Assembly (NCBI GenBank): GCA_016200325.1
Contig: JACQEZ010000019.1
Location: forward strand, 62,001 to 126,000
DNA from: Candidatus Manganitrophaceae bacterium
GTDB taxonomy: Bacteria; Nitrospirota; Nitrospiria; SBBL01; Manganitrophaceae
Direction: 5' to 3'
DNA length: 64,000 bases
Shown here piece by piece: positions 1-64,000 of this stretch. Position numbers and translations under genes: made by a program. The stretch's first letter is position 1. Each line of letters opens with the position of its first letter. The notes below the pieces were generated by a model. That model saw only the letters and a list, made by a program, of their open reading frames with translations. It was not told the DNA's origin and did no database searches.

Positions 1-174
1 GGTATGGAGCGCAATCGTCAGCTCCACCGCGCCGAGGCTCGCTCCCAGATGTCCCCCTTTGTCGGCGACCACCTCTAGGATCTTCTCGCGGACCTCTTGC
101 GCCAGCTGCGGGAGCGATTCTCTCGGGATCTTTTTTAAATCGGCCGGACTATTGATCTGATCTAACAAACGCAT
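1..174 (-). CDS. dxs: 1-deoxy-D-xylulose-5-phosphate synthase, N-terminal part (window edge)
   Basis: The first 58 codons of a gene that runs off the left edge. The enzyme condenses pyruvate and glyceraldehyde 3-phosphate, the thiamine-dependent first step of the MEP isoprenoid pathway. The N-terminus begins [15 protein letters not shown] and continues to the GGHLGASLG stretch and VELTIALH, a pattern I recognise as typical of Dxs. A GGAGGGG Shine-Dalgarno stretch precedes the ATG. The gene follows ispA by 27 bp on the same strand, so precursor supply and chain elongation are probably co-transcribed. The thiamine-binding and catalytic parts lie outside the window. Confidence 0.93.
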
Positions 175-201
175 GCTCGCCTCACCCCTCCAAACCACTT
201 C

Positions 202-1104
202 TTACTTCTTCCGTTCAACCATGTAGCGCGCCAACTCCCGGAGCGGATCGGCTTCCGGACCGAATCCGTCTAATTCCGCGAAAGCCTCATCCACCAAGAC
301 CTGCGCTTCCTTTTTTGCCCGTTCTACGCCGACCAGCCGGGGATACGTCCACTTCTCTTTCGCCTCATCCTGCCCGACCGATTTCCCAAGCTCTTCCTCT
401 TTTCCTTCTACGTCGAGAATGTCGTCGGCGATTTGAAACGCCAATCCGATCTTCTCGCCGTAGCGGGTCAGATGAGAGAGCTTCTTGGGGCCGGCGCCCC
501 CGACGATTCCCCCGATCCGAACCGACGCCCGGATCAACGCCCCGGTCTTATGGCCGTGAATGTAGTTGAGCTGCGATAGATCAATCGACTTTTTCCCTTC
601 CGATTGAATATCGACCAGCTGGCCGCCGACCATCCCGGTGCTGCCGGAGGCCGATCCCAACTCCAGAATGACCGAAAGAGTTTTCTTGGGAGAGAGGGTC
701 CCGACGAGCCCCTTCTCCGCAATCAACGTAAACGCCGCGGTCAGCAGGGCGTCTCCCGCCAAAATCGCCGTCGCCTCCCCGAACATTTTATGATTGGTTA
801 ATTTTCCCCGCCGGTAGGAGTCATTATCCATGGCGGGAAGATCATCGTGGACGAGAGAGTAAGTGTGGATCAATTCGATGGCCGCGGCATAGGGAAGAAC
901 CTCCTCCCGTCGACCGCCGACCGACTCCGCCGCCGCAAGACAGAGGATCGGACGAAGCCGCTTGCCCCCGGCGAAGAGGGAGTAGCGAATCGCCTCATGG
1001 ATCAACGCCGGCTCGCACTTCGCCCCCGGCAGATAAGAATGAAGGAGCCGATCGACCTCCGTTCGGCGCTCGGACAGGTAAACCTTCAAAGCCTCTTTCG
1101 TCAT
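202..1104 (-). CDS. ispA: Polyprenyl (farnesyl/geranylgeranyl) diphosphate synthase
   Basis: A 300-residue trans-isoprenyl diphosphate synthase that joins isopentenyl diphosphate to allylic diphosphates. The first aspartate-rich motif DDLPAMD is at residues 87-93, followed by RRG. The second, DDILD, is at 227-231, and a KTGAL motif lies near 186. Length and motif spacing fit the IspA family; whether the product is C15 or C20 cannot be read with confidence. Its ATG overlaps the xseB stop by 4 bp (ATGA), and dxs follows, the classic xseB-ispA-dxs order. Confidence 0.93.
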   Translation of the reverse strand: MTKEALKVYLSERRTEVDRLLHSYLPGAKCEPALIHEAIRYSLFAGGKRLRPILCLAAAESVGGRREEVLPYAAAIELIHTYSLVHDDLPAMDNDSYRRGKLTNHKMFGEATAILAGDALLTAAFTLIAEKGLVGTLSPKKTLSVILELGSASGSTGMVGGQLVDIQSEGKKSIDLSQLNYIHGHKTGALIRASVRIGGIVGGAGPKKLSHLTRYGEKIGLAFQIADDILDVEGKEEELGKSVGQDEAKEKWTYPRLVGVERAKKEAQVLVDEAFAELDGFGPEADPLRELARYMVERKK

Positions 1105-1400
1105 GAGAGGGGGGTTCCTCCGGTCTCTGGTGAAGACTCCCCGGAAGAGGGATCTCCCTTCAACTCGAACGGTCGCCTCTCTCTTTTTCCACCTTTTTCC
1201 TGGACCAGGATCTCGACCTTCTTTTCAGCTTCCTCTAACATCTTCAGACAGTTCTTTGAAAGACGGATCCCTTCTTCAAAGGCCTTCAGCGATTCCTCTA
1301 AGGGAAGATCGCCCTTTTCAAGCGATTTTACCGCCTCTTCCAACCGGGAGAGAGCTTCCTCAAATTTCAAATTGGCCACGCCGGCTCCGAGATGGGGCAT
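1101..1400 (-). CDS. xseB: Exodeoxyribonuclease VII small subunit
   Basis: A 99-residue protein with the XseB pattern: FEEALSRLEEAVKSLEKGDLPLEESLKAFEEG, an antiparallel helical hairpin (described here by its ends FEEALSRLE and LEESLKAFEEG). It pairs with XseA to degrade single-stranded DNA. The C-terminal 25 residues are a charged, low-complexity tail longer than usual. The ATG has no recognisable Shine-Dalgarno sequence and is preceded almost directly by a 26-bp palindrome. A sigma70-like promoter sits 43-70 bp upstream, so xseB probably starts the xseB-ispA-dxs unit, separate from xseA. Confidence 0.9.
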   Translation of the reverse strand: MPHLGAGVANLKFEEALSRLEEAVKSLEKGDLPLEESLKAFEEGIRLSKNCLKMLEEAEKKVEILVQEKGGKRERRPFELKGDPSSGESSPETGGTPLS

Positions 1401-1403
1401 CCG

Positions 1404-1429
1404 GAGGCCACGGGAATTCCCGCAGCCTC
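1404..1429. repeat. 26-bp palindrome in the xseB leader
   Basis: A core CGGGAATTCCCG is flanked by two CA dinucleotides and then by GAGGC and GCCTC, giving a near-perfect inverted repeat four bases from the xseB ATG. In RNA it would fold into a stem with one internal mismatch pair, or in DNA it could be an operator just downstream of the predicted start site near 1436. Confidence 0.6.
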
Positions 1430-1442
1430 ACGAACCCATTCC

Positions 1443-1470
1443 ATTATACAAGAGACCGCCGGAAGGTCAA
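1443..1470 (-). promoter_or_regulatory. Sigma70-like promoter for xseB-ispA-dxs
   Basis: TTGACC (complement of 1465-1470), a 16-bp spacer and a perfect TATAAT (1443-1448). Predicted start is near 1436, giving a leader of about 35 nt that contains the 26-bp palindrome. Confidence 0.6.
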
Positions 1471-1550
1471 GAAAAAACAACGTCAACCGCCCTCTCCGCG
1501 CCGTGGCCGGAGGAGGGGGGAAATCGATGCGGCGGCGACCCGTCGCGCAT

Positions 1551-1970
1551 CTATTCTCCCGCAAGATGAATCAAAATTGTCCGCCGATGCCCGGCGCTTC
1601 GATGCTCATAGAGGAAAAGCCCCTGCCAGGTGCCGAGGGCAAGCCGCCCCTGCCGGACCGGGATGGAGAGGGAGACGGCGGTGAGGGCCGACCGGACGTG
1701 CGCCGGCATGTCGTCGGGCCCTTCGGTCGTATGCCGGAAAAGGGGATCTCCCTGCGGGACAAGCCGGTTAAAAAAACGTTCCAGATCGCGCAGCACCTCC
1801 GGATCGGCATTCTCCTGGATCAACAGCGAGGCGGAGGTGTGTTGAAGATAGAGGGTCAGCAACCCGGTTTCGATCGGGTGCGCTTGCAGCCAGCCGGCCA
1901 CCGCGTCGGTCACCTCATAGAGCGCTCTGCCGGAGGTCTTGAGGGTGATCTCACCGATCTGCTGGATCAT
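1551..1970 (-). CDS. YjbQ family protein (UPF0047)
   Basis: A protein of about 139 residues starting at MIQQIGEITLKT. It carries the family motifs LQHTSASLLIQENADPEV (given here as QHTSASL and NADPEV), HTTEGPDDMPAH and LGTWQGLFLYEHR. The family is annotated as secondary thiamine-phosphate synthase from weak complementation in E. coli; the real role is unclear. An in-frame start seven codons upstream exists, but MIQQIGE matches family starts better. Either way the start lies inside the 3' end of xseA, suggesting translational coupling. Confidence 0.85.
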   Translation of the reverse strand: MIQQIGEITLKTSGRALYEVTDAVAGWLQAHPIETGLLTLYLQHTSASLLIQENADPEVLRDLERFFNRLVPQGDPLFRHTTEGPDDMPAHVRSALTAVSLSIPVRQGRLALGTWQGLFLYEHRSAGHRRTILIHLAGE

Positions 1971-3384
1971 GGTCGACCTTCTTCTCGTCAATCTGATTAT
2001 CCTGATTATCCATTTTTACGTCGACCTTCTTCTTAACGGAGCAGATCAACCGGCCCCGATGCAGGATCATCTCAATCGTCTCGCCGATCTCCACCGCACC
2101 GGCTTCCCGGATCACCTCCCCGGCCGGCGCCCGCCGGGCGATGCCATATCCCCGCTCGAGGATATTCAAAGGGCTAAGGATATTCAACTGCGCCATTTGA
2201 GATTGGAGCAGACGGCGCCGCCGGAGGACAAGGTCATTTCCTGTTTGGATCAGGTCGGATGCGGCCGCCGCAAGGCGACGGCGCACCTCACTCAACCGCT
2301 CCACCGGATTGAGATGGACCAACCCCTGGCGGAGACGGGAGAGGCGCGCCCGCCGCTCCCAGAGGGTCCGCTCCCACGCCTGCCGGAGCCGGACGGTGAG
2401 GTGATCGACCTCAGCACGGTAATGGCCAAGCTGCCGGGCCGGTGCGGCGAGAAGGCGCCGCTCCGATGCGATATGGCGATGCGCTGCTTCGAGCTGATCT
2501 TTCATCGCTGCAATTAACGCGGCATTTAAGGAAGCGAAACGCTCCAGCAGCGCCGCGGCGTTTCGGACGACGATCTCCGCCGCGACCGATGGGGTCGGCG
2601 CCCGAAGGTCGGAAACAAAATCGGCGATCGTCGTGTCGGTTTCATGTCCGACCGCCGAGATCACCGGGATATCGGACCGGGCGATCGCCCGCGCAACGAT
2701 CTCCTCGTTAAAAGCCCAGAGGTCTTCGAGCGATCCTCCGCCGCGGGCCACGATCAGCAGGTCGATTCGCTCGGACGGACCCCGCGCGCTCAGCCGGTTG
2801 ACCGACTCAATTCCCCGGGCGATCTCGTCGGCCGCCCCTTCTCCCTGGACGGCGACCGGATAAATGAGGTATGAGAGCGGAAGCGGTCTCCCGAGCAGCA
2901 CTTTCAAAAGATCGCGGAGCACCGCACCGGTCGGAGAGGTCAGAAGGGCCACCCGCCCCGGTAGTTTCGGGATCGGCCGCTTCCGGCTCGGATCGAAGAG
3001 CCCCTCTGCGCGAAGCTTCTCCTTGAGCGCCTCGAAGGCGGCTTGGAGCGCGCCGGCCCCTTGCGGCTCGATGTAATCGACGATCAGCTGATACTCTCCC
3101 TTCGCCTCATAGAGAGAGAGATGCCCCCGGATCAGAACCGACTGACCCTCTTTCGGGGTAAATCGGAGAAAGCGGCCGTGGGAGCGGAAGATGATCGCTT
3201 TGATCTGCGAGGCGGCATCTTTCAGGGTGAAGTAGAGATGGCCGGAAGAGGGGATCTTCAGATTGGCCACCTCGCCGGCGACCCAGACATCGGAGAAGGT
3301 CCGCTCGACCTCGCCGCGGATGCGCGCGCTCAGCGCTTGAACCGTCCAGATCTTCCGCTCGGGGGGAAAAGCCGGAACGCTCAT
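1951..3384 (-). CDS. xseA: Exodeoxyribonuclease VII large subunit
   Basis: A 477-residue XseA. The N-terminal OB-fold (about residues 8-110) contains WVAGEVANLK and GHLYFTLKD. The nuclease domain has LLTSPTGAVLRD and the hallmark ARGGGSLEDLWAFNEE and SAVGHETD motifs. The second half is a long coiled coil, as expected. The tail after the usual end carries an extra charged stretch of about 20 residues. The start overlaps the rarA stop by 4 bp. The small subunit lies two genes downstream, separated by yjbQ. Confidence 0.95.
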   Translation of the reverse strand: MSVPAFPPERKIWTVQALSARIRGEVERTFSDVWVAGEVANLKIPSSGHLYFTLKDAASQIKAIIFRSHGRFLRFTPKEGQSVLIRGHLSLYEAKGEYQLIVDYIEPQGAGALQAAFEALKEKLRAEGLFDPSRKRPIPKLPGRVALLTSPTGAVLRDLLKVLLGRPLPLSYLIYPVAVQGEGAADEIARGIESVNRLSARGPSERIDLLIVARGGGSLEDLWAFNEEIVARAIARSDIPVISAVGHETDTTIADFVSDLRAPTPSVAAEIVVRNAAALLERFASLNAALIAAMKDQLEAAHRHIASERRLLAAPARQLGHYRAEVDHLTVRLRQAWERTLWERRARLSRLRQGLVHLNPVERLSEVRRRLAAAASDLIQTGNDLVLRRRRLLQSQMAQLNILSPLNILERGYGIARRAPAGEVIREAGAVEIGETIEMILHRGRLICSVKKKVDVKMDNQDNQIDEKKVDHDPADR

Positions 3385-4712
3385 TTTTCCCCTCCCTCCC
3401 CGGCCGGCTTTTTCCGGAGGGCCCGCTGCTGCTCCCGCCAGATGCGCAGCCGCTCAGCGATTTTTTTCTCCTCCCCCTGATCCGACGGATGGTAGAAGAC
3501 CTTCTCCTCCGGAAGATAGAGCTGCGGGATAAAGTGGCCGGGGGAGTCGTGCGGATAGCGATACCCCTTTCCCCGGCCGAGCCGTTTGGCCCCGGCGTAG
3601 TGGGTGTCTTTCAGCAGATCGGGAACCTCCATCAGGCGACCCGACTCGATCTCTTCCAATGCGGCGCCGATCGCGAGGTAAGCGGCATTGCTCTTCGGCG
3701 CCGAGGCAAGGTAGGTCGTCGCCTGGGCGAGCGGGATCTTCCCCTCCGGCATTCCGATCGCCTCAAGCGCGTGCAGCGCCGCCACCGCGATGATGAGGGC
3801 GCGCGGATCGGCATTCCCGATATCCTCGGAGGCGAGGATGATCAGACGGCGGGCGATGAAGAGCGGCTCTTCCCCCGCATAGATCATCTTCGCCAGCCAG
3901 TAGACGGCGGCGTCGGGGTCGGAGCCCCGGACGCTTTTGATAAAGGCCGAGATCGTATCGTAGTGGCTGTCGCCGCTCTCATAAACCAGCCCCTTTTTTT
4001 GAACCGATTCTTCGGCAACGGCGAGATCGAAATGGATGACCCCTTCGGCATCAGGGGGCGTCGTCACGACCCCGATCTCCAATGCATTGAGGAGCCGCCG
4101 GGCATCTCCCTCGGTCGTCTCGATGAGATGGCGCTCCGCCTCGTCGGTCAGGACCACCTTCCACTTTCCAAAGCCGCGCTCCGGGTCGGAGAGGGCCCGC
4201 CGGACGAGCGCGCGCAATCCCTCCACCGGAAGGGGCTTTAACTCCACGATCTGAGAGCGGGAGGCGAGCGCCGGGATAATCGAGAAGAAGGGGTTTTGCG
4301 TTGAGGCGCCGACCAGGGTGAGCGTCCCCTTTTCGACATCGGGAAGGAGCGCCGACTGTTGGACTTTGTTGAATCGGTGGATCTCATCGACCAAAAGAAG
4401 GGTCTTTTTGCCCGAGCGGGATTTCTCTTCCTGCGCCGCGGCGATCACCTTGCGAATCTCCGCCACCCCGGCGGTCACGGCGTTGATATCGACGAATTGC
4501 GATTGGCTGTAGGTGGCGATCAGATGGGCGAGCGCCGTTTTACCGCAGCCGGGGGGACCATACAGGATCAGCGAAGAGACCCGATCGGCCTCGATCGCGC
4601 GCCGAAGAAATTTTCCCGGCCCGACGAGGTGAGCCTGTCCAACGAACTCGGAGAAATCTCTCGGACGCATCCGCCAAGCAAGCGGAGGGGATTTTTCAAA
4701 AGCGGGATCCAT
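3381..4712 (-). CDS. rarA: Replication-associated recombination protein A (RarA/MgsA AAA+ ATPase)
   Basis: A 443-residue AAA+ ATPase that acts at stalled replication forks. Walker A GPPGCGKT is at residues 52-59 and Walker B LLLVDEIHRF near 106-115. Sensor-type VGASTQNP and the RarA C-terminal region (SVRGSDPDAAVYWLAKM, shown by SDPDAAVYW) are present. GAGG lies about 5 nt before the ATG. It sits directly downstream of a 6S RNA, the same neighbourhood (zapA-ssrS) seen in proteobacteria, though there the next gene is usually ygfA. Confidence 0.95.
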   Translation of the reverse strand: MDPAFEKSPPLAWRMRPRDFSEFVGQAHLVGPGKFLRRAIEADRVSSLILYGPPGCGKTALAHLIATYSQSQFVDINAVTAGVAEIRKVIAAAQEEKSRSGKKTLLLVDEIHRFNKVQQSALLPDVEKGTLTLVGASTQNPFFSIIPALASRSQIVELKPLPVEGLRALVRRALSDPERGFGKWKVVLTDEAERHLIETTEGDARRLLNALEIGVVTTPPDAEGVIHFDLAVAEESVQKKGLVYESGDSHYDTISAFIKSVRGSDPDAAVYWLAKMIYAGEEPLFIARRLIILASEDIGNADPRALIIAVAALHALEAIGMPEGKIPLAQATTYLASAPKSNAAYLAIGAALEEIESGRLMEVPDLLKDTHYAGAKRLGRGKGYRYPHDSPGHFIPQLYLPEEKVFYHPSDQGEEKKIAERLRIWREQQRALRKKPAGEGGEK

Positions 4713-4771
4713 CTGACCTCAGCTGTCTCGTCGGCACGGAATCGAAAATTCGGTGGGAGGGGGAGCGGAAA

Positions 4772-4957
4772 GAAAAGCCCCCACGTTTGCCGTGACAGGG
4801 TTTACTCAAAACCTGGTCAAACCAGGTGGGTACCGAGATGGGGACTTTAGGCTTTTCCGCCGGAGGCGGAACGTGCACACCGTCCTCTTGGACTCAGCTC
4901 CCAAAAATGGATTGTTCGGCTTGGAGAGAACCCCGCCACGCGCAACGTAGGGGCCAC
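4772..4957 (-). ncRNA. ssrS: 6S RNA candidate
   Basis: Between zapA and rarA lies a gene-free stretch that folds like 6S RNA. The 5' arm GCCCCUACGUU (complement of 4944-4954) pairs with the 3' arm AACGUGGGGGC (complement of 4777-4787), closing a rod of about 178 nt. The 3' half contains a CACCUGGUUUGACCAGGU hairpin, which resembles the corresponding hairpin of E. coli 6S RNA, and the middle is a weakly paired, C/U-rich region like the open bubble. The 3' end runs into UUUUCUUU, as at a processed or terminated end. 6S RNA mimics an open promoter and binds sigma70 polymerase. The location beside zapA is conserved in other bacteria. Confidence 0.8.
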
Positions 4958-5015
4958 TTTTAAAACTCTATTTCTAAAATTAGATTATCAAACTCATTTT
5001 AAAATTGCAAGGGAT

Positions 5016-5339
5016 CTATTCCAGTTTAAACTCTTCGAACTGCTCCTCGATGCTTTCGATAATGTCGCGCGTCTTGCCGCCGATGATCGCATCTCGCTCC
5101 TTCTGACGGCTTCGCGCTTCAAAGAGCTCGTGCGCGATGTTGATCGCCGCGAGAATCGCCAGCTTCGCCGGGGTGATCCCCCGCGTGTGGCCCGCCATCT
5201 CGGTCATCTTCTGATCGACGTAGGCGGCAAGCTCCTTGGCGTAGGCCTCATCGGCATCTCCGCGGAGCGTATATCGATGGCCGAAGATTTCGACCTGCAG
5301 CTTCGTCTTCAATGCGTCACCTTCCCGGGATCTGTGCAT
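5016..5339 (-). CDS. zapA: Cell division protein ZapA
   Basis: A 107-residue ZapA, which binds and bundles FtsZ. The N-terminal domain has VEIFGHRYTLRGDADEAY (key part IFGHRYTLRGD) and YVDQKMTEMA, the second part AILAAINIAHELFEA and a C-terminal coiled coil. The start lies inside the 3' end of the upstream zapB-like gene, so the two are translated as a coupled pair. A shorter start could also be used, since the first ten residues are not conserved in the family. Confidence 0.9.
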   Translation of the reverse strand: MHRSREGDALKTKLQVEIFGHRYTLRGDADEAYAKELAAYVDQKMTEMAGHTRGITPAKLAILAAINIAHELFEARSRQKERDAIIGGKTRDIIESIEEQFEEFKLE

Positions 5340-5559
5340 CCTCCTCGATTGCCTCTTGCACCTCGAGGTGATTCAACGTTCCCAAAATCCGCTCGATTCG
5401 AAGACGGACCTCCCCGCGCTCTTCCTGGAGCTGCCGGAATTCCCGCTCTTGCTGATTAATCTTCACTTCCAGCCCTTCTTTTTCTCTTTTCAGCTTTTTA
5501 ATCAGGTCGATCATCGTCTGGACACGCGATTCCAATACCTCAAGTTGTTCTTGCACCAT
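5317..5559 (-). CDS. Small coiled-coil protein, ZapB-like
   Basis: About 80 residues, almost entirely heptad-like (VLESRVQTMIDLIKKLK, EGLEVKINQQEREFRQL). The ATG chosen is preceded by GAGGAGCGT, a good Shine-Dalgarno sequence; a longer open frame begins at a TTG that overlaps the -10 element and is unlikely. Size, coiled coil and coupling to zapA suggest a ZapB-type partner of ZapA, but sequence alone cannot prove orthology. Confidence 0.7.
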   Translation of the reverse strand: MVQEQLEVLESRVQTMIDLIKKLKREKEGLEVKINQQEREFRQLQEERGEVRLRIERILGTLNHLEVQEAIEEDAQIPGR

Positions 5560-5608
5560 ACGCTCCTCAATACGACGGCTCAGATCCGTCTGAACCCAAA
5601 TTTGATTC

Positions 5609-5637
5609 AATCTACCTTTTCAGTTTTTATTTGTCAA
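5609..5637 (-). promoter_or_regulatory. Sigma70-like promoter for the zapB-like/zapA/6S unit
   Basis: TTGACA (complement of 5632-5637), 17-bp spacer, TAGATT (complement of 5609-5614). Predicted start near 5602, leaving a leader of about 43 nt with a GAGGAG ribosome site. This is an ordinary leadered promoter, a useful contrast to the leaderless ones nearby. Confidence 0.65.
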
Positions 5638-5687
5638 TCAAATTTGGCAGGCAACCGGAGCGGGATATTCGAAGCGGTCCGAAGCGC

Positions 5688-6653
5688 TTAACGCAGATAG
5701 GTGTAGCGATTGGAATAGAGGAAATGGCCGGTGATGGTGAGCTGATCCTGATGCCAGGAGTCGGGCAGCGGGGCAAAGGGGGCGGCTGCTTTGATCGCCC
5801 GCACCGCCTCTTCGTCGAGGAGGTCATAGCCGGAGGTGGAGACGACCCGCACATCGGTGACCTGGCCGTCTTTCAGGATGGTAAAGTTCAGCAGGAGGTC
5901 TCCTTGGATGCCCCGTTCGGAGGCCTGGGCCGGATATCTCCAGACATATTCGATCTTGCTCTTCAGCTTGAGCGCATATGAAAAATATTTTAGGTCATCG
6001 GTATTGAGGGAGATCGTATCTTTCGGGGGTACTTTTTCTTGGTCGGTGAAAACCTTTGCCAGCTGATCGAGGCTCTTCGCATCGGCAAAGGGAAGCCCCG
6101 GCAGACCGTTCGGCCGGATCGGGGCCGTTTGTACCCCTGGGTCCGCCGGAAGGGAGGGGAGCGGCGCGGGCCGCCTTGCCTCGCCCGGCTCCAGTGGAGC
6201 AGGCGTGCTCGGCGGAACCGATGGAATGGCGTCGGACCGATTCAGCTCCCGCGGCAGGGAGGGGGGCGCGGGCGGACGGAGCGGCGTCGGCGCCGCCGGC
6301 CTGGAGGGCGCCACCTTCGGGGCCGGCAGCCCCGGCCGCTCCGATTTCGGAATCGGCGGCAGACGGGTCTCCTTCCCCTTTGGAATTGCTTTTAAATCTT
6401 TCTCCTGGTCGGTTCCGAACAACAACTCACGCGGTTTCGGCACCGGCGGGGCGAGCGTCTCCGGACGGATCAGCTGTACTTCCGTTTCCGAGGGCGCAAC
6501 GGCCGGTCGCTCCCATTTTCCCCATTGCTGGAGGAGAAGGAGGAGGGTGAGATGGGAGAGGAAGGAGACGAGGAAAAAGAGCATCCAGGGAAACCGTGAC
6601 GCCGGTCCCCCTTCAGGGCTCAATTCCTCCGCAATGTCGTCATAAAGATGCAT
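5688..6653 (-). CDS. TonB/TolA-like energy transducer
   Basis: A protein of 321 residues from the chosen ATG. It has one membrane helix (WMLFFLVSFLSHLTLLLLL, about residues 26-45), a long proline-rich periplasmic linker and a C-terminal TonB-type domain with GDLLLNFTILKDGQV and VVSTSGYDLLDEEAVRAI. The family couples the proton-motive force to outer-membrane transport or is part of Tol. No exbB/exbD are next to it. The upstream in-frame ATG at 6698 would place the promoter inside the gene. The ATG at 6653 is 7 nt from a perfect TATAAT, is preceded only by a run of C, and so appears leaderless. Confidence 0.8.
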   Translation of the reverse strand: MHLYDDIAEELSPEGGPASRFPWMLFFLVSFLSHLTLLLLLQQWGKWERPAVAPSETEVQLIRPETLAPPVPKPRELLFGTDQEKDLKAIPKGKETRLPPIPKSERPGLPAPKVAPSRPAAPTPLRPPAPPSLPRELNRSDAIPSVPPSTPAPLEPGEARRPAPLPSLPADPGVQTAPIRPNGLPGLPFADAKSLDQLAKVFTDQEKVPPKDTISLNTDDLKYFSYALKLKSKIEYVWRYPAQASERGIQGDLLLNFTILKDGQVTDVRVVSTSGYDLLDEEAVRAIKAAAPFAPLPDSWHQDQLTITGHFLYSNRYTYLR

Positions 6654-6660
6654 GGGGGGG

Positions 6661-6688
6661 ATTATAACATAACGCAAAGGGGCATCAA
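6661..6688 (-). promoter_or_regulatory. Promoter predicted to give a leaderless mRNA (TonB-like gene)
   Basis: TTGATG (complement of 6683-6688), 16-bp spacer, TATAAT (complement of 6661-6666), then exactly 7 nt (all C) and the ATG at 6653. The expected start nucleotide is the A of the ATG. No ribosome-binding sequence is possible in this layout. Confidence 0.65.
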
Positions 6689-6708
6689 AGACGTGCAAGC
6701 GGTAAATT

Positions 6709-6724
6709 CGGAGTGCGGAGTGAA
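6709..6724 (+). repeat. Short dispersed motif (CGGAGTGCGGAGTG type)
   Basis: TTCGGAGTGCGGAGTG-like sequence in a non-coding gap. A related run of the same short units occurs at 21474-21499. The units are degenerate tandem repeats of GCGGAGT with no visible coding role. Confidence 0.35.
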
Positions 6725-6822
6725 AGATCGCTTTCAGAAGACAGGGGTGGAAAGGGGCTACGGGTGGTCGGCATCCGGGCCCCTTTCCGCTGCCGATGCG
6801 GCTGACTATGCGCTGCCGATGA

Positions 6823-6851
6823 TTGACAGACCGATTTTTTTTTCATAAGAT
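6823..6851 (+). promoter_or_regulatory. Promoter predicted to give a leaderless mRNA (DUF192 gene)
   Basis: Perfect TTGACA (6823-6828), 17-bp spacer, TAAGAT (6846-6851), then 7 nt (AAAATTC) and the ATG at 6859. No Shine-Dalgarno sequence precedes the start. Confidence 0.7.
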
Positions 6852-6858
6852 AAAATTC

Positions 6859-7305
6859 ATGCGAAAATCACTCTTTTTCCTCCTTCTCCTCTTTACCCTT
6901 CTCCCCTTTGGAAGGGTCTCCTATTCCGAAACAGCCGTTGCCCACCGTACAGTCATCTTTCCGAGCGGAACCAAAATCGACGCCGAGTTGGCCGACAACG
7001 ATGAGAGCCGAAGTAAAGGGCTGATGTTTCGCGACCGGCTCGCCCCCACCGCCGGAATGCTCTTTATTTTTCAAGAAGCCCACCCCTATCTCTTCTGGAT
7101 GAAGAACTGCAAATTTCCGATCGATATCATCTGGCTCGACGCGCAGAAAGAGATCGTCTTCATCTCGGAGAAAACACCCCCCTGTACCGCCGATCCCTGC
7201 CCCAACTACGGGCCGATCGACAAGAACGCCCTTTATGTCGTCGAAGTCGTCTCCGGATTCGCGGAAAAGGAAAAGTTAAAACCGGGGATGAAGATCCGAT
7301 TTTAA
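6859..7305 (+). CDS. Exported DUF192 family protein
   Basis: A 148-residue protein. The start MRKSLFFLLLLFTLLPFG is a signal peptide; cleavage is likely after VSYSET or nearby. The mature part has the DUF192 pattern: AELADNDESRSKGLMFRDRL (core RSKGLMFRD), GMLFIFQE, FWMKNCKFPIDIIWLD (core FWMKN and IDIIW) and VVEVVSG. DUF192 proteins are small extracytoplasmic beta-rich proteins of unknown biochemical role. An alternative start 12 codons upstream would overlap the promoter, so the ATG at 6859 is preferred. Confidence 0.85.
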   Translation: MRKSLFFLLLLFTLLPFGRVSYSETAVAHRTVIFPSGTKIDAELADNDESRSKGLMFRDRLAPTAGMLFIFQEAHPYLFWMKNCKFPIDIIWLDAQKEIVFISEKTPPCTADPCPNYGPIDKNALYVVEVVSGFAEKEKLKPGMKIRF

Positions 7306-7387
7306 TCGCCGCCGATCTTCCGTTGCCTTGACCGCACGACCTGTACATTCCATTTCGAATTGTCTTTTATCCTATGGGCAGGAGGCG

Positions 7388-7468
7388 ATGCACGCTCAGG
7401 AAACGGCGACCGATGCCGATGCCGCCGTCGAACAGAGCAAAGCAGGTCATAAACCAAAGAGGAAATGA
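7388..7468 (+). CDS. Possible 26-residue small ORF
   Basis: In the 222-bp gap after the DUF192 gene, an ATG preceded by GGAGGCG opens a 26-codon frame ending in a lysine-rich tail (HKPKRK). The ribosome-site spacing is very short. The peptide is hydrophilic, has no signal or membrane segment and matches nothing I recognise. The gap otherwise shows nothing. It may be chance. Confidence 0.25.
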   Translation: MHAQETATDADAAVEQSKAGHKPKRK

Positions 7469-7527
7469 AAGCGTTTCGGAGAAGAATCGGTTTTAAAGGA
7501 GATGTAGAGGGATGGCGCCGAAGCGGC

Positions 7528-8337
7528 TCATCTCTTTTTTCTTGCCGTCACGACGAAGTTGAAGCCGAAGCGGGAGAACGGATAGGTTCCGGAGAGGGCG
7601 AGGTCGATCCGGCCGAGTGCCAGGGCCAAGCGTCCGACCAGGCTTCGCTTTCCCTTTTCCAGCAGAAAAGGATCGGGGATCAATGAAGAGAGAATATTAT
7701 GTCCCCGGCAGTAGAGAATCTCCAGCCCATTCTTCTCCAGAATCGACCGCAGCTCCCGCCAGGTAAAGGTCTTAAACCGCATCCCCTCCCACACCCGGGT
7801 TGCATGCCCCTTTCCGGGAACGCGGAGGGCGTCGACCAGCTCGGAAGGATGATAAAAGATACCGAAATTCCACTTCGTGTCGCACTCCAGCGTCACGATC
7901 GCGCCCGGCTTGGCGACGCGCGCCATCTCGGCGACCGCCTCTTCATAGCCCTCGACAATATGGCTGAGAACGTCTCCGTAAGAGATCAGAAAATCGAAGC
8001 TCCTGTCCGGGAAGGGAAGCTGACAGGCATTCGCCACCTGGAACGTCACATTGTCGTGTGTTTTGCACCGCTCTTTGGCGATCTCGATCAGCTCTTTGGA
8101 AAGATCGATCCCGACCACCTCCTCCGCGTAGGGGGCGAGACGGACCGCCTGTAGACCGCTCCCGCAGCCGACATCAAGGATTCGGCCATATCGCTTTCCG
8201 CGGGTCAACTCCTCCAGGCAAAGATCATAGAGAAGATAACTGTTCATCAAGAAAGGGGTCTCATTGACGAGCTCGTCAAATCCCTTTCCCCAATCGTTAT
8301 ACACTTTTGCGACGGTATCTGTGGTTGTCTTCGACAT
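7528..8337 (-). CDS. Class I SAM-dependent methyltransferase
   Basis: A 269-residue Rossmann methyltransferase. Motif I is ILDVGCGSGLQAVRL (residues about 55-69), the acidic adenosine-binding residue is in VVGIDLSKEL, and FPDRSFDFLISYGDVLSHI marks motifs II-III. The C-terminal part has no specific substrate signature. The gene is alone, convergent with no plus-strand partner and followed by a gap. Its ATG has no Shine-Dalgarno sequence and lies 8 nt after a TATAAG. Confidence 0.85.
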   Translation of the reverse strand: MSKTTTDTVAKVYNDWGKGFDELVNETPFLMNSYLLYDLCLEELTRGKRYGRILDVGCGSGLQAVRLAPYAEEVVGIDLSKELIEIAKERCKTHDNVTFQVANACQLPFPDRSFDFLISYGDVLSHIVEGYEEAVAEMARVAKPGAIVTLECDTKWNFGIFYHPSELVDALRVPGKGHATRVWEGMRFKTFTWRELRSILEKNGLEILYCRGHNILSSLIPDPFLLEKGKRSLVGRLALALGRIDLALSGTYPFSRFGFNFVVTARKKR

Positions 8338-8345
8338 GGCTTTTT

Positions 8346-8374
8346 CTTATATCATGATCGAGGAGGGGGCACAA
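8346..8374 (-). promoter_or_regulatory. Promoter predicted to give a leaderless mRNA (methyltransferase gene)
   Basis: TTGTGC (complement of 8369-8374), 17-bp spacer, TATAAG (complement of 8346-8351), then 8 nt (AAAAAGCC) and the ATG at 8337. The -35 is weaker than in the other cases. Confidence 0.5.
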
Positions 8375-8423
8375 GAAAAATTTGATTGCGTTTTGATTGG
8401 GAGCAAGAGCGATGGAATTGTCT

Positions 8424-8606
8424 AGAGTCGTGGGGTTTCACCCCACCCCCCACCGCGGGGGTTGCTTGCCCAACCCCCTTCGGCTTCCCAAGGGACACCG
8501 GGGTGAAACCCCGGACCCCACGGTCACAACTTGCACCACGCGCGGGAGTGCACCGCGGATGGTGCTTCGACAATGGTGACCTGAAGAGGTAGATGGAACG
8601 TCTGAT
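8424..8606 (+). repeat. Dispersed repeat, left arm of a large inverted repeat
   Basis: This 183-bp block begins AGAGTCGTGGGGTTTCACCCC, continues through a GCCCAACCCCCTTCGGCTTCC stretch (shortened here to CCCCCTTCGGCTTCC) and ends GAAGAGGTAGATGGAACGTCTGAT. A second, diverged copy lies at 8732-8910 on the other strand. The intervening 125 bp contain small hairpins (AGGCCTGCGGCCT) but no gene. Open frames through both arms encode the same glycine-rich peptide (VGGGVKPHDS), which reflects repeat identity rather than a protein. Confidence 0.75.
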
Positions 8607-8731
8607 TTGGAACGCTTAAGATAGCGGGCACAGCACGCCCTGGACGCGCACTGTCTTACGTTCTTCTTTATAAAGATAGAAAGAGATGGAGCGTGATGAG
8701 GCCTGCGGCCTCGAGGCCCCTGCGTACTCTC

Positions 8732-8910
8732 ATCAAACGTTCTACCTACCTCATCAGGTCGAGCCGCAGCAGTCCGCGGTTCTCTCCCGCGGTCGCGTGG
8801 CATTCGACCGTGGGGGCGCAGGGGGTGTAAACCCCCGCTGCACGGGGAAGCCGAAGGGGGCTGGGCACGCAGCCCCCGCGGTGGGGGGTGGGGTAAAACC
8901 CCACGACTCT
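8732..8910 (-). repeat. Dispersed repeat, right arm of a large inverted repeat
   Basis: Read on the minus strand this copy starts AGAGTCGTGGGGTTTTACCCC, shares CCCCCTTCGGCTTCC, then the CCACGGTC and CGCGGGAG segments, and ends GATGAGGTAGGTAGAACGTTTGAT, all in the same order as the left arm. Small insertions and deletions separate the two, so they are not a recent duplication. A degraded third relative is at about 49272-49350. Confidence 0.75.
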
Positions 8911-8937
8911 AAGCAGCGCGCCGCAAAATTCAATCCC

Positions 8938-9858
8938 TTATGCTTCCCGCGCCCTCATCTCCCCCGCCTCACTCTTCTTAATTCCATCGAGCAACGCCTC
9001 GCGATAGGTCGGAAACCGAAGTGAGAGATTGAACTCTTTTAAAAGTTTTTGGTTTTGATAGCGGATCGGGGGGGCTGGGACGGAGGGCGGGAGCGCCGGC
9101 GAAGCCGCGCCGAGGAGGGTCGCCATCTCCTGAAAGTAGGCGGCCGGCGTATGCGGCTCGTGATCGACGACGTTATAAAATTGGCCGGGGCGTCCCCGCT
9201 CCATCGCCGCGATCAAGATGTCGAGATAATCTTCGAAATAGATTCGGTGAAAGAGCGGCGGCAGATCGGGAGGAAGCGGATAGGTCCCTTTTCGGACCTG
9301 GTCGAAGATTCCGGGAAGGGATTGGTAGAGGGCTCCCGCCCGCAGGATCATCCCCGGAAAGCCGTCTTCCGAAAAGCGGGCAAGAATCTCGCGCTCGGCC
9401 TCTGCATGAATCCGTCCAGTTACGCTTTTCGGCCGGCAAAAAACCTTCTCGCTGATCCCTTCTTCGACAGAAGCCTCACTTCCAGGCGCCGCCGTCGCCC
9501 CCTCATAGACGGCGAGGCTACTCTCGTAGATGTACCGCTGGACGGCACCGCGGGGAAGGGCGGAGAGGATATTCCGCAGCCCTTTTAAATCGGTCGGCTC
9601 GGGCATCGGCTGTCCATGCTGCCGGCGCTGGGCGAGGTGGTAGATCACGTCGGCATTGGCGACCGCCATCTTTGCCAAAAACGGCTCGGAGAGATCAGCG
9701 GCGACCGGATTGATCCCGAGCCGCGCGAATCCAGGGGCGAGTCCATCGGAGGAGATCAGCGCCCAGACGCTCCGATCCTCCCGGAGAAGACGGACCCCGA
9801 GCTGCTTAATAAAATTTCCCTCTCCGATCAGCAAGATGGTCGTAAATGATTTAGGCAA
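8938..9858 (-). CDS. NAD(P)-dependent epimerase/dehydratase-like SDR protein
   Basis: A 306-residue extended-SDR-type protein. The N-terminal nucleotide-binding loop reads IGEGNFIKQLG, a deviant form of GxxGxxG. ADVIYHLAQ and YIYESSLAVYEG follow the SDR pattern, but the catalytic YxxxK is not clear: the tyrosine/lysine region reads GRIHAEAE, so catalysis may be lost or changed. The start is a TTG with AAGGA upstream; no ATG fits. It is the last gene of the DHODH-ADA-ABC-F-SDR run, 70 bp after the ABC-F gene. Confidence 0.7.
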   Translation of the reverse strand: MPKSFTTILLIGEGNFIKQLGVRLLREDRSVWALISSDGLAPGFARLGINPVAADLSEPFLAKMAVANADVIYHLAQRRQHGQPMPEPTDLKGLRNILSALPRGAVQRYIYESSLAVYEGATAAPGSEASVEEGISEKVFCRPKSVTGRIHAEAEREILARFSEDGFPGMILRAGALYQSLPGIFDQVRKGTYPLPPDLPPLFHRIYFEDYLDILIAAMERGRPGQFYNVVDHEPHTPAAYFQEMATLLGAASPALPPSVPAPPIRYQNQKLLKEFNLSLRFPTYREALLDGIKKSEAGEMRAREA

Positions 9859-9928
9859 CGGTGACGTCCTTTTCTATTATTTTCTATCCCCCTACTGCCG
9901 ATCCGGCAGAGGTTCGTAAAAGAGGACT

Positions 9929-11892
<1,964 letters not shown>

Positions 11893-11896
<4 letters not shown>

Positions 11897-12987
11897 TTTT
11901 TCGTGCGAAAGACCGGCCGCTCTAGATCGTGCTGCGGCGGGAGATTTTCCTTGAATTGGGTTGAGGGATGAATAAAGGAATGCCGACGGGCCTGACGGTG
12001 AATCGTCTGGAGCTGCTCGACGGAGAGGAATTTCGAGAGCTTTTCATTTTCCCGGTTCTGATCGGTATTCGAGACGGTGGTGTTGTCGGTGCAGATCGCC
12101 ACCGGGACGCCGTATTCCATGAAGGTCAAGATCGGATGCGATGCCCCCATCGGAACGGCGCCGGTCTGATAATTCGAAGTATAGCAACACTCGACCAAAA
12201 TCTGATCCTTGGCCAACCGGCGCAGGAGCGCTTTGTCTTTGACGGCGGAGCAGCCATGTCCGATCCGGCGGGCGCCGAGGATATCAATCGCCTCCCAGAT
12301 CGCCTCCGGTCCTTCGTCTTCTCCGGCATGAATCGTTAAACCGAGGTTCGCCAACCGGGCGATCTCGAACGCCTCTTTAAAGAGACGCGCCGGGTTTCCC
12401 CGCTCCGCCCCCGCCACATCGAAGCCGATCACGCCGGTCCGTTCATGAAATTGCTGCGCCTCGGCAATCGCCTGGCGCGCCAAGATCTTCGCGATATGCG
12501 GCCCTTGATGGCGCATGGCGATGACGATCAACCCGGTCTCGATCGGATATTTCTTCTCGGCGCGGGAGAGCCCCGTTAGAACGGAGCTGATTGTCTGGCG
12601 CAGCGTCAGCCCGGCGAAGGTATGAATGATCGGCGCATAACGCAGCTCCAGGAGCCGGACCCCGTTCTGATAGGCCTTCTGAACAATCGCTTCGACGACG
12701 TAAGAGATGTTGCCGTAAAACTGGGTGATCCAAGCGGGATAGTGAAATTTATCGAGGTAGCGAAGCAGCGCCCCCTCTTCCCCCTCTTGAAGGACGAGCA
12801 GCCGCTCCATCTCCTTTTTCGTCGCAACCGGGTTGAGGCGATGCTCTTTCATCAACTTCCAGGTGAGGTCGACCGGGATCGATCCGTCGACATGCTGGTG
12901 AAGCTCGACCTTCTCGATTTTTGCGACCTCTTGTCGAATCGGCATTTTCCGAGACTCTTTCCTAGAATCTTTCCCAGAATCTTTCAT
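11893..12987 (-). CDS. Adenosine deaminase family protein
   Basis: A 364-residue metal-dependent deaminase that converts adenosine (or a related nucleoside) to the inosine form. Metal and catalytic motifs are present in order: [23 protein letters not shown] and [11 protein letters not shown]. The last motif has TDN where the classical enzyme has TDD; TDN is also known in bacterial members. I chose the ATG at 12987 because it overlaps the preceding stop as ATGA; a start 16 codons upstream is possible. It lies between a DHODH-family gene and an ABC-F gene. Confidence 0.88.
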
Positions 12988-14051
12988 TGACCCGACGCTT
13001 CTTTCCAATAAGTGTATGCCAGAAAGGGGTCCCACATCGCACCGGTCGCCGTCATCACGGCGTCGACCCCCTCGTTGAGAAATTCCCGAATGTGCGCCGC
13101 CGTCATCACCCCGCCGACGCCGACCACCTCGAAGTCATATTTTTCTCTTTGCTTCAGCGCAACGATCCGCGATGCCTGTAAGACGGCGTACGGCCGAATC
13201 GCCGCACCGCAGACCCCCGACCGCAACCGGCCTTTCCCCGGGAGCGCTTGAGTCCCGTCGGGCTTGATCACCTCAAACGAGAGGGTATTCAATCCCGAAA
13301 TGGCGTCGACATGCGGTGCATTCGCCGCGACGACCTTTTCGAGCCGCGAGGTATCGGAGATGTAGCCGATTTTAATGATCAGCGGAACCGCTCCGATCGC
13401 CCGCTTCACCCGCTTCGAGATCTCGGCCGAGAAAACCGGATCGGTATAGACGCTCCCCTCGCCGGTCACGACGTTGGGACAGGAGAGGTTGATCTCCACC
13501 GCCGGCGCCCCCGCTTCGACCGCCATCCGCGCAGCCGACGCATAATCCTCGGCCAGATCTTTTTCTCCCGGCGTGCCGACGACGCTGACGATCAACAACT
13601 GCCCGTCGCCGAGGCCCGCTTTGGCTTTTTGGATATCCTCCTGCCAGAGCTTCGGGTCGCGCGACGGCATGCCGAACGAATTGGTGATGCTGATCTCCTC
13701 CACGCGGGACGGCGCCTCCATCGTGGCAACCAGCGGCTTCCCGAAATCGGCTTCCTGCAGCGGTCCCTTCAGATGGAGGAACATGCAGTTCGGCTCCGGA
13801 TGGCTCGGGGTCGCGCGGGTCCGGACCGTTTTATAGACGAGGAGGTCAAACCCGAGCGCGCCGTAAGCGAGAATCCAGCGGGAGTTGAGCAGCGGCCCGG
13901 CCGGAATACCGAGGCGCGAGTTGACGTCGAATCCGAGGAACCGGACCTTCTTTTCAATCCGGCGGGCCGGCGGCCGTTGATCGATAAAGGGACCTTCCTG
14001 GTAGTTCGCTTCGTATGAGCGGGTGATGTCGTATGTCGGGGCTGGTTTCAT
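12984..14051 (-). CDS. Dihydroorotate dehydrogenase family protein
   Basis: A 355-residue FMN TIM-barrel protein. EINLSCPNV (about residue 170-178), VPLIIKIGYISD and VVGVGGVMTA are the flavin and substrate motifs of the class. The N-terminal 60 residues differ from PyrD of either class, so the substrate may be dihydroorotate or a related pyrimidine. It is followed without a gap by adenosine deaminase, which supports a nucleotide salvage or synthesis role. The promoter is TTGACC-N17-TAGCAT and the leader is about 20 nt. Confidence 0.8.
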   Translation of the reverse strand: MKPAPTYDITRSYEANYQEGPFIDQRPPARRIEKKVRFLGFDVNSRLGIPAGPLLNSRWILAYGALGFDLLVYKTVRTRATPSHPEPNCMFLHLKGPLQEADFGKPLVATMEAPSRVEEISITNSFGMPSRDPKLWQEDIQKAKAGLGDGQLLIVSVVGTPGEKDLAEDYASAARMAVEAGAPAVEINLSCPNVVTGEGSVYTDPVFSAEISKRVKRAIGAVPLIIKIGYISDTSRLEKVVAANAPHVDAISGLNTLSFEVIKPDGTQALPGKGRLRSGVCGAAIRPYAVLQASRIVALKQREKYDFEVVGVGGVMTAAHIREFLNEGVDAVMTATGAMWDPFLAYTYWKEASGQ

Positions 14052-14078
14052 TGCTGCGGGGTCCCTTTGCGTACCCGT

Positions 14079-14107
14079 ATGCTAACATGGCGCGGGATTC
14101 TGGTCAA
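14079..14107 (-). promoter_or_regulatory. Sigma70-like promoter for the DHODH-ADA-ABC-F-SDR run
   Basis: TTGACC (complement of 14102-14107), 17-bp spacer, TAGCAT (complement of 14079-14084). About 27 nt separate the -10 from the ATG, with AAAGGGA in between, so this is a leadered transcript. Confidence 0.55.
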
Positions 14108-14144
14108 CCGTTGCGAGCCGGAAGCGCTCGCGTCCGGACAGCAG

Positions 14145-14172
14145 ACAGCCCAGGCGAATGGGCCTGGGCTGT
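14145..14172. terminator. Hairpin after the sulfite/nitrite reductase gene
   Basis: ACAGCCCAGGC pairs with GCCTGGGCTGT around a 6-nt loop. It lies 25 bp past the stop of the reductase gene. There is no U-tract on either side, so it may stabilise the 3' end rather than terminate. Confidence 0.45.
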
Positions 14173-14196
14173 GCATGGTCTTAGAATCTTTAGCGC

Positions 14197-16599
14197 TTAG
14201 ACTTTCTCGATGACAATCTTATGATGACCGTCCGGCAGCTTCTCGTTCTTCACGACCTTATGTCCTTCCGCCTGAACGCTCCGGGGGACATTGCGGATCG
14301 GCTCCCCGTCATCAAGGATCACCTCCAGCGTCTGGCCGGCATCCATCTCTTCGAGCTGAAGCTTTGTCTTGACGAAATTCATCGGGCAAGCGACCCCCGA
14401 TAAATCGAGCCGGGCATCGACCTCTTTTTGTAAACTCATATCGACCTCACTTTGAATCACCGATGAAACAGTTTCTTTCTTACGTAATTTTAAATTGGCG
14501 TCGAGGCGATCGTACGCCTCTTTGCACTCGCGGACGAAGGCATCGGCCAGCGTCAGCATCTCCTGGAGCGGTTCGGGCTGAAGCGCGAAGGAGGTCCACT
14601 TTCCAAGGTCCTCGGTAAAGTTCTCGAACCGCTCGGTGACGATTCCCTGCTCCACCAGCTTGTGCTGGAACTCTTTGAGGACCTCCTCTTCATGGGGCGA
14701 GTCGATGCCGAAGGGAATCAGCAGCGCCCGGCAGTTGACCAGGATCGCATGCTTGATGTGGCCGACCGTTTCTTCATATTGATGGTGCATCAACGCCACT
14801 GAGGCCTTCTCGATTGATTGGACGCCGGTATGCAAGTAGTGCTCGATCATATCGATCACGGTGCCGGCGCATTCGCCGGGGCCGAGGTCGTCGAGCGAGA
14901 AGTCTTTCTCCTCATTGTAGTCGATGTAATATTCGGGGGCCTCTTGCGGCGTCGGAATCTTCGTAAACCGCTCCAGCCGGACGGCGAGGGCCTCTCGGCC
15001 GAAACGCTCGATGAAGGGATTGAAGCCTTCCTCTTCCCGGCGGTTCTCCCGATAGATCTGCACCAACTCCATGACCGCCGCCGGAATGTTCTTCGCCGGG
15101 ATCTTCACCTTGGAGCTCCCGATCACCGACCGCTCCGCGCTCACCCCGCCTCCCAGATGAAGCTGGTAGTGGGGGGCGAGCTTGCCGTGGACTTTTTTCC
15201 CGACCCCATGTAAACCGATGCCGGCGATGTGATGATGGCCGCAGGAGTTCGGGCATCCCGAGATTCGAATGCGTAACCCATTGAGGTCTTCAAACTCGGA
15301 GAGGTTTTTGCCGAACTCATTGACAATCGCCGCACCCAACCCCATCGACGAGGTCAGCGCCAATTGGCAGCTGTCGGCGCCGGGGCACGAGATGACATCG
15401 ACCGCCCGCTCCGCACCCGCGCCGCCCAGACCGATTCGATCGAGCGCGGCATGAAGCTCGGAGAGCGATTCCTGATGCACCCCCCGGATCAGCAGGTTCT
15501 GCTGGTGGGTCGCCCGAATCTCGCCGGTGGTCGAAAACCGCTCGACGATCTCGGCCATCGCCCGCAATTGATCGGCGGTGATGTCGCCGAGGATTAATTT
15601 GATCTGAACCGCGCAGATGCCGGGAGTCGATTGCGGAATCACGTTGGTCCGGAACCAAGAGGCATGCCCGTTTTGACTTTCAATCATCGGCAGATTCAAC
15701 GGCGCCGCCGGCTGCTTCGGCTCCGGCATCGGCAAGGAGACATAGCTCTTTCCCGACGCCTTCAAGAACGCCCGCTCTCCCGCCACTTTCTCCTTAAACC
15801 AGTCGAGGCCCCATTTTTCGAGGATAAATTTCATCCGCGCCTTGCTCTTGGTCTTTCGATCTCCATGCGCATCGAAGACCTTTAAAATCGCCTCGCAGGT
15901 CGGAAGAATTTCATCGATCGGAAGAAAATCGGTATAAAGCTTGGCGAGCTTCGGGTGCGACCCCAGCCCCCCGCCGACGAAGAGCTTAAATCCGAACTCT
16001 GGCTGCCCGGCGACCTCCCGGCGGGTGGCGATGAAGCCGATGTCGTGAATCGACGCCAAGCCGCACTCGCTGTCACACCCTGAGAAAGAGATTTTAAATT
16101 TACGGGGAAGGTCTTGGTTGATCGGATTGCGCAGAAGCGCATACGCGACCGCCTGAGAAATCGGGGTCACGTCGAACAGCTCGGTCGGGCAGACCCCCGC
16201 CAAATGGCAGGAGGTGACATTGCGCACCGTATTGCCGCACGCTTCCCGGGTGGTCAGTCCCGATTCGGCCAGCCGCGTCATCACGGCGGTGATATCGTCC
16301 AATTTCACAAAATGGAATTGCATATCCTGCCGGGTGGTGATATGTCCCTTGCCGGTGGAATGATGCTCGGCGATGTCGGCGAGACAACGGAGCTTGGGGG
16401 CGGTGAGAAGGCCGGAGGGAATCTTGACGCGGACCATCTGGAATCCCTTTTGCCGCTGTCCATAAATCCCATGCTGAAGCCGGAAGCGCTTGAACTTTTC
16501 CTCCGGGATTTCTTTTTTCTTTAAACGCTCGACTTGAAGGCCGAACGCCTCGATTTCTTTTAAAATTTCTTCTGAAAGGGTGGTCTCGGTATGGCTCAT
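14197..16599 (-). CDS. Ferredoxin-type sulfite/nitrite reductase fused to helical and TusA domains
   Basis: An 800-residue fusion (residue numbers below count from an upstream in-frame ATG, four codons earlier). Residues 1-560 form the doubled siroheme reductase fold, with GHITTRQDMQFH and GEIRATHQQNLLIRG. The C-terminal half has the expected siroheme/4Fe-4S cysteines C409, C415 (CPGADSC) and C453, C457 (CPNSC). The N-terminal half also has a full set, C135, C141, C179, C183. About 575-710 is an all-helical region. Residues 731-804 are a TusA-like sulfur carrier with Cys742 in ACPMNF. Reductions of sulfite or nitrite by six electrons are known for the family; the TusA tail favours sulfur. The start with GAGGGA upstream was chosen. 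Confidence 0.88.
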   Translation of the reverse strand: MSHTETTLSEEILKEIEAFGLQVERLKKKEIPEEKFKRFRLQHGIYGQRQKGFQMVRVKIPSGLLTAPKLRCLADIAEHHSTGKGHITTRQDMQFHFVKLDDITAVMTRLAESGLTTREACGNTVRNVTSCHLAGVCPTELFDVTPISQAVAYALLRNPINQDLPRKFKISFSGCDSECGLASIHDIGFIATRREVAGQPEFGFKLFVGGGLGSHPKLAKLYTDFLPIDEILPTCEAILKVFDAHGDRKTKSKARMKFILEKWGLDWFKEKVAGERAFLKASGKSYVSLPMPEPKQPAAPLNLPMIESQNGHASWFRTNVIPQSTPGICAVQIKLILGDITADQLRAMAEIVERFSTTGEIRATHQQNLLIRGVHQESLSELHAALDRIGLGGAGAERAVDVISCPGADSCQLALTSSMGLGAAIVNEFGKNLSEFEDLNGLRIRISGCPNSCGHHHIAGIGLHGVGKKVHGKLAPHYQLHLGGGVSAERSVIGSSKVKIPAKNIPAAVMELVQIYRENRREEEGFNPFIERFGREALAVRLERFTKIPTPQEAPEYYIDYNEEKDFSLDDLGPGECAGTVIDMIEHYLHTGVQSIEKASVALMHHQYEETVGHIKHAILVNCRALLIPFGIDSPHEEEVLKEFQHKLVEQGIVTERFENFTEDLGKWTSFALQPEPLQEMLTLADAFVRECKEAYDRLDANLKLRKKETVSSVIQSEVDMSLQKEVDARLDLSGVACPMNFVKTKLQLEEMDAGQTLEVILDDGEPIRNVPRSVQAEGHKVVKNEKLPDGHHKIVIEKV

Positions 16600-16635
16600 C
16601 TGTTCCCTCATTCAACCGAAAAAAGATTTTAACAA

Positions 16636-16664
16636 AGGATACACCACTTTCCCTGCACAATCAA
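16636..16664 (-). promoter_or_regulatory. Sigma70-like promoter for the reductase-TusA gene
   Basis: TTGATT (complement of 16659-16664), 17-bp spacer, TATCCT (complement of 16636-16641). The leader would be about 30 nt and includes the GAGGGA ribosome site. Confidence 0.45.
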
Positions 16665-16717
16665 TATAAAACGCTTTCGAAAGAAGTCGAAAATCTCTTT
16701 AATAATGAGGGGGTCAA

Positions 16718-16751
16718 TAAAAAAAGGAGCCCGTCAGGGCTCCTTTTTTGA
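16718..16751 (-). terminator. Rho-independent terminator of the TPR lipoprotein gene
   Basis: GGAGCCC-GTCA-GGGCTCC flanked by an A-run and a T-run, so it works on both strands. It follows the lipoprotein stop by about 20 bp and separates that gene from the reductase promoter. Confidence 0.85.
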
Positions 16752-16767
16752 AGCGCCGATTTGCGAT

Positions 16768-17175
16768 TTAGCTCGGCGGGGTTGATCGATTCATCCCTTG
16801 ATCCGATCCGCTGGGGGTGGTTCCCCGGCGTCCCCCCATCCCAAACTCCCTTGAATAGAGATTGCGAGCCTGCTCCAACTCTTTATCCGCCTGGGTGGTC
16901 TTACCTTGTTGATAAAGAGTCAAGGCCAAGTTCAGGTGCGCTTCCGGAATGCTCGGATCGATCCGGGTCACATTTTCAAAGTGTTGCTGCGCATTCACAT
17001 ACTGCTCACTTTTATAAGCCTTCAATCCCTCACTGAATTCATTTTTAACCGTCTCAGGAAGCTGTTTGGGTGCGGCCGCTTCCGGGGAAGAACTGCCGCC
17101 GAGCATTTTTTGGGTTGATGAGCATCCTGCAACAAGCAGGGAGATCATTGATACGACAACCACTATATTCTTCAT
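16768..17175 (-). CDS. Small TPR lipoprotein
   Basis: 135 residues. The signal peptide ends in a lipobox (LLVAGCSS), so the mature protein is lipid-anchored at Cys18. Residues about 43-105 form two tetratricopeptide-like helix pairs (AYKSEQYVNAQQHFENV and AHLNLALTLYQQGKTTQA), followed by a glycine/serine-rich tail. A strong GGAGGAGG ribosome site precedes the ATG. TPRs mediate protein contacts; no specific partner can be named. It is a single-gene unit with its own terminator. Confidence 0.85.
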   Translation of the reverse strand: MKNIVVVVSMISLLVAGCSSTQKMLGGSSSPEAAAPKQLPETVKNEFSEGLKAYKSEQYVNAQQHFENVTRIDPSIPEAHLNLALTLYQQGKTTQADKELEQARNLYSREFGMGGRRGTTPSGSDQGMNRSTPPS

Positions 17176-17324
17176 TTCCTACCTCCTCCACTAATTTACT
17201 CTCCGCAGCTTTAATTCTAATAATCGAAGCGGTCCTGCTTCAATTACCTCTAGGAGCTAATACTCAAAGGATAGGAGATGGACTTGGCGGCGGAGCCCTC
17301 CTCATGCAATCGGATTAAAAAGAA

Positions 17325-17352
17325 TTGACAGGGGGAGGAAATTGCGTAGAAT
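17325..17352 (+). promoter_or_regulatory. Promoter predicted to give a leaderless mRNA (FG-GAP lipoprotein)
   Basis: Perfect TTGACA (17325-17330), 16-bp spacer, TAGAAT (17347-17352), then 7 nt (ACGCGGA) and the ATG at 17360. An in-frame ATG-like start at 17342 would lie inside the promoter. Confidence 0.7.
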
Positions 17353-17359
17353 ACGCGGA

Positions 17360-18496
17360 ATGACACCCCGCTGCCTCCTCATCGCGATTACGCTGCTCGT
17401 CGTTGGACCGGGATGTATTAAAACAGAGCCCCCCGCCAACCCGTTTCGCCAACCGATCAGCTACCATGTCGGGAACAGCCCCTCATTTGTCGGGACCGCC
17501 GATCTGAATCAAGACGGCTACTTGGACCTCGTCGTCGCCAATACGGAAGATCAATCGCTCTTTATTTTCATCAACAACAAAGACGGCAGCTTTCAAGCCC
17601 CGCTGAAGTTAACGACGGGAAGGCAGCCCCGGTCGATTCTCTTTGGCGACTTCAACGAAGACGGGAAGATCGACCTGGCCGTTCCGAATTACGACGAGGA
17701 CAACCTCTACGTTTACATCAATCAAAACGGACCGGGCGGAATGTTTTTCTCTAGACCGCGGGTCTACGAAGTCGGCCGAGCCCCCTTCACCGGGGCGGTC
17801 GGCGATTTCAACGGAGACCATCACCTCGATATGGCGGTGGTCTCACGCTATGACCGCCTGATCATCCTCCTCGGAAAGGGCGATGGATCGTTTGAGGAGG
17901 GGATGGTGACCGACGCCGGCACGATCCCGACCGACATCATCGCCGGTCAGTTCAATGGCGACTCTTTTCTTGATCTTGCCATCGCCAACAATGGTCCGGG
18001 GAGCAATGAGTTCAGCCTCTTTTGGGGGCGCGGAGATGGGACCTTTGAAAAAGGGGAGAAGCTGACGGCAGGAATGAAGCCGCTCTCGCTGATTTCGGAC
18101 GATTTCAACCGCGACAAACGGCCCGATATTTTGGTGGTCAACGGACTCGGCGACTCCCTCTCCCTTTTTCTTCAGGGGAGCAACGGCCGCTATGGGAAGG
18201 CGATTCCCTTCGGCGCCGAAGGGGGACCGGTCGCCGCCGTCTCGGCCGATTTCAATGGGGATGGTCTTCTCGATCTGGTGGTGGTCAACAGCCGGAGCGA
18301 CAACATCTCCTTTTTGGCCGGGAAGGGAGACGGCACTTTTCAACATCCGCCGTTGAATATCCATACCGGCATCGCCCCCTTCTCTATCACGAAGGGGGAT
18401 TTCAATAAAGATGGAACTCCCGATATTGCGGTGGTCAATAATGAAGACCAGACGCTGTCGATCCTCCTCGGAAGACCGAAGAAAAACGGGGGTTGA
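17360..18496 (+). CDS. FG-GAP/VCBS repeat lipoprotein (seven-bladed propeller)
   Basis: 378 residues. The signal peptide (CLLIAITLLVVGPGC) ends in a lipobox-like VGPGC, so lipid anchoring is likely. The rest is seven copies of a calcium-binding FG-GAP/VCBS unit, recognisable by DLNQDGYLDLVVAN, DFNEDGKIDLAVPN, DFNGDHHLDMAVV, QFNGDSFLDLAIAN, DFNRDKRPDILVVN, DFNGDGLLDLVVVN and DFNKDGTPDIAVVN. Seven units predict a closed beta-propeller. These proteins are surface or periplasmic binding scaffolds; the ligand is unknown. Confidence 0.88.
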   Translation: MTPRCLLIAITLLVVGPGCIKTEPPANPFRQPISYHVGNSPSFVGTADLNQDGYLDLVVANTEDQSLFIFINNKDGSFQAPLKLTTGRQPRSILFGDFNEDGKIDLAVPNYDEDNLYVYINQNGPGGMFFSRPRVYEVGRAPFTGAVGDFNGDHHLDMAVVSRYDRLIILLGKGDGSFEEGMVTDAGTIPTDIIAGQFNGDSFLDLAIANNGPGSNEFSLFWGRGDGTFEKGEKLTAGMKPLSLISDDFNRDKRPDILVVNGLGDSLSLFLQGSNGRYGKAIPFGAEGGPVAAVSADFNGDGLLDLVVVNSRSDNISFLAGKGDGTFQHPPLNIHTGIAPFSITKGDFNKDGTPDIAVVNNEDQTLSILLGRPKKNGG

Positions 18497-18543
18497 CAGC
18501 AAAATACGAATGCGTTATTAATAATCGTTCTTATTATTAAGAA
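18493..18543 (+). promoter_or_regulatory. Promoter and likely operator of the PerR/Fur-like gene
   Basis: TTGACA (18493-18498), 17-bp spacer, TATTAA (18516-18521). A perfect palindrome TTATTAATAA (18515-18524) covers the -10, and TTCTTA-TTAT-TAAGAA (18528-18543) covers the predicted start. AT-rich inverted repeats like these are typical of Fur/PerR operators, so self-regulation is likely. It begins three bases before the upstream lipoprotein's stop codon ends. Confidence 0.6.
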
Positions 18544-18555
18544 TGGTATTCGTTT

Positions 18556-18951
18556 ATGCACGCTTCGCATTCTGCAACGCCTTCTTTCAGAAAGAGCCGC
18601 CAGCGGCGGATGATCCTCGAAACCCTCTCCGAAATGAAAACCCACCCGACCGCGCAGGAGATCTTCTCAAAGGTACGCGAGAGCGAGCCGGGAATCGGAC
18701 AAGCGACCGTTTACCGGAACCTCCGGATCCTCAAAGCGCAGGGGGAGATCATTGAGCTGAGCTTCGGCCCCGGCGCCAAGCGGTACGACCGGAATATCGA
18801 CCGACATGAGCACTTTACCTGTCGCCGATGCGGAAAGATCGACGACATTTATCCGAACTACCGCTCTCTCACCGGCAGCCTTCTGGAAAAGGGCTATCAG
18901 GTGGATGAGTGGAAAATAGAAGCCTTCGGCCGCTGCCGAGGGTGCATTTAA
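18556..18951 (+). CDS. Fur family regulator, PerR-like
   Basis: 131 residues. The winged helix has AQEIFSKVRESEPGIGQATVYRNLRILKAQG (key ATVYRNLRIL, recognition helix). The dimerisation domain has HEHFTCRRCGKIDDI and a terminal CRGC, giving the two CxxC pairs of the structural zinc site. The regulatory metal residues H and D in RHEHF fit PerR-like peroxide sensing or Fur-type iron sensing. It is immediately followed by rubrerythrin, which argues for a peroxide/oxidative stress regulator. There is no clear Shine-Dalgarno sequence before the ATG. Confidence 0.87.
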   Translation: MHASHSATPSFRKSRQRRMILETLSEMKTHPTAQEIFSKVRESEPGIGQATVYRNLRILKAQGEIIELSFGPGAKRYDRNIDRHEHFTCRRCGKIDDIYPNYRSLTGSLLEKGYQVDEWKIEAFGRCRGCI

Positions 18952-19021
18952 AAAAGCAGCCCGAAGAAACCGCACGAATCGGCGGTCTAAACTGAAACAG
19001 ACGAAAAAGGGGGAAACAGCA

Positions 19022-19450
19022 ATGGCAAAACCGCTCAATGGAACCAAAACGCATGAGAACCTAAAACACGCATTCGCCGGAGAATCCCAGGCGAATCGCC
19101 GTTACCTCTATTTTGCCCGGAAGGCCGACATCGAAGGACAGCCCGACATCGCCGGTGTTTTCCGTGACACGGCGGAGGGAGAGACCGGACATGCCTTCGG
19201 TCACATGGATTTCCTAAAAGAGGTCGGCGATCCGGCCACCGGCTCGGCCGTCGGCGACACCGCGGTCAACCTTCAGTCGGCGATCGACGGCGAGACCTAT
19301 GAGTATTCGCAGATGTATCCCGGCTTTGCCAAGGCCGCCCGCGAGGAAGGCTTCGACGAAGTCGCCGCCTGGTTTGAAACACTCGCCCGCGCCGAGAAGT
19401 CGCATGCCGGCCGATTCCAGAAGGCGCTCGACAGCATCAAAGGGAAATAA
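19022..19450 (+). CDS. Rubrerythrin without rubredoxin domain
   Basis: 142 residues, a single ferritin-like four-helix bundle. The di-iron ligands are in [33 protein letters not shown] and [11 protein letters not shown], as expected. It lacks the C-terminal rubredoxin module of classical rubrerythrin, so electrons must come from another protein, possibly the GlpC-like Fe-S protein next door. It reduces hydrogen peroxide in related organisms. GGGGGAAA precedes the ATG. Confidence 0.9.
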
Positions 19451-19505
19451 ATGGGATCCGGGCTGGGGGGCGGCGGGAGGGGGACTTCAACCCGCCCCCG
19501 GCCCC

Positions 19506-19534
19506 TTGACCTCTCCCTTCTCCGCTCTTTAGAG
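19506..19534 (+). promoter_or_regulatory. Promoter predicted to give a leaderless mRNA (GlpC-like gene)
   Basis: TTGACC (19506-19511), 17-bp spacer, TTAGAG (19529-19534), then 7 nt (TAAATAG) and the ATG at 19542. The arrangement is identical base for base in -10 and spacing to that of the DsrE gene at 32442. Confidence 0.65.
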
Positions 19535-19541
19535 TAAATAG

Positions 19542-20813
19542 ATGAGTCCCGACCCGTTAAGCCTCATTTCGGAAAACAAAAGATCGCTCCCCCAGGAATT
19601 CGCCCGTGTGGCCGATATTTGCAACGGCTGCCGCCGCTGCTTTAATCTCTGCCCCTCCTTCGATCAGATGTTCATTCGAATCGACGATCGGACCGGCGAG
19701 GCCGATAGCCTCACCCGGAAAGATCAGGACGAGATCACCGAGCTCTGCTACTACTGCAAGCTCTGCTACAACCACTGCCCCTACACCCCGCCGCATCACT
19801 TCAACCTCGACTTCCCGCGGCTGATGCTCTTGGGCAAAGCCGAGATCGCCCAGACCAAACGGCCCGCTTTCCGCGATCGAATCTTGGTCGATACCGATTG
19901 GGTCGGCCGCTGGGGCCGCCGGCTGGCGCCGCTCCTCAATTGGGCCAACTCGGTCCGCGCGATCCGGCTGTTGATTCATCGCTGGCTCGGCATTCACAAA
20001 GACCGAATTCTCCCCCCGATCGCAACAGAGACCTTCATTGAATGGCAGTCGAAGCGCGCGCCGAAGCCCTCCCCTTCCCCTTCGGCAAAGAAGGTCGCTC
20101 TCTTCCACACCTGCTACGTCAATTACAACGCCCCGGAGATCGGGAAGGCAACGGTTCAGGTATTGGAGAAAAATAACGTCGAGACGGTCCACCCCGATCA
20201 GCTCTGCTGCGGGATGCCTTTCTTCGACGTCGGCGACATCGAGTCGGCGCGGCAGAAGGCCCGGTTCAATATCCGATCGCTCGAAAAGGTGATCGCGGCC
20301 GGATACGATATCGTGGCGCCGATGCCGACTTGCAGCTTGATGCTGAAAAAGGAATATCCGGCGCTGCTCGGGCTGGAGGCGAAGATCGTCTCCGAGCATA
20401 CCTTCGATCTCTGCGAATACCTGATGCGGCTCAACGGCGAGGGGAAATTGAACAAAGAATTTACCCAGGCGATCGGGAAAGTCTCGTATCAGATTCCCTG
20501 CCATTTGCGGGATCAGAATATCGGTTACAAATCGCGCGATCTGATGAAGCTGATTCCCGGAACGACCGTCGACGTAATCGAGAAATGCTCCGCCCACGAC
20601 GGAACCTGGGGGATCAAAACCGAATTTTTCGACGAATCGATGAAGACGGCCAAGCCGCTTTTCCGGGCCATCGAAGAAGGGGCGCCCGATCAGGTCGCCA
20701 CCGACTGTCCGTTGGCCGGGATGCAAATTCTTCAGGGAACCGGCCGGGAGCCGCTCCATCCGATTCAGATTCTAAAAAAAGCGTATGGACTCGAGGAGGG
20801 CGAGGAGGGATAG
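19542..20813 (+). CDS. GlpC/HdrD-like iron-sulfur oxidoreductase
   Basis: 423 residues. Two 4Fe-4S sites lie in the N-terminal part, [12 protein letters not shown] (about residues 28-39) and [12 protein letters not shown] (about 68-79). Two cysteine-rich CCG domains follow, with [39 protein letters not shown] and [10 protein letters not shown]. No membrane helix is evident. This is the soluble electron-transfer class that includes heterodisulfide reductase D and GlpC. Between rubrerythrin and DUF3501 it probably passes electrons to rubrerythrin (inference). Confidence 0.85.
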
Positions 20814-20873
20814 GAAGCCCGCTCCTTCCATACGCGCCATGACGCACCTATTTTACCTTTGGGAGCAGGAGAG

Positions 20874-21467
20874 ATGAAAAAAATCGAGGTCGACGACGTC
20901 TATCCATTGGCGGAATACGAAAAGGTTCGAGAAGCGTTTCGGAAGGAAATTATCGAGCAAAAAAAGAAGAGACGGGTTCAGGTGGGACCCTACGTCTCGT
21001 TAACGTTCGAAAATCGAGAGACCCTCCTCTTCCAAATTCAAGAGATGCTGCGCGCGGAGCGGATCGAAGCCCCCGAGAAGATTCAAGAGGAGGTCGACGT
21101 CTACAACGATCTGGTTCCAGGCCCCCGAGAGCTCTCCGCAACCTTGTTCATTGAGATCACCGAGGAGGGAAAGATCAAAGAGGTGCTCGACCGGCTGATC
21201 GGGATCGACCGGGGGGAGACCCTCTTCCTCCAGATCGGAAAAAAGAAGAAAATCCCGGCCCGCTTCGAAACAGGGCGGAGCACCGAGGAGCAGATCAGCG
21301 CCGTCCACTTCATCCGCTTTAAATTGGATATCACCACCATCGAGACCTTCCGGAGCGAGCGGGAGAATTTCGTCGTCATCGAGCACCCCAACTATAAGGA
21401 GCGGGCGGCGATCTCGGAAGAGACAAAAGAACTCTTGCTCGGGGATTTGGACCAGGGAGAGGATTAG
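20874..21467 (+). CDS. DUF3501 family protein
   Basis: 197 residues from the ATG after AGGAGAG; an earlier in-frame start five codons upstream is possible. The whole protein matches the DUF3501 layout: DVYPLAEYEKVR, a VGPYVSLTFENRETLLFQIQEML block (key FENRETLLFQI), NDLVPGPRELSATLFIEI and SAVHFIRFKL. The function is unknown. The gene regularly follows a rubrerythrin and GlpC-type protein in other genomes as I recall, so it likely belongs to the same oxidative stress unit. Confidence 0.8.
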   Translation: MKKIEVDDVYPLAEYEKVREAFRKEIIEQKKKRRVQVGPYVSLTFENRETLLFQIQEMLRAERIEAPEKIQEEVDVYNDLVPGPRELSATLFIEITEEGKIKEVLDRLIGIDRGETLFLQIGKKKKIPARFETGRSTEEQISAVHFIRFKLDITTIETFRSERENFVVIEHPNYKERAAISEETKELLLGDLDQGED

Positions 21468-21473
21468 TATGAT

Positions 21474-21499
21474 TGCGGAGTGCGGATTTCGGAGTGCAG
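21474..21499 (+). repeat. Short degenerate repeat (GCGGAGTG units)
   Basis: Three back-to-back units (GCGGAGT, GCGGATT, TCGGAGT) follow the DUF3501 stop codon. The same short units occur at 6709-6724. No gene is disrupted. Confidence 0.35.
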
Positions 21500-21527
21500 G
21501 GTTAAAGGGGCCTTCGGCTCAATTTCA

Positions 21528-21761
21528 TTACTTTTTCTTCCGCACGTAAACTTTGAAGACTTTTCCTTCTTGGACGAGGTCGACAAACTCGTTTCCGGTG
21601 CTCTTGCACCAGGCCGGCATGTCTTTCTTAATTCCTTCGTCATCGGAGAGAATCTCCAACACCTGATCGATCTCCATCTGCTTAATTCGTTTGGAGGTCA
21701 GAATCACAGGAATGGGACAGAAGAGTCCCAATGTATCGAGCGTTTGATCGGCCGCGATCAT
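21528..21761 (-). CDS. TusA-like sulfur carrier protein
   Basis: 77 residues from MIAADQTLDT. The family motif LGLFCPIPV places the sulfur-accepting cysteine at residue 15, and a second Cys52 in AWCKSTGNEF is typical of the wider SirA/YeeD clade. TusA proteins carry persulfide from a desulfurase to acceptors. It is 30 bp from the stop of a NifS-like gene on the same strand, so the two probably form a unit. The longer frame that starts 10 codons earlier reads into the stop and is less likely. Confidence 0.85.
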   Translation of the reverse strand: MIAADQTLDTLGLFCPIPVILTSKRIKQMEIDQVLEILSDDEGIKKDMPAWCKSTGNEFVDLVQEGKVFKVYVRKKK

Positions 21762-21791
21762 CTTCCTTTTACCTCCCTCATTCCCATCCAA

Positions 21792-22976
21792 TCATTCCCT
21801 CTCTTTTCGGGGTGAGACGTCGGAATAAATCGGAGAGACCTGGCGGATCTCGTCGACCGCGGCGGGAAAGGCGGTCAGGACGGCCTCGATGTCGGCCTCG
21901 GTCGTTTCCATGCCGAGGCTGAAGACGATCCCCCCCTGCGCGATATTCCCCGGCAGGCCGGTGGCGGTCAACACCGGCGAGATCTTCAGCGCCTCGGCGC
22001 TGCAGGAGGACCCGCTCGCCGCCATAATCCCCCGCTTCTCCAGCTTTCGAATAAGCGCCTCCCCGTCGACAAACTCCACCGCAAAGCTGGCGATATGCGG
22101 AAGCCGATCGATCGGATCTCCCGTCGGATGAAGCAGCGGCACCCGTTCCCGGAGCCCGACGACCAGCCGGTCTCGCAGGGCCGCCAGACGGGGCGCTTCC
22201 ACCGAAAGCCGCCGCTTCGCCTCCATCGCCGCGACCCCCATCCCGACGATCGCCGCGACGTTTTCCGTCCCGCTTCGCCTCCCCCCCTCTTGAATTCCCC
22301 CTTCGATCAACGGATGGAGCCGGGTTCCGCGCCGAAGATAGAGCGCGCCGGCCCCCTTCGGCCCATAGAACGGCTGCGCCGAAAAAGAGGCAAGATCGAT
22401 CCCCAGAGAATCAACCTGAAACGGGATGACGCCGACCGTCGCAACGGCGTCGGTATGGAAGAGAACGCCGGCTTCCTGCGTGATCGCGGCGATCGCTTCG
22501 ATCGGCTGAACGGTTCCGATTTCGTTATTCGCATGGAGGATCGAGACGAGAACCGTCTCTTCTCGCAGCGCCGCCGAAACCTGCGCCGCCTGGACCCGCC
22601 CCTGTCGGTCGACCGGAAGCCAGGTCACCTCGAACCCCTCCTGCTCCAGATGTTTGAGGGGATGGGCGACGGAGAAGTGCTCGATTGAGGAGGTAATGAT
22701 ATGCCGGCCCTTCTTCTGACGCGCGGAGAGAACCCCCTTGATGGCGAGATTGTTCGCTTCGCTGCCCGAGCCGGTGAAAACGATCTCGCGCGGATCGGCG
22801 CCGATTAACTCGGCGACCCGCTTGCGGGCCTCCTCCAACGCTTTGCGGGGAACCTCACCGGCCGCATGGCGGCTCTGCGGATTTCCAAAGTGCTCCGCAA
22901 AGAAGGGGAGCATCGCCTCTCGCGCCGCCGGTAAAAGCGGCGTGGCGGCGATGTGATCGAGGTAGATCTTTTTCAT
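21792..22976 (-). CDS. NifS/IscS-like protein lacking the PLP lysine
   Basis: 394 residues with the fold-type I cysteine desulfurase layout: YLDHIAATPL, GSGSEANNLAIKG, SSIEHFSVAHP, HANNEIGTVQP, and a mobile-loop cysteine in ASGSSCSAEA (Cys326 counting from the ATG at 22979). The active-site strand reads FSAQPFYGPKGAG. In IscS this is S-G/A-H-K-x-Y-G-P-K-G; here His-Lys is Gln-Pro, so the Schiff-base lysine is absent, and the PLP-contacting Gln is Ala (HTDAVATVG). Genuine IscS with SAHK is present at 37566. A pseudoenzyme or a changed chemistry is likely. Start chosen at the second of two tandem ATGs because it matches the promoter spacing. Confidence 0.85.
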   Translation of the reverse strand: MKKIYLDHIAATPLLPAAREAMLPFFAEHFGNPQSRHAAGEVPRKALEEARKRVAELIGADPREIVFTGSGSEANNLAIKGVLSARQKKGRHIITSSIEHFSVAHPLKHLEQEGFEVTWLPVDRQGRVQAAQVSAALREETVLVSILHANNEIGTVQPIEAIAAITQEAGVLFHTDAVATVGVIPFQVDSLGIDLASFSAQPFYGPKGAGALYLRRGTRLHPLIEGGIQEGGRRSGTENVAAIVGMGVAAMEAKRRLSVEAPRLAALRDRLVVGLRERVPLLHPTGDPIDRLPHIASFAVEFVDGEALIRKLEKRGIMAASGSSCSAEALKISPVLTATGLPGNIAQGGIVFSLGMETTEADIEAVLTAFPAAVDEIRQVSPIYSDVSPRKERE

Positions 22977-22984
22977 CATTCTGG

Positions 22985-23013
22985 ATAATACGAAGGAGTC
23001 GACAGGTTGTCAA
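22985..23013 (-). promoter_or_regulatory. Promoter predicted to give a leaderless mRNA (NifS-like gene)
   Basis: Perfect TTGACA (complement of 23008-23013), 17-bp spacer, TATTAT (complement of 22985-22990), then 8 nt (CCAGAATG) and the second ATG. The first ATG would be 5 nt from the -10. Confidence 0.65.
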
Positions 23014-23030
23014 GCGGAACACGGACAGCC

Positions 23031-23059
23031 AAAAAAAGAGGGCCCCGTCGGGGCCCTCT
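23031..23059 (-). terminator. Rho-independent terminator of the desaturase gene
   Basis: AGAGGGCCCC-GAC-GGGGCCCTCT on the minus strand followed by a run of seven T. It lies 28 bp past the desaturase stop and isolates the NifS-like promoter from read-through. Confidence 0.85.
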
Positions 23060-23086
23060 GAACGATCTGAAGATCATACCAACCTG

Positions 23087-23953
23087 CTACTGCGCGGAGG
23101 CCGACCGGGAGGAGAGATCCCTTGCCAGCCCCAGGAGATAGAGGCTGAAGATCAACCACTTGGACGGATCGAAGTTATACCACTTCGGGCCGTTTCGATA
23201 ATCGCGGGGATAGGTGTGATGGTAGTTATGATAGCCTTCGCCGAAGGTGATCAGCGAGATCCACCAGCTGTCCCGGCTGCTGTTAAGCTGGCTGTTCGGC
23301 TGATCTCCCCACATGTGGCAGATCGAGTTGATGCAAAAGGTTGAATTCAATACGAGGAAGGTTCTGCAGACGCCGGCGAGGAGAAAGCCGGAGAGCGCCC
23401 CGATCCACCCGCGATGGAGAAACCCGATCACGGCCGGCAAGACAAGCCCGGCCAGAACGATCTGAAGATAATATTGGTGTTGCCAGACGATCCATTTGTC
23501 TTTTTTGAAGGCGGCGGCGTATTTGTCGTCGGCATACGGATCTTTCAAGAAGATCCAGAGAAGATGGCTGTACCAAAACCCTTTTTGAGCATTGTAAGGA
23601 TCGGCGTCTTTATCGACATTGGCATGGTGGCGGACATGGTCGGAGCACCATTTCAGCGCGGAATTCTCCAAAGCCCATCCTCCCGCGATCAAGAACGCAA
23701 TCTTGACCGGCTCGGGACAGGTGAAGCTCCGATGCGAAATCATCCGATGGTAACCGACGGTGATTCCCATTCCGGTGACCACATAGAGAACGGCGAAAAG
23801 GCTCCAATCGACCCAGGTATAATCAAAGAAGTAACCAAAGAGGGGAACCCCGACCACCGTGACGGCGGAAATAAGGGAAAAAATAAAGATAGCAAAAAAA
23901 TCGACCTTTCGTTTTGTGATACCCGTCGCATCGGCGACCATGGCTTGACCCAT
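23087..23953 (-). CDS. Membrane fatty-acid (acyl-CoA/acyl-lipid delta-9 type) desaturase
   Basis: 288 residues with four predicted membrane helices. The three histidine boxes are YHRMISHRSF (HxxxxH), DHVRHHANVDKDADPYNA (HxxHH with DADPYNA) and GYHNYHHTYPRDY (HxxHH), the non-haem di-iron centre of the membrane desaturases. It introduces a double bond into a saturated acyl chain and adjusts membrane fluidity. AAGGAGAG precedes the ATG and a terminator follows, so it is monocistronic. Confidence 0.9.
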   Translation of the reverse strand: MGQAMVADATGITKRKVDFFAIFIFSLISAVTVVGVPLFGYFFDYTWVDWSLFAVLYVVTGMGITVGYHRMISHRSFTCPEPVKIAFLIAGGWALENSALKWCSDHVRHHANVDKDADPYNAQKGFWYSHLLWIFLKDPYADDKYAAAFKKDKWIVWQHQYYLQIVLAGLVLPAVIGFLHRGWIGALSGFLLAGVCRTFLVLNSTFCINSICHMWGDQPNSQLNSSRDSWWISLITFGEGYHNYHHTYPRDYRNGPKWYNFDPSKWLIFSLYLLGLARDLSSRSASAQ

Positions 23954-24113
23954 TCTCTTGTCTCTCCTTTATAGTTTTATTTTATTCACAATCCTGACGG
24001 TTTTTTGAGAGTATACCCGAAAAGATCGAACAAAGGGGTTATTCTACACGAAAGGAGTGATAAATAGCAAATATATTCAAGATGGACGCTAAGAGGTGGA
24101 AATATAACGAGGA

Positions 24114-26093
24114 CTAGGATATTGCAGAAGGAAGAAGCGGCGCCGCAGGCCGGTGTTCGGGGAGAGACAGGGTAAAGGTGGTGCCGACGTTCAGGGCGCT
24201 GGCGACCTCAATCTGGCCGCCGAGGAAGTGAACCATCCGCCGCACGATCGCGAGGCCGAGGCCGGTCCCGCCGGTGTCTTTCCCCACTCCCCCCCGCCGC
24301 TCGTACTCTTCGAAAATCCGCTCCAGATGGGCCGGGTCGATTCCGACGCCGGTATCGGAGATTTCGAACCGAACGGCCCCGCCCTCTTCCCGGCCGGAGA
24401 GGACGAGCCGAATTCCCCCCCGATCGGTAAACTTCACCGCATTCGACAACAGGTTGGTCAAAATGCTCCGGACCTGCATCGGATCGGTCATAAAACAGGC
24501 GAGATGCTCCCCTTCCATCCGCTTTTCGATCTGCAGCCCTTTCTCCCGCAGCTGCGGCTCGAAGTTGAGGAGCACCTTCTCGGCAAGCTCTTTGAGGTTC
24601 ACTTCCATTACCTGAAGCGCCATCTTGCCCGATTCGAGCTTCGCCAGATCCAAGATATTGTTGATTAGATGCATCAGGTCCCGTGCGTTGCTATGAATCC
24701 GCGCCACCGCGGTCGCCTGGTTGGGGGCGAGGGCCCCATACGTGTTGTTGCGCAGCAGCTGCGTGAATCCAACGATGCTGTTCACAGGGGTCTTGAGCTC
24801 ATGCGACATGTAGGAGAAGAAGCGGCTGCGGGCCTGGCTCGCCTCCTCGATCCGCAGGTTCTTCTCACGCAGCGCCTCGTTCATCGTTCGGATCGCCTCC
24901 TCCGCCCGCTTTCGCTCCGCGATCTCCTCCTTCGCAGCGCGGTAGAGGCGCGCATTGTCGACCGCCAAGGCCGCCCGCAGGGTCAGGTCTTCGGCCAATA
25001 CCAAATCGGCATCGACGTAGCGGCGTCCGCTGTCGACCGACAAAAATGAAATGACGCCGAGCGTTCTGCCGCGGGCCAAAAGGGGAACCAGCATCGCCGA
25101 CTTCGGCCAAAAACAGCGGGCGATCTCCGGCGGCCCGGGATCGCCCGCAATCGATTGAAGGAGGGAATCGGAGATCTCAGGGAGGAAGATCGATTTCCCC
25201 GACCGTAAAACCTGCTGAAGGGGGTGCGCCCGCCCTGTCTCGGGGGGATAACACTGCATCAGTTCCCATCCCGCCGCCTCTCGATTGCAATGGAGGGCCG
25301 CAACCGCAACACGCCGGATCAATCCATCTTCTTTAATCACATCGACGATACAGCCGTCGGCCAGGTAGGGAACCGCCAGGCGCGCCACACGCCCGAGGGT
25401 CAATTCATAATCGAGGGAATTGGAGAGGAGGGTGCTTGCCTCGGCAAGGAAGGCCAAGCGAAGCTGCGCCTGCTCGGCGTCGGCCCGCGCCCGCTGCGCT
25501 CGCATCAGCAATTGCGCCCGCTCCGCTTCGGCCTGCTTTCGGTCGGTAATGTCGCTGATTACCGTCCGGCAGACCTCTCCCCTCGACGGATCTTCGACGC
25601 GGATGCTCTCCAGCTGCGCATCGAACGGAATGCCATCTTTTTTCCGAAGCCGAATCTCGCAAACCTGCCGGGTCTTGTCCTTGAAAACGGAGCGCCGGTG
25701 CGCATGAAAGCGTGATTGATCTTTTTTAGGGATAAAAACGGAAAAGGGCTTTCGATCGAGAAGGCCCCGCTTGATTCCCAACAGCTCCAGCCCTTTCAGA
25801 TTCGCTTCGAGGATCAACCCCTCATGGTCGAGGGTAAAGTAACCGACCGGCGCGAAGTTATAAAGATCGGAGTAGCGGTTACGGGAGGCTTCGAGCGCCG
25901 CCTGCACCCGAGAGAGCGCTTCGTTCTGCATCGCCCGTTCCTGCCGTGGGTCGTTCAGCGGACGGGCCATCGACTCAATCTCAACCGCGGAAGCGCTGCG
26001 CCTTCTGTTTAACGTCCGCGCTGACGCCGGGGAACACCGGTCGAATGCCTGCTTTCTCTTGGCGGTTTTCTTAACTTCGACAGGACTCTTCAT
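24114..26093 (-). CDS. PAS-GAF sensor histidine kinase
   Basis: 659 residues, no membrane segment. PAS about residues 70-190 (YNFAPVGYFTLDHEG), coiled coil, GAF about 215-385 (WPKSAMLVPLLARGRTLGVI), HisKA with His431 in FFSYMSHELKTPVNS, then the HATPase with N-box LLSNAVKFT, DTGVGID and GTGLGLAI. The first 55 residues are basic and poorly structured, and a later ATG (MQNEALS) could be the real start. It closely resembles the next kinase upstream and probably arose by duplication. No response regulator lies directly beside it. A promoter-like TTGATT-N17-TAGAAT is 150 bp upstream. Confidence 0.87.
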   Translation of the reverse strand: MKSPVEVKKTAKRKQAFDRCSPASARTLNRRRSASAVEIESMARPLNDPRQERAMQNEALSRVQAALEASRNRYSDLYNFAPVGYFTLDHEGLILEANLKGLELLGIKRGLLDRKPFSVFIPKKDQSRFHAHRRSVFKDKTRQVCEIRLRKKDGIPFDAQLESIRVEDPSRGEVCRTVISDITDRKQAEAERAQLLMRAQRARADAEQAQLRLAFLAEASTLLSNSLDYELTLGRVARLAVPYLADGCIVDVIKEDGLIRRVAVAALHCNREAAGWELMQCYPPETGRAHPLQQVLRSGKSIFLPEISDSLLQSIAGDPGPPEIARCFWPKSAMLVPLLARGRTLGVISFLSVDSGRRYVDADLVLAEDLTLRAALAVDNARLYRAAKEEIAERKRAEEAIRTMNEALREKNLRIEEASQARSRFFSYMSHELKTPVNSIVGFTQLLRNNTYGALAPNQATAVARIHSNARDLMHLINNILDLAKLESGKMALQVMEVNLKELAEKVLLNFEPQLREKGLQIEKRMEGEHLACFMTDPMQVRSILTNLLSNAVKFTDRGGIRLVLSGREEGGAVRFEISDTGVGIDPAHLERIFEEYERRGGVGKDTGGTGLGLAIVRRMVHFLGGQIEVASALNVGTTFTLSLPEHRPAAPLLPSAIS

Positions 26094-26398
26094 GCATTCT
26101 GCTTTCAGCCATTCGAACGGCCTGCAATCCCTCTCCGAAACGAGACGCCTTCACGGCCGCTCTACAATGAGCGAGAGGGTTCATTTCTTAAAGTTGCCGA
26201 AAGTGTGATGAAGATTTCTATTAAGAATGACATAACGAGAGATAAGGATCTATATTCTATATTACAGTTGAAACGAAATCAAGGAATCCATTTAATAGAT
26301 TTCTACTTACGGATCAAGAGGGCGGGAATAAATTGAAGTGATCGGTTGGAGCGCTCCGGTATTTCTCGGCGCGGAGGCCGTGATAGAAAAGGAAACGT
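26094..26398 (-). promoter_or_regulatory. 305-bp gap with a promoter for the PAS-GAF kinase
   Basis: TTGATT (complement of 26277-26282), 17-bp spacer and TAGAAT (complement of 26254-26259) give a predicted start near 26246, and thus a leader of about 150 nt with no obvious structure. Nothing else was recognised in this gap; no terminator was seen for the kinase upstream. Confidence 0.5.
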
Positions 26399-28156
26399 CT
26401 AGAGCGGGGACGTTCCGGAGAGCGGATCGTCCGGTGTCTGCTCGGGGAGAAAGAGGGTGAAGGTGGTGCCGACATCGGGGGCGCTCGACACCTCGATCTT
26501 GCCCTGGAGGAAGTGGACCATCCGCCGAACGATGGCCAATCCCAATCCGGTTCCCTCGATCATCTGAAGTCCCCCGACCTGCGCACCTTCGTGGGGCTCG
26601 TAATTCTGATGCTCGTACTCATCGAAGATTCGCTCCAGGTGCGCCGGATCGATCCCCACCCCGGTGTCGGAGACCGCCAAGACCGCGCCCCGTCCCTCCG
26701 GCGGACAATATAACCGGAGCCGAATCTCACCCCGTTGGGTAAACTTCACCGCATTCGACAGCAGGTTCGTCAAAATGCTCCGGACCTGCAGCGGATCGGT
26801 CCAAAAAAATCTTGGAAAGGCAGGCTCAATCTCTTTTTTCAGCAGCAATTCTTTCTCTTGAAGCTGCGGCCCGAAGTTGAGAATCACCTTTTCGGCAAGA
26901 TCAATCAAATTGACCTCGGTGACCTGAAGCGTCATCTTTCCCGCTTCAAGCTTTGCCAGATCGAGAATGTTGTTGATTAAATGGACCAGGTCCTGGGCAT
27001 TGGTATTAATCCGGCCGATCGCCTCCACCTGCTTCGGGGCGAGGAATCCATAGGTCCCGTTGCGGAGCAATTGGGCATACCCGACAATGCTGTTTACGGG
27101 GGTTTTGAGTTCGTGCGACATATAAGAGAAGAAGCGATTGCGCGCGCGGCTCGCCTCCTCAATCTGCCTATTTTTTTCCTGCAGCATCTCATTCATCGAT
27201 CGGATCGCCTCCTCCGCCCGCCGCCGCTCCGTGACATCGGTTGCCACCACCAGCACCGCCGGAGATTCCATAAGGTGGATCGTCCGGGCGACGATCTCTA
27301 CCTCGATGCATGTCCCATCCTTCTTTTGATGCCGCCAGATTCCCATCTGATGGACCCCGGGGGAGAGATCGGAGATCTCGCTGAGCAACGTCGGGATATC
27401 CTCCTTCGGACGAATCTCTTTCAGGCTCATCCGGAGAAACTCCTCCCGGCTGTAACCATAATGTTCAACCGCCGCCTGGTTCACGGCAAGAAACGCGAGG
27501 GTCTGCGGATGGTAAAGCCAGGTTGGGTGGGGATTGCTTTCGAAGAGGAGCCGGTATTTTTCCTCCGATTCGCGCAGGACCCATTCGGCGCGCCAGAGGT
27601 CGCTGATGTCGCTGACCGCCAGCCGGCAGACGGACCCGAGGACAGGATCTTCCACGATCTGCCGCTCGATCCGGGCATGGAAGGTGGAGCGGTCTTTCCG
27701 CTTCAGCAGAAGCTGGTTGACAGCGGCTCCTCCCCCCTCCGACCACCACTCCCGCCAACCGCGCCAAAAGACCGATCGACTGGATTCAGCCACATAGAGA
27801 AAAAAAGGCTTATTTTGGAGCCGGCCCCGGACGGTGCCGAGCTGCTCGGCCCCTCTCAAATTGGTCTCTAAGATCAGCCCCTGGGGGTTGAGGGTAAAAT
27901 AGCCGGTCGGCGCGAAGTGATAGAGATCGGCAAATCGGTCGCGGGTCGCCTCCAACGCCGCCTGCGTCCGACGCAGCTCGTCGTTCTGCATCTCGAGCTC
28001 GATTTGATGGGTCTCGAGTTCCTGCAGCAGCATCTCTACCTCCTCTGGAGAACGGGGTGTGGCACGGAGGTTCCGCTCGGGCGGTTTTCTCTTCTTGAGG
28101 GGAGTCGGTAAGATCAGGCCTCTTTGGGTTTCTTTTTCATTCGGTTTCTTTTTCAT
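26399..28156 (-). CDS. PAS-PAS sensor histidine kinase
   Basis: 585 residues, soluble. Coiled coil about 37-70, PAS about 75-185 (HFAPTGYFTLNPQG), second PAS about 200-310 (HPTWLYHPQTLAFLAVNQAAVEHYGYSREEF), HisKA with His348 in FFSYMSHELKTPVNS and a complete HATPase domain with DTGVGID and GTGLGLAI. The catalytic half is nearly the same as in the downstream kinase. The ATG lies inside a tandem array of 16-bp units each carrying an ATG in a different frame. It follows the CheB/CheR gene by 100 bp. Confidence 0.87.
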   Translation of the reverse strand: MKKKPNEKETQRGLILPTPLKKRKPPERNLRATPRSPEEVEMLLQELETHQIELEMQNDELRRTQAALEATRDRFADLYHFAPTGYFTLNPQGLILETNLRGAEQLGTVRGRLQNKPFFLYVAESSRSVFWRGWREWWSEGGGAAVNQLLLKRKDRSTFHARIERQIVEDPVLGSVCRLAVSDISDLWRAEWVLRESEEKYRLLFESNPHPTWLYHPQTLAFLAVNQAAVEHYGYSREEFLRMSLKEIRPKEDIPTLLSEISDLSPGVHQMGIWRHQKKDGTCIEVEIVARTIHLMESPAVLVVATDVTERRRAEEAIRSMNEMLQEKNRQIEEASRARNRFFSYMSHELKTPVNSIVGYAQLLRNGTYGFLAPKQVEAIGRINTNAQDLVHLINNILDLAKLEAGKMTLQVTEVNLIDLAEKVILNFGPQLQEKELLLKKEIEPAFPRFFWTDPLQVRSILTNLLSNAVKFTQRGEIRLRLYCPPEGRGAVLAVSDTGVGIDPAHLERIFDEYEHQNYEPHEGAQVGGLQMIEGTGLGLAIVRRMVHFLQGKIEVSSAPDVGTTFTLFLPEQTPDDPLSGTSPL

Positions 28157-28201
28157 TCGGTTTCTTTTTCATTCGGTTTCTTTTTCATTCGGTTTCTTTT
28201 T
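28138..28201 (-). repeat. Four tandem 16-bp repeats carrying shifted start codons
   Basis: The unit CATTCGGTTTCTTTTT occurs four times head to tail, preceded by a partial copy. On the minus strand each unit contains an ATG. Because 16 is not a multiple of 3, neighbouring ATGs are in different frames. Each upstream ATG opens an 11-codon frame ending in a TGA that overlaps the ATG two units later. Only the ATG at 28156 reads into the kinase. Confidence 0.8.
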
Positions 28202-28256
28202 CCGTTCAGATTAAAACCCTCAGAGAAGATGATATCGCAAAAAAAATCGATCTGGA

Positions 28257-31211
28257 TCAAGTTCGAACGGTCAGTATCAGCAGCGTACCGATGCCATCGA
28301 TCGGCGGCGTTTTTTTGGCGCTTAACCGAAGCCGCTTCCGGCCGATCTTCTCAAACTCATCCTCAACCTCAAAGTTGTATACACTTTGATGATCGGAGAA
28401 AACCGTCTCGATCGCCTGCTTCAGCTTCGGACGGTTCCATTGCCCTCCCGCGAGGGTGAAGAGCGGCTGACCCAACGTTTCTTCTTTGCTTGCTTTACAT
28501 TCTTGATAATAGGCTTCATTGGCATCGAGGACCTGCAGTGAACGACTCAGGATCAGCGTCGGCTCTGTTAATGCATTCAGCAGTGCCGCACCATATTGCC
28601 GGGCCACTTCCGCCGCCTGAAGCGCCTTTTTCAGTCCGGTGATTGGAATGAAAATAATGATCACCCCCTCGATGACATTCTCTCCTGTTCGATAAGGGAG
28701 AGCCCGCATCCTGTACCACTCCCCGCTCCGGGTCTGGAGCTCTTTTTCTTTAAAGGCGAGGGTATTGAGCACCTGCTCGGCGTCCCGGTTCAGATCGTCA
28801 TACATCAGGGTGCCGGTGATATCGCTCAATGGCCGTCCGAGATCAGTGGGGATCAGATTCATGATCTGGGTCGTCGCCGGCGTAAATCGCTTGATCCGAA
28901 GATGCCGGTCGAGGAAGAGCGTCCCGACCTCGGTGCTGGCCAGGAGGTTCGTCATGTCGTCGTTGGATTGCGAGAGCTCGTCGAGCTTCATCTGAAGCTC
29001 CGAGTTCACCGTCACCAGCTCCTCATTGATCGACTGAAGCTCTTCCTTGGAGGTCTCCAGCTCCTCATTGGTGCTCTGCATCTCTTCATTCGTCGATTGC
29101 ATCTCTTCATTCGTCGACTTCAACTCTTCGTTCGAGGTCTCCAGCTCCTCGATCGTCGTCTGGAGCGATTCCTTGGTCGAATTGAGTTCATTCTCCAGGC
29201 TGACGATTCGCCGATCGACCTTGGAGGGAGCGCCCGGCGGCTCTTTTTCCGCTTCGGCCTTTGTCTTTAGGGGATCGAAGACGACCAGGATCAATCCATC
29301 GGCCCCATCCGCGTTCAGCGGCTGGATGACCAGGTTAAATGCATAGGTCTTTCCATTTTCTCTGATCCGAAGGTTGGGATGGACGACCTTGCTCCCCTCT
29401 TTCGACGCCCGATGGATCGCCGTTCGCAGCTCGATCCGAAGCTCGTCTCGAACCATCTTGAGGATATTGAAACTTGCCTCTCCGCTCGGAAGCTCCAAAT
29501 AGGGGCGGGTCTTCCCTTGGATGTGGACGATGTCGTGCCGCTCATTGATCACGACACTCGGGGGAGCATAGCTGTTCAACAAAACTTTTTCGGTCAGTTG
29601 CACCACGTTGTTCGGTCGACCCCCTTTGGAATTGATTTTGGGGGACGGCTTCGTCATCGGCCGGATCAGCGGGATATTCGGCAGGTCGACCATCGGCACG
29701 ATGTTTTTCTTGAAAAAGATCTTCCACTTCTTGTCGAGGAGGGTGAAGAGTTCGGCGAACTCTCCGATGCTTTCGGAGGGACCGAGCATCAAGATCCCGC
29801 CCGGATTCAACGTGTAGTGAAAGAGCGGAATGATTCTTTTTTGAAGGGGTGATGCAAAATAGATCAGGAGGTTTCTGCAAATAATAAAATCCAGCCTGGA
29901 AAACGGAGGGTCTTTGATCACATCTTGCTTGGCGAAGACGACCATCTCCCGGATCTCTTTTTGAATCCGGAAGCTTCTCCCCTCTCGGACGAAAAATCTC
30001 TTCAGCCGGGCGGCAGAGACATCCGCCGCGATCGATTCCGGGTAGAGACCGGCTCGGGCAACGTCCAGCGCCGCATTGTCGATGTCGGTGGCGAAAATCT
30101 GAACTTTCAGCTCCTGTCTCCGGCGCTCACTTTCCTCCGCCAGGAGGATGCCGATCGAGTAAATCTCTTCTCCCGTGGAGCAGCCGGCGTCCCAGATCCG
30201 GATCGGCTGATCGCCGCGCTTTTGATCAAAGATTCTTGGGATCACCTTGGTCTTGAACGCCTCGAATGAATCGGGATCTCTGAAGAAGCAGGTCACCCCG
30301 ATCAATAACTCCTTAAAGAGGGTTTGGACCTCCTCTTTTCTCTGCTCGAGAAAGCGGACGTAGCTCTTCAGATCATCGATCTGATGGACCGCCATCCGTC
30401 GCTGAATGCGCCGCACAATCGTATTGCGCTTATAGTGAGTAAAGTCATGTCCGGTCTGCGACCGGAGGATGAAGAAGACCCGCTCGAAGTAGTCGGGCGG
30501 CGGCGCCGCCTCGAGCGTTTCTTCCGGGACAGGGGTGAGGACGTAGGGATGGCGGATATACTTCAGCAGCTGCTGCGGCATTGTTTCAACCGGAAGGATA
30601 TAATCGACCGAACCGGTGGCGATGGCGCTTCTCGGCATATTGTCATATCGGGCCGATTTCTCGTCCTGGACCATCGTCATGCCGCCGGCCTCCTTGACCG
30701 CTCTGAGACCGAGCGTTCCGTCGCTGCCGGCGCCGGAGAGGACGATGCAAATCGCCTTCTCTTTTTTCTCCTCCGATAAAGATCGGAAAAAATAGTCGAT
30801 CGGCAGACGAATTCCCAACGGCGTATCTTTATCGACCAGTTGAAAGGTGTGATGAAAGAGGCCGACATACCGGTCCGGCGGGGCGATGTAGAGATGATTC
30901 GGCTTGACCTTCATCCCCGATTCGATGCCGGCCACCTTCATCTCCGTATGGCGTTGCAGGATCTCACCCAGAAGCGAGTGCCGATTCGCCTCAAGATGCT
31001 GAACCAACACGAACGCCAGCCCCTCGTTGGAAGGCATCTGATCAAAAAAGGCCTGAAGCGCTTCGAGCCCGCCGGCCGACGCGCCGATGCCGACGATGCA
31101 GAAATCGTTGGCGGGAGGCCGGGAGGGACCGATCTCCTTTTTCGTGTTCGCTGCGGACCGGCTTCTCCGCTGGGGAGGAGTCGCACCCTTTTTGGGTTTT
31201 TTACTGTTCAT
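28257..31211 (-). CDS. CheB/CheR fusion with coiled coil and PAS domains
   Basis: 984 residues. CheB methylesterase about 36-225 (catalytic serine in GIGASAGGLE, then VLVQHLEA and GAGSDGTLG). CheR methyltransferase about 240-510 (TCFFRDPDSFEAF, WDAGCSTGEEIYSIG). A PAS-like segment and a long coiled coil (about 670-770) with repeated STNEEMQ/TSNEEL units, then two PAS domains (TEVGTLFLDRHLRIKRF and the C-terminal one). There is no kinase module, so it likely works through the neighbouring histidine kinases. The CheB/CheR-PAS architecture is common in multi-domain bacterial sensors. Confidence 0.88.
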   Translation of the reverse strand: MNSKKPKKGATPPQRRSRSAANTKKEIGPSRPPANDFCIVGIGASAGGLEALQAFFDQMPSNEGLAFVLVQHLEANRHSLLGEILQRHTEMKVAGIESGMKVKPNHLYIAPPDRYVGLFHHTFQLVDKDTPLGIRLPIDYFFRSLSEEKKEKAICIVLSGAGSDGTLGLRAVKEAGGMTMVQDEKSARYDNMPRSAIATGSVDYILPVETMPQQLLKYIRHPYVLTPVPEETLEAAPPPDYFERVFFILRSQTGHDFTHYKRNTIVRRIQRRMAVHQIDDLKSYVRFLEQRKEEVQTLFKELLIGVTCFFRDPDSFEAFKTKVIPRIFDQKRGDQPIRIWDAGCSTGEEIYSIGILLAEESERRRQELKVQIFATDIDNAALDVARAGLYPESIAADVSAARLKRFFVREGRSFRIQKEIREMVVFAKQDVIKDPPFSRLDFIICRNLLIYFASPLQKRIIPLFHYTLNPGGILMLGPSESIGEFAELFTLLDKKWKIFFKKNIVPMVDLPNIPLIRPMTKPSPKINSKGGRPNNVVQLTEKVLLNSYAPPSVVINERHDIVHIQGKTRPYLELPSGEASFNILKMVRDELRIELRTAIHRASKEGSKVVHPNLRIRENGKTYAFNLVIQPLNADGADGLILVVFDPLKTKAEAEKEPPGAPSKVDRRIVSLENELNSTKESLQTTIEELETSNEELKSTNEEMQSTNEEMQSTNEELETSKEELQSINEELVTVNSELQMKLDELSQSNDDMTNLLASTEVGTLFLDRHLRIKRFTPATTQIMNLIPTDLGRPLSDITGTLMYDDLNRDAEQVLNTLAFKEKELQTRSGEWYRMRALPYRTGENVIEGVIIIFIPITGLKKALQAAEVARQYGAALLNALTEPTLILSRSLQVLDANEAYYQECKASKEETLGQPLFTLAGGQWNRPKLKQAIETVFSDHQSVYNFEVEDEFEKIGRKRLRLSAKKTPPIDGIGTLLILTVRT

Positions 31212-31261
31212 GGCCTTTAGGTAATAAACGATGTAAAGACGAGCAGAGGCGTTGGCCCCTT

Positions 31262-32344
31262 TTATTTTCTAACCATCACCCGGCGGGAAGCCGGCTTGGA
31301 TTGCTTTCTGGGTGGGGACGGTTTCAGCGCCTCCACCAGGTCCTCTCCCTCCCCGTTTAAGAGAATATTCCGGATTCGCTCCCAATGCTGCTTTGCCGCT
31401 TCCGCCTTTTCATAAAAACGGGCCGACAGAGAGGCATCCGAACGGGTCGCCATCCGGCGTGCCAAATTCTCGCTTTCTTGCAGTGCGCGTACCGCCCCCC
31501 AGAGCGCCGCTTCGGTCGCCTCTCCCTGCTCCATCAGCATGCTCTCCTCGGAGTAGACATGTCCGACATGACAGTTGAATTGGAGCAGCCCATTGACCTC
31601 CGTCTCTTTGAGCGCCCCGCTGCATTCCGGGCAGGTCAGGTCGGCCACCGGCGTGCCGTTGGATTCCCCTTGTTCGTTTGGTCTCCTCATTTTCTCTCCT
31701 TTCCCCTGTATCGCAGGCTCCCGTGCCAATCGAGCCAACTGGGATGGGATCTTCAAGAGAGGCAAGACATAATCGACTTTTACATGACGAAGGGCGCTCC
31801 GCGGCATGTCGGCGCAGAATGCATCATTGGGATCTTGGACCACCGCCAGGCCGCCGCGCGCCTTCACGGAGAGGAGTCCGGCCGTTCCGCAATCGAGCGC
31901 GCCGGTCAAGATGACCCCGACGACGCGAGATTCAAAAGCACGCGCGGCGGTTCTAAAAAGCGGATCGACCGCCGGTCGGTGGCCGTTCTCTTTCGGGCCT
32001 CGGATCACCCGGACATGGTCGGGCTGAAGCATTAGATGGGCATCGGGCGGCGCCAGGTAAATCCGTCCGGTTCGGATCGTCTCCCCGTGCACTGCAAAGG
32101 CGGCCGGGAGCGCTCCATTGCGACTCAAGATCTGCGGCAAGGTACTGTCCTGAAAAGAGGCGAGATGAATCACGACAAAAACAGCCGCCGGCAGATCGGG
32201 GGGAAAGCCGCCGACCAATTCGATCAACGCCTCTACCCCTCCGGCCGAAGTACCGATGACGATGATGTCGTGATTTGGACGTCTCCCAATCGATCGAGTA
32301 CGGGATCGGCCGTTTCCATTTGAATTTTTCTTCATTTTTTTCAT
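31262..32344 (-). CDS. CheB-type methylesterase without receiver domain
   Basis: 360 residues from an ATG with GAGG eight bases upstream; a start 19 codons earlier is open but less supported. The CheB catalytic domain occupies about 25-215, with serine in IGTSAGGVEAL, VVIHLASF and ILTGALDCGTAG. It has no receiver domain. The second half has a four-residue metal-site candidate (CPECSGA plus FNCHVGH) followed by a helical C-terminus, a known arrangement in stand-alone CheB proteins of the CheB/CheR neighbourhood. It is 50 bp from the CheB/CheR fusion on the same strand. Confidence 0.82.
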   Translation of the reverse strand: MKKMKKNSNGNGRSRTRSIGRRPNHDIIVIGTSAGGVEALIELVGGFPPDLPAAVFVVIHLASFQDSTLPQILSRNGALPAAFAVHGETIRTGRIYLAPPDAHLMLQPDHVRVIRGPKENGHRPAVDPLFRTAARAFESRVVGVILTGALDCGTAGLLSVKARGGLAVVQDPNDAFCADMPRSALRHVKVDYVLPLLKIPSQLARLAREPAIQGKGEKMRRPNEQGESNGTPVADLTCPECSGALKETEVNGLLQFNCHVGHVYSEESMLMEQGEATEAALWGAVRALQESENLARRMATRSDASLSARFYEKAEAAKQHWERIRNILLNGEGEDLVEALKPSPPRKQSKPASRRVMVRK

Positions 32345-32405
32345 TTTTAATTCCTCAATAGGCCGTATTTTAATACTGTCACAATTGAGAATCGATTGCA
32401 ACTGA

Positions 32406-32434
32406 TTGACAACCCCGGGAAGCCGATGTTAGAG
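32406..32434 (+). promoter_or_regulatory. Promoter predicted to give a leaderless mRNA (DsrE-like gene)
   Basis: Perfect TTGACA (32406-32411), 17-bp spacer, TTAGAG (32429-32434), then 7 nt (TGCTCCG) and the ATG at 32442. It lies in the 97-bp divergent space shared with the CheB gene. Confidence 0.7.
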
Positions 32435-32441
32435 TGCTCCG

Positions 32442-32753
32442 ATGGAAAAAAAGAAGCTCGGGATACTCCTCTCGACGGCACCGGAAAATAAAAATCTGAA
32501 AACGGTCTCCGCGCTTGCCCAAGAGGCGGTTCGTCAAGGGATCGATACCTATCTCTACCTGATCGATGACGGCGTCCAAAACCTCGACCGGCCGGAGATC
32601 GACGCCCTCTCTCAAAAAGGGGTGAAGCTCTTTCTCTGCGCCTATGGCGCACAGCGGCGCAGCATCCCCACCAGCGACAAAGCGGTCTTCTGCGGACTCG
32701 TCGTCCTCTCCGATCTGGTGAAAGGATGCGACCGCTTTGTCACCTTCAACTAA
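32442..32753 (+). CDS. DsrE/TusD-like sulfur-transfer protein
   Basis: 103 residues with the DsrE/DsrF fold pattern. The segment GVKLFLCAYGAQRRS places Cys66 at the position of the sulfur-accepting cysteine of TusD/DsrE (xxxCxxxAxxRG-like). Two more cysteines, 84 and 96, lie in VFCGLVVLSDLVKGC. The protein would relay persulfide from TusA to a downstream acceptor. It is the first of three small genes of this type in a row. No Shine-Dalgarno sequence precedes the ATG. Confidence 0.8.
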   Translation: MEKKKLGILLSTAPENKNLKTVSALAQEAVRQGIDTYLYLIDDGVQNLDRPEIDALSQKGVKLFLCAYGAQRRSIPTSDKAVFCGLVVLSDLVKGCDRFVTFN

Positions 32754-32792
32754 TCTGTGCAAGTAATCTGTACAATCATCTGTGATTGACCC

Positions 32793-33140
32793 ATGACCCG
32801 CAAAATTGTCGTCCTGATTCGAAGCAATCCGCAAGAGAGCCATCGCGCATCGGAAGGGATTCGCATTGCGCTCGGACTTGCCTCGGGCGAACATGAGGTC
32901 GAGGTCATTTTAACCGGCAAGGCCCCACTGCTCTTGACGTCTGAATTGGAAGAGTATGTCGATGGAGAGATGACCGAGAAGTTCCTTGCGACATTAAAAG
33001 AGTTTATTCCGATCTTTTATATCGACAAAGAGAGTCTCGACGAGATCGACTTCTCGGCGAGCGATTACAAGCTGATGCCGGTCTCCTCCGAAGAGATCGC
33101 CGAGAAGATCGCGGCAGCCGACCGATTTGCGATGTTTTAG
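32793..33140 (+). CDS. DsrF/TusC-like protein without cysteine
   Basis: 115 residues of the same alpha/beta fold as DsrE-family proteins (VVLIRSNPQESHRASEGIRIALGLA, shown by SHRASEGIRIALGLA, and EVEVILTGKAPLL). It has no cysteine at all, so it is probably the structural partner of the DsrE-like subunit. There is no clear ribosome-binding sequence before the ATG. It follows the first gene by 39 bp, in which AATCTGT is repeated. Confidence 0.72.
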   Translation: MTRKIVVLIRSNPQESHRASEGIRIALGLASGEHEVEVILTGKAPLLLTSELEEYVDGEMTEKFLATLKEFIPIFYIDKESLDEIDFSASDYKLMPVSSEEIAEKIAAADRFAMF

Positions 33141-33149
33141 GTTGATTCG

Positions 33150-33398
33150 ATGAAGAAGATTTTACACATCCTTAAAGTGAAGGACGACCCCTCCCCGCTG
33201 AAGATCATTCAAAAACAAGCGGAGACAAACGCGGTGACGGTCGTGCTGATTCAGGATGCAGGCGAGTTAAAAGTGGATTTAAAAGGGGTGACGGTCTGGA
33301 AGCTGGCGGAAGAAGGGGTTGCGCCCTCCGGTCCCACCCTCGGTTATAAAGAACTCCTCGATGAAATCTTCAAGGCCGACATGGTCGTCACCTGGTAA
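33150..33398 (+). CDS. TusB/DsrH-like protein
   Basis: 82 residues. The N-terminus MKKILHILKVKDD and the C-terminal KELLDEIFKADMVVTW, ending in a tryptophan, are typical of DsrH/TusB proteins, which form the third subunit of the TusBCD/DsrEFH sulfur-relay hexamer. No cysteine is present. It starts 9 bp after the second gene and ends 10 bp before the convergent iscX stop. The three genes together look like a TusDCB-type operon. Confidence 0.75.
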   Translation: MKKILHILKVKDDPSPLKIIQKQAETNAVTVVLIQDAGELKVDLKGVTVWKLAEEGVAPSGPTLGYKELLDEIFKADMVVTW

Positions 33399-33408
33399 GC
33401 GCCGGTCT

Positions 33409-33624
33409 TTACGCTCCCTGGGCGTCTTTGTACTCTTCCAGCCAAGCCATCTGAACCGCTTCTAAAATCGCCTCGTTCGACTTCTTCGGATCGTCCGAAA
33501 AATCGGGAAGGGCCGTGACCATCTGGTGCAGGTCGGTAAAGCGAACCGTCAACGGATCGAGGTTGGGGTATTTCTCCGCCAGCGCAATTCCAATCTCTTC
33601 CGGATCCTGCCAACCGAATTTCAT
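33409..33624 (-). CDS. iscX: IscX (YfhJ) protein
   Basis: 71 residues: [20 protein letters not shown], then [33 protein letters not shown]-like ([11 protein letters not shown]) and AWLEEYKD, all IscX hallmarks. IscX binds IscS and iron and modulates Fe-S assembly. The start is at the family position; a much longer open frame extends upstream but runs through the ferredoxin gap and is not real. It is the last gene of the Isc operon. Confidence 0.92.
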
Positions 33625-33697
33625 CGCCTGTTCGCTCCGTGTTCGTTGCGACCTGAAGCTTCTCTGGAATTCAGTTCCTTCAGAATGAACCGACCGC

Positions 33698-34024
33698 TCA
33701 GTGCTGCTCCGCCTTTCGGAACTCCTGCGTGTTCTTCGGAATTTCGACGACGACATCCCCTTTGATCCGGGCCTGACAACCCAACCGGGAGGTGAGGGTG
33801 AGCCCTTCGGCGGTATCGAGCCGGTCCTCTTCGTCTTCATCCATCTCGGTGAGGTGGTTTATCCCCTCCCGGACGATGACATGGCAGGTGGTGCAGGCGC
33901 AGTTCCCCCCGCAATTATGCTCGAGGTCGATCTGATGGTCGAGCGCCACATCGAGGATCGATTGGTTTTCCTTCGCCTCGAACGTGACCTCTTTTCCTTC
34001 TATTTTAAATGTGACTTTCGGCAT
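33698..34024 (-). CDS. fdx: Isc-type [2Fe-2S] ferredoxin
   Basis: 108 residues. Cysteine ligands are in [14 protein letters not shown] (C-x5-C-x2-C) and LGCQA, the Isc ferredoxin pattern. It supplies electrons for cluster assembly on IscU. It lies between hscA (40 bp) and iscX (74 bp). An ATG start immediately begins [12 protein letters not shown]. The C-terminal end [15 protein letters not shown] is a little longer than the E. coli protein. Confidence 0.92.
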
Positions 34025-34063
34025 TCTAAAGTTCTCTACCTTTTCATTCGTTAGACATCTGCG

Positions 34064-35899
34064 TTAAACATCGGAGAGCTTCTTTTCTTGAAGGGTCTCC
34101 TTCAGCGTTTGATTCATCAAGGCTTCGGCGAGATGCTGCGTCGCCTGATCGAGCTGATGGAGCGCCTCGCGCACCCGGTTGTGATCGGATCCGCTCATCG
34201 TCTCTTTCAGCGCGGCGACGCGGGCCTCGATCGTCCGCTTCTCCTCCGCATCGATCAAGGCGCCCCCTTGTGCCAACGCCCGCTCGGTATGCCGCAGAAC
34301 CGTCTCCGCCTCGTTGCGCGCTTCGATCAACATCCGCTCGCTCAGGTCGGTCCGGGCATGCTCGATCGATTCCGAGATCATCTTCTCCACTTCCGGATCG
34401 GTCAGGCCATAGGTCGGCTTCACCTCGATCGACTGCGCCTTGCCGCTCCGGAGCTCTTTCGCGGTGACGTTTAAAATCCCGTTCGCATCGATCATAAAGG
34501 TTACCTCGATCCGGGGGATGCCGGCCGGCATCGGGTCGATCTCGGTCAGATTAAACTTCGCCAAACTCCGGCAGTCTTTCACCAGCTCCCGCTCCCCCTG
34601 GACGACATGGATCGAGACCGATTTCTGGCCGTCGACGAACGTCGTAAACATCTCCTTCGCGTTCGTCGGGACGGTGGTGTTTCGGGCGATCAGCCGGCTG
34701 ACGACCCCCCCCATCGTTTCGATCCCGAGCGACAGTGGTGTGACATCGAGGAGGAGCATGTTGGTGATGCCGCCCGACAAGATGTCGGCCTGGATCGCCG
34801 CTCCGAGCGCGACCACTTCATCCGGGTTGAGCTCGCTGTGGGGTGTCTTGTGGAAAAGTTCTCCAATCTTTTTCTTCACCAGCGGAATCCGGGTCGACCC
34901 GCCGACCAGGATCACCTCATCGACCTGTTCCGGCGTCAGCCCCGCATCGGAGAGCGCCTGGCGGCAGGGGCCGAGCGTCTTTTCGACAAAGTCGGAAATC
35001 AGCGTCTCGAATTCAGGTCGCGCGATCGGCCGGCGGTAGTCGATCTTCTTTTCCGGGAAGGAGAGGGCGATCTCCGCCTTCTCTTCAAAAGAGAGCCGAG
35101 ACTTGACCTCCTCCGACTTCAACCGGATCTCCTGAAGCGCCTCGGGCGAGGTGGAGAGATCGACGCCATGCTTCTGACCGATCTCGCCGACGATCAGCCC
35201 CATCAACGTGCGATCAACGTCATCGCCGCCGAGATGGGTGTCGCCGTTGGTCGAGAGGACTTCGAAGATCCCGTTTTTGATTTTCAAAATCGAGACGTCG
35301 AACGTCCCGCCGCCGAGGTCGTAGACGACGATCACCCCTTCCTTCTTTTTTTGAAGGCCGTATGCGAGCGAGGCGGCCGTCGGCTCGTTGACGATCCGGA
35401 GGACTTCCAGCCCGGCGATCTTTCCGGCGTCTTTCGTCGCCTGCCGCTGGCTGTCGTTGAAGTAGGCCGGTACCGTGATCACCGCTTGCCGGATCGGCTC
35501 TTTGAAGAAGGCTTCGGCGCGGCGCTTGAGCTCTCTTAAAATAAAGGCGGAGACTTCCGGCGGGGTATAGAGCTTTCCACCGACGGCGATCCGGATCACC
35601 TCTTGCTGGCCGCCGGAGAGCTGATAGGGAACGAAGTTTCGATCGGCGCCGACATCCTCCCCCCCTTTCCCCATGAAGCGCTTGACCGAGAAGATCGTCC
35701 GGTCGGGATGGGTGATCAGATGTTTCTTCGCCGCTTCTCCGACCACCACGCCGTCGGGGGTCCCTTCCCATCCGAACGAGACAACCGACGGGACAATCGC
35801 CCGCCCCTGTTCATCCGGGATGACCCGCGGGGTTCCCTGGTCCATGTATGCGACGAGGCTGTTGGTGGTTCCCAGATCGATTCCGACGACTCTCGGCAT
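34064..35899 (-). CDS. hscA: Fe-S cluster assembly chaperone HscA
   Basis: 611 residues, an Hsp70. The ATPase domain starts [16 protein letters not shown], has [17 protein letters not shown] and [12 protein letters not shown], and the substrate domain ends in a helical lid. It releases clusters from IscU with HscB. Length and lack of the DnaK C-terminal acidic tail fit HscA. The gene abuts hscB directly (stop of hscB and start of hscA adjoin). The predicted partner motif LPPVK is in IscU of this operon. Confidence 0.95.
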
Positions 35900-36628
35900 C
35901 TACGTCCCTTTCTCTCCCTTCAACTTTTCAATCCCCGCCTCGAGATTATCGATGACCCGTTCCAAATAACCCCGGTGCGACAGAATCCGTTTGATCTCGG
36001 CCAAGATCCGCTTCTGCTCTTCGGAAAGATCGGCGTCGCCAGGGTTGTGCCGGGCGTCCTGTAAGCGGTCCCACTCCGAGGAGAATTGATCGAGCGCCTG
36101 CCGCCCCTCCTCCTGACGCGCTTCAAACTTCACTTGCGCCTCCCGCAGCGCCCGCAGGAGCCGGTCGCGCTCAGCCGGGTCGGATGGGACCTCTTTTGCT
36201 TCTTCCAGCAGTTCCTGGACCTCAAAAATCTCATCAAAGAGATCGGCCGGCGCCTCGGTTGAAATCGCTCCGCCTCCTTCGACGCGCTGGATCAGGTACT
36301 CCGCCCGCTGCACCGGATCTCTCAACGTCCGGTAGGCTTTGTTCACGATCGCCGAATTCTCCAGGCTGATCGCCTGCTCCTCCGCCGACTTTTTTTGATA
36401 AAAATCAGGATGGAACGCTCGGCTCAGCTCATAAAATTTGGCTTGAAGCTGGGGAAGATCGATCTTGAGCTGTGCGCCGAGATGGAAGAGGGTGAAATAA
36501 TCGGCCTCTGCCGGAATCGGCTGCAAAGCCGCACACCGATCACAGAGAGAGAGAGATTCGATCTCCGCGCCACACTTCCAGCAGGTTCTTTTTGTCAGGA
36601 GTTCCGTCCTTCCCACCCGATTTATCAT
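35900..36628 (-). CDS. hscB: HscB co-chaperone with N-terminal tetracysteine zinc module
   Basis: About 242 residues. An N-terminal C-x2-C-x9-C-x2-C element (CWKCGAEIESLSLCDRC) precedes the J domain (DYFTLFHLGAQ to RAFHPDFYQKK, with the HPD motif). The C-terminal helical region binds IscU. The E. coli protein lacks the zinc element; it is known in eukaryotic HSC20 and some bacteria. The start is uncertain: the in-frame ATG at 36664 falls inside a hairpin, the ATG at 36628 is preferred, and neither has a strong ribosome-binding sequence. Confidence 0.88.
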   Translation of the reverse strand: MINRVGRTELLTKRTCWKCGAEIESLSLCDRCAALQPIPAEADYFTLFHLGAQLKIDLPQLQAKFYELSRAFHPDFYQKKSAEEQAISLENSAIVNKAYRTLRDPVQRAEYLIQRVEGGGAISTEAPADLFDEIFEVQELLEEAKEVPSDPAERDRLLRALREAQVKFEARQEEGRQALDQFSSEWDRLQDARHNPGDADLSEEQKRILAEIKRILSHRGYLERVIDNLEAGIEKLKGEKGT

Positions 36629-36640
36629 CCGTCGCAGGCC

Positions 36641-36670
36641 TATAAAAATAGAACGGCCCCTCACGGGGCC
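36641..36670 (-). terminator. Attenuator-like hairpin between iscA and hscB
   Basis: On the minus strand GGCCCC-GTGA-GGGGCC (complement of 36655-36670) is followed by the U-rich GTTCTATTTTTA. This looks like a weak intrinsic terminator inside the Isc operon and may lower hscBA-fdx-iscX expression relative to iscRSUA. Confidence 0.6.
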
Positions 36671-36764
36671 TTTATTACCGTCGCCATCTATTCAGCCGAC
36701 TCCGCGTAAGCATCTCCACCGATCAGCCGACGCGGAAGAGCCCTCCTGCCTTCGTTGCTGAAGA

Positions 36765-37115
36765 TTAGGCCGAAAAGGATTCGCCGCAGCCACAGCTTCG
36801 GGTGGCGTTGGGATTGTTGAATTTGAAGCCTCCCCCCACCAGCTCTTTGCTGAAGTCGAGCGTGGTTCCGGCCAGATAAAGAGCGCTTTTCTGATCGATG
36901 ATGACGCGGAGCCCATCGACCTCAAAGGAGAGATCGTGCGGGGTGATCTCCGTTTCGAAATTGAGCGTGTAGGAGAGCCCGGAGCATCCCCCTCCCTGGA
37001 CGCCGACGCGAAGGGCGGCATTCCCGAGATTTTTTCTCTCGATCATCCCTTTGACTTCAGTGACGGCGCTCGGGGTCAGGGCGATCGGCTGTTCTGTTTT
37101 TGTGGTGTTTTCCAT
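36765..37115 (-). CDS. iscA: A-type Fe-S carrier (IscA/ErpA family)
   Basis: 116 residues. The three conserved cysteines are in GVQGGGCSGL and NATRSCGCGESF. The N-terminal ten residues are extra. A-type proteins carry Fe-S clusters to apo-targets; whether this is IscA or ErpA cannot be decided, though position in the operon argues for IscA. It lies 15 bp after iscU. Confidence 0.93.
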   Translation of the reverse strand: MENTTKTEQPIALTPSAVTEVKGMIERKNLGNAALRVGVQGGGCSGLSYTLNFETEITPHDLSFEVDGLRVIIDQKSALYLAGTTLDFSKELVGGGFKFNNPNATRSCGCGESFSA

Positions 37116-37130
37116 ATTTACCTCCCAGCC

Positions 37131-37514
37131 TTACGAAAGGCCGTTCTTCTTCTTATAGTCGCTGATGGCCGCCTTGATGGCATCTTCCGCCAAGACCGAA
37201 CAGTGGATTTTCACGGGGGGCAGATTGAGCTCGCTGACGATATCGGTGTTTTTAATCCCCATCGCCTCATCGAGGGTCTTCCCCTTCATCATTTCAGTGG
37301 CCAAGCTGGAGCTGGCGATCGCGCTGCCACAGCCGAATGTCTTGAACTTGGCATCTTCGATCACGCCGTTGGTGACCTTCAGCTGAAGCTTCATCACGTC
37401 ACCGCACTCCGGCGCGCCGACCACCCCGGTTCCGACATTGGGATCTTGCTTGTCGAGCGACCCGACATTTCGCGGATTGTTATAATGATCAATGACCTTA
37501 CTGCTGTATGCCAT
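37131..37514 (-). CDS. iscU: Fe-S cluster scaffold IscU
   Basis: 127 residues. The three cluster cysteines are in APECGDVM, KTFGCGSA and VKIHCSVLAED, with the aspartate after the first. LPPVK, the HscA recognition motif, precedes the last cysteine. A GAGGAGAG ribosome site precedes the ATG. IscU receives sulfur from IscS and iron and builds [2Fe-2S] clusters. It is 52 bp downstream of iscS. Confidence 0.95.
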   Translation of the reverse strand: MAYSSKVIDHYNNPRNVGSLDKQDPNVGTGVVGAPECGDVMKLQLKVTNGVIEDAKFKTFGCGSAIASSSLATEMMKGKTLDEAMGIKNTDIVSELNLPPVKIHCSVLAEDAIKAAISDYKKKNGLS

Positions 37515-37565
37515 TTCTCTCTCTCCTCACCTATTTAAGACCTTTAAGAACCTACTTTAAGATCT

Positions 37566-38783
37566 TTAAGATCGTTGCCATTGAACATTCTTGATATCGA
37601 TCCCCTCTTTGGCCATCTCATAAAGAGGAGACATCTCTCGAAGCCGTTGAACGGTTTCAATCACACGCTGGGTAACGAAATCGACCTCTTCTTCCGTGTT
37701 GAACCGGCCCAATCCGAAGCGAAGCGAGGAGTGCGCCAAATCGCTTCCGACCCCCAAGGAGCGAAGGACGTAGGACGGCTCCAAGGTGGCGGTGGTGCAG
37801 GCCGACCCGGAGGAGAGGGCGATCTCCTTCAGACCCATCAGCAGCGATTCCCCTTCGACATAAGCAAAGCTCATATTAAGGTTGCCCGGAAGGCGGTCTG
37901 TCGGATGTCCGTTGAGGTAGACTTCATCGAGCCCTTTTTGGATTCCTTCTTTCAACTTCTCTCGAAGGCGGTTCAACCGGGCGGTCTCCTCCGGCATCTC
38001 CTTCTCGCAGAGCGCACAGGCCTCCCCGAAACCGACGATCCCGGGGACATTCAACGTTCCCGATCGCATTCCCCGTTCGTGCCCGCCGCCGTCGAAAAGT
38101 GGGGCGATTCGGACCCGGGGATTCTTCTTTCTCACATAGAGCGCGCCGACCCCTTTCGGACCGTAGATTTTATGGGCCGAGAACGACATCAGATCGATTC
38201 CCATCGCCTGAACATCGACCGGGATCTTTCCGACCCCTTGGGTGGCATCACAATGGAAGACGACCCCTTTTTCTTTGGCGATCTTTCCAATCTCCGCCAC
38301 CGGCTGGATCACGCCGATTTCATTGTTGGCCATCATCACCGAGATCAGGATGGTCTTTGGGGTGATCGCTTGCTTCAGCGCCTCAAGGGAGACCTTTCCC
38401 TCTTTGTCTACCGGAAGATAGGTCACCTCATAGCCGACCTTTTCAAGCCGCTTGCAGGTATCTAAAATCGCCTTGTGCTCGGTGACGACCGTGATGATGT
38501 GGTTTCCCTTCTCCCGGTACATTTCAGCGACCCCTTTGAGGGCCAAATTGTCCGACTCGGTCGCACCGCTGGTGAAAATAATCTCCTTCGGATCGCAATG
38601 GATCAGATGGGCGATCTGCTCACGCGCATGATCGACCCCCTTCTCCGCTTCCCAACCGAACGCATGGTTTCGGCTGGCGGAATTTCCGAATTTCTCCGTA
38701 AAATAAGGGAGCATCGCTTCCAGAACGCGAGGGTCCATCGGGGTGGTCGAATGGTTATCCAGAAAAATAGGAAATTTCAACAT
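37566..38783 (-). CDS. iscS: Cysteine desulfurase IscS
   Basis: 405 residues from [15 protein letters not shown], chosen because GAGGAG is three bases upstream. The PLP lysine lies in [13 protein letters not shown], the His in [12 protein letters not shown], and the mobile-loop cysteine in [12 protein letters not shown]. It liberates sulfur from cysteine for IscU and for TusA-type carriers. It differs clearly from the NifS-like protein at 21792, which lacks the lysine. It follows iscR by 54 bp. Confidence 0.95.
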
Positions 38784-38837
38784 AAACTCCTCAATTATAG
38801 TAGATGACCGACAGACGATCAACGCTCGCCTTGGCAA

Positions 38838-39269
38838 TCAACGGACCGTGATCTCTTCGATCACTTCCTCTGCATACATCTGATCGATCGTGAACTGATC
38901 CAAAAGCTCGATAATCCGACCCTCAATCTTTCGAAGGGGGCTGCGGACCGTACAACGTTCCGATTGTAAACAGGCGGTCTCCCCCTCGTGACATCGGACG
39001 ATTTGGACCGGCCCTTCGATGGCACGGATGATCTCTCCCACGGTCACCTGCGAAGGATGCTTGGCCAATGTATATCCGCCCTTAGGCCCGTTTTGGCTGA
39101 CAATGATCCCTTTTTTTGCCAGCCTTTGGAGTATTTTTGCCAATAATTCCAAAGGGATGTTATATATCTCCGAGATGGTTCGGGTGTTGGCGACGGAATC
39201 GTCCTTTTGGCAAGACATAAAGTTAATCGCCATCAGGGCGTAATCGGTTTTTTTGGTTAGCTTCAGCAT
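38838..39269 (-). CDS. iscR: Isc operon repressor IscR (Rrf2 family)
   Basis: 143 residues from MLKLTKKTDYALMA, the family start; a longer frame reaches 39311 but is not needed. The helix-turn-helix is in YNIPLELLAKILQRLAKKG, and three cysteines in VRCHEGETACLQSERC bind a [2Fe-2S] cluster. Apo and holo forms bind different sites; here a type 1 site overlaps the promoter, so holo-IscR likely represses the operon. Confidence 0.92.
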   Translation of the reverse strand: MLKLTKKTDYALMAINFMSCQKDDSVANTRTISEIYNIPLELLAKILQRLAKKGIIVSQNGPKGGYTLAKHPSQVTVGEIIRAIEGPVQIVRCHEGETACLQSERCTVRSPLRKIEGRIIELLDQFTIDQMYAEEVIEEITVR

Positions 39270-39315
39270 AATAAATCCAAAATAAGGGCGACCTTTTCTG
39301 TCTCCGACCATTTCA

Positions 39316-39370
39316 ATCGGAGACTTATTTAGTCGGATATAAACATAACATACGCCCTAACCCATGTCAA
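39316..39370 (-). promoter_or_regulatory. isc promoter with an IscR type 1 site
   Basis: TTGACA (complement of 39365-39370), 17-bp spacer, TATGTT (complement of 39342-39347). Directly after the -10, ATATCCGACTAAATAAGTC (minus strand, inside 39316-39340) matches the first 19 positions of the IscR type 1 consensus, with the GACT and AGTC cores intact. The start site, near 39335, lies inside the box. The leader to iscR is about 65 nt. Confidence 0.7.
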
Positions 39371-39422
39371 CACTAAAAACAGTGGATAACGCGATGATTT
39401 TGAGGGGTTTTATAGAAGGGGT

Positions 39423-40931
39423 CTATACACGGAGCTTTTCGACTTCGGCCTTGGCGACCTTGTTGTCGGGATCTCGCTTGAGCACCTCTGAAAAGGCGGC
39501 AAGCGCCTTTTGGGTCAATCCCGTCTTACTGTAGACCCGTCCTAATTCAAGATAGAACTCCGCACGGGTCGGATCGAGCATGATCCCCTGCTTTAAGACA
39601 TCTGCCGCATCACGAAGCTTTCCCGGAATTCGAGCCAGCACCTGTCCGTACCGGAGGTAATACACCGCCTTGTCGATCCGCTCGGGCATTTTGTTGATCG
39701 CTTCTTGGAAAAAATAAGAGGCATCGCGAAGGTCCCCCTTTTCAAAGGCAGCCTGACCGCGGGCGAAGAGGTCTCTTGGCGAAGGCGCAGCCGGCTCTTG
39801 CGACCGCTTCCCACTCGCCAGGTCGGCATCGTAGACCCTCCTCTTTTTCTCCGTCAGCAGGGTGTCATACGCCTGCGTGATTCGGGTAAAGAGACTCTCC
39901 AGCTCTTTTTTCACCGACGCCATGTCGGCTTCGAAGTGCCGATCGGGATGGTACTCCTTCGCCAGCCGGAAGTATGCTCTCTTGATCTGCTCCCGGCCCG
40001 CCGTGGAAGCAACCTTCAAGACATCGTAATGATTTTGACTCTCCAGCTGCAGATAGGCCTCTCGAATCTTCTGAACCGTGCTGACCTCTTCCTGCGCGAA
40101 GAGGGTCTCTTTGACCACCGCCTCTTCTGCCGCCGGGCTGGGCGCCGCGATCTCCTCCGAGCGTTCCATTCCACCGATCGGCGGGTCGGCCTCCGGGAGC
40201 GGGTCGGCCGGGGGGACCAGATTCAGGATTCCAACGGTAATAAAAAAATAGAGGAGCCGGGCGCAGTCGATCGACGGCATCGAGGCGTCAGAGAGAACCG
40301 CCTTCAGGGTCCGTTGGCCGTCGATCAGCCGGAGGATTTCCCTTTCATCCGGATTGAGGGTCACGGTCTGAAACAGAGACCGCGCATCGGTCGAGAGGTG
40401 CGGCACCTGCGTCAGCGGGGGGAGGTCGTGGATCAAGCGGTGCCAGTCTTGAATCCGCTTAATCCCCTCTAGGATCAAATCTCCGGTGCTGATCTGCAGG
40501 GTGATCAGCTCTTCAGAGGGAAGCGGACCCTCTGCAAACGCATACTCCCCTGCGATCCAGGTAAAAAGACTTAAGATGATCTCCTTCACCTGAAAAACGA
40601 CCCCCTGGAAGAGCTCCTTCGGGGCGATGAACCCCTGCTCGACCAAGATCGTTCCCTGTCTCTTTCCTGTTTTCTTCAGGAGATCGACGGAGCATTCATA
40701 CTGTTTGAAATTGATTTTTCTATTCTTGAGGAGGATCTCCCCGAGGCGGTCGTCGGGATAAAGAGAGGTCGCGAAGATGATGTCGCCGTCCTGCAGATAG
40801 ATCGATTTGTTCAGGTCGTTTCGCTTGAGGGTCAAGACGCCGGTTTTCCCCTCCTTTCGGAGGAACTGGAGCAACACCGGCACCCGAACATCGGAGATTC
40901 GGCCCGAAAGCGAAATGGACGGCTCTGGCAT
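39423..40931 (-). CDS. PATAN (DUF4388)-J domain-TPR protein
   Basis: 502 residues from MPEPSISLSG, preceded by AGGA at good spacing and 12 bp after the secF stop. An N-terminal DUF4388/PATAN-like domain (about 5-110) has GKTGVLTLKRNDLNKSIYLQDGDIIFA (core KTGVLTLKR and GDIIFA). A J domain (about 310-375) has HYDVLKVAS and the HPD of KEYHPDRH. TPR repeats fill the C-terminal 130 residues (DASYFFQEAINKMP, AEFYLELGRVYSKTG). Such proteins are thought to link gliding/polarity or chaperone functions; a role with SecDF is only suggested by position. Confidence 0.75.
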   Translation of the reverse strand: MPEPSISLSGRISDVRVPVLLQFLRKEGKTGVLTLKRNDLNKSIYLQDGDIIFATSLYPDDRLGEILLKNRKINFKQYECSVDLLKKTGKRQGTILVEQGFIAPKELFQGVVFQVKEIILSLFTWIAGEYAFAEGPLPSEELITLQISTGDLILEGIKRIQDWHRLIHDLPPLTQVPHLSTDARSLFQTVTLNPDEREILRLIDGQRTLKAVLSDASMPSIDCARLLYFFITVGILNLVPPADPLPEADPPIGGMERSEEIAAPSPAAEEAVVKETLFAQEEVSTVQKIREAYLQLESQNHYDVLKVASTAGREQIKRAYFRLAKEYHPDRHFEADMASVKKELESLFTRITQAYDTLLTEKKRRVYDADLASGKRSQEPAAPSPRDLFARGQAAFEKGDLRDASYFFQEAINKMPERIDKAVYYLRYGQVLARIPGKLRDAADVLKQGIMLDPTRAEFYLELGRVYSKTGLTQKALAAFSEVLKRDPDNKVAKAEVEKLRV

Positions 40932-40942
40932 GAAAATCCTGT

Positions 40943-41857
40943 TTAGGCTCTTTTCAATACCCCCACCCGCTTTCTCCAGAGGAGGAGAAGCGGGCTTGCG
41001 ACAAACCAAGACGAATACGTTCCGATAATGATCCCCAGGATCATCGCCAGGGCAAAATCATGAATCACCTCTCCGCCGAAGAAATAGATCGCCAACACCG
41101 CCAAAAAGACGGTGACCGACGTATTGAACGTTCGGGAGAGGACCTGATTGATTGAATCATTGATCGTCTGATCCAACGACTCTTTCCGCCGGCCTTTGAG
41201 GTTCTCTCTGATCCGATCGAACACCACAACCGTATCGGTGAGAGAGTAGCCCGCGATCGTCAAGAGCGCCGTCACAACCAATAGATTGATCTCTTTATTC
41301 AAAACGAAGAAGATGCCGAGGACGGCGAAGACATCGTGGAAGGTGGCGATGGTCGCGGCAATTCCGAAACGGAATTCGAAGCGAAGCGCGATGTAAACAA
41401 CGATGCAAAACATCGAAATCAGAACCGCCACCAGCGCATCGCTCTGAAGCTTCTGTCCCACCGTCGGTCCGATCTCGGTGCTGCTCTCCACGACGAATTG
41501 GTTGTCCGGAAAGGCTTTGGAGAAGACCTCTTGGACCCGCTCCCGGACGTTCTGCTCCACCACATCTTGTTTCTTGATTCGAATCAGCAGCTTGTTATCT
41601 TCCACCACCTGCTGCAGCTCCGCATGTTTGAGTCCGTTGTCGTCAAGCGCTTTTCTCGCTGCATCAATATGGATCGGCTGACTGAATTTGAGTTGGATCG
41701 CAGCGCCACCGGCAAAGTCGATCCCCAAATTCGCCTTGCCGCGAGAGATCTGGACCAGCGAAAAGAGGCCGAGGGCCACTAATAATGTCGAGAGGGCAAA
41801 GAAGAAATATCGCTTGCCGACGAAATCGATCTGTGTCTTTCCGAAAACTTCGAACAT
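40943..41857 (-). CDS. secF: Protein translocase subunit SecF
   Basis: 304 residues. The N-terminal membrane helix (YFFFALSTLLVALGLFSLV) is followed by NLGIDFAGGAAIQLKF, and five more membrane helices make up the C-terminal part (AGYSLTDTVVVFDRIRENLK, YFFGGEVIHDFALAMILGIIIGTYSS, shown by VVVFDRIREN). It acts with SecD to complete protein export using the proton gradient. It lies 46 bp after secD. Confidence 0.95.
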   Translation of the reverse strand: MFEVFGKTQIDFVGKRYFFFALSTLLVALGLFSLVQISRGKANLGIDFAGGAAIQLKFSQPIHIDAARKALDDNGLKHAELQQVVEDNKLLIRIKKQDVVEQNVRERVQEVFSKAFPDNQFVVESSTEIGPTVGQKLQSDALVAVLISMFCIVVYIALRFEFRFGIAATIATFHDVFAVLGIFFVLNKEINLLVVTALLTIAGYSLTDTVVVFDRIRENLKGRRKESLDQTINDSINQVLSRTFNTSVTVFLAVLAIYFFGGEVIHDFALAMILGIIIGTYSSWFVASPLLLLWRKRVGVLKRA

Positions 41858-41903
41858 AGGCCTCCTTATGAACCGTCCCTGTCTATTCTCTCCGTGCGGC
41901 GCT

Positions 41904-43538
41904 TCAGATGCTCAACCGCTCCACCTTGCGTCGGTTGATAACCAGATCATAAACCACCTTTGTACCGACCAAAGAGGTAAAGAGGTTGATGATCACGCCG
42001 AGGGAGAGGGTGACGGCAAAACCTTTGATCGGCCCCGTCCCGAAAATAAAGAGAACGAACGCCGTAATGAGTGTGGTCACATGGGAATCGACGATCGTCA
42101 GGAAGGCTTTGTCGTAGCCGGCGTTGACCGCCAACCGGACCGGCTTGCCGGCCCGGAGCTCCTCACGGATCCGCTCGAAGATCAACACATTCGAATCGAC
42201 CGCCATTCCGATCGTTAGAATGATCCCGGCAATTCCGGGAAGGGTCAGTGTGGCATTCAGGGCGGCCAACGCGCCGATCAGCAATATTACGTTGAGAACC
42301 AGCGTGAAGTCGGCGACCAGTCCCGAAAACCGATAATAGAACGCCATAAAGACCACTACCAGGGCCGTGCCGATCACCCCCGCCTTGAGCCCCTTTTCGA
42401 TCGAATCTTGACCGAGCGAAGGACCGACCGTCACATTCTGAATGATCGTGACCGGCGCCGGAAGGGCACCGGCCCGGAGGACAATCGCCAGATCGTTCGC
42501 CTGCTGCGTTGTAAAAGAGCCGCTGATCTGGGCCCGTCCGCCGGAGATTTTCTCATTGATCACCGGTGCCGAATAGATCGTGTTGTCGAGGACGATCGCC
42601 AGCCGATGCCGCCGGTTCTCCTCGGTGACCTTCTCGAACAACTTGGCCCCGATCGGATCGAAGGTGATCGCAACATACTTTCCGTTAAACTGATCGATCG
42701 AAACACGGGCATCGCTCAACAGGTCCCCCGATAACGCCGCCTGACTTTTCACCAGGTACGGACGCTTCGTCACCTTGCCGGTCTCCGAGTCGACGACCCG
42801 TTCAAAAAGAATCTGATCAGTCGGCGGGATCTTCCCCTGATACTCTTGTAAAATCTTCGCCTCTTCGTCTCCTTCGACGCGGGGCGGCAGCTGGCGCGCG
42901 ATCGGGTTCTCATCGTCGAGGAGCTTGAACTCGAGCAAGGCGGTCCGTCCAATCAACGCAATCGCCCGCTGCGGCTCTTTGATTCCTGGGAGCTGGACCA
43001 AAATCTGGTTGGCCCCCTGCTTCTGAATCAACGGCTCGCTCACCCCGAACTGGTCGATCCGGTTTCGGATCGTCTCCAACGCCTGCGAGGTGGAGTTGTC
43101 GAGAATCCGCTTGACCTCCGTCTCCCGGAGGGCGAGGACCACCTCCCCGGCCCCCGACTGCTTGATGACGAAGTTCGGGTAGTCCTGGTCGACCACCTTG
43201 GAGACCGCTTCTTTCGACTCCGGAGCAAAGGAGAGAAGGATCTCCCGTCCCTCTCGTTTAATCGATTGGACCGCGACCTTTTTCGCCTCCAACGATCCCT
43301 TCAGCGATCCGACCGTCCGGTCAACCGTGTTGTCGACCGCCTTCTCCCCCTGAACCTCCAGGACCAGATGCATCCCCCCCTGAAGATCAAGCCCCAAGGT
43401 AATCCCCTTGTTCGGGAGGTATTTTCCCCACCAGGGGGGAAGCTTGGAATAAAGCGGCGTCGAGGGGAGAAAGAAGAGAAACGAGACGAACACCGTCACC
43501 AGTATAAAAATGATCCTTCCACGAATTCCCTTCTTCAT
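41904..43538 (-). CDS. secD: Protein translocase subunit SecD
   Basis: 544 residues. Family motifs include GLDLQGGMHLVLEV (N-terminal), DQFGVSEPLIQKQG, GRTALLEFKLL, and the C-terminal membrane part with MAVDSNVLIFERIREEL. The large periplasmic domain (about 60-370) is present. The start overlaps the yajC stop by 4 bp. Together with SecF and YajC it forms the SecDF-YajC accessory complex. Confidence 0.95.
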   Translation of the reverse strand: MKKGIRGRIIFILVTVFVSFLFFLPSTPLYSKLPPWWGKYLPNKGITLGLDLQGGMHLVLEVQGEKAVDNTVDRTVGSLKGSLEAKKVAVQSIKREGREILLSFAPESKEAVSKVVDQDYPNFVIKQSGAGEVVLALRETEVKRILDNSTSQALETIRNRIDQFGVSEPLIQKQGANQILVQLPGIKEPQRAIALIGRTALLEFKLLDDENPIARQLPPRVEGDEEAKILQEYQGKIPPTDQILFERVVDSETGKVTKRPYLVKSQAALSGDLLSDARVSIDQFNGKYVAITFDPIGAKLFEKVTEENRRHRLAIVLDNTIYSAPVINEKISGGRAQISGSFTTQQANDLAIVLRAGALPAPVTIIQNVTVGPSLGQDSIEKGLKAGVIGTALVVVFMAFYYRFSGLVADFTLVLNVILLIGALAALNATLTLPGIAGIILTIGMAVDSNVLIFERIREELRAGKPVRLAVNAGYDKAFLTIVDSHVTTLITAFVLFIFGTGPIKGFAVTLSLGVIINLFTSLVGTKVVYDLVINRRKVERLSI

Positions 43539-43900
43539 TTCGCCCGCTCCTCGGCCCCCTCTGACTCGCTCGTGCGAACCTCTTCGATATAACTTCTCAC
43601 TACCTTCACGCGAACTCCTTCTGCGATCTGAATGGTGACGACCTCCGGGGAGAGGTTGGTCACTGTCCCGATCAATCCTCCCATCGTCGTCACCCGTTCC
43701 CCTTTCTTCAAGGCATCAATCATTGCCTTTTTCTTCTTGGTCCGCTTTTGCTGCGGCAAAACCAAGAGAAAATAAAAGATTACAAAAATTAAAATAAACG
43801 GGAGAAAAGAAATCAGCGGATTGCCGGCAGGTCCCGCAGCCCCTCCCGCTTGTGCCCACGCGTTTGACTCAAACCATTCGAACAACGCCACCTCCATCAT
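43535..43900 (-). CDS. yajC: Preprotein translocase subunit YajC
   Basis: 121 residues from MMEVALFEWFES. One membrane helix (FLPFILIFVIFYFLLVLP) is followed by PQQKRTKKKKAMIDALKKGERV and TMGGLIGTV, the YajC signature. The longer frame starting at 43969 would overlap the tgt stop and is not preferred. YajC assists the SecDF complex. Confidence 0.92.
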   Translation of the reverse strand: MMEVALFEWFESNAWAQAGGAAGPAGNPLISFLPFILIFVIFYFLLVLPQQKRTKKKKAMIDALKKGERVTTMGGLIGTVTNLSPEVVTIQIAEGVRVKVVRSYIEEVRTSESEGAEERAK

Positions 43901-43913
43901 AAGGGCGGTCGGA

Positions 43914-46813
<2,900 letters not shown>

Positions 46814-47087
46814 CGATCCGTCCATCATTCCGTTCTCTGGCCGTTCAGGGCACAACGAGGGCCGCCATGGAACGACGGCGGCCCGATCAGACGCGCTTCC
46901 GTCGTCCTTATTTTCTATTTAGACATCCCGGCGTGAAGCGCTGGACGCGAGCTCAGCGCGGCGCGACTTGACCGGCCCGGCTGAGCGCCGCTTTGGCACT
47001 GCTTGGCACTGCTTGGATAGAAAAGTAAAAACAAGCTTTTGAGTATAACGGATCTATCCGAAAAGTCAACTCTGTCCCAGGGTTCTT
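46814..47087. other. Gap upstream of argS with hairpin-prone sequence
   Basis: About 270 bp. It contains GACGACGG and CCGTCGT inverted segments (46880-46910 region) and a direct repeat TTGGCACTGC in 46990-47015. There is also GCTCAGCGC and GCTGAGCGCC in opposite orientation. I see no gene, and the promoter of argS was not located with confidence. Confidence 0.35.
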
Positions 47088-49121
47088 TCAGGAAACCGGT
47101 CTCTGCGGGCCGAGGAAATTTCGAGCGGCGGCGAGCTGGCCTGGATTCCCAAGAAGGAGAAGCTTATCGCCGGCCCGGAGTTCTTCGCTCGGATCGGGAT
47201 TCGTCATCCGGTCGCCATTTCGCTCGATGACGATAATGCTGGCGCCCGTCCGGCTCCGGAGCCGAAGCTCGCTGATGAGCTGACCGGTGGCGGCCGATCG
47301 ATCGTCAATGAACACCGTCTCCAGCACGACCTCTTTTAGATTCGCCGGCAGCGGGAGAGCGCGCCCTTCGGAAAAGGGAAGCGGCGACGGCTGCCACACT
47401 TCGTCCAGAGCGATCTGAGCGCGGTCGTGGATTCGGATGAGCACCCGCCAGAGCAACCCGGAAACCGCCGCAATCAAGATCAACGAGACAAACAAAATCG
47501 GCCAGGGAGGGAGAAAGGTCAGGCTGATCAGAAAAATCCAAACCGCCATTAGGACCGTTCCGGCGACTAAAATACTGTTGGAGATCACCGTTCGGATCGC
47601 CGGCGCCCGGACACCGGCCCCGCTTTGCCGAACACTGATTTCAGAGAGGAGAAAACCGAACGATTGAAGCTTCCGAAACGTGGCAAGAAGCGGCACCAGC
47701 GTCACCAGAACGGTCACCCACCAGACCAGCGCTTTCGGTCCGCCGACCGATGCGGGAAGCCATGGCGCATCGATCCCTTTTGCCATATAGGCCGCCACCG
47801 TGAAAGCGGCGGTAATCAATACCATATTCAGCCCGATCTGCCATGCCAGCCGCCGGGCCAAGCGGTTCGCCTGACTCTGTCTTCCGCTGCTCTTCAATCG
47901 CCTGATCCAATCGGTATAGAGGTTCAGCCAGACAACCAGCGTCCGCGGCGCCCTTTGATCAAACCGCTGCACCAGACGGTCGGCGAGGCCAATCAGAAAG
48001 GGGGTCAGCAGCGTGGTCACCGCCGAGACGGTCACCGCAATCGGATAGAGAAACGGAGCGGTGACATCCAGGTTGATCCCAAGCGAGGCGATGATGAAAG
48101 AGAACTCTCCGATCTGCGCCAATCCCATCCCGACCCGGAGGGAGGTCCGAAGGTCGTTTCCGGCAATTAAGGTCCCGAGGCTGCAGGTGACGACCTTTCC
48201 GATCACCACCACCAGCGTAATCACCACGATCGGTATCGTATATTTCACGAGAAGCGCCGGATCGATCTGCATTCCGATGGCGACAAAAAAGACGGCGCTG
48301 AACATGTCCCGCACCGGCGCGACGAGATGCTCGATCTTCCCGATCTCGCGCGCCTCCGCGATGATGGCGCCGATCAAGAAAGCCCCCAGCGCGATGCTGT
48401 AGCCGAACCGGGCCGCCAACAGCGAGAACCCGAAGCAGAGCGCCAGCACCGTCACAAGGAGCATCTCGTCGCTCTTGTATCGGCCGACATAGCGAAGCAG
48501 CCGCGGCACCGCCAGCAGGCCGAAGACGAGGACGGCGACCAGAAAAATCCCAAGCCGTCCGGCCGTGATCACCGCCTCTTCGAGCTGTAAGGAGCCGGTC
48601 ATGGCGACGGTCGAGAGGAGCGCGATAATCAAAATGGCCAAAACATCTTCGACGATCAAAATCCCGAAGATCATCTGGGCAAACGGCTCTTTCGTTTTCC
48701 CCAGCTCCTCCAGCGCTTTCACGATAATGGTCGTCGAAGAGATCGAGAGGATCGCTCCGAGGAAAAGGCTATCCATGACGCTCCAGCCGAAGAGCTGTCC
48801 GGTCTCATAACCGATCCAGACCATGAAGACGATCTCGAGCGTCGCGGCCAGCAGCGCCGCGGCCCCGACCTCTTTCAGCTTGCGGAGGTTGAAATCGAGC
48901 CCCAATGCGAACATCAGAAAAATGATCCCCAACTGCGCCAGCGTTTCAATCGAACCCTCATCACTGATGAGCGGAGAAGGAGGGGTATGCGGGCCGATAA
49001 TCAAGCCGGCAAGGATATAACCGAGGACCACCGGGAGATGAAATCGATGGAAGAAAATGGTCACCCCCCCCGAAACGATCATGACCACGGCGAGGTCTTG
49101 GAGAAGAAGGGTATCGTGCAT
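47088..49121 (-). CDS. Kef/CPA2-type cation:proton antiporter with RCK-C domain
   Basis: 677 residues. The N-terminal ten or more helices form the Na+/H+-exchanger fold (HLPVVLGYILAGLIIGP, QLGIIFLMFALGLDF, SSTTIIVKALEELG, GMGLAQIGEFSFIIASLG). After an added membrane region (four to five further helices, about 415-560), the C-terminus is an RCK-C/TrkA-C domain (ELRLRSRTGASIIVI, GDKLLLLGNPGQL). No RCK-N/NAD-binding part is visible. It exports Na+ or K+ in exchange for protons. The ATG is preceded by GGAG. A promoter TTGAAA-N17-TAGGAT lies about 45 bp upstream. Confidence 0.82.
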   Translation of the reverse strand: MHDTLLLQDLAVVMIVSGGVTIFFHRFHLPVVLGYILAGLIIGPHTPPSPLISDEGSIETLAQLGIIFLMFALGLDFNLRKLKEVGAAALLAATLEIVFMVWIGYETGQLFGWSVMDSLFLGAILSISSTTIIVKALEELGKTKEPFAQMIFGILIVEDVLAILIIALLSTVAMTGSLQLEEAVITAGRLGIFLVAVLVFGLLAVPRLLRYVGRYKSDEMLLVTVLALCFGFSLLAARFGYSIALGAFLIGAIIAEAREIGKIEHLVAPVRDMFSAVFFVAIGMQIDPALLVKYTIPIVVITLVVVIGKVVTCSLGTLIAGNDLRTSLRVGMGLAQIGEFSFIIASLGINLDVTAPFLYPIAVTVSAVTTLLTPFLIGLADRLVQRFDQRAPRTLVVWLNLYTDWIRRLKSSGRQSQANRLARRLAWQIGLNMVLITAAFTVAAYMAKGIDAPWLPASVGGPKALVWWVTVLVTLVPLLATFRKLQSFGFLLSEISVRQSGAGVRAPAIRTVISNSILVAGTVLMAVWIFLISLTFLPPWPILFVSLILIAAVSGLLWRVLIRIHDRAQIALDEVWQPSPLPFSEGRALPLPANLKEVVLETVFIDDRSAATGQLISELRLRSRTGASIIVIERNGDRMTNPDPSEELRAGDKLLLLGNPGQLAAARNFLGPQRPVS

Positions 49122-49424
49122 GCGCTCCACATCCGAATTTAAAATGGCCAGCCTATCCTAACAAGGGGCTCTTGCTTTTTCAATCAGAGATGCCGCGGCG
49201 GGAGGGGAGCGCTCTCTTTCGAAACCATAACATTCTAAATCAAAGACCTGGGAATGGGCGCTGCTCTTGACCTGACGGCCTAAGGTCGTGGGATTTTACC
49301 CCACACTCTAAGTCAGGCAATTCCCCCAACCAACCCCACTTCTCCCCAGGCAGCGCGCTTTCTTTTTCATCTCGGTTCTGATAAAATCCGCTGCTGTTAA
49401 ACTGTCTCAAATATAAGGAGGAAA
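49122..49424. repeat. Gap with a degraded copy of the dispersed repeat
   Basis: The gap between the antiporter and the DUF3105 gene holds AAGGTCGTGGGATTTTACCC (about 49272-49300) followed by a diverged C-rich tail (to about 49350), aligning with the start of the repeat arms at 8424 and 8910 (minus). The remainder of the 303 bp shows nothing except the divergent promoter space. The copy is truncated after about 75 bp. Confidence 0.5.
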
Positions 49425-50003
49425 ATGAAGCAGACATCGATTGGGGTTCTCTTTCTCGCCCTTGTTTTGATCGCGAATGGAGCGCTTTGGGCCGCTCCGC
49501 CCGACCCGAAAGCGAAACCGCCGGCCAAAACCGAAAAGGCGCCGGAGAGCAAAGAGCCGGGGACCGCGGTGCCTTCGCTTGGAAACGATCATATCCAATC
49601 GATCGAGTCGCCTCATCCTCCCTATAACAGCAAGCCCCCCACGTCGGGTCCGCATGTCCCGTTTGTTGCGCGGTGGGGAATTTACGACCGGCAGATTCCG
49701 AATGAGCTCCAGGTCCACAATCTGGAAGATGGCGGGGTCATCATCCAATACGATTGCAAAAACTGTACAGAGATGGTTCAGAAAATTGAGACACTTGCCA
49801 AGGAATACCTTCAAAAGGCCCAGACGGAAGGGCAAAAAAGCCGTTACGGGCATCTCCTCGTCGGTCCCTACGCCGGACTCGACACGCCGATCGCACTGAC
49901 CGCTTGGGGAAAGATCGACAAGCTCAATGAGTTCGACGAAGCTAGAATTCGTCGTTTTATAGAGGCATACATCGGGATTGACCACCATCCGAGTCACGAA
50001 TAA
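49425..50003 (+). CDS. Exported DUF3105 family protein
   Basis: 192 residues. The signal peptide MKQTSIGVLFLALVLIANGALWA is followed by a lysine/proline-rich linker. The DUF3105 core has HPPYNSKPPTSGPHVP and VHNLEDGGVIIQYDCKNC (core NLEDGGVIIQYDC), with a CxxC pair (DCKNCTE). AAGGAGGAAA is an excellent ribosome site. The 3' end overlaps the start of lnt. Function unknown; an extracytoplasmic location is likely. Confidence 0.85.
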   Translation: MKQTSIGVLFLALVLIANGALWAAPPDPKAKPPAKTEKAPESKEPGTAVPSLGNDHIQSIESPHPPYNSKPPTSGPHVPFVARWGIYDRQIPNELQVHNLEDGGVIIQYDCKNCTEMVQKIETLAKEYLQKAQTEGQKSRYGHLLVGPYAGLDTPIALTAWGKIDKLNEFDEARIRRFIEAYIGIDHHPSHE

Positions 50004-51576
50004 AGCCGCTATATTCGAGGTGGCCCCATCGGCCGCCCGAGGATGGCGTTTCCCTGTCGTTCCATTGACTCTTGCAGCCCTCTCCGGCTTACTCCTCTGT
50101 CTGAGCTTCCCAAGATGGGAGCTCTACCCGCTCGCCTGGTTTGCGTTGGTTCCCCTTTTCTACGCCTTGGAGGGAACCTCTCCGAAACGGGCTTTTTTGA
50201 TCGGCTGGATGGCAGGGCTCGTTTACTTCGCCGGGACCCTCTCTTGGGTGACGATCAGCATGAGCCAATATGGAAAAATCCCCGGACCGATCAGCTATGC
50301 CTTGATGCTCCTGTTGGTATCCTATCTGGCGGTCTATGTCGGCCTCTTCGCGGCGGGAGCACGACTCGCCTTTCGACGACACGCCGCGGCCCTTCTCCTC
50401 ATTCCTTGTCTTTGGACGGCGCTGGAGCTGGTACGAGGACATCTTCTCACCGGCTTTCCCTGGTCGGCGCTCGCCTACTCGCAGTATCGTTTTCTCCCCG
50501 CGATCCAGATTGCAGACCTCGCCGGCATTTATGGGGTCGGCTTCGTTATTATATTGATCAATGTGGCCCTTTATCAAATGATCCGCGACGGCCTCCGGCG
50601 GCGCTGGCGGGAGGGACTCGTCACGGCGGGACTCCTGCTTCTGGTCTTCGGCTATGGATGGCTGCGGCTCTCTCAGCCGATGGGAGAGCCCCGGGGGATT
50701 CCGGTCTCCGTCGTTCAGGGGAACATCGATCAGGACCAAAAATGGGACGTGCGGGTGCGCAATGAGACGATCGAGAAATATAAACGGCTCTCCCTCTCCC
50801 CCATCGTGAAAGGAGAGACCCGGCCGGCCTTGGTCGTCTGGCCCGAATCGGCCGCCCCGTTCTTTTTCCAGACCGAGCCGGTTTATCGAGAGGAGCTCCT
50901 TCATCTCGCCGGCGAGGGGCGCTTCTATCTTCTGTTCGGCAGCCCGGCCTTCGAGCCGGCCCCGTCCGGACAGCTGCTCCTCCTCAACAGCGCCTATCTT
51001 CTCTCACCGGCCGCCCAGGTGGTCTCCCGTTACGACAAGATGCATCTGGTTCCCTTCGGGGAGTATATTCCCCTCTCCTCGATTCTCTTTTTTGTAAATA
51101 AAATGGTCGAGGGGATCGGCGAATTCATCCCCGGCCGCGACGCCACAGTGATGGAGGCCGACGGCGCCCGGATCGGGACGGTGATCTGCTTCGAGGTGAT
51201 CTTCCCCGAGGTGGTCCGCCGCTTCGCCCAAAACGGCGCGACGGTGATGACCACGATTACGAACGACGCCTGGTTCGGCGACTCGGCGGCCCCTTACCAG
51301 CACTTTTCAATGGTCGTATTTCGGGCGATTGAGAACCGGGTTCCGTTCGCCCGCGCCGCCAACACCGGGATCTCCGGTTTTTACGACGCGAAGGGGCACA
51401 TCCTTCAACAGAGTCCCCTCTTTGCGGAGGCAACCCTGACCGAGACGCTTCATCCCGGTATTCGTCGGACGTTCTACACCGATTACGGCGATCTCTTCGC
51501 CTTCGGTTGTGTTATAATCGCCGTCGGATTCACCCTGATTTCTTTCCGCGAAAGGAGAAAAACCGATGCTGATTGA
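49978..51576 (+). CDS. lnt: Apolipoprotein N-acyltransferase
   Basis: 532 residues from a TTG start overlapping the DUF3105 gene; a GTG at about 50020 is an alternative. About six N-terminal membrane helices are followed by the nitrilase-like domain with catalytic Glu in LVVWPESAAPF, Lys in YDKMHLVPFGEY and Cys in GTVICFEVIFPE. It transfers the third acyl chain to lipoproteins, consistent with the lipobox proteins in this window. The end overlaps prfB by 11 bp. Confidence 0.93.
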   Translation: MTTIRVTNKAAIFEVAPSAARGWRFPVVPLTLAALSGLLLCLSFPRWELYPLAWFALVPLFYALEGTSPKRAFLIGWMAGLVYFAGTLSWVTISMSQYGKIPGPISYALMLLLVSYLAVYVGLFAAGARLAFRRHAAALLLIPCLWTALELVRGHLLTGFPWSALAYSQYRFLPAIQIADLAGIYGVGFVIILINVALYQMIRDGLRRRWREGLVTAGLLLLVFGYGWLRLSQPMGEPRGIPVSVVQGNIDQDQKWDVRVRNETIEKYKRLSLSPIVKGETRPALVVWPESAAPFFFQTEPVYREELLHLAGEGRFYLLFGSPAFEPAPSGQLLLLNSAYLLSPAAQVVSRYDKMHLVPFGEYIPLSSILFFVNKMVEGIGEFIPGRDATVMEADGARIGTVICFEVIFPEVVRRFAQNGATVMTTITNDAWFGDSAAPYQHFSMVVFRAIENRVPFARAANTGISGFYDAKGHILQQSPLFAEATLTETLHPGIRRTFYTDYGDLFAFGCVIIAVGFTLISFRERRKTDAD

Positions 51577-52676
51577 CCTGCAACAGACCCTTGAAGCGAT
51601 CCGGCAAGAGATTAATCAGCTCCGGAGCCATCTTTGACCTCCCACACCTTCAAGATCAAATCGATCAACTCACCGCCGAATCAGTCGATCCGCTCTTTTG
51701 GAAAGAGCCTGCAAAAGCCCAAGCCCGTTTAACGCTCAAAACACGCGTTGAAAAGGAGCTGAAGCGCTGGAAGGAGATCGAGGGCCGGTTCGAAGAGACC
51801 GCGTTGATGGTTCAGCTGTCGAAGGAGGAGGCCGACCCCTCGCTCGAGAAAGAGATCGAGGCGAACTTACGCCAGCTCCGCTCCGAGATCGACCGGCTGA
51901 CGATCGAAACCCTCCTCTCGGGCGATAAAGACTTTAACAACGCCATCATGACGATCCATCCGGGCGCCGGGGGGACGGAGTCTCAAGATTGGGCGCAGAT
52001 GCTGACACGAATGTATATCCGCTGGGCCGAGCGGAAGGGGTATCAGGTCGAAACGCTCGATCTGCAGCCGGGAGAGGAGGCGGGAATCAAGAGTGTCACC
52101 TTCTCGGTGAAGGGGCCTTACGCCTACGGATATCTCAAGGCTGAAAGTGGTGTCCATCGGCTGGTTCGAATCTCTCCCTTCGACGCCAACAAGCGGCGCC
52201 ATACCTCCTTTGCCTCGGTCTTTGTCTCACCCGAGATTGAGGACGATCCCGATGTGGTTATCAACGAGAAAGATCTGCGGATCGATACCTACCGCGCCAG
52301 CAGCGCCGGAGGACAGCATGTCAACAAAACCTCTTCGGCCGTCCGGATTACCCATCTTCCGACGGGGACCGTCGTGCAATGCCAGAACGAGCGATCGCAG
52401 CTCCAGAATAAGGCGGTGGCCATGACCGTGCTTAAATCGCGTCTGTATGAGATGCAGCAGGCGGAGAAAGTGGAAGCGATGTCAAAAATTACGGGGGAGA
52501 AAAAAGAGATCGGATGGGGTCATCAGATCCGGTCTTACGTCTTCCAGCCTTATCAAATGGTCAAGGACCACCGGACCGGCACCGAGAAGGGGAACGTCAC
52601 AGCGGTGATGGACGGAGAGATCGATCCCTTTATCGAGGAGTATCTGAGACAGCAGAAGCGGCCTCACCGCTCTTGA
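51566..52676 (+). CDS. prfB: Peptide chain release factor 2 with programmed +1 frameshift
   Basis: The zero frame runs from the ATG at 51566 for 23 codons to an in-frame TGA (51635-51637) at CTT-TGA-C. A +1 shift on CTT leads to GAC CTC and the rest of RF2, about 369 residues in all. The RF2-specific tripeptide SPF is in RISPFDANKRRH and the peptidyl-hydrolysis motif GGQ is in SSAGGQHVNKTSS. The shift autoregulates RF2 by its own TGA decoding. AAAGGAG precedes the ATG. The 3' end overlaps a convergent response regulator gene by 47 bp. Confidence 0.95.
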
Positions 52677-53034
52677 AAAAGCGATCGAGGAGCGACTTGA
52701 CCTCTTGAATCGTAAAAGGCTTTTGAAGGTGGAGATTTCCCGCCCCTTTTAAAAAGGAGACGGTGTCGGGGTTGGCCACATCTCCGGTGACGAAAACAAT
52801 CCGCTTGGCCAACTCCGGAAACTGCTGCTTGATGGTGGAGTAAAACGCCTTCCCATCCATCAGCGGCATCTTCATATCCAGAAAGATGGCGTCATACGTC
52901 TGGTCCTTCAACTTGCCGGCCGCCTCTTGGCTGTCCAACGCCTGATCGACCTCATAGCCGATTTTCGAGAGGAGGTGTGTGAGCAGATCAAGAAGCAGTT
53001 GCTCATCGTCAATGATCAGGATCTTCTTGGCCAT
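52630..53034 (-). CDS. Single-domain response regulator
   Basis: 134 residues, a CheY-like receiver. The phosphoacceptor Asp53 is in YDAIFLDMKMPLMDGK, acidic pocket residues are in IIDDEQLLL, and T/S and Lys are in VFVTGD and LQKPFT. There is no output domain. The last 15 codons overlap the 3' end of prfB in the opposite direction, so the C-terminal tail is dictated by two genes. It is probably transcribed with the LuxR-type gene upstream. Confidence 0.87.
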   Translation of the reverse strand: MAKKILIIDDEQLLLDLLTHLLSKIGYEVDQALDSQEAAGKLKDQTYDAIFLDMKMPLMDGKAFYSTIKQQFPELAKRIVFVTGDVANPDTVSFLKGAGNLHLQKPFTIQEVKSLLDRFFKSGEAASAVSDTPR

Positions 53035-53071
53035 ACCCTATTTCCGCATTTCCGCGACAGGGTGATCTCCG

Positions 53072-53293
53072 CTACAGCTCTTTGTCCAGTTTGACCAATC
53101 CCTTTTGAATCGCATATCGGATCAGTTCGGCCAAATTGCGAAGCGCCAATTTATTCATAATATTGGCCCGGTGGGTCTCGACGGTCTTGATGCTAATCCC
53201 TAGCGTTTCTGCCACTTCCCTGTTTTTGTAACCATCTGCCACAAGGCGCACGATTTCGGTCTCACGCTTGGTTAAAGATCTCTTCTCAGGCAT
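53072..53293 (-). CDS. Stand-alone LuxR-type helix-turn-helix protein
   Basis: 73 residues, a GerE/LuxR DNA-binding domain with LTKRETEIVRLVADGYKNREVAETLGISIKTVETHRANIM (core YKNREVAETLGIS and TVETHRANI). There is no receiver domain. It is nearly identical in pattern to the C-terminal domain of the NarL-type regulator at 53679-54353 and may be a truncated paralogue or an independent regulator. GAGGAAGAG precedes the ATG. Confidence 0.82.
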   Translation of the reverse strand: MPEKRSLTKRETEIVRLVADGYKNREVAETLGISIKTVETHRANIMNKLALRNLAELIRYAIQKGLVKLDKEL

Positions 53294-53678
53294 CTCTTCC
53301 TCTTCTACCTATAGCTTATCAGTTCAACATGAGTGAGGCAACAATCCGAGGGGGGACACACTTGGAAACCGAAGGGGCGGAAGTGAATCGGCGACGATCC
53401 TTGTTTGCGTCCGCAATGATTCGATCACATCTGGTTCGCTCAGGATGATCTTCCGTCTTCTGCAACAAACGCCACCTCGGGTATAAAACGGACGACCTTC
53501 TTTCCGGACCGGATTTAAAAAAGGACTGCCCTGAATTCGATAATGGGATATTCCGATAAAGGGCAAAACAGCTAATATTTATAACTGATTGCGTCCGCTT
53601 TGTAAATCGGGGGGTTCCCTGACACGCAGTTGATGAGGGGATTCTTAGGGGGGTGCGGCCTCGGAGGGGAGCGATGCG
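53294..53678. other. 385-bp gap without recognised features
   Basis: The gap between two LuxR-domain genes contains one small open frame on the minus strand (53324-53566) with no family signature and no ribosome site. I found no hairpin terminator or clear promoter. The sequence is plain and AT-richer than its neighbours between 53560 and 53620. Confidence 0.4.
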
Positions 53679-54353
53679 TTACGATTCGGCCGACGGGGCG
53701 ATCCCGACCCATCCTTTTTGGATGGCATACCGGATCAGACCGGCGGCATTGTGGATGTTCAGTTTTTGCATGATGTGCGATCGGTGGGTCTCAATCGTCT
53801 TGGAGCTGAGAGAGAGGCGGCCGGCGATGCTTTTGCTGGTGTGGCCCTCCGCAATCAGGCGGAGCACTTCCCGCTCACGGGTGGTCAATGACTGCGATTT
53901 CACGGCGGTCTGGGCCCTGACCCCTCGGCCGGTGACGTAGCTTTCGATAATCGACTTGGAGACCGGCGGGCTCAGATACGATTCTCCCCGATCGACGGCG
54001 CGGATGGCGGTCACCAGCTCCTCGATCGGAGAGCCCTTGAGAAGATAGCCCGACGCCCCCGACTGGAGGATCTGAAAGATATATTCCTTCTCAGCATGAA
54101 CGGTCAGGATCACGATCTTGATCGCCGGATATTTTTTCTTGATTTTCCGGGTCGCCTCCAAACCGCTGAACCCCGGCATGCTGATATCCATGATGACGAG
54201 CTCGGGGGCGAGCCGCTCGGCCGCCGCCACCGTCTCATCTCCATCCTGCGACTCCCCCACCACTTCCAAATCGGGATAGCCTTCCAGCAATCTCCGCATC
54301 CCTTGGCGAACGATGGTATGATCATCGGCGATCAAGATCTTTATCCGTCTCAT
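53679..54353 (-). CDS. NarL/FixJ-type response regulator
   Basis: 224 residues. Receiver with phosphoacceptor Asp in LVIMDISMPGFSGLE, and a C-terminal LuxR-type helix-turn-helix (LTTREREVLRLIAEGHTSKSIAGRLSLS, core HTSKSIAGRLS and ETHRSHIM). Its ATG overlaps the histidine kinase stop by one base (TGATG), so the two are a classic NarXL-like pair. Confidence 0.92.
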   Translation of the reverse strand: MRRIKILIADDHTIVRQGMRRLLEGYPDLEVVGESQDGDETVAAAERLAPELVIMDISMPGFSGLEATRKIKKKYPAIKIVILTVHAEKEYIFQILQSGASGYLLKGSPIEELVTAIRAVDRGESYLSPPVSKSIIESYVTGRGVRAQTAVKSQSLTTREREVLRLIAEGHTSKSIAGRLSLSSKTIETHRSHIMQKLNIHNAAGLIRYAIQKGWVGIAPSAES

Positions 54354-57016
54354 CAGGACCCCCTTTTTACGATGGGAACCTTGATTGAAATTCGGGTTCC
54401 CTGCCCCGGATCCGAGTCGATAAAAAATGTTCCTCCCGCCAATTCTACCCGCTCTTTCATTCCCAAAATACCGAGTCCCCGCCGGCCCATCGGAGAGGAT
54501 GAAAAATAGCGTTTGACCTCAAAGCCTTTTCCGTCATCGGTGATGTACAGATGCACGTGGACATCCTTTTTTTCTAAGGAGAGAACCACCGATTCGGCCT
54601 CTGCATGCTTTGCGACGTTCGTCAGTGCTTCTTGGATGATTCGATAAAGAAGGATCTCCGTTTTTGCCGACAGACGCTTCTGCAGACCGCTCGTCTGGAG
54701 ATGAACGGCGGTGCGGGTCCGTTTGTTGTATTCTTCGATATACCATCGCAGTGTTGGGACCAAGCCGAGCTCGTCGAGAATGGCGGGCCGCAGATCGTAG
54801 GAGAGCCGCCGGAGCTCCTCCATGATCTTTCCCACCTGGGTTTTCACCGCCTCGATCCGCTCTTTGATCGCTGTTTCGGCCGGGTTGAGCTCCTTTTCGA
54901 CCCATTCCAGATTCATCTTGATCCCGGTCAGCACCTGTCCCGCCTCGTCGTGAAGCTCTTGGGCAATCCGCCGGCGCTCTTCTTCCTGGATATTGACGAT
55001 CGCCGACGAGAGGGTCTGGAGGCGCTCCATGTGCTTCGTCACCGCTTGATAAAGCGTGGCATTCTCGATGGCGATGGAGACCTGGTTGGCCAGCGTGATG
55101 ATCTTTTGAATTTCCTCTTGGGTGAACTGCCGGAAATAACGGGTCTCATCGAGAAGAAGAACCCCGATCACCCGCTCTTTGATAATCAGCGGGACCGACA
55201 GAAGCGATCTCGATTTAAACAGGTCGATCCATTTCTTGCTGACCCGCGGATCTTGCGGCGCATTCTCGATCATGAACGAATGCTGCTCCCGCGCCGTCAG
55301 GGGGATAATCGCATTCTCGTTCATCTTAATCTCGACCTTTCGGACCGCATCGGCTTTCTGGTCGGAAGCGGCGACGCCATAGAGCAGATTTCTTTTGTCG
55401 TCGACCGAGAAGATGTAACAATTGCTCGCTCCGATCATTTTGGTGAGGCTGTTGGCGACCGAGGAGAGGAGCTGATCGAGGTGGAGGCTCTTTGTAATCG
55501 ATTGGCTCACCTCGTTCATGATCGTCAAATCTTCCACCCGCTGGCGGGCCTGGTCGAACAGCTTCATGTTCTCGATCGCAAAACCGATCTCTCTTCCAAT
55601 GAAACCAAGGATCGCCAGATCCTCGTCGGTAAAAAGGCGCCTTCGGCTGAACAGCGAGAGGGTCCCCCAAATCTGTCCGGACGACTGGATTGAAATCCCC
55701 ATGTAAGACAGGAGCCCCTCTTCCCCGACCAGCCGCTTCTTTAAGGAGGCCTTTGGGTCGTCGGAAATAAAGAGGGTCGGTGATTTCTTTTCGATGATCT
55801 TTGCGATAATATTCTCACCGACCTTGATCCCCTGCTTCTCCAACCGCTGGGCCTTGTCGCCGGAGAGCCCCTTGTGCGCCACCAACGAGAAGCGTTGCTT
55901 CTTCTCTTCAAATTGAAGAAAATAGCCCCCCTCCACATTCGTTAGAGAGAGTATCTTTGCGAGAACCGACTGGAAGAGGTCTTGTTCTTTAAAAGACCGA
56001 CTCAAGCTCGAAAAGAGCGACTCCAAGAGCTCAAGCTCGATTTTCTTGTCGGAGAGCGCCTTCTCAAAAACGCCGATTTCAGTGGCATCTTTCGCCGAGA
56101 TCTCGACCCCGGTCATCCTCCCCTCTTTCAAATAGGGAGAGAGCTGGGCGTTCAAGACCCTTTTCGACTCGCCCCGCTTCAGCACCTCCAGCTTGATGGA
56201 AGGGAGGTTCCTTTGACCCGATCGGAGCGCTTCGACCTGCTCGGAATAGGCGGAGACGGCGGAGGGGGTGAGAAACTTGGAAAGCGGAACCCGATGCATC
56301 TCCTCTTTTTCATAGCCCAGAAACCGGTTAAAATCGGCATTGCTCGAGACGATTCGCCCATTGAGATCGACCCCAATGGCAAGCTGAGGCGCTTCCGCAG
56401 CCGCCGGCGCGGCCACCGGCTGCGAGGAGGGCAAGACAAAAGGGGTGATCAGATTGGCGATCATTGAAAAGAGCGCCTGCTCTTTTTGCGTGATCGCGTG
56501 CGGCTTTGCCATTCCAATCGAGAGCGATCCCAAGACCTTTCCCTCCGATTCCAGCGTCGCCCCGGCGAAGGATTGAATATTCATCCCGCGAATGATCTGT
56601 CCGATAAAAATTGGATCTTTGGAGATTTCATGCGAGAAAAGACGCGGGCCGTGCTGAAGCACAATAGAGGGAAGCGACTGCCAAGCGCGGGGGATAAAAC
56701 CGTTTTTTCCAAAATCCTTCGGCATCCCGCGATGGAAGAGAAGGGTCCACTCTTTGGTCGTCTCATCGCGGCTAAAAAGAAGGAGAACATCCGCGCCGGT
56801 GACTGTAACGACTTCGTCGAGAAGGAAGCTTAAAAATTTAGGCAGATCGCGGACCAACAGGGCATGGTTGGCCATGACTTGTAATAGGGGGGCTAACTTT
56901 TCAGATGGAGAAGGTATTTCATGAATCTCGGCGGGAGGAGGTTCATGACCGGTCGGCTTAGTGAAAAGCTCTCCTCTCTCCTCCCCCATGGGAACAGGCA
57001 TTTGTTCTTCGGACAT
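54353..57016 (-). CDS. Multi-GAF/PAS histidine kinase (NarX-like output)
   Basis: 887 residues, soluble. GAF about 45-205 (FLSFLLDEVVTVTGADVLLLF, core VTVTGADVLLLF), PAS about 215-320 (NADFNRFLGYEKEEMH), GAF about 345-500 (FSLVAHKGLSGDKAQ), third GAF about 510-660 (MIGASNCYIFSV), then the HisKA_3 dimerisation helix with the phosphorylated His in RRRIAQELHDEAGQVL and a HATPase domain (DDGKGFEV, GRRGLGILGMKERVEL). It pairs with the adjacent NarL-type regulator. Three GAF domains predict sensing of small ligands or redox signals. The ATG has AAGGA upstream. Confidence 0.9.
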   Translation of the reverse strand: MSEEQMPVPMGEERGELFTKPTGHEPPPAEIHEIPSPSEKLAPLLQVMANHALLVRDLPKFLSFLLDEVVTVTGADVLLLFSRDETTKEWTLLFHRGMPKDFGKNGFIPRAWQSLPSIVLQHGPRLFSHEISKDPIFIGQIIRGMNIQSFAGATLESEGKVLGSLSIGMAKPHAITQKEQALFSMIANLITPFVLPSSQPVAAPAAAEAPQLAIGVDLNGRIVSSNADFNRFLGYEKEEMHRVPLSKFLTPSAVSAYSEQVEALRSGQRNLPSIKLEVLKRGESKRVLNAQLSPYLKEGRMTGVEISAKDATEIGVFEKALSDKKIELELLESLFSSLSRSFKEQDLFQSVLAKILSLTNVEGGYFLQFEEKKQRFSLVAHKGLSGDKAQRLEKQGIKVGENIIAKIIEKKSPTLFISDDPKASLKKRLVGEEGLLSYMGISIQSSGQIWGTLSLFSRRRLFTDEDLAILGFIGREIGFAIENMKLFDQARQRVEDLTIMNEVSQSITKSLHLDQLLSSVANSLTKMIGASNCYIFSVDDKRNLLYGVAASDQKADAVRKVEIKMNENAIIPLTAREQHSFMIENAPQDPRVSKKWIDLFKSRSLLSVPLIIKERVIGVLLLDETRYFRQFTQEEIQKIITLANQVSIAIENATLYQAVTKHMERLQTLSSAIVNIQEEERRRIAQELHDEAGQVLTGIKMNLEWVEKELNPAETAIKERIEAVKTQVGKIMEELRRLSYDLRPAILDELGLVPTLRWYIEEYNKRTRTAVHLQTSGLQKRLSAKTEILLYRIIQEALTNVAKHAEAESVVLSLEKKDVHVHLYITDDGKGFEVKRYFSSSPMGRRGLGILGMKERVELAGGTFFIDSDPGQGTRISIKVPIVKRGS

Positions 57017-57306
57017 CCTTTAATCCTTACTCGCTCACACCCTTGACCCTTCTCAATTCAATAAATGTATCTTTGGTAGTAAAGGGATAGAACCTTTTCT
57101 CATGGCTTAAATTTAAGTGTTAAATCGCTTGGAACTTGACTCAACCTAGGGGACTAATTGGAGGTTTCATGGGCCGGCGCCCACTCTAACACAGGGATTA
57201 AAGAATGTCAAAAAAATTTGAGGAACGGGCCTTCACAGCCCCGGTTCACCTTCATTTATCTATCGAAAGCTCCCGCGCGAAAGCTCCCGCGAAAACTCCC
57301 GACCGA
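57017..57306. other. Gap with a short direct repeat near the HD-GYP stop
   Basis: 290 bp between the HD-GYP gene and the large kinase. Near the 3' end of the HD-GYP gene, GAAAGCTCCCGCG occurs twice and a third, diverged copy (GAAAACTCCCG) follows (57262-57302). I saw no gene or terminator. Confidence 0.4.
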
Positions 57307-58383
57307 TCAGGCCACCTCTTTTTCTTCTTGATAGAGAAAGGAGCGCTCGCGCGCCTTTAGCCACTGCTCTTTCGGAATAGAGGTGAAGATCCGAACGATC
57401 TCGGGGTCAAATTGAGCCCCGGCGGCACGGATGATCTCGGCTCGGGCCGCCTCAAACGGGAGTGCTTTTCGATAAGGACGATCGGAAGTCATGGCATCGA
57501 GGGCATCGACGATCGCAAAGACACGCGCGCCAAGCGGGATCTCCTCCCCTTTTAGGCCTCTGGGATAACCGGTTCCGTCATACCGCTCCTGATGGCTATA
57601 GACGATCTCGGACGGCTCTCTTAAGAAATCAATTCGGGAGAGGAGTCGTTTTCCCAGTTCCGCATGGGTCATCATGATCTCCATCTCCTGCTTGGTCAGC
57701 TTTCCGGGGCGAAGGAGAATGTCATCCGGGATTCCGATTTTCCCGATATCGTGGAGATAGACCCCACGTTCCAAAATTTCAAGATCATGCCCAGGCATGC
57801 CGAGCGCACTTCCCAAAAGGAGCGCATAATGAGTGACCCGCTTCGAGTGGGCGTGGGTGCCGATATCCCGGGTATCCAGTGCCGAACCGAGCGCTTCCAG
57901 GGTGGCGCGATAACTCAGTTCAATTTTCCGAAGCGCCTGTTGGAGCTCCTGGGTTCGGTCCTCCACCATCTTTTCCAGATGGAGCTGATATGCTCTGTTC
58001 TCGATTACCAGCCTGCGGCGGTGAAGCGCTTTCTCGACGCTGAGAATCACCTCATCCAAATTAAACGGTTTAATAAGATAGTTATCGGCCCCCAGCCGCA
58101 TCGCCTCAATCGCGGTCTCGGCGGCATGAACGGCGGTGACCATCACGAAGGCCAGGTCGGGGTCTGCCACCTTCGCTCCCTTTAATAAGCCGATGCCCGA
58201 GAGGCCCGGCATTAAGATATCGGATAAGACCAGCTGAAACGGCCGCTGCTTTAGAAGAGCGAGCGCCTCCTCGCCCCCTGCAGCGCGCTCACATTGATAT
58301 CCTTCATTGGAGAGGACCTCAAACAAAATGTCGCGAATGTTCTCTTCATCATCCACGATTAAAATCTTTCCTTTTTTACCCAT
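57307..58383 (-). CDS. RpfG-type response regulator with HD-GYP domain
   Basis: 358 residues. Receiver domain about 1-125 (ILIVDDEENIRDILF, Asp in QLVLSDILMPGLSG), coiled coil about 130-165, HD-GYP domain about 165-345 with LHDIGKIGIPDDIL, HHA-type histidines (MTHAELGKRLL) and HQERYDGTGYPRGLKGEEIPLGARVFAIVDALDAMTSDRPYR (core HQERYDGTGYP and IVDALDAMTSDRPY). Such proteins hydrolyse cyclic di-GMP under phosphorylation control. A GGGGAT ribosome site and a TATAAT (complement of 58408-58413) precede the ATG. Confidence 0.92.
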   Translation of the reverse strand: MGKKGKILIVDDEENIRDILFEVLSNEGYQCERAAGGEEALALLKQRPFQLVLSDILMPGLSGIGLLKGAKVADPDLAFVMVTAVHAAETAIEAMRLGADNYLIKPFNLDEVILSVEKALHRRRLVIENRAYQLHLEKMVEDRTQELQQALRKIELSYRATLEALGSALDTRDIGTHAHSKRVTHYALLLGSALGMPGHDLEILERGVYLHDIGKIGIPDDILLRPGKLTKQEMEIMMTHAELGKRLLSRIDFLREPSEIVYSHQERYDGTGYPRGLKGEEIPLGARVFAIVDALDAMTSDRPYRKALPFEAARAEIIRAAGAQFDPEIVRIFTSIPKEQWLKARERSFLYQEEKEVA

Positions 58384-58545
58384 ATCCCCAAACCGAAATT
58401 ACGTTAAATTATAGAACATGCTGATATTTTAGAATAAAAGAAGATCAACTGTCAAATGACCGGAGCGTAACAGCGACCCAATGATCCTTCTTAAAGGGTT
58501 TAAAAGCGCCAAGGTAACAGGCGATTTTTAAAATAGGGATTAAAA

Positions 58546-58577
58546 ACAAAAAAGGGAGCTTTCGCTCCCCTTTTTTT
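58546..58577 (-). terminator. Rho-independent terminator of the cytochrome c pair
   Basis: GGGAGC-GAAA-GCTCCC on the minus strand flanked by an A-run and a T-run; it lies about 22 bp past the stop of the second cytochrome gene. Confidence 0.8.
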
Positions 58578-58598
58578 GCTCCAGAACAGGCTGGAAAT

Positions 58599-59036
58599 CT
58601 ACTTTTTTCGCCCAAGGCTTCTCTCATAGAGAAGCACCAGCCATGCTTCGTCTTCGGTAATCACACTTCCAACCATCGGCATCATCGCTGTTGCGGGACT
58701 TCCGTGTTTGATCACCCAAAAGAGTTCCCCATCTGTTCGCATTGCGTGAAAAGCGGGGTTGGTGAAGTTACGGGGAGGGGGGTCGAGCCCTGCGGCTGCG
58801 AGCCCCTCCCCGTTTCCTTCTTTTCCATGACAGGTGAAGCAGGTTGCTTTTCCCTCGAAAAGGGTTTTCCCTTTCGCAACATTCTCCGGCGTCGCCTTAA
58901 ACGGATTCTTAAGACTTTGCGCTTCCTTCAATCGATCCGAAGGAACCCTCGGCTTTGACAGCTGCTCTTCGGCCGCCATGACCGAAGAAACAATCAAAGC
59001 TAAAAACAAAAGAATCGGAAAAAGCTTTCTAAACAC
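58599..59036 (-). CDS. Periplasmic monohaem cytochrome c (second of two)
   Basis: 145 residues. A signal peptide (LFPILLFLALIVSSVMAAEE) is followed by the haem site CFTCHGKEGNGEG and a distal axial methionine candidate in ATAMMPMVGSVITEDEAWLV. It resembles its upstream neighbour in length, spacing and the LDPPPRNFTNPAF segment, so the two are a tandem duplicate. It has no clear relation to a known complex. The gene follows the first by 22 bp. Confidence 0.9.
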   Translation of the reverse strand: MFRKLFPILLFLALIVSSVMAAEEQLSKPRVPSDRLKEAQSLKNPFKATPENVAKGKTLFEGKATCFTCHGKEGNGEGLAAAGLDPPPRNFTNPAFHAMRTDGELFWVIKHGSPATAMMPMVGSVITEDEAWLVLLYERSLGRKK

Positions 59037-59058
59037 GCTTACAACCCGTCAGACAGAC

Positions 59059-59502
59059 TTATGGCTGGGTCGCGAGGCTCCGCTCGTAGAGGATCACGAG
59101 CGCCATTTCATCTTCGCTGATCACCCCAGGAGCATACGAGATCATTCCGGTGCCGGGGCTGCCATTTTTGATTACCCAAGCCATTTCACCTTCGGTCTTG
59201 GCGGTGGGGAATTTCGGATTGTGGAAGTTTCTGGGTGTGGGATCGAGGGCCGCTCCGGCCGGTCCATCTCCGCGTCCTTCATTTCCATGACAGGTGAAAC
59301 AGGTTCCCTTTCCGGTAAAGATTTCTTTCCCCTTGGCGATATTCTCAGGAGTCGCCTTCTGGGGGTTCTTCCAGGCCTTTGCAGCTGCCATCTGGTCTGC
59401 CGGAACCCGGGGTACGAGGGGATCTTTCTCTGCCGCGGAGCCGACGCTCACGCTAACTGCTGCTGCAACGAGCACTGCCAAACCGATCCGTCCAAATTTC
59501 AT
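59059..59502 (-). CDS. Periplasmic monohaem cytochrome c (first of two)
   Basis: 147 residues. Signal peptide (LAVLVAAAVSVSVGSAAEK), haem site CFTCHGNEGRGDG, LDPTPRNFHNPKF and the distal region GSPGTGMISYAPGVISEDEMALV with an axial Met candidate. Both cytochromes end in a LYERSL segment. They probably shuttle electrons between periplasmic enzymes or an outer-membrane partner. AAGGAGGAAGAG precedes the ATG. The promoter (59691-59719) would leave a leader of about 180 nt. Confidence 0.9.
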   Translation of the reverse strand: MKFGRIGLAVLVAAAVSVSVGSAAEKDPLVPRVPADQMAAAKAWKNPQKATPENIAKGKEIFTGKGTCFTCHGNEGRGDGPAGAALDPTPRNFHNPKFPTAKTEGEMAWVIKNGSPGTGMISYAPGVISEDEMALVILYERSLATQP

Positions 59503-59690
59503 CTCTTCCTCCTTATTTTCCTTTTATCCACTTCCGAAATAACTGACATCCACATTTTAGAGATTACTGACTTCTTCGGTATTGCTTGCTGGGCTATCAC
59601 ATTGAGTAGGAACATGAGAACACTCACTCTCAGCGCCTTTAGCAAACTCCCGCGGGGAGAGACAAGTGACCTTTTTGGAATACAAGCGAT

Positions 59691-59763
59691 AATATATCGA
59701 TTGGCACCGGGAGTGTCAAGTATTTTTTGCATGCTTGACACTCCTTCGCCGATTCAGTAAGAT
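59691..59763. promoter_or_regulatory. Divergent promoters sharing a palindromic operator
   Basis: Minus strand: TTGACA (complement of 59714-59719), 17-bp spacer, TATATT (complement of 59691-59696). Plus strand: TTGACA (59735-59740), 17-bp spacer, TAAGAT (59758-59763). The two -35 elements lie in an exact 11-bp inverted repeat, GGAGTGTCAAG (59710-59720) and CTTGACACTCC (59734-59744), 13 bp apart. The start sites would be near 59684 and 59771. A regulator binding here could control the cytochrome pair and the lipoprotein-pyrF-pabBC unit together. Confidence 0.7.
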
Positions 59764-59789
59764 CGGTTCGCTCCAAATAGGACCGACCG

Positions 59790-60602
59790 ATGCGCTCGCT
59801 GCGAAACACGATTCTTCTCATTCTTCTTCTGTATTTCCTTAAGGCCTGCTCTCACCGTCCACCGGAGGGGATGGTCCTCGTCCCGGCCGGCGAATTTATG
59901 CTCGGCACCGACGAAATCGACGAGACCCACTATGCGGAAGAGCAGGGGATCGTCAAGCCGTGGTTGGTGGATGAAGGACCGGCGCACAAGGTTTATCTTC
60001 CCTCGTACGACATCGACCGGACGGAGGTCACCAATGCCGACTATGCGAACTTCGTCCGGACCGCCCACCATCCTCCCCCCAACTATTGGGAGAATGGCGC
60101 CTATCGAAATGGGAGCGATCGTTATCCGGTGGTGATGGTCCGCTGGCAGGAGGCCCAAGATTACTGCCACTGGAAGGGAGGACGTCTGCCGACGGAGGCG
60201 GAATGGGAGAAGGCGGCGCGCGGCACCGACGGCCGGCGCTATCCCTGGGGGAACGACTTCGATCCGAAAAAAGCGAACGTCGGCGGACAATCGCAGGACC
60301 TGGCCCCGGTCGGAAGCTACCCCGACGGCCGGAGTCCTTATGGGACCCTCGACATGATCGGAAATGTCTGGGAGTGGACCGCCGATTGGTACCGGCCCTA
60401 TCCTGGAAGCCGCCATCAAAGCCGGGAATATGGCCGGCCGCTGCGGGTCATTCGCGGCAACTCCTGGTCGACCATCGGCCACTATCCTCCGGAGGTTCAA
60501 AAAGAGCTGGTCAAACATCACTCGACTGCCACCTTCCGCCTCTTCGCCCCCCCCGATTCGACCATCGCCGACGTCGGATTCCGGTGTGTTCGCCCCGAAT
60601 AA
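59790..60602 (+). CDS. FGE/SUMF1-fold lipoprotein
   Basis: 270 residues. The signal peptide ends in a lipobox ([11 protein letters not shown]). The remainder is the formylglycine-generating-enzyme fold: [68 protein letters not shown], and [10 protein letters not shown] near the C-terminus. The reactive cysteine pair of true FGE is not present near the end, so it is more likely a binding or other FGE-like protein. The leader carries AGGA 7 nt before the ATG. It starts the unit with pyrF, pabB and pabC. Confidence 0.88.
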
Positions 60603-60623
60603 GTGAGTCTCAGGAGAAAAGAG

Positions 60624-61346
60624 ATGACTGCGCGCGACCGACTGATCCTCGCCCTCGATCTCCCCGATCCGAAGGAAGCGATCCAACTTGTCGATGCCCT
60701 CTCCGGACAGATCCGACTCTTTAAGGTCGGATCGACCCTCTTCACCGCCGCCGGTCCGGCGCTCGTCCAAGAAATTCAGAAACGGGGAGCGGCCGTTTTT
60801 CTCGATCTGAAATTCCATGACATCCCAAATACGGTCGCCGGAGCGGTCCTCCAGGCGGCGCGGCTCGGCGTTCGGATGCTGACCCTCCACACCCTCGGCG
60901 GAAAGGAGATGATGCGGCGGGCCGTCGATCAACTTCGGGAGACCGCCCAGCGCGAGCAGACGGCTCCCCCTCTTCTGCTCGGCGTCACGATCCTCACCAG
61001 CTTCGATCCGCCGACCCTTCAAGAGACCCTCAGCACCCCCTCCTCCGTCGAAGAGATGGTCCTTCATCTGGCGCGGTTGGCCGAGGAGACGGGAATGGAT
61101 GGCGCGGTCGCCTCGCCGCAGGAGCTCACCCTCCTTCGAAGCGACCTCCCCCCTTCTTTTCGGCTGGTGACCCCCGGCATCCGTCTCTTATCCGGCGCGC
61201 ACCACGATCAGAAGCGGCCGGCCACCCCGCAGCAAGCGATTGCAGCGGGCGCCGATTATATCGTGGTCGGCCGGCCGATTCTGGAATCAAAAAATCGAAG
61301 CGAAACGATCGAGGCCATTCTTCGTGAGATGGAGCCGCCCCGATGA
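60624..61346 (+). CDS. pyrF: Orotidine 5'-phosphate decarboxylase
   Basis: 240 residues from MTARDRLILALDLPD, preceded by CAGGAGAAAAGAG. The catalytic motif DLKFHDIPNTV is near residue 62, and GATVVGRPI-like (YIVVGRPILES) closes the barrel. It completes UMP synthesis. A 4-bp overlap (ATGA) with pabB shows co-translation. A start seven codons earlier is open but less likely. Confidence 0.93.
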   Translation: MTARDRLILALDLPDPKEAIQLVDALSGQIRLFKVGSTLFTAAGPALVQEIQKRGAAVFLDLKFHDIPNTVAGAVLQAARLGVRMLTLHTLGGKEMMRRAVDQLRETAQREQTAPPLLLGVTILTSFDPPTLQETLSTPSSVEEMVLHLARLAEETGMDGAVASPQELTLLRSDLPPSFRLVTPGIRLLSGAHHDQKRPATPQQAIAAGADYIVVGRPILESKNRSETIEAILREMEPPR

Positions 61347-62866
61347 CCGGGACCCGCCCCGTCGACCCGATCGAAGCGAAGGAAAAACGCGCCTCAAATC
61401 GGCCGGCGCCCCTTCTCATCGAGACGATTCCCCTGGAAGGGAGAGAACCGCGCGCGCTGTTCGATCGGTTGCTTGCACAGACCGGGTGGAAAGGGAGTGC
61501 CGCCCTCTTGGAAGGAATGCCCGGCGGGTGGTTTGACGGTCGATTCTCTCTTCTCGCCGGCGACCCTTTTGCGACCTTCGAGAGCAAGGGGAACGTTGCG
61601 CGATTCACCCCGCTTGAGGAAGAGGGAGAAGCGGTGGTCTACCGGTCGGGAGAGGTCCTTGCGCATCTGCAGGGATGGCTCGATCGATTCCATTCGTCCA
61701 AACCGGAAGGGGCCCTTTCGGAAATTCCCTTTGCAAACGGCGGGACAATCGGTTTCTTCAGCTATGACCTGATCGCTCAATGGGAGCGGATCCCAGCACC
61801 GCAATCCGAAAACCGGTCCTTTCCTGACCTTTTCCTCCTTTTCATCAATCACTTCGCGGTCATTGACCATGAGACGGAGCGGATCTACCTGGTTTACAAT
61901 CCTCAGCCCGATCTGGCGATGGGAAGAAGCGCGGCATCGGCGGATAAGAAAGGCCGGGAGAAATTAGCACACCTTCGAGCAAGGCTGGCAGGCTCGCTTC
62001 CGACCGGAGAGCGGGACCTCCTCCCTGCTTCACCGGTCATTCAGCACGATCTCTCCCGTGACGATTATGTCCGGCTGGTGATCCGGGCGAAGGAATATAT
62101 TGCCGCGGGAGATATTTTTCAGGCGAATCTCTCCCATCGTTTTCGGGTCGCCTCCGCAGCACCTTCCGTCTTTTCTCTCTATAAGAGGCTTCGACAGATT
62201 AACCCTTCCCCTTTCTCCGCCTATCTTGATTTGGGGCAAATCGAAATCGCCAGCGGCTCCCCGGAACGGTTGGTCCGGGTCACCCCGGTTGAAGGAGAGA
62301 GAACCGTCGAGACCCGACCGATCGCCGGAACCCGCCCTCGGGGCCGCGATCCGGAGGAAGACCGTCAGCTGGTCGATGCGCTCCGTCGCAACGAAAAGGA
62401 GCGGGCGGAGCATTTGATGCTGGTCGATTTAGAGCGGAATGATCTCGGGAAAATCTGCCGATACGGATCGGTCCAGGTCGACCGGTTGATGGGAATTGAG
62501 AAGTATTCGCATGTGGTCCACCTTGTCTCCAACATCGTCGGCGTGCTCCGATCGGAAGTCACGACCGCCGAGGTGATCAAGGCGCTCTTCCCGGGAGGAA
62601 CCATCACCGGGGTCCCCAAGATCCGCTGTATGGAAATCATCGCTGAACTCGAAAAGAGAGCGCGCGGCCTTTACACCGGCGCAATCGGATACATTGACTT
62701 TGCCGGGGAGATCGATTTGAATATCGCCATTCGGACCTGGGTTCGACAGGGAGAGGAGCTGAGTTTTCAGGTGGGCGCCGGCATCGTCGCCGACTCCGAC
62801 CCGGAAAGGGAGTACCGGGAGACCCTTCAAAAAGCGGCGGCCCTTCTGAAGGCGGTTGAATCGTGA
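61343..62866 (+). CDS. pabB: Aminodeoxychorismate synthase component I (chorismate-binding enzyme)
   Basis: 507 residues. The chorismate-utilising core has IRAKEYIAAGDIFQANLS, SPFSAYLDLGQIEIASGSPERL (core PSPFSAYL and SGSPERL), RPIAGTRPRG, DLERNDLGKIC and ITGVPKIRCMEII. The site where E. coli PabB has PIKGT is PIAGT, which is also found in TrpE and many PabB proteins, so motif alone does not decide between them. Followed by pabC, it is probably PabB for p-aminobenzoate; use as TrpE cannot be excluded. Confidence 0.85.
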   Translation: MTGTRPVDPIEAKEKRASNRPAPLLIETIPLEGREPRALFDRLLAQTGWKGSAALLEGMPGGWFDGRFSLLAGDPFATFESKGNVARFTPLEEEGEAVVYRSGEVLAHLQGWLDRFHSSKPEGALSEIPFANGGTIGFFSYDLIAQWERIPAPQSENRSFPDLFLLFINHFAVIDHETERIYLVYNPQPDLAMGRSAASADKKGREKLAHLRARLAGSLPTGERDLLPASPVIQHDLSRDDYVRLVIRAKEYIAAGDIFQANLSHRFRVASAAPSVFSLYKRLRQINPSPFSAYLDLGQIEIASGSPERLVRVTPVEGERTVETRPIAGTRPRGRDPEEDRQLVDALRRNEKERAEHLMLVDLERNDLGKICRYGSVQVDRLMGIEKYSHVVHLVSNIVGVLRSEVTTAEVIKALFPGGTITGVPKIRCMEIIAELEKRARGLYTGAIGYIDFAGEIDLNIAIRTWVRQGEELSFQVGAGIVADSDPEREYRETLQKAAALLKAVES

Positions 62867-62921
62867 GGTCGCGAAGCAACGTCCCCCTTTGCCTTGCTGC
62901 TTCCGCCCCTCGGATCTAACC

Positions 62922-63773
62922 ATGTGGATCTACCTTCAAGACCGGTTCGTTCGAAAGGAGGAGGCAAAGGTCTCGGTTTTTGACCGCGGCTTTTTGTATG
63001 GAGACGGTCTCTTTGAAACCTTCCGTGCGTACCACGGGCGGATCTTTCTCCTCTCGCAACATCTGGAACGGCTTGCGCAGGGGGCCGATCGTCTCGCCCT
63101 CCCCCTTCCAACCCCCTCTGAAATTGAAACGATCCTTTATCAGACGCTGGAGAAAAATGGACTCGAAGAGGCGCTCCTCCGCTTAACCCTGACCCGGGGC
63201 GAGGGGGAGGGCGGATTCGACCCGGAGCGCTGCGAGCATCCGACCCTTTTGGTGACGGCGCGCCCGTTTACCGGGCATCCCCCGGAACGCTACCGCAACG
63301 GGGTTACGGCCGCCATCGTCCAGATCCGGAGGAATGCGCCGGCGACGCTCGACCCGGCCTTAAAATCGACCAGCTTTTTGAACAATGTAATCGCAAAGCT
63401 GGAAGCAAAAAAAGAGGGGGCGTTCGAGGGACTCCTGATGACACTGGACGGTTATCTTTCGGAAGGAAGCGTCAGCAACCTTTTTTGGGTGCGGCAAGGG
63501 ACGCTCCAGACCCCCTCCCCCGCGGTCGGACTCTTGAGAGGAATCACACGCGAGGTCGTCATCACGCTGGCGCATCAAAAAGAGATTGAAGTTGAAGAGG
63601 GTTTCTATCGACCTGAGGCGCTTCTCAACGCCGACGAAGCTTTTTTAACCAACAGCAGCTTTGAGCTGATGCCGCTGACCGAGGTGAACGGCCGTAAAAT
63701 CGGCTCCGGGGCGCCCGGCCCGCTGACGCAGGCGCTTCATCAGGCCTTTAGAGAGGTCGTGAGGGAGCGGTAA
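62922..63773 (+). CDS. pabC: 4-amino-4-deoxychorismate lyase (PLP class IV)
   Basis: 283 residues from MWIYLQDRFV. PLP class IV features: FDRGFLYGDGLFETFR near the N-terminus, and the catalytic lysine in LKSTSFLNNVIAKLEA (position of the branched-chain aminotransferase lysine). EGSVSNLFWV and GLLRGITRE follow. It releases p-aminobenzoate and pyruvate in the folate pathway. A start 22 codons earlier exists but would overlap pabB. The 3' end overlaps a convergent receiver gene by 34 bp. Confidence 0.88.
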   Translation: MWIYLQDRFVRKEEAKVSVFDRGFLYGDGLFETFRAYHGRIFLLSQHLERLAQGADRLALPLPTPSEIETILYQTLEKNGLEEALLRLTLTRGEGEGGFDPERCEHPTLLVTARPFTGHPPERYRNGVTAAIVQIRRNAPATLDPALKSTSFLNNVIAKLEAKKEGAFEGLLMTLDGYLSEGSVSNLFWVRQGTLQTPSPAVGLLRGITREVVITLAHQKEIEVEEGFYRPEALLNADEAFLTNSSFELMPLTEVNGRKIGSGAPGPLTQALHQAFREVVRER

Positions 63774-64000
63774 ACCGCCTCTTTCAGTGCGATCATGCCG
63801 AACGGCTTCGCGAGGAGGGTCTGGTTTCTCTCTTCCAGTAGACGGCGTGCTTCAGGATCGATCCCCTCCTCATACAGAAATAAAAGGCGCTCCGCCACCG
63901 CAGGATGCTCCTTTAGAATGAGGTCGTGGAAGAGCGGACCGGGCAGACCCGGAAGTCCGGCGTTGATTAAGACCAAGTCATACCGGCCCAGCCGAAGATG
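63740..64000 (-). CDS. Partial response-regulator receiver domain (window edge)
   Basis: The last 86 codons of a gene that enters from the right edge. YDLVLINAGLPGLPGPLF occupies the place where receivers normally have a phosphoacceptor Asp (xxDxxLPxxxG); here the residue is Asn. Then ERLLFLYEEG, and NQTLLAKPFGMIALKEAV has the KPF lysine. It looks like a degenerate receiver, probably at the C-terminus of a larger protein. The end overlaps the pabC stop. Confidence 0.7.
   Translation of the reverse strand, partial: HLRLGRYDLVLINAGLPGLPGPLFHDLILKEHPAVAERLLFLYEEGIDPEARRLLEERNQTLLAKPFGMIALKEAVYRSLTTSLKA

Follow-up and report, generated by a model that had tools for sequence, protein, structure and literature searches.

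Background: IscS homologues and sulfur carriers

Cysteine desulfurases have been described as the start of sulfur trafficking to Fe–S clusters. The precedent for the protein reported here is the IscS of Archaeoglobus fulgidus, which two papers describe as lacking the catalytic lysine, as having no desulfurase activity and as supplying a cysteine ligand to the [2Fe–2S] cluster of IscU (PMC7585200; PMC9769115). Its crystal structure 4EB5 is described with pyridoxal phosphate (PLP) in a figure legend of the second of these papers. In Escherichia coli, sulfur passes from IscS to TusA; the sulfurs of IscS Cys328 and TusA Cys19 lie 4 Å apart in the complex, TusA and IscU compete on IscS, and mixed (IscS)2(TusA)(IscU) complexes form (PMC11302665). 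The minimal ISC (MIS) system of anaerobes and archaea, composed of IscS and IscU homologues, was described with a cysteine desulfurase (PMC12192291). In anaerobes of the Methanococcus maripaludis type, sulfide is the source of Fe–S sulfur, and the SufBC of Methanosarcina acetivorans is not the sulfide-specific system (PMC10500019).

Neither the A. fulgidus IscS, which is inactive and structurally studied, nor the M. acetivorans IscS1 (MA0808) has so far had a sulfur source assigned to it. At the level of titles and abstracts, no report of a linkage of such proteins to TusA was found in the literature, a coverage that does not extend to the original publications on A. fulgidus IscS or to the MIS/SMS paper of 2022.

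A lysine-less IscS homologue in Manganitrophaceae

The window analysed here is a stretch of 64,000 nucleotides from a Candidatus Manganitrophaceae bacterium (Nitrospirota). On its minus strand, where an earlier note made from the sequence had placed a cysteine desulfurase homologue, a frame of 394 amino acids runs from an ATG at 22976 (or 22979) to a stop codon at 21794–21792 (feature 21792–22976). The product matches Pfam Aminotran_5 (E 4e-71; aminotransferase class-V, fold-type I, IscS type) and scores below the NCBIfam equivalog cut-offs for both NifS (454.6 vs. 530.75) and IscS (351.7 vs. 643.2). The motifs FSAQPFYGPKG, ASGSSCSAEA and SSIEHFS read exactly as that note had quoted them. By alignment to E. 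coli IscS, whose numbering is used below, His205 and the Schiff-base Lys206 are replaced by Gln201 and Pro202 (codons CAG CCG, 22371–22376, minus strand, with the proline CCG at 22373–22371), and Gln183 is replaced by Ala179, all three as the note had it; a fourth replacement, Arg354 by Val351 (codon 21924–21926, minus strand), had escaped it. In E. coli IscS, Gln183 and His205 are PLP contacts and Arg354 is a ligand of the substrate carboxylate. Retained are His104 (His100), Asn155 (Asn150), Asp180 (Asp176), Ser203 (Ser199) and the mobile-loop Cys328 (Cys325; codon 22002–22004, minus strand). With the lysine, the glutamine and the substrate arginine gone, the alignment supports the view that this protein would have given up L-cysteine desulfurase chemistry, the arginine adding to what the note had argued from the other residues.

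The AlphaFold2 model of the protein shows the complete IscS fold (mean pLDDT 93, pTM 0.91), falling below a pLDDT of 50 only at the cysteine loop (326–329) and the last four residues, and superposes with Z scores of 53–56 on human NFS1, E. coli IscS and A. fulgidus IscS. The alignment and the model thus agree with the note that the loop cysteine, the histidine of SSIEHFS and the overall fold are kept. The group I cysteine desulfurases E. coli IscS and NFS1 share with the window protein the fold, the mobile-loop cysteine, His104, Asp180 and Asn155, whereas their catalytic lysine, His205, Gln183 and Arg354 are missing from it.

Orthologues from the same order are 64–85% identical to the window protein and, where the active-site part was read, carry QP, QQ or QS at the His-Lys position, never His-Lys; more distant members of the class have QT, SQ, NQ or QS there. 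Hence this copy is not one altered alone among close homologues with His-Lys, one of the two cases which the note had named as its own refutation. The loop cysteine is invariant in a 20-sequence alignment of orthologues, and the dN/dS ratio against three congeners is about 0.11. Plasmid records searched for homologues gave only matches below 60% identity. A sequencing or assembly error, or a decaying paralogue or pseudogene, has the lost catalytic residues as its sole support, and was rejected on account of the lysine-less orthologues in the order, the open frame, the low dN/dS, the invariant cysteine and the confidently modelled fold; we regard it as barely credible.

TusA, DsrE and isc genes around the window gene

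The neighbour announced by the note is indeed a TusA sulfur carrier (21528–21791, minus strand; Pfam TusA, E 2e-23), with a CPxP cysteine and a second cysteine in DMPAWC. Its likely ATG, near 21761, lies about 30 nt downstream of the stop codon of the lysine-less gene and is preceded by a GGGAGG ribosome site. Farther off, two DsrE-like proteins are encoded on the plus strand at 32442–32753 (PF02635, E 9e-10) and 32793–33140 (PF02635, E 1e-06), followed at 33150–33398 by a third small protein of the set, perhaps DsrH/TusB-like, which has no significant Pfam match and parallels in position the third small open frame in another family of Nitrospiria (L049). Beside them lies a canonical isc operon, iscR-iscS-iscU-iscA-hscB-hscA-fdx-iscX (33409–39311, minus strand), the iscS of which has His-Lys; this lysine-bearing IscS (37566–38837) is the real one that the note had pointed to near 37566.

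The operon and the DsrE pair lie 10–16 kb from the lysine-less gene, and iscU about 14 kb from it. No IscU gene is adjacent to the lysine-less gene in the window, and in its order this gene has TusA beside it and no adjacent IscU; the canonical operon is the likely source of IscU for it in this genome. Since the genome encodes a SufS-like protein as well as the lysine-bearing IscS, desulfurases that look active, the lysine-less protein is not the sole sulfur supplier of the organism. In four other Nitrospiria loci (L049, L050, L051, L053), the lysine-less gene comes immediately after the canonical isc operon.

Distribution and conserved residues

Lysine-less homologues were collected from a scan of 84,980 species genomes together with searches within the Nitrospirota and within the archaeal phylum to which one locus (L116) belongs. 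They occur in Thermodesulfovibrionia and other Nitrospirota, deltaproteobacteria, Omnitrophota, Dehalococcoidia/Chloroflexi, Acidobacteriota and Nitrospinota and, among the archaea, in Bathyarchaeota, ANME-2, Archaeoglobus and Methanosarcina-like genomes. In 60 lysine-less sequences, Cys328, Asp180 and His104 are present throughout (60/60), Arg354 is never found (0/60) and Gln183 is found once (1/60), whereas Arg354 and Gln183 are each present in 83 of 85 lysine-containing sequences. Many different residues stand in place of the lysine (Q, P, S, D, E, T, N, R, L, M or I), a spread that speaks against a newly acquired catalytic residue at this position.

Asp180 and His104 hold the PLP ring, and their invariance bears on a further explanation, namely that the protein still binds PLP, though not covalently, and catalyses a different reaction with a persulfide or an amino acid as substrate. 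The description of 4EB5 with PLP (PMC9769115) agrees with such binding. However, the Schiff-base lysine, Gln183 and the substrate-binding Arg354 are all lost, and we consider a different PLP reaction quite improbable. The two retained residues leave room for PLP that may be structural. The note's phrase "loss of PLP chemistry" therefore stands as far as the catalytic residues are concerned, but does not extend to an absence of PLP.

Two proteins of the same clade as the window protein (L058, 8001–9167; L154, 4052–5227) retain His-Lys, have Gln in place of Arg354, have lost Gln183 and are encoded beside TusA and IscU; they may represent intermediate stages on the way to losing desulfurase activity. 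The A. fulgidus IscS (PDB 4eb5, 4eb7, 4hvk, 4r5f) resembles the window protein in fold (Z about 53, rmsd 1.1–1.4 Å, 41% identity), in the loss of the lysine (Asp in its place), of Gln183 (Ala) and of the substrate arginine, and in the retained loop cysteine; a second A. fulgidus copy is, as in the window, clustered with TusA. However, the A. fulgidus protein belongs to a separate clade, has an SND motif where the window protein has SAQP, and only there is IscU adjacent. The M. acetivorans IscS1 type likewise has no lysine (Thr in the relatives examined), keeps the loop cysteine and has TusA adjacent, along with a DsrE-like gene. In contrast to the window protein, it falls in a third clade, keeps the Arg354 equivalent (SVRFTFG) and His205, with Gln183 absent, and is accompanied by an IscU1 with a C-terminal FeS_assembly_P domain; in a Methanosarcina-like genome, such an IscU lies at L293:4826-5584.

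Number of lysine losses

In trees built without the catalytic columns, the window protein falls in a bacterial clade (support 99/94). A second clade (100/99), which sits among lysine-containing proteins, includes the A. fulgidus IscS, and the Methanosarcina IscS1 forms a third one with a long branch. The lysine-less state requires three to four changes on these trees, and a single origin appears in no bootstrap tree. An approximately unbiased (AU) test rejected one clade of all lysine-less proteins (p 0.002) but not one in which the lysine-retaining, Arg354-less L058 and L154 were counted as members (p 0.117), so that the case against a single origin is not firm. Several independent losses are thus likely, although not proven.

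Linkage to TusA and other partners

The linkage to TusA was counted on loci chosen by IscS similarity alone, without regard to their neighbours, with TusA scored when it lay within 2 kb on the same strand, as it does in the window. TusA was found beside 45 of 58 lysine-less copies compared with 3 of 88 lysine-containing ones (Fisher p about 3e-22, uncorrected), and the former count becomes 46 of 58 when a TusA missed by the length filter (L134) is added. Two of the three lysine-containing exceptions are L058 and L154, which have lost Arg354 and Gln183. In archaeal loci, TusA stands beside 13 of 16 lysine-less copies, and two of the remaining three lie on contigs that end close by. In Methanosarcina-like genomes, TusA accompanies all seven lysine-less copies (seven genomes) but none of the 17 lysine-containing copies obtained in the same search (12 genomes). 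The NifS-like genes with lysine usually have IscU beside them and no TusA. The homologue comparison that the note had called for thus gives a conserved lysine-less clade linked to TusA. Nevertheless, the tree provides only two to four independent pairs of lysine loss and TusA, too few for a sign test to reach significance, and the association rests on few independent events.

Recurrent further partners of the lysine-less proteins are IscU, DsrE-type proteins and Rrf2 regulators. The order tusA-dsrE-iscS-iscU, with the lysine-less iscS, is found both in A. fulgidus (L211) and in a Methanosarcina-like genome (L293). A deltaproteobacterium (L056) has rubrerythrin (by sequence reading), lysine-less IscS, IscU, zinc ribbon, DsrE and TusA in succession, and another locus (L048) has lysine-less IscS, IscU, TusA and Fur. 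The partner IscU carries NPxCGD and FGC in all 31 proteins examined and a recognised HCS motif in 30 of the 31, and the partner TusA keeps its cysteine in every case apart from one unclear detection (L139). No fusion of a lysine-less IscS with TusA, or of IscU with TusA, was seen among the fetched loci.

These neighbourhoods bear on the possibility that the lysine-less protein is a scaffold and cluster ligand only, which would hold IscU and lend it the loop cysteine, with sulfide coming from solution and TusA serving tRNA thiolation or cofactor sulfuration. The A. fulgidus IscS, as described in the passages cited above (PMC7585200; PMC9769115), is just such an inactive cysteine ligand, its crystallised copy (L210) has DsrE-like and IscU neighbours and no TusA, and anaerobes such as M. 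maripaludis take their Fe–S sulfur from sulfide (PMC10500019). However, a pure scaffold leaves unexplained why TusA, often with DsrE, tracks the loss of the lysine so closely, even between copies of one genome, and we judge this explanation to be unlikely, if worth keeping in view.

Alternatively, the protein could act on TusA or IscU as a decoy or regulator, binding TusA or forming heterodimers with canonical IscS and so tuning how the active IscS distributes its sulfur. The canonical isc operon near the window gene, or immediately upstream of it in other Nitrospiria, would suit this role, as would the competition of TusA and IscU on E. coli IscS (PMC11302665). A pure decoy, however, has no need of the loop cysteine, which is kept in all 60 lysine-less sequences, and the only high-scoring IscS/NifS-type matches in A. 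fulgidus are its two lysine-less copies, the next Aminotran_5 match having 88 bits and being known by score alone. We hold such a role to be improbable. Of the functions that the note had offered, sulfur acceptor or scaffold lies close to the lysine-less A. fulgidus IscS as described in PMC7585200, whereas "regulator of TusA" is less well supported, as DsrE, IscU, Rrf2 and the nearby isc operon point to TusA as a donor of Fe–S sulfur and not as a regulated client.

A proposed route of sulfur

The reading to which we lean, by a little, is that the lysine-less protein is a PLP-independent persulfide acceptor and hub passing sulfur from TusA to IscU. DsrE-type carriers would probably load TusA from inorganic or persulfide sulfur; TusA would dock on the dimer of the lysine-less protein in the way known from E. 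coli IscS, and its sulfane sulfur would move to Cys325 in the loop. This loop, being flexible, could then swing to IscU and deliver the sulfur, and Cys325 may double as a ligand that holds the cluster for a time, like the loop cysteine of the A. fulgidus protein. The genomic pattern behind this proposal consists of the correlated loss of Lys206, Gln183 and Arg354, the strict retention of the loop cysteine, the retained fold, purifying selection and the repeated neighbourhood of TusA, DsrE and IscU. A shared neighbourhood by itself proves neither sulfur transfer nor its direction; the direction of flow, the complex and, for the window organism, the supply of IscU by the isc operon are what we infer from this pattern. 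A flow from DsrE/TusA persulfide through the IscS cysteine to IscU is the economical reading in view of the A. fulgidus precedent, the TusA and DsrE neighbours and the 4 Å geometry of the two cysteines in E. coli.

The E. coli IscS–TusA complex (3lvj) and the TusBCD/DsrEFH relays share with the window the TusA partner and the presence of DsrE-type carriers, but sulfur there moves from IscS to TusA, the opposite of the direction proposed here. Compared with MIS, desulfurase chemistry is absent and TusA/DsrE are added. The linkage thus offers a concrete donor and would have sulfur run from TusA to IscS. The lysine-less state, known before from a few archaea, now also takes in Nitrospirota, deltaproteobacteria, Acidobacteriota, Omnitrophota, Chloroflexota and others, so that automatic labels of "cysteine desulfurase" are probably wrong for a sizeable family. 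More broadly, bacteria and archaea may have a desulfurase-free Fe–S route with the usual flow reversed: DsrE and TusA would feed inorganic or persulfide sulfur to a PLP-dead IscS that is a mere hub for IscU, and the route would have arisen repeatedly through loss of the PLP lysine; this wider proposal is plausible but falls somewhat short of an even chance.

Further sulfur and redox genes

A siroheme nitrite/sulfite reductase with two NIR_SIR repeats and, according to domain matches, a C-terminal TusA domain is encoded in the window at 14197–16611 (minus strand). In two congeners (L036, L037), a frame of similar length at the equivalent position ends in a TusA-like match. Such a fusion could couple sulfite reduction to carrier-bound sulfur, and it is a possible inorganic sulfur source for the lysine-less IscS system, its membership of which is speculative. 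Elsewhere in the same genome, a second TusA gene is followed by a DsrE-like gene (G000:C4:78115-78908; L292:6089-6927).

In an ANME-2 genome, the IscU next to the lysine-less IscS carries a fused pyridine nucleotide-disulphide oxidoreductase domain (L116:7335-8687), which is possibly a built-in persulfide reductase, and a similarly long IscU frame occurs at L223:2697-4028. The IscS-IscU-TusA-Fur genes of L048 (5939-10258) lie directly 3′ of a frame that, on reading its sequence, resembles the catalytic subunit of carbon monoxide dehydrogenase. Convergent to the TusA and lysine-less IscS genes of the window, a plus-strand group (18556–21467) encodes a Fur-family regulator, rubrerythrin, a GlpC/Hdr-like Fe–S protein and DUF3501, of which the rubrerythrin-GlpC-DUF3501 part recurs in L049.
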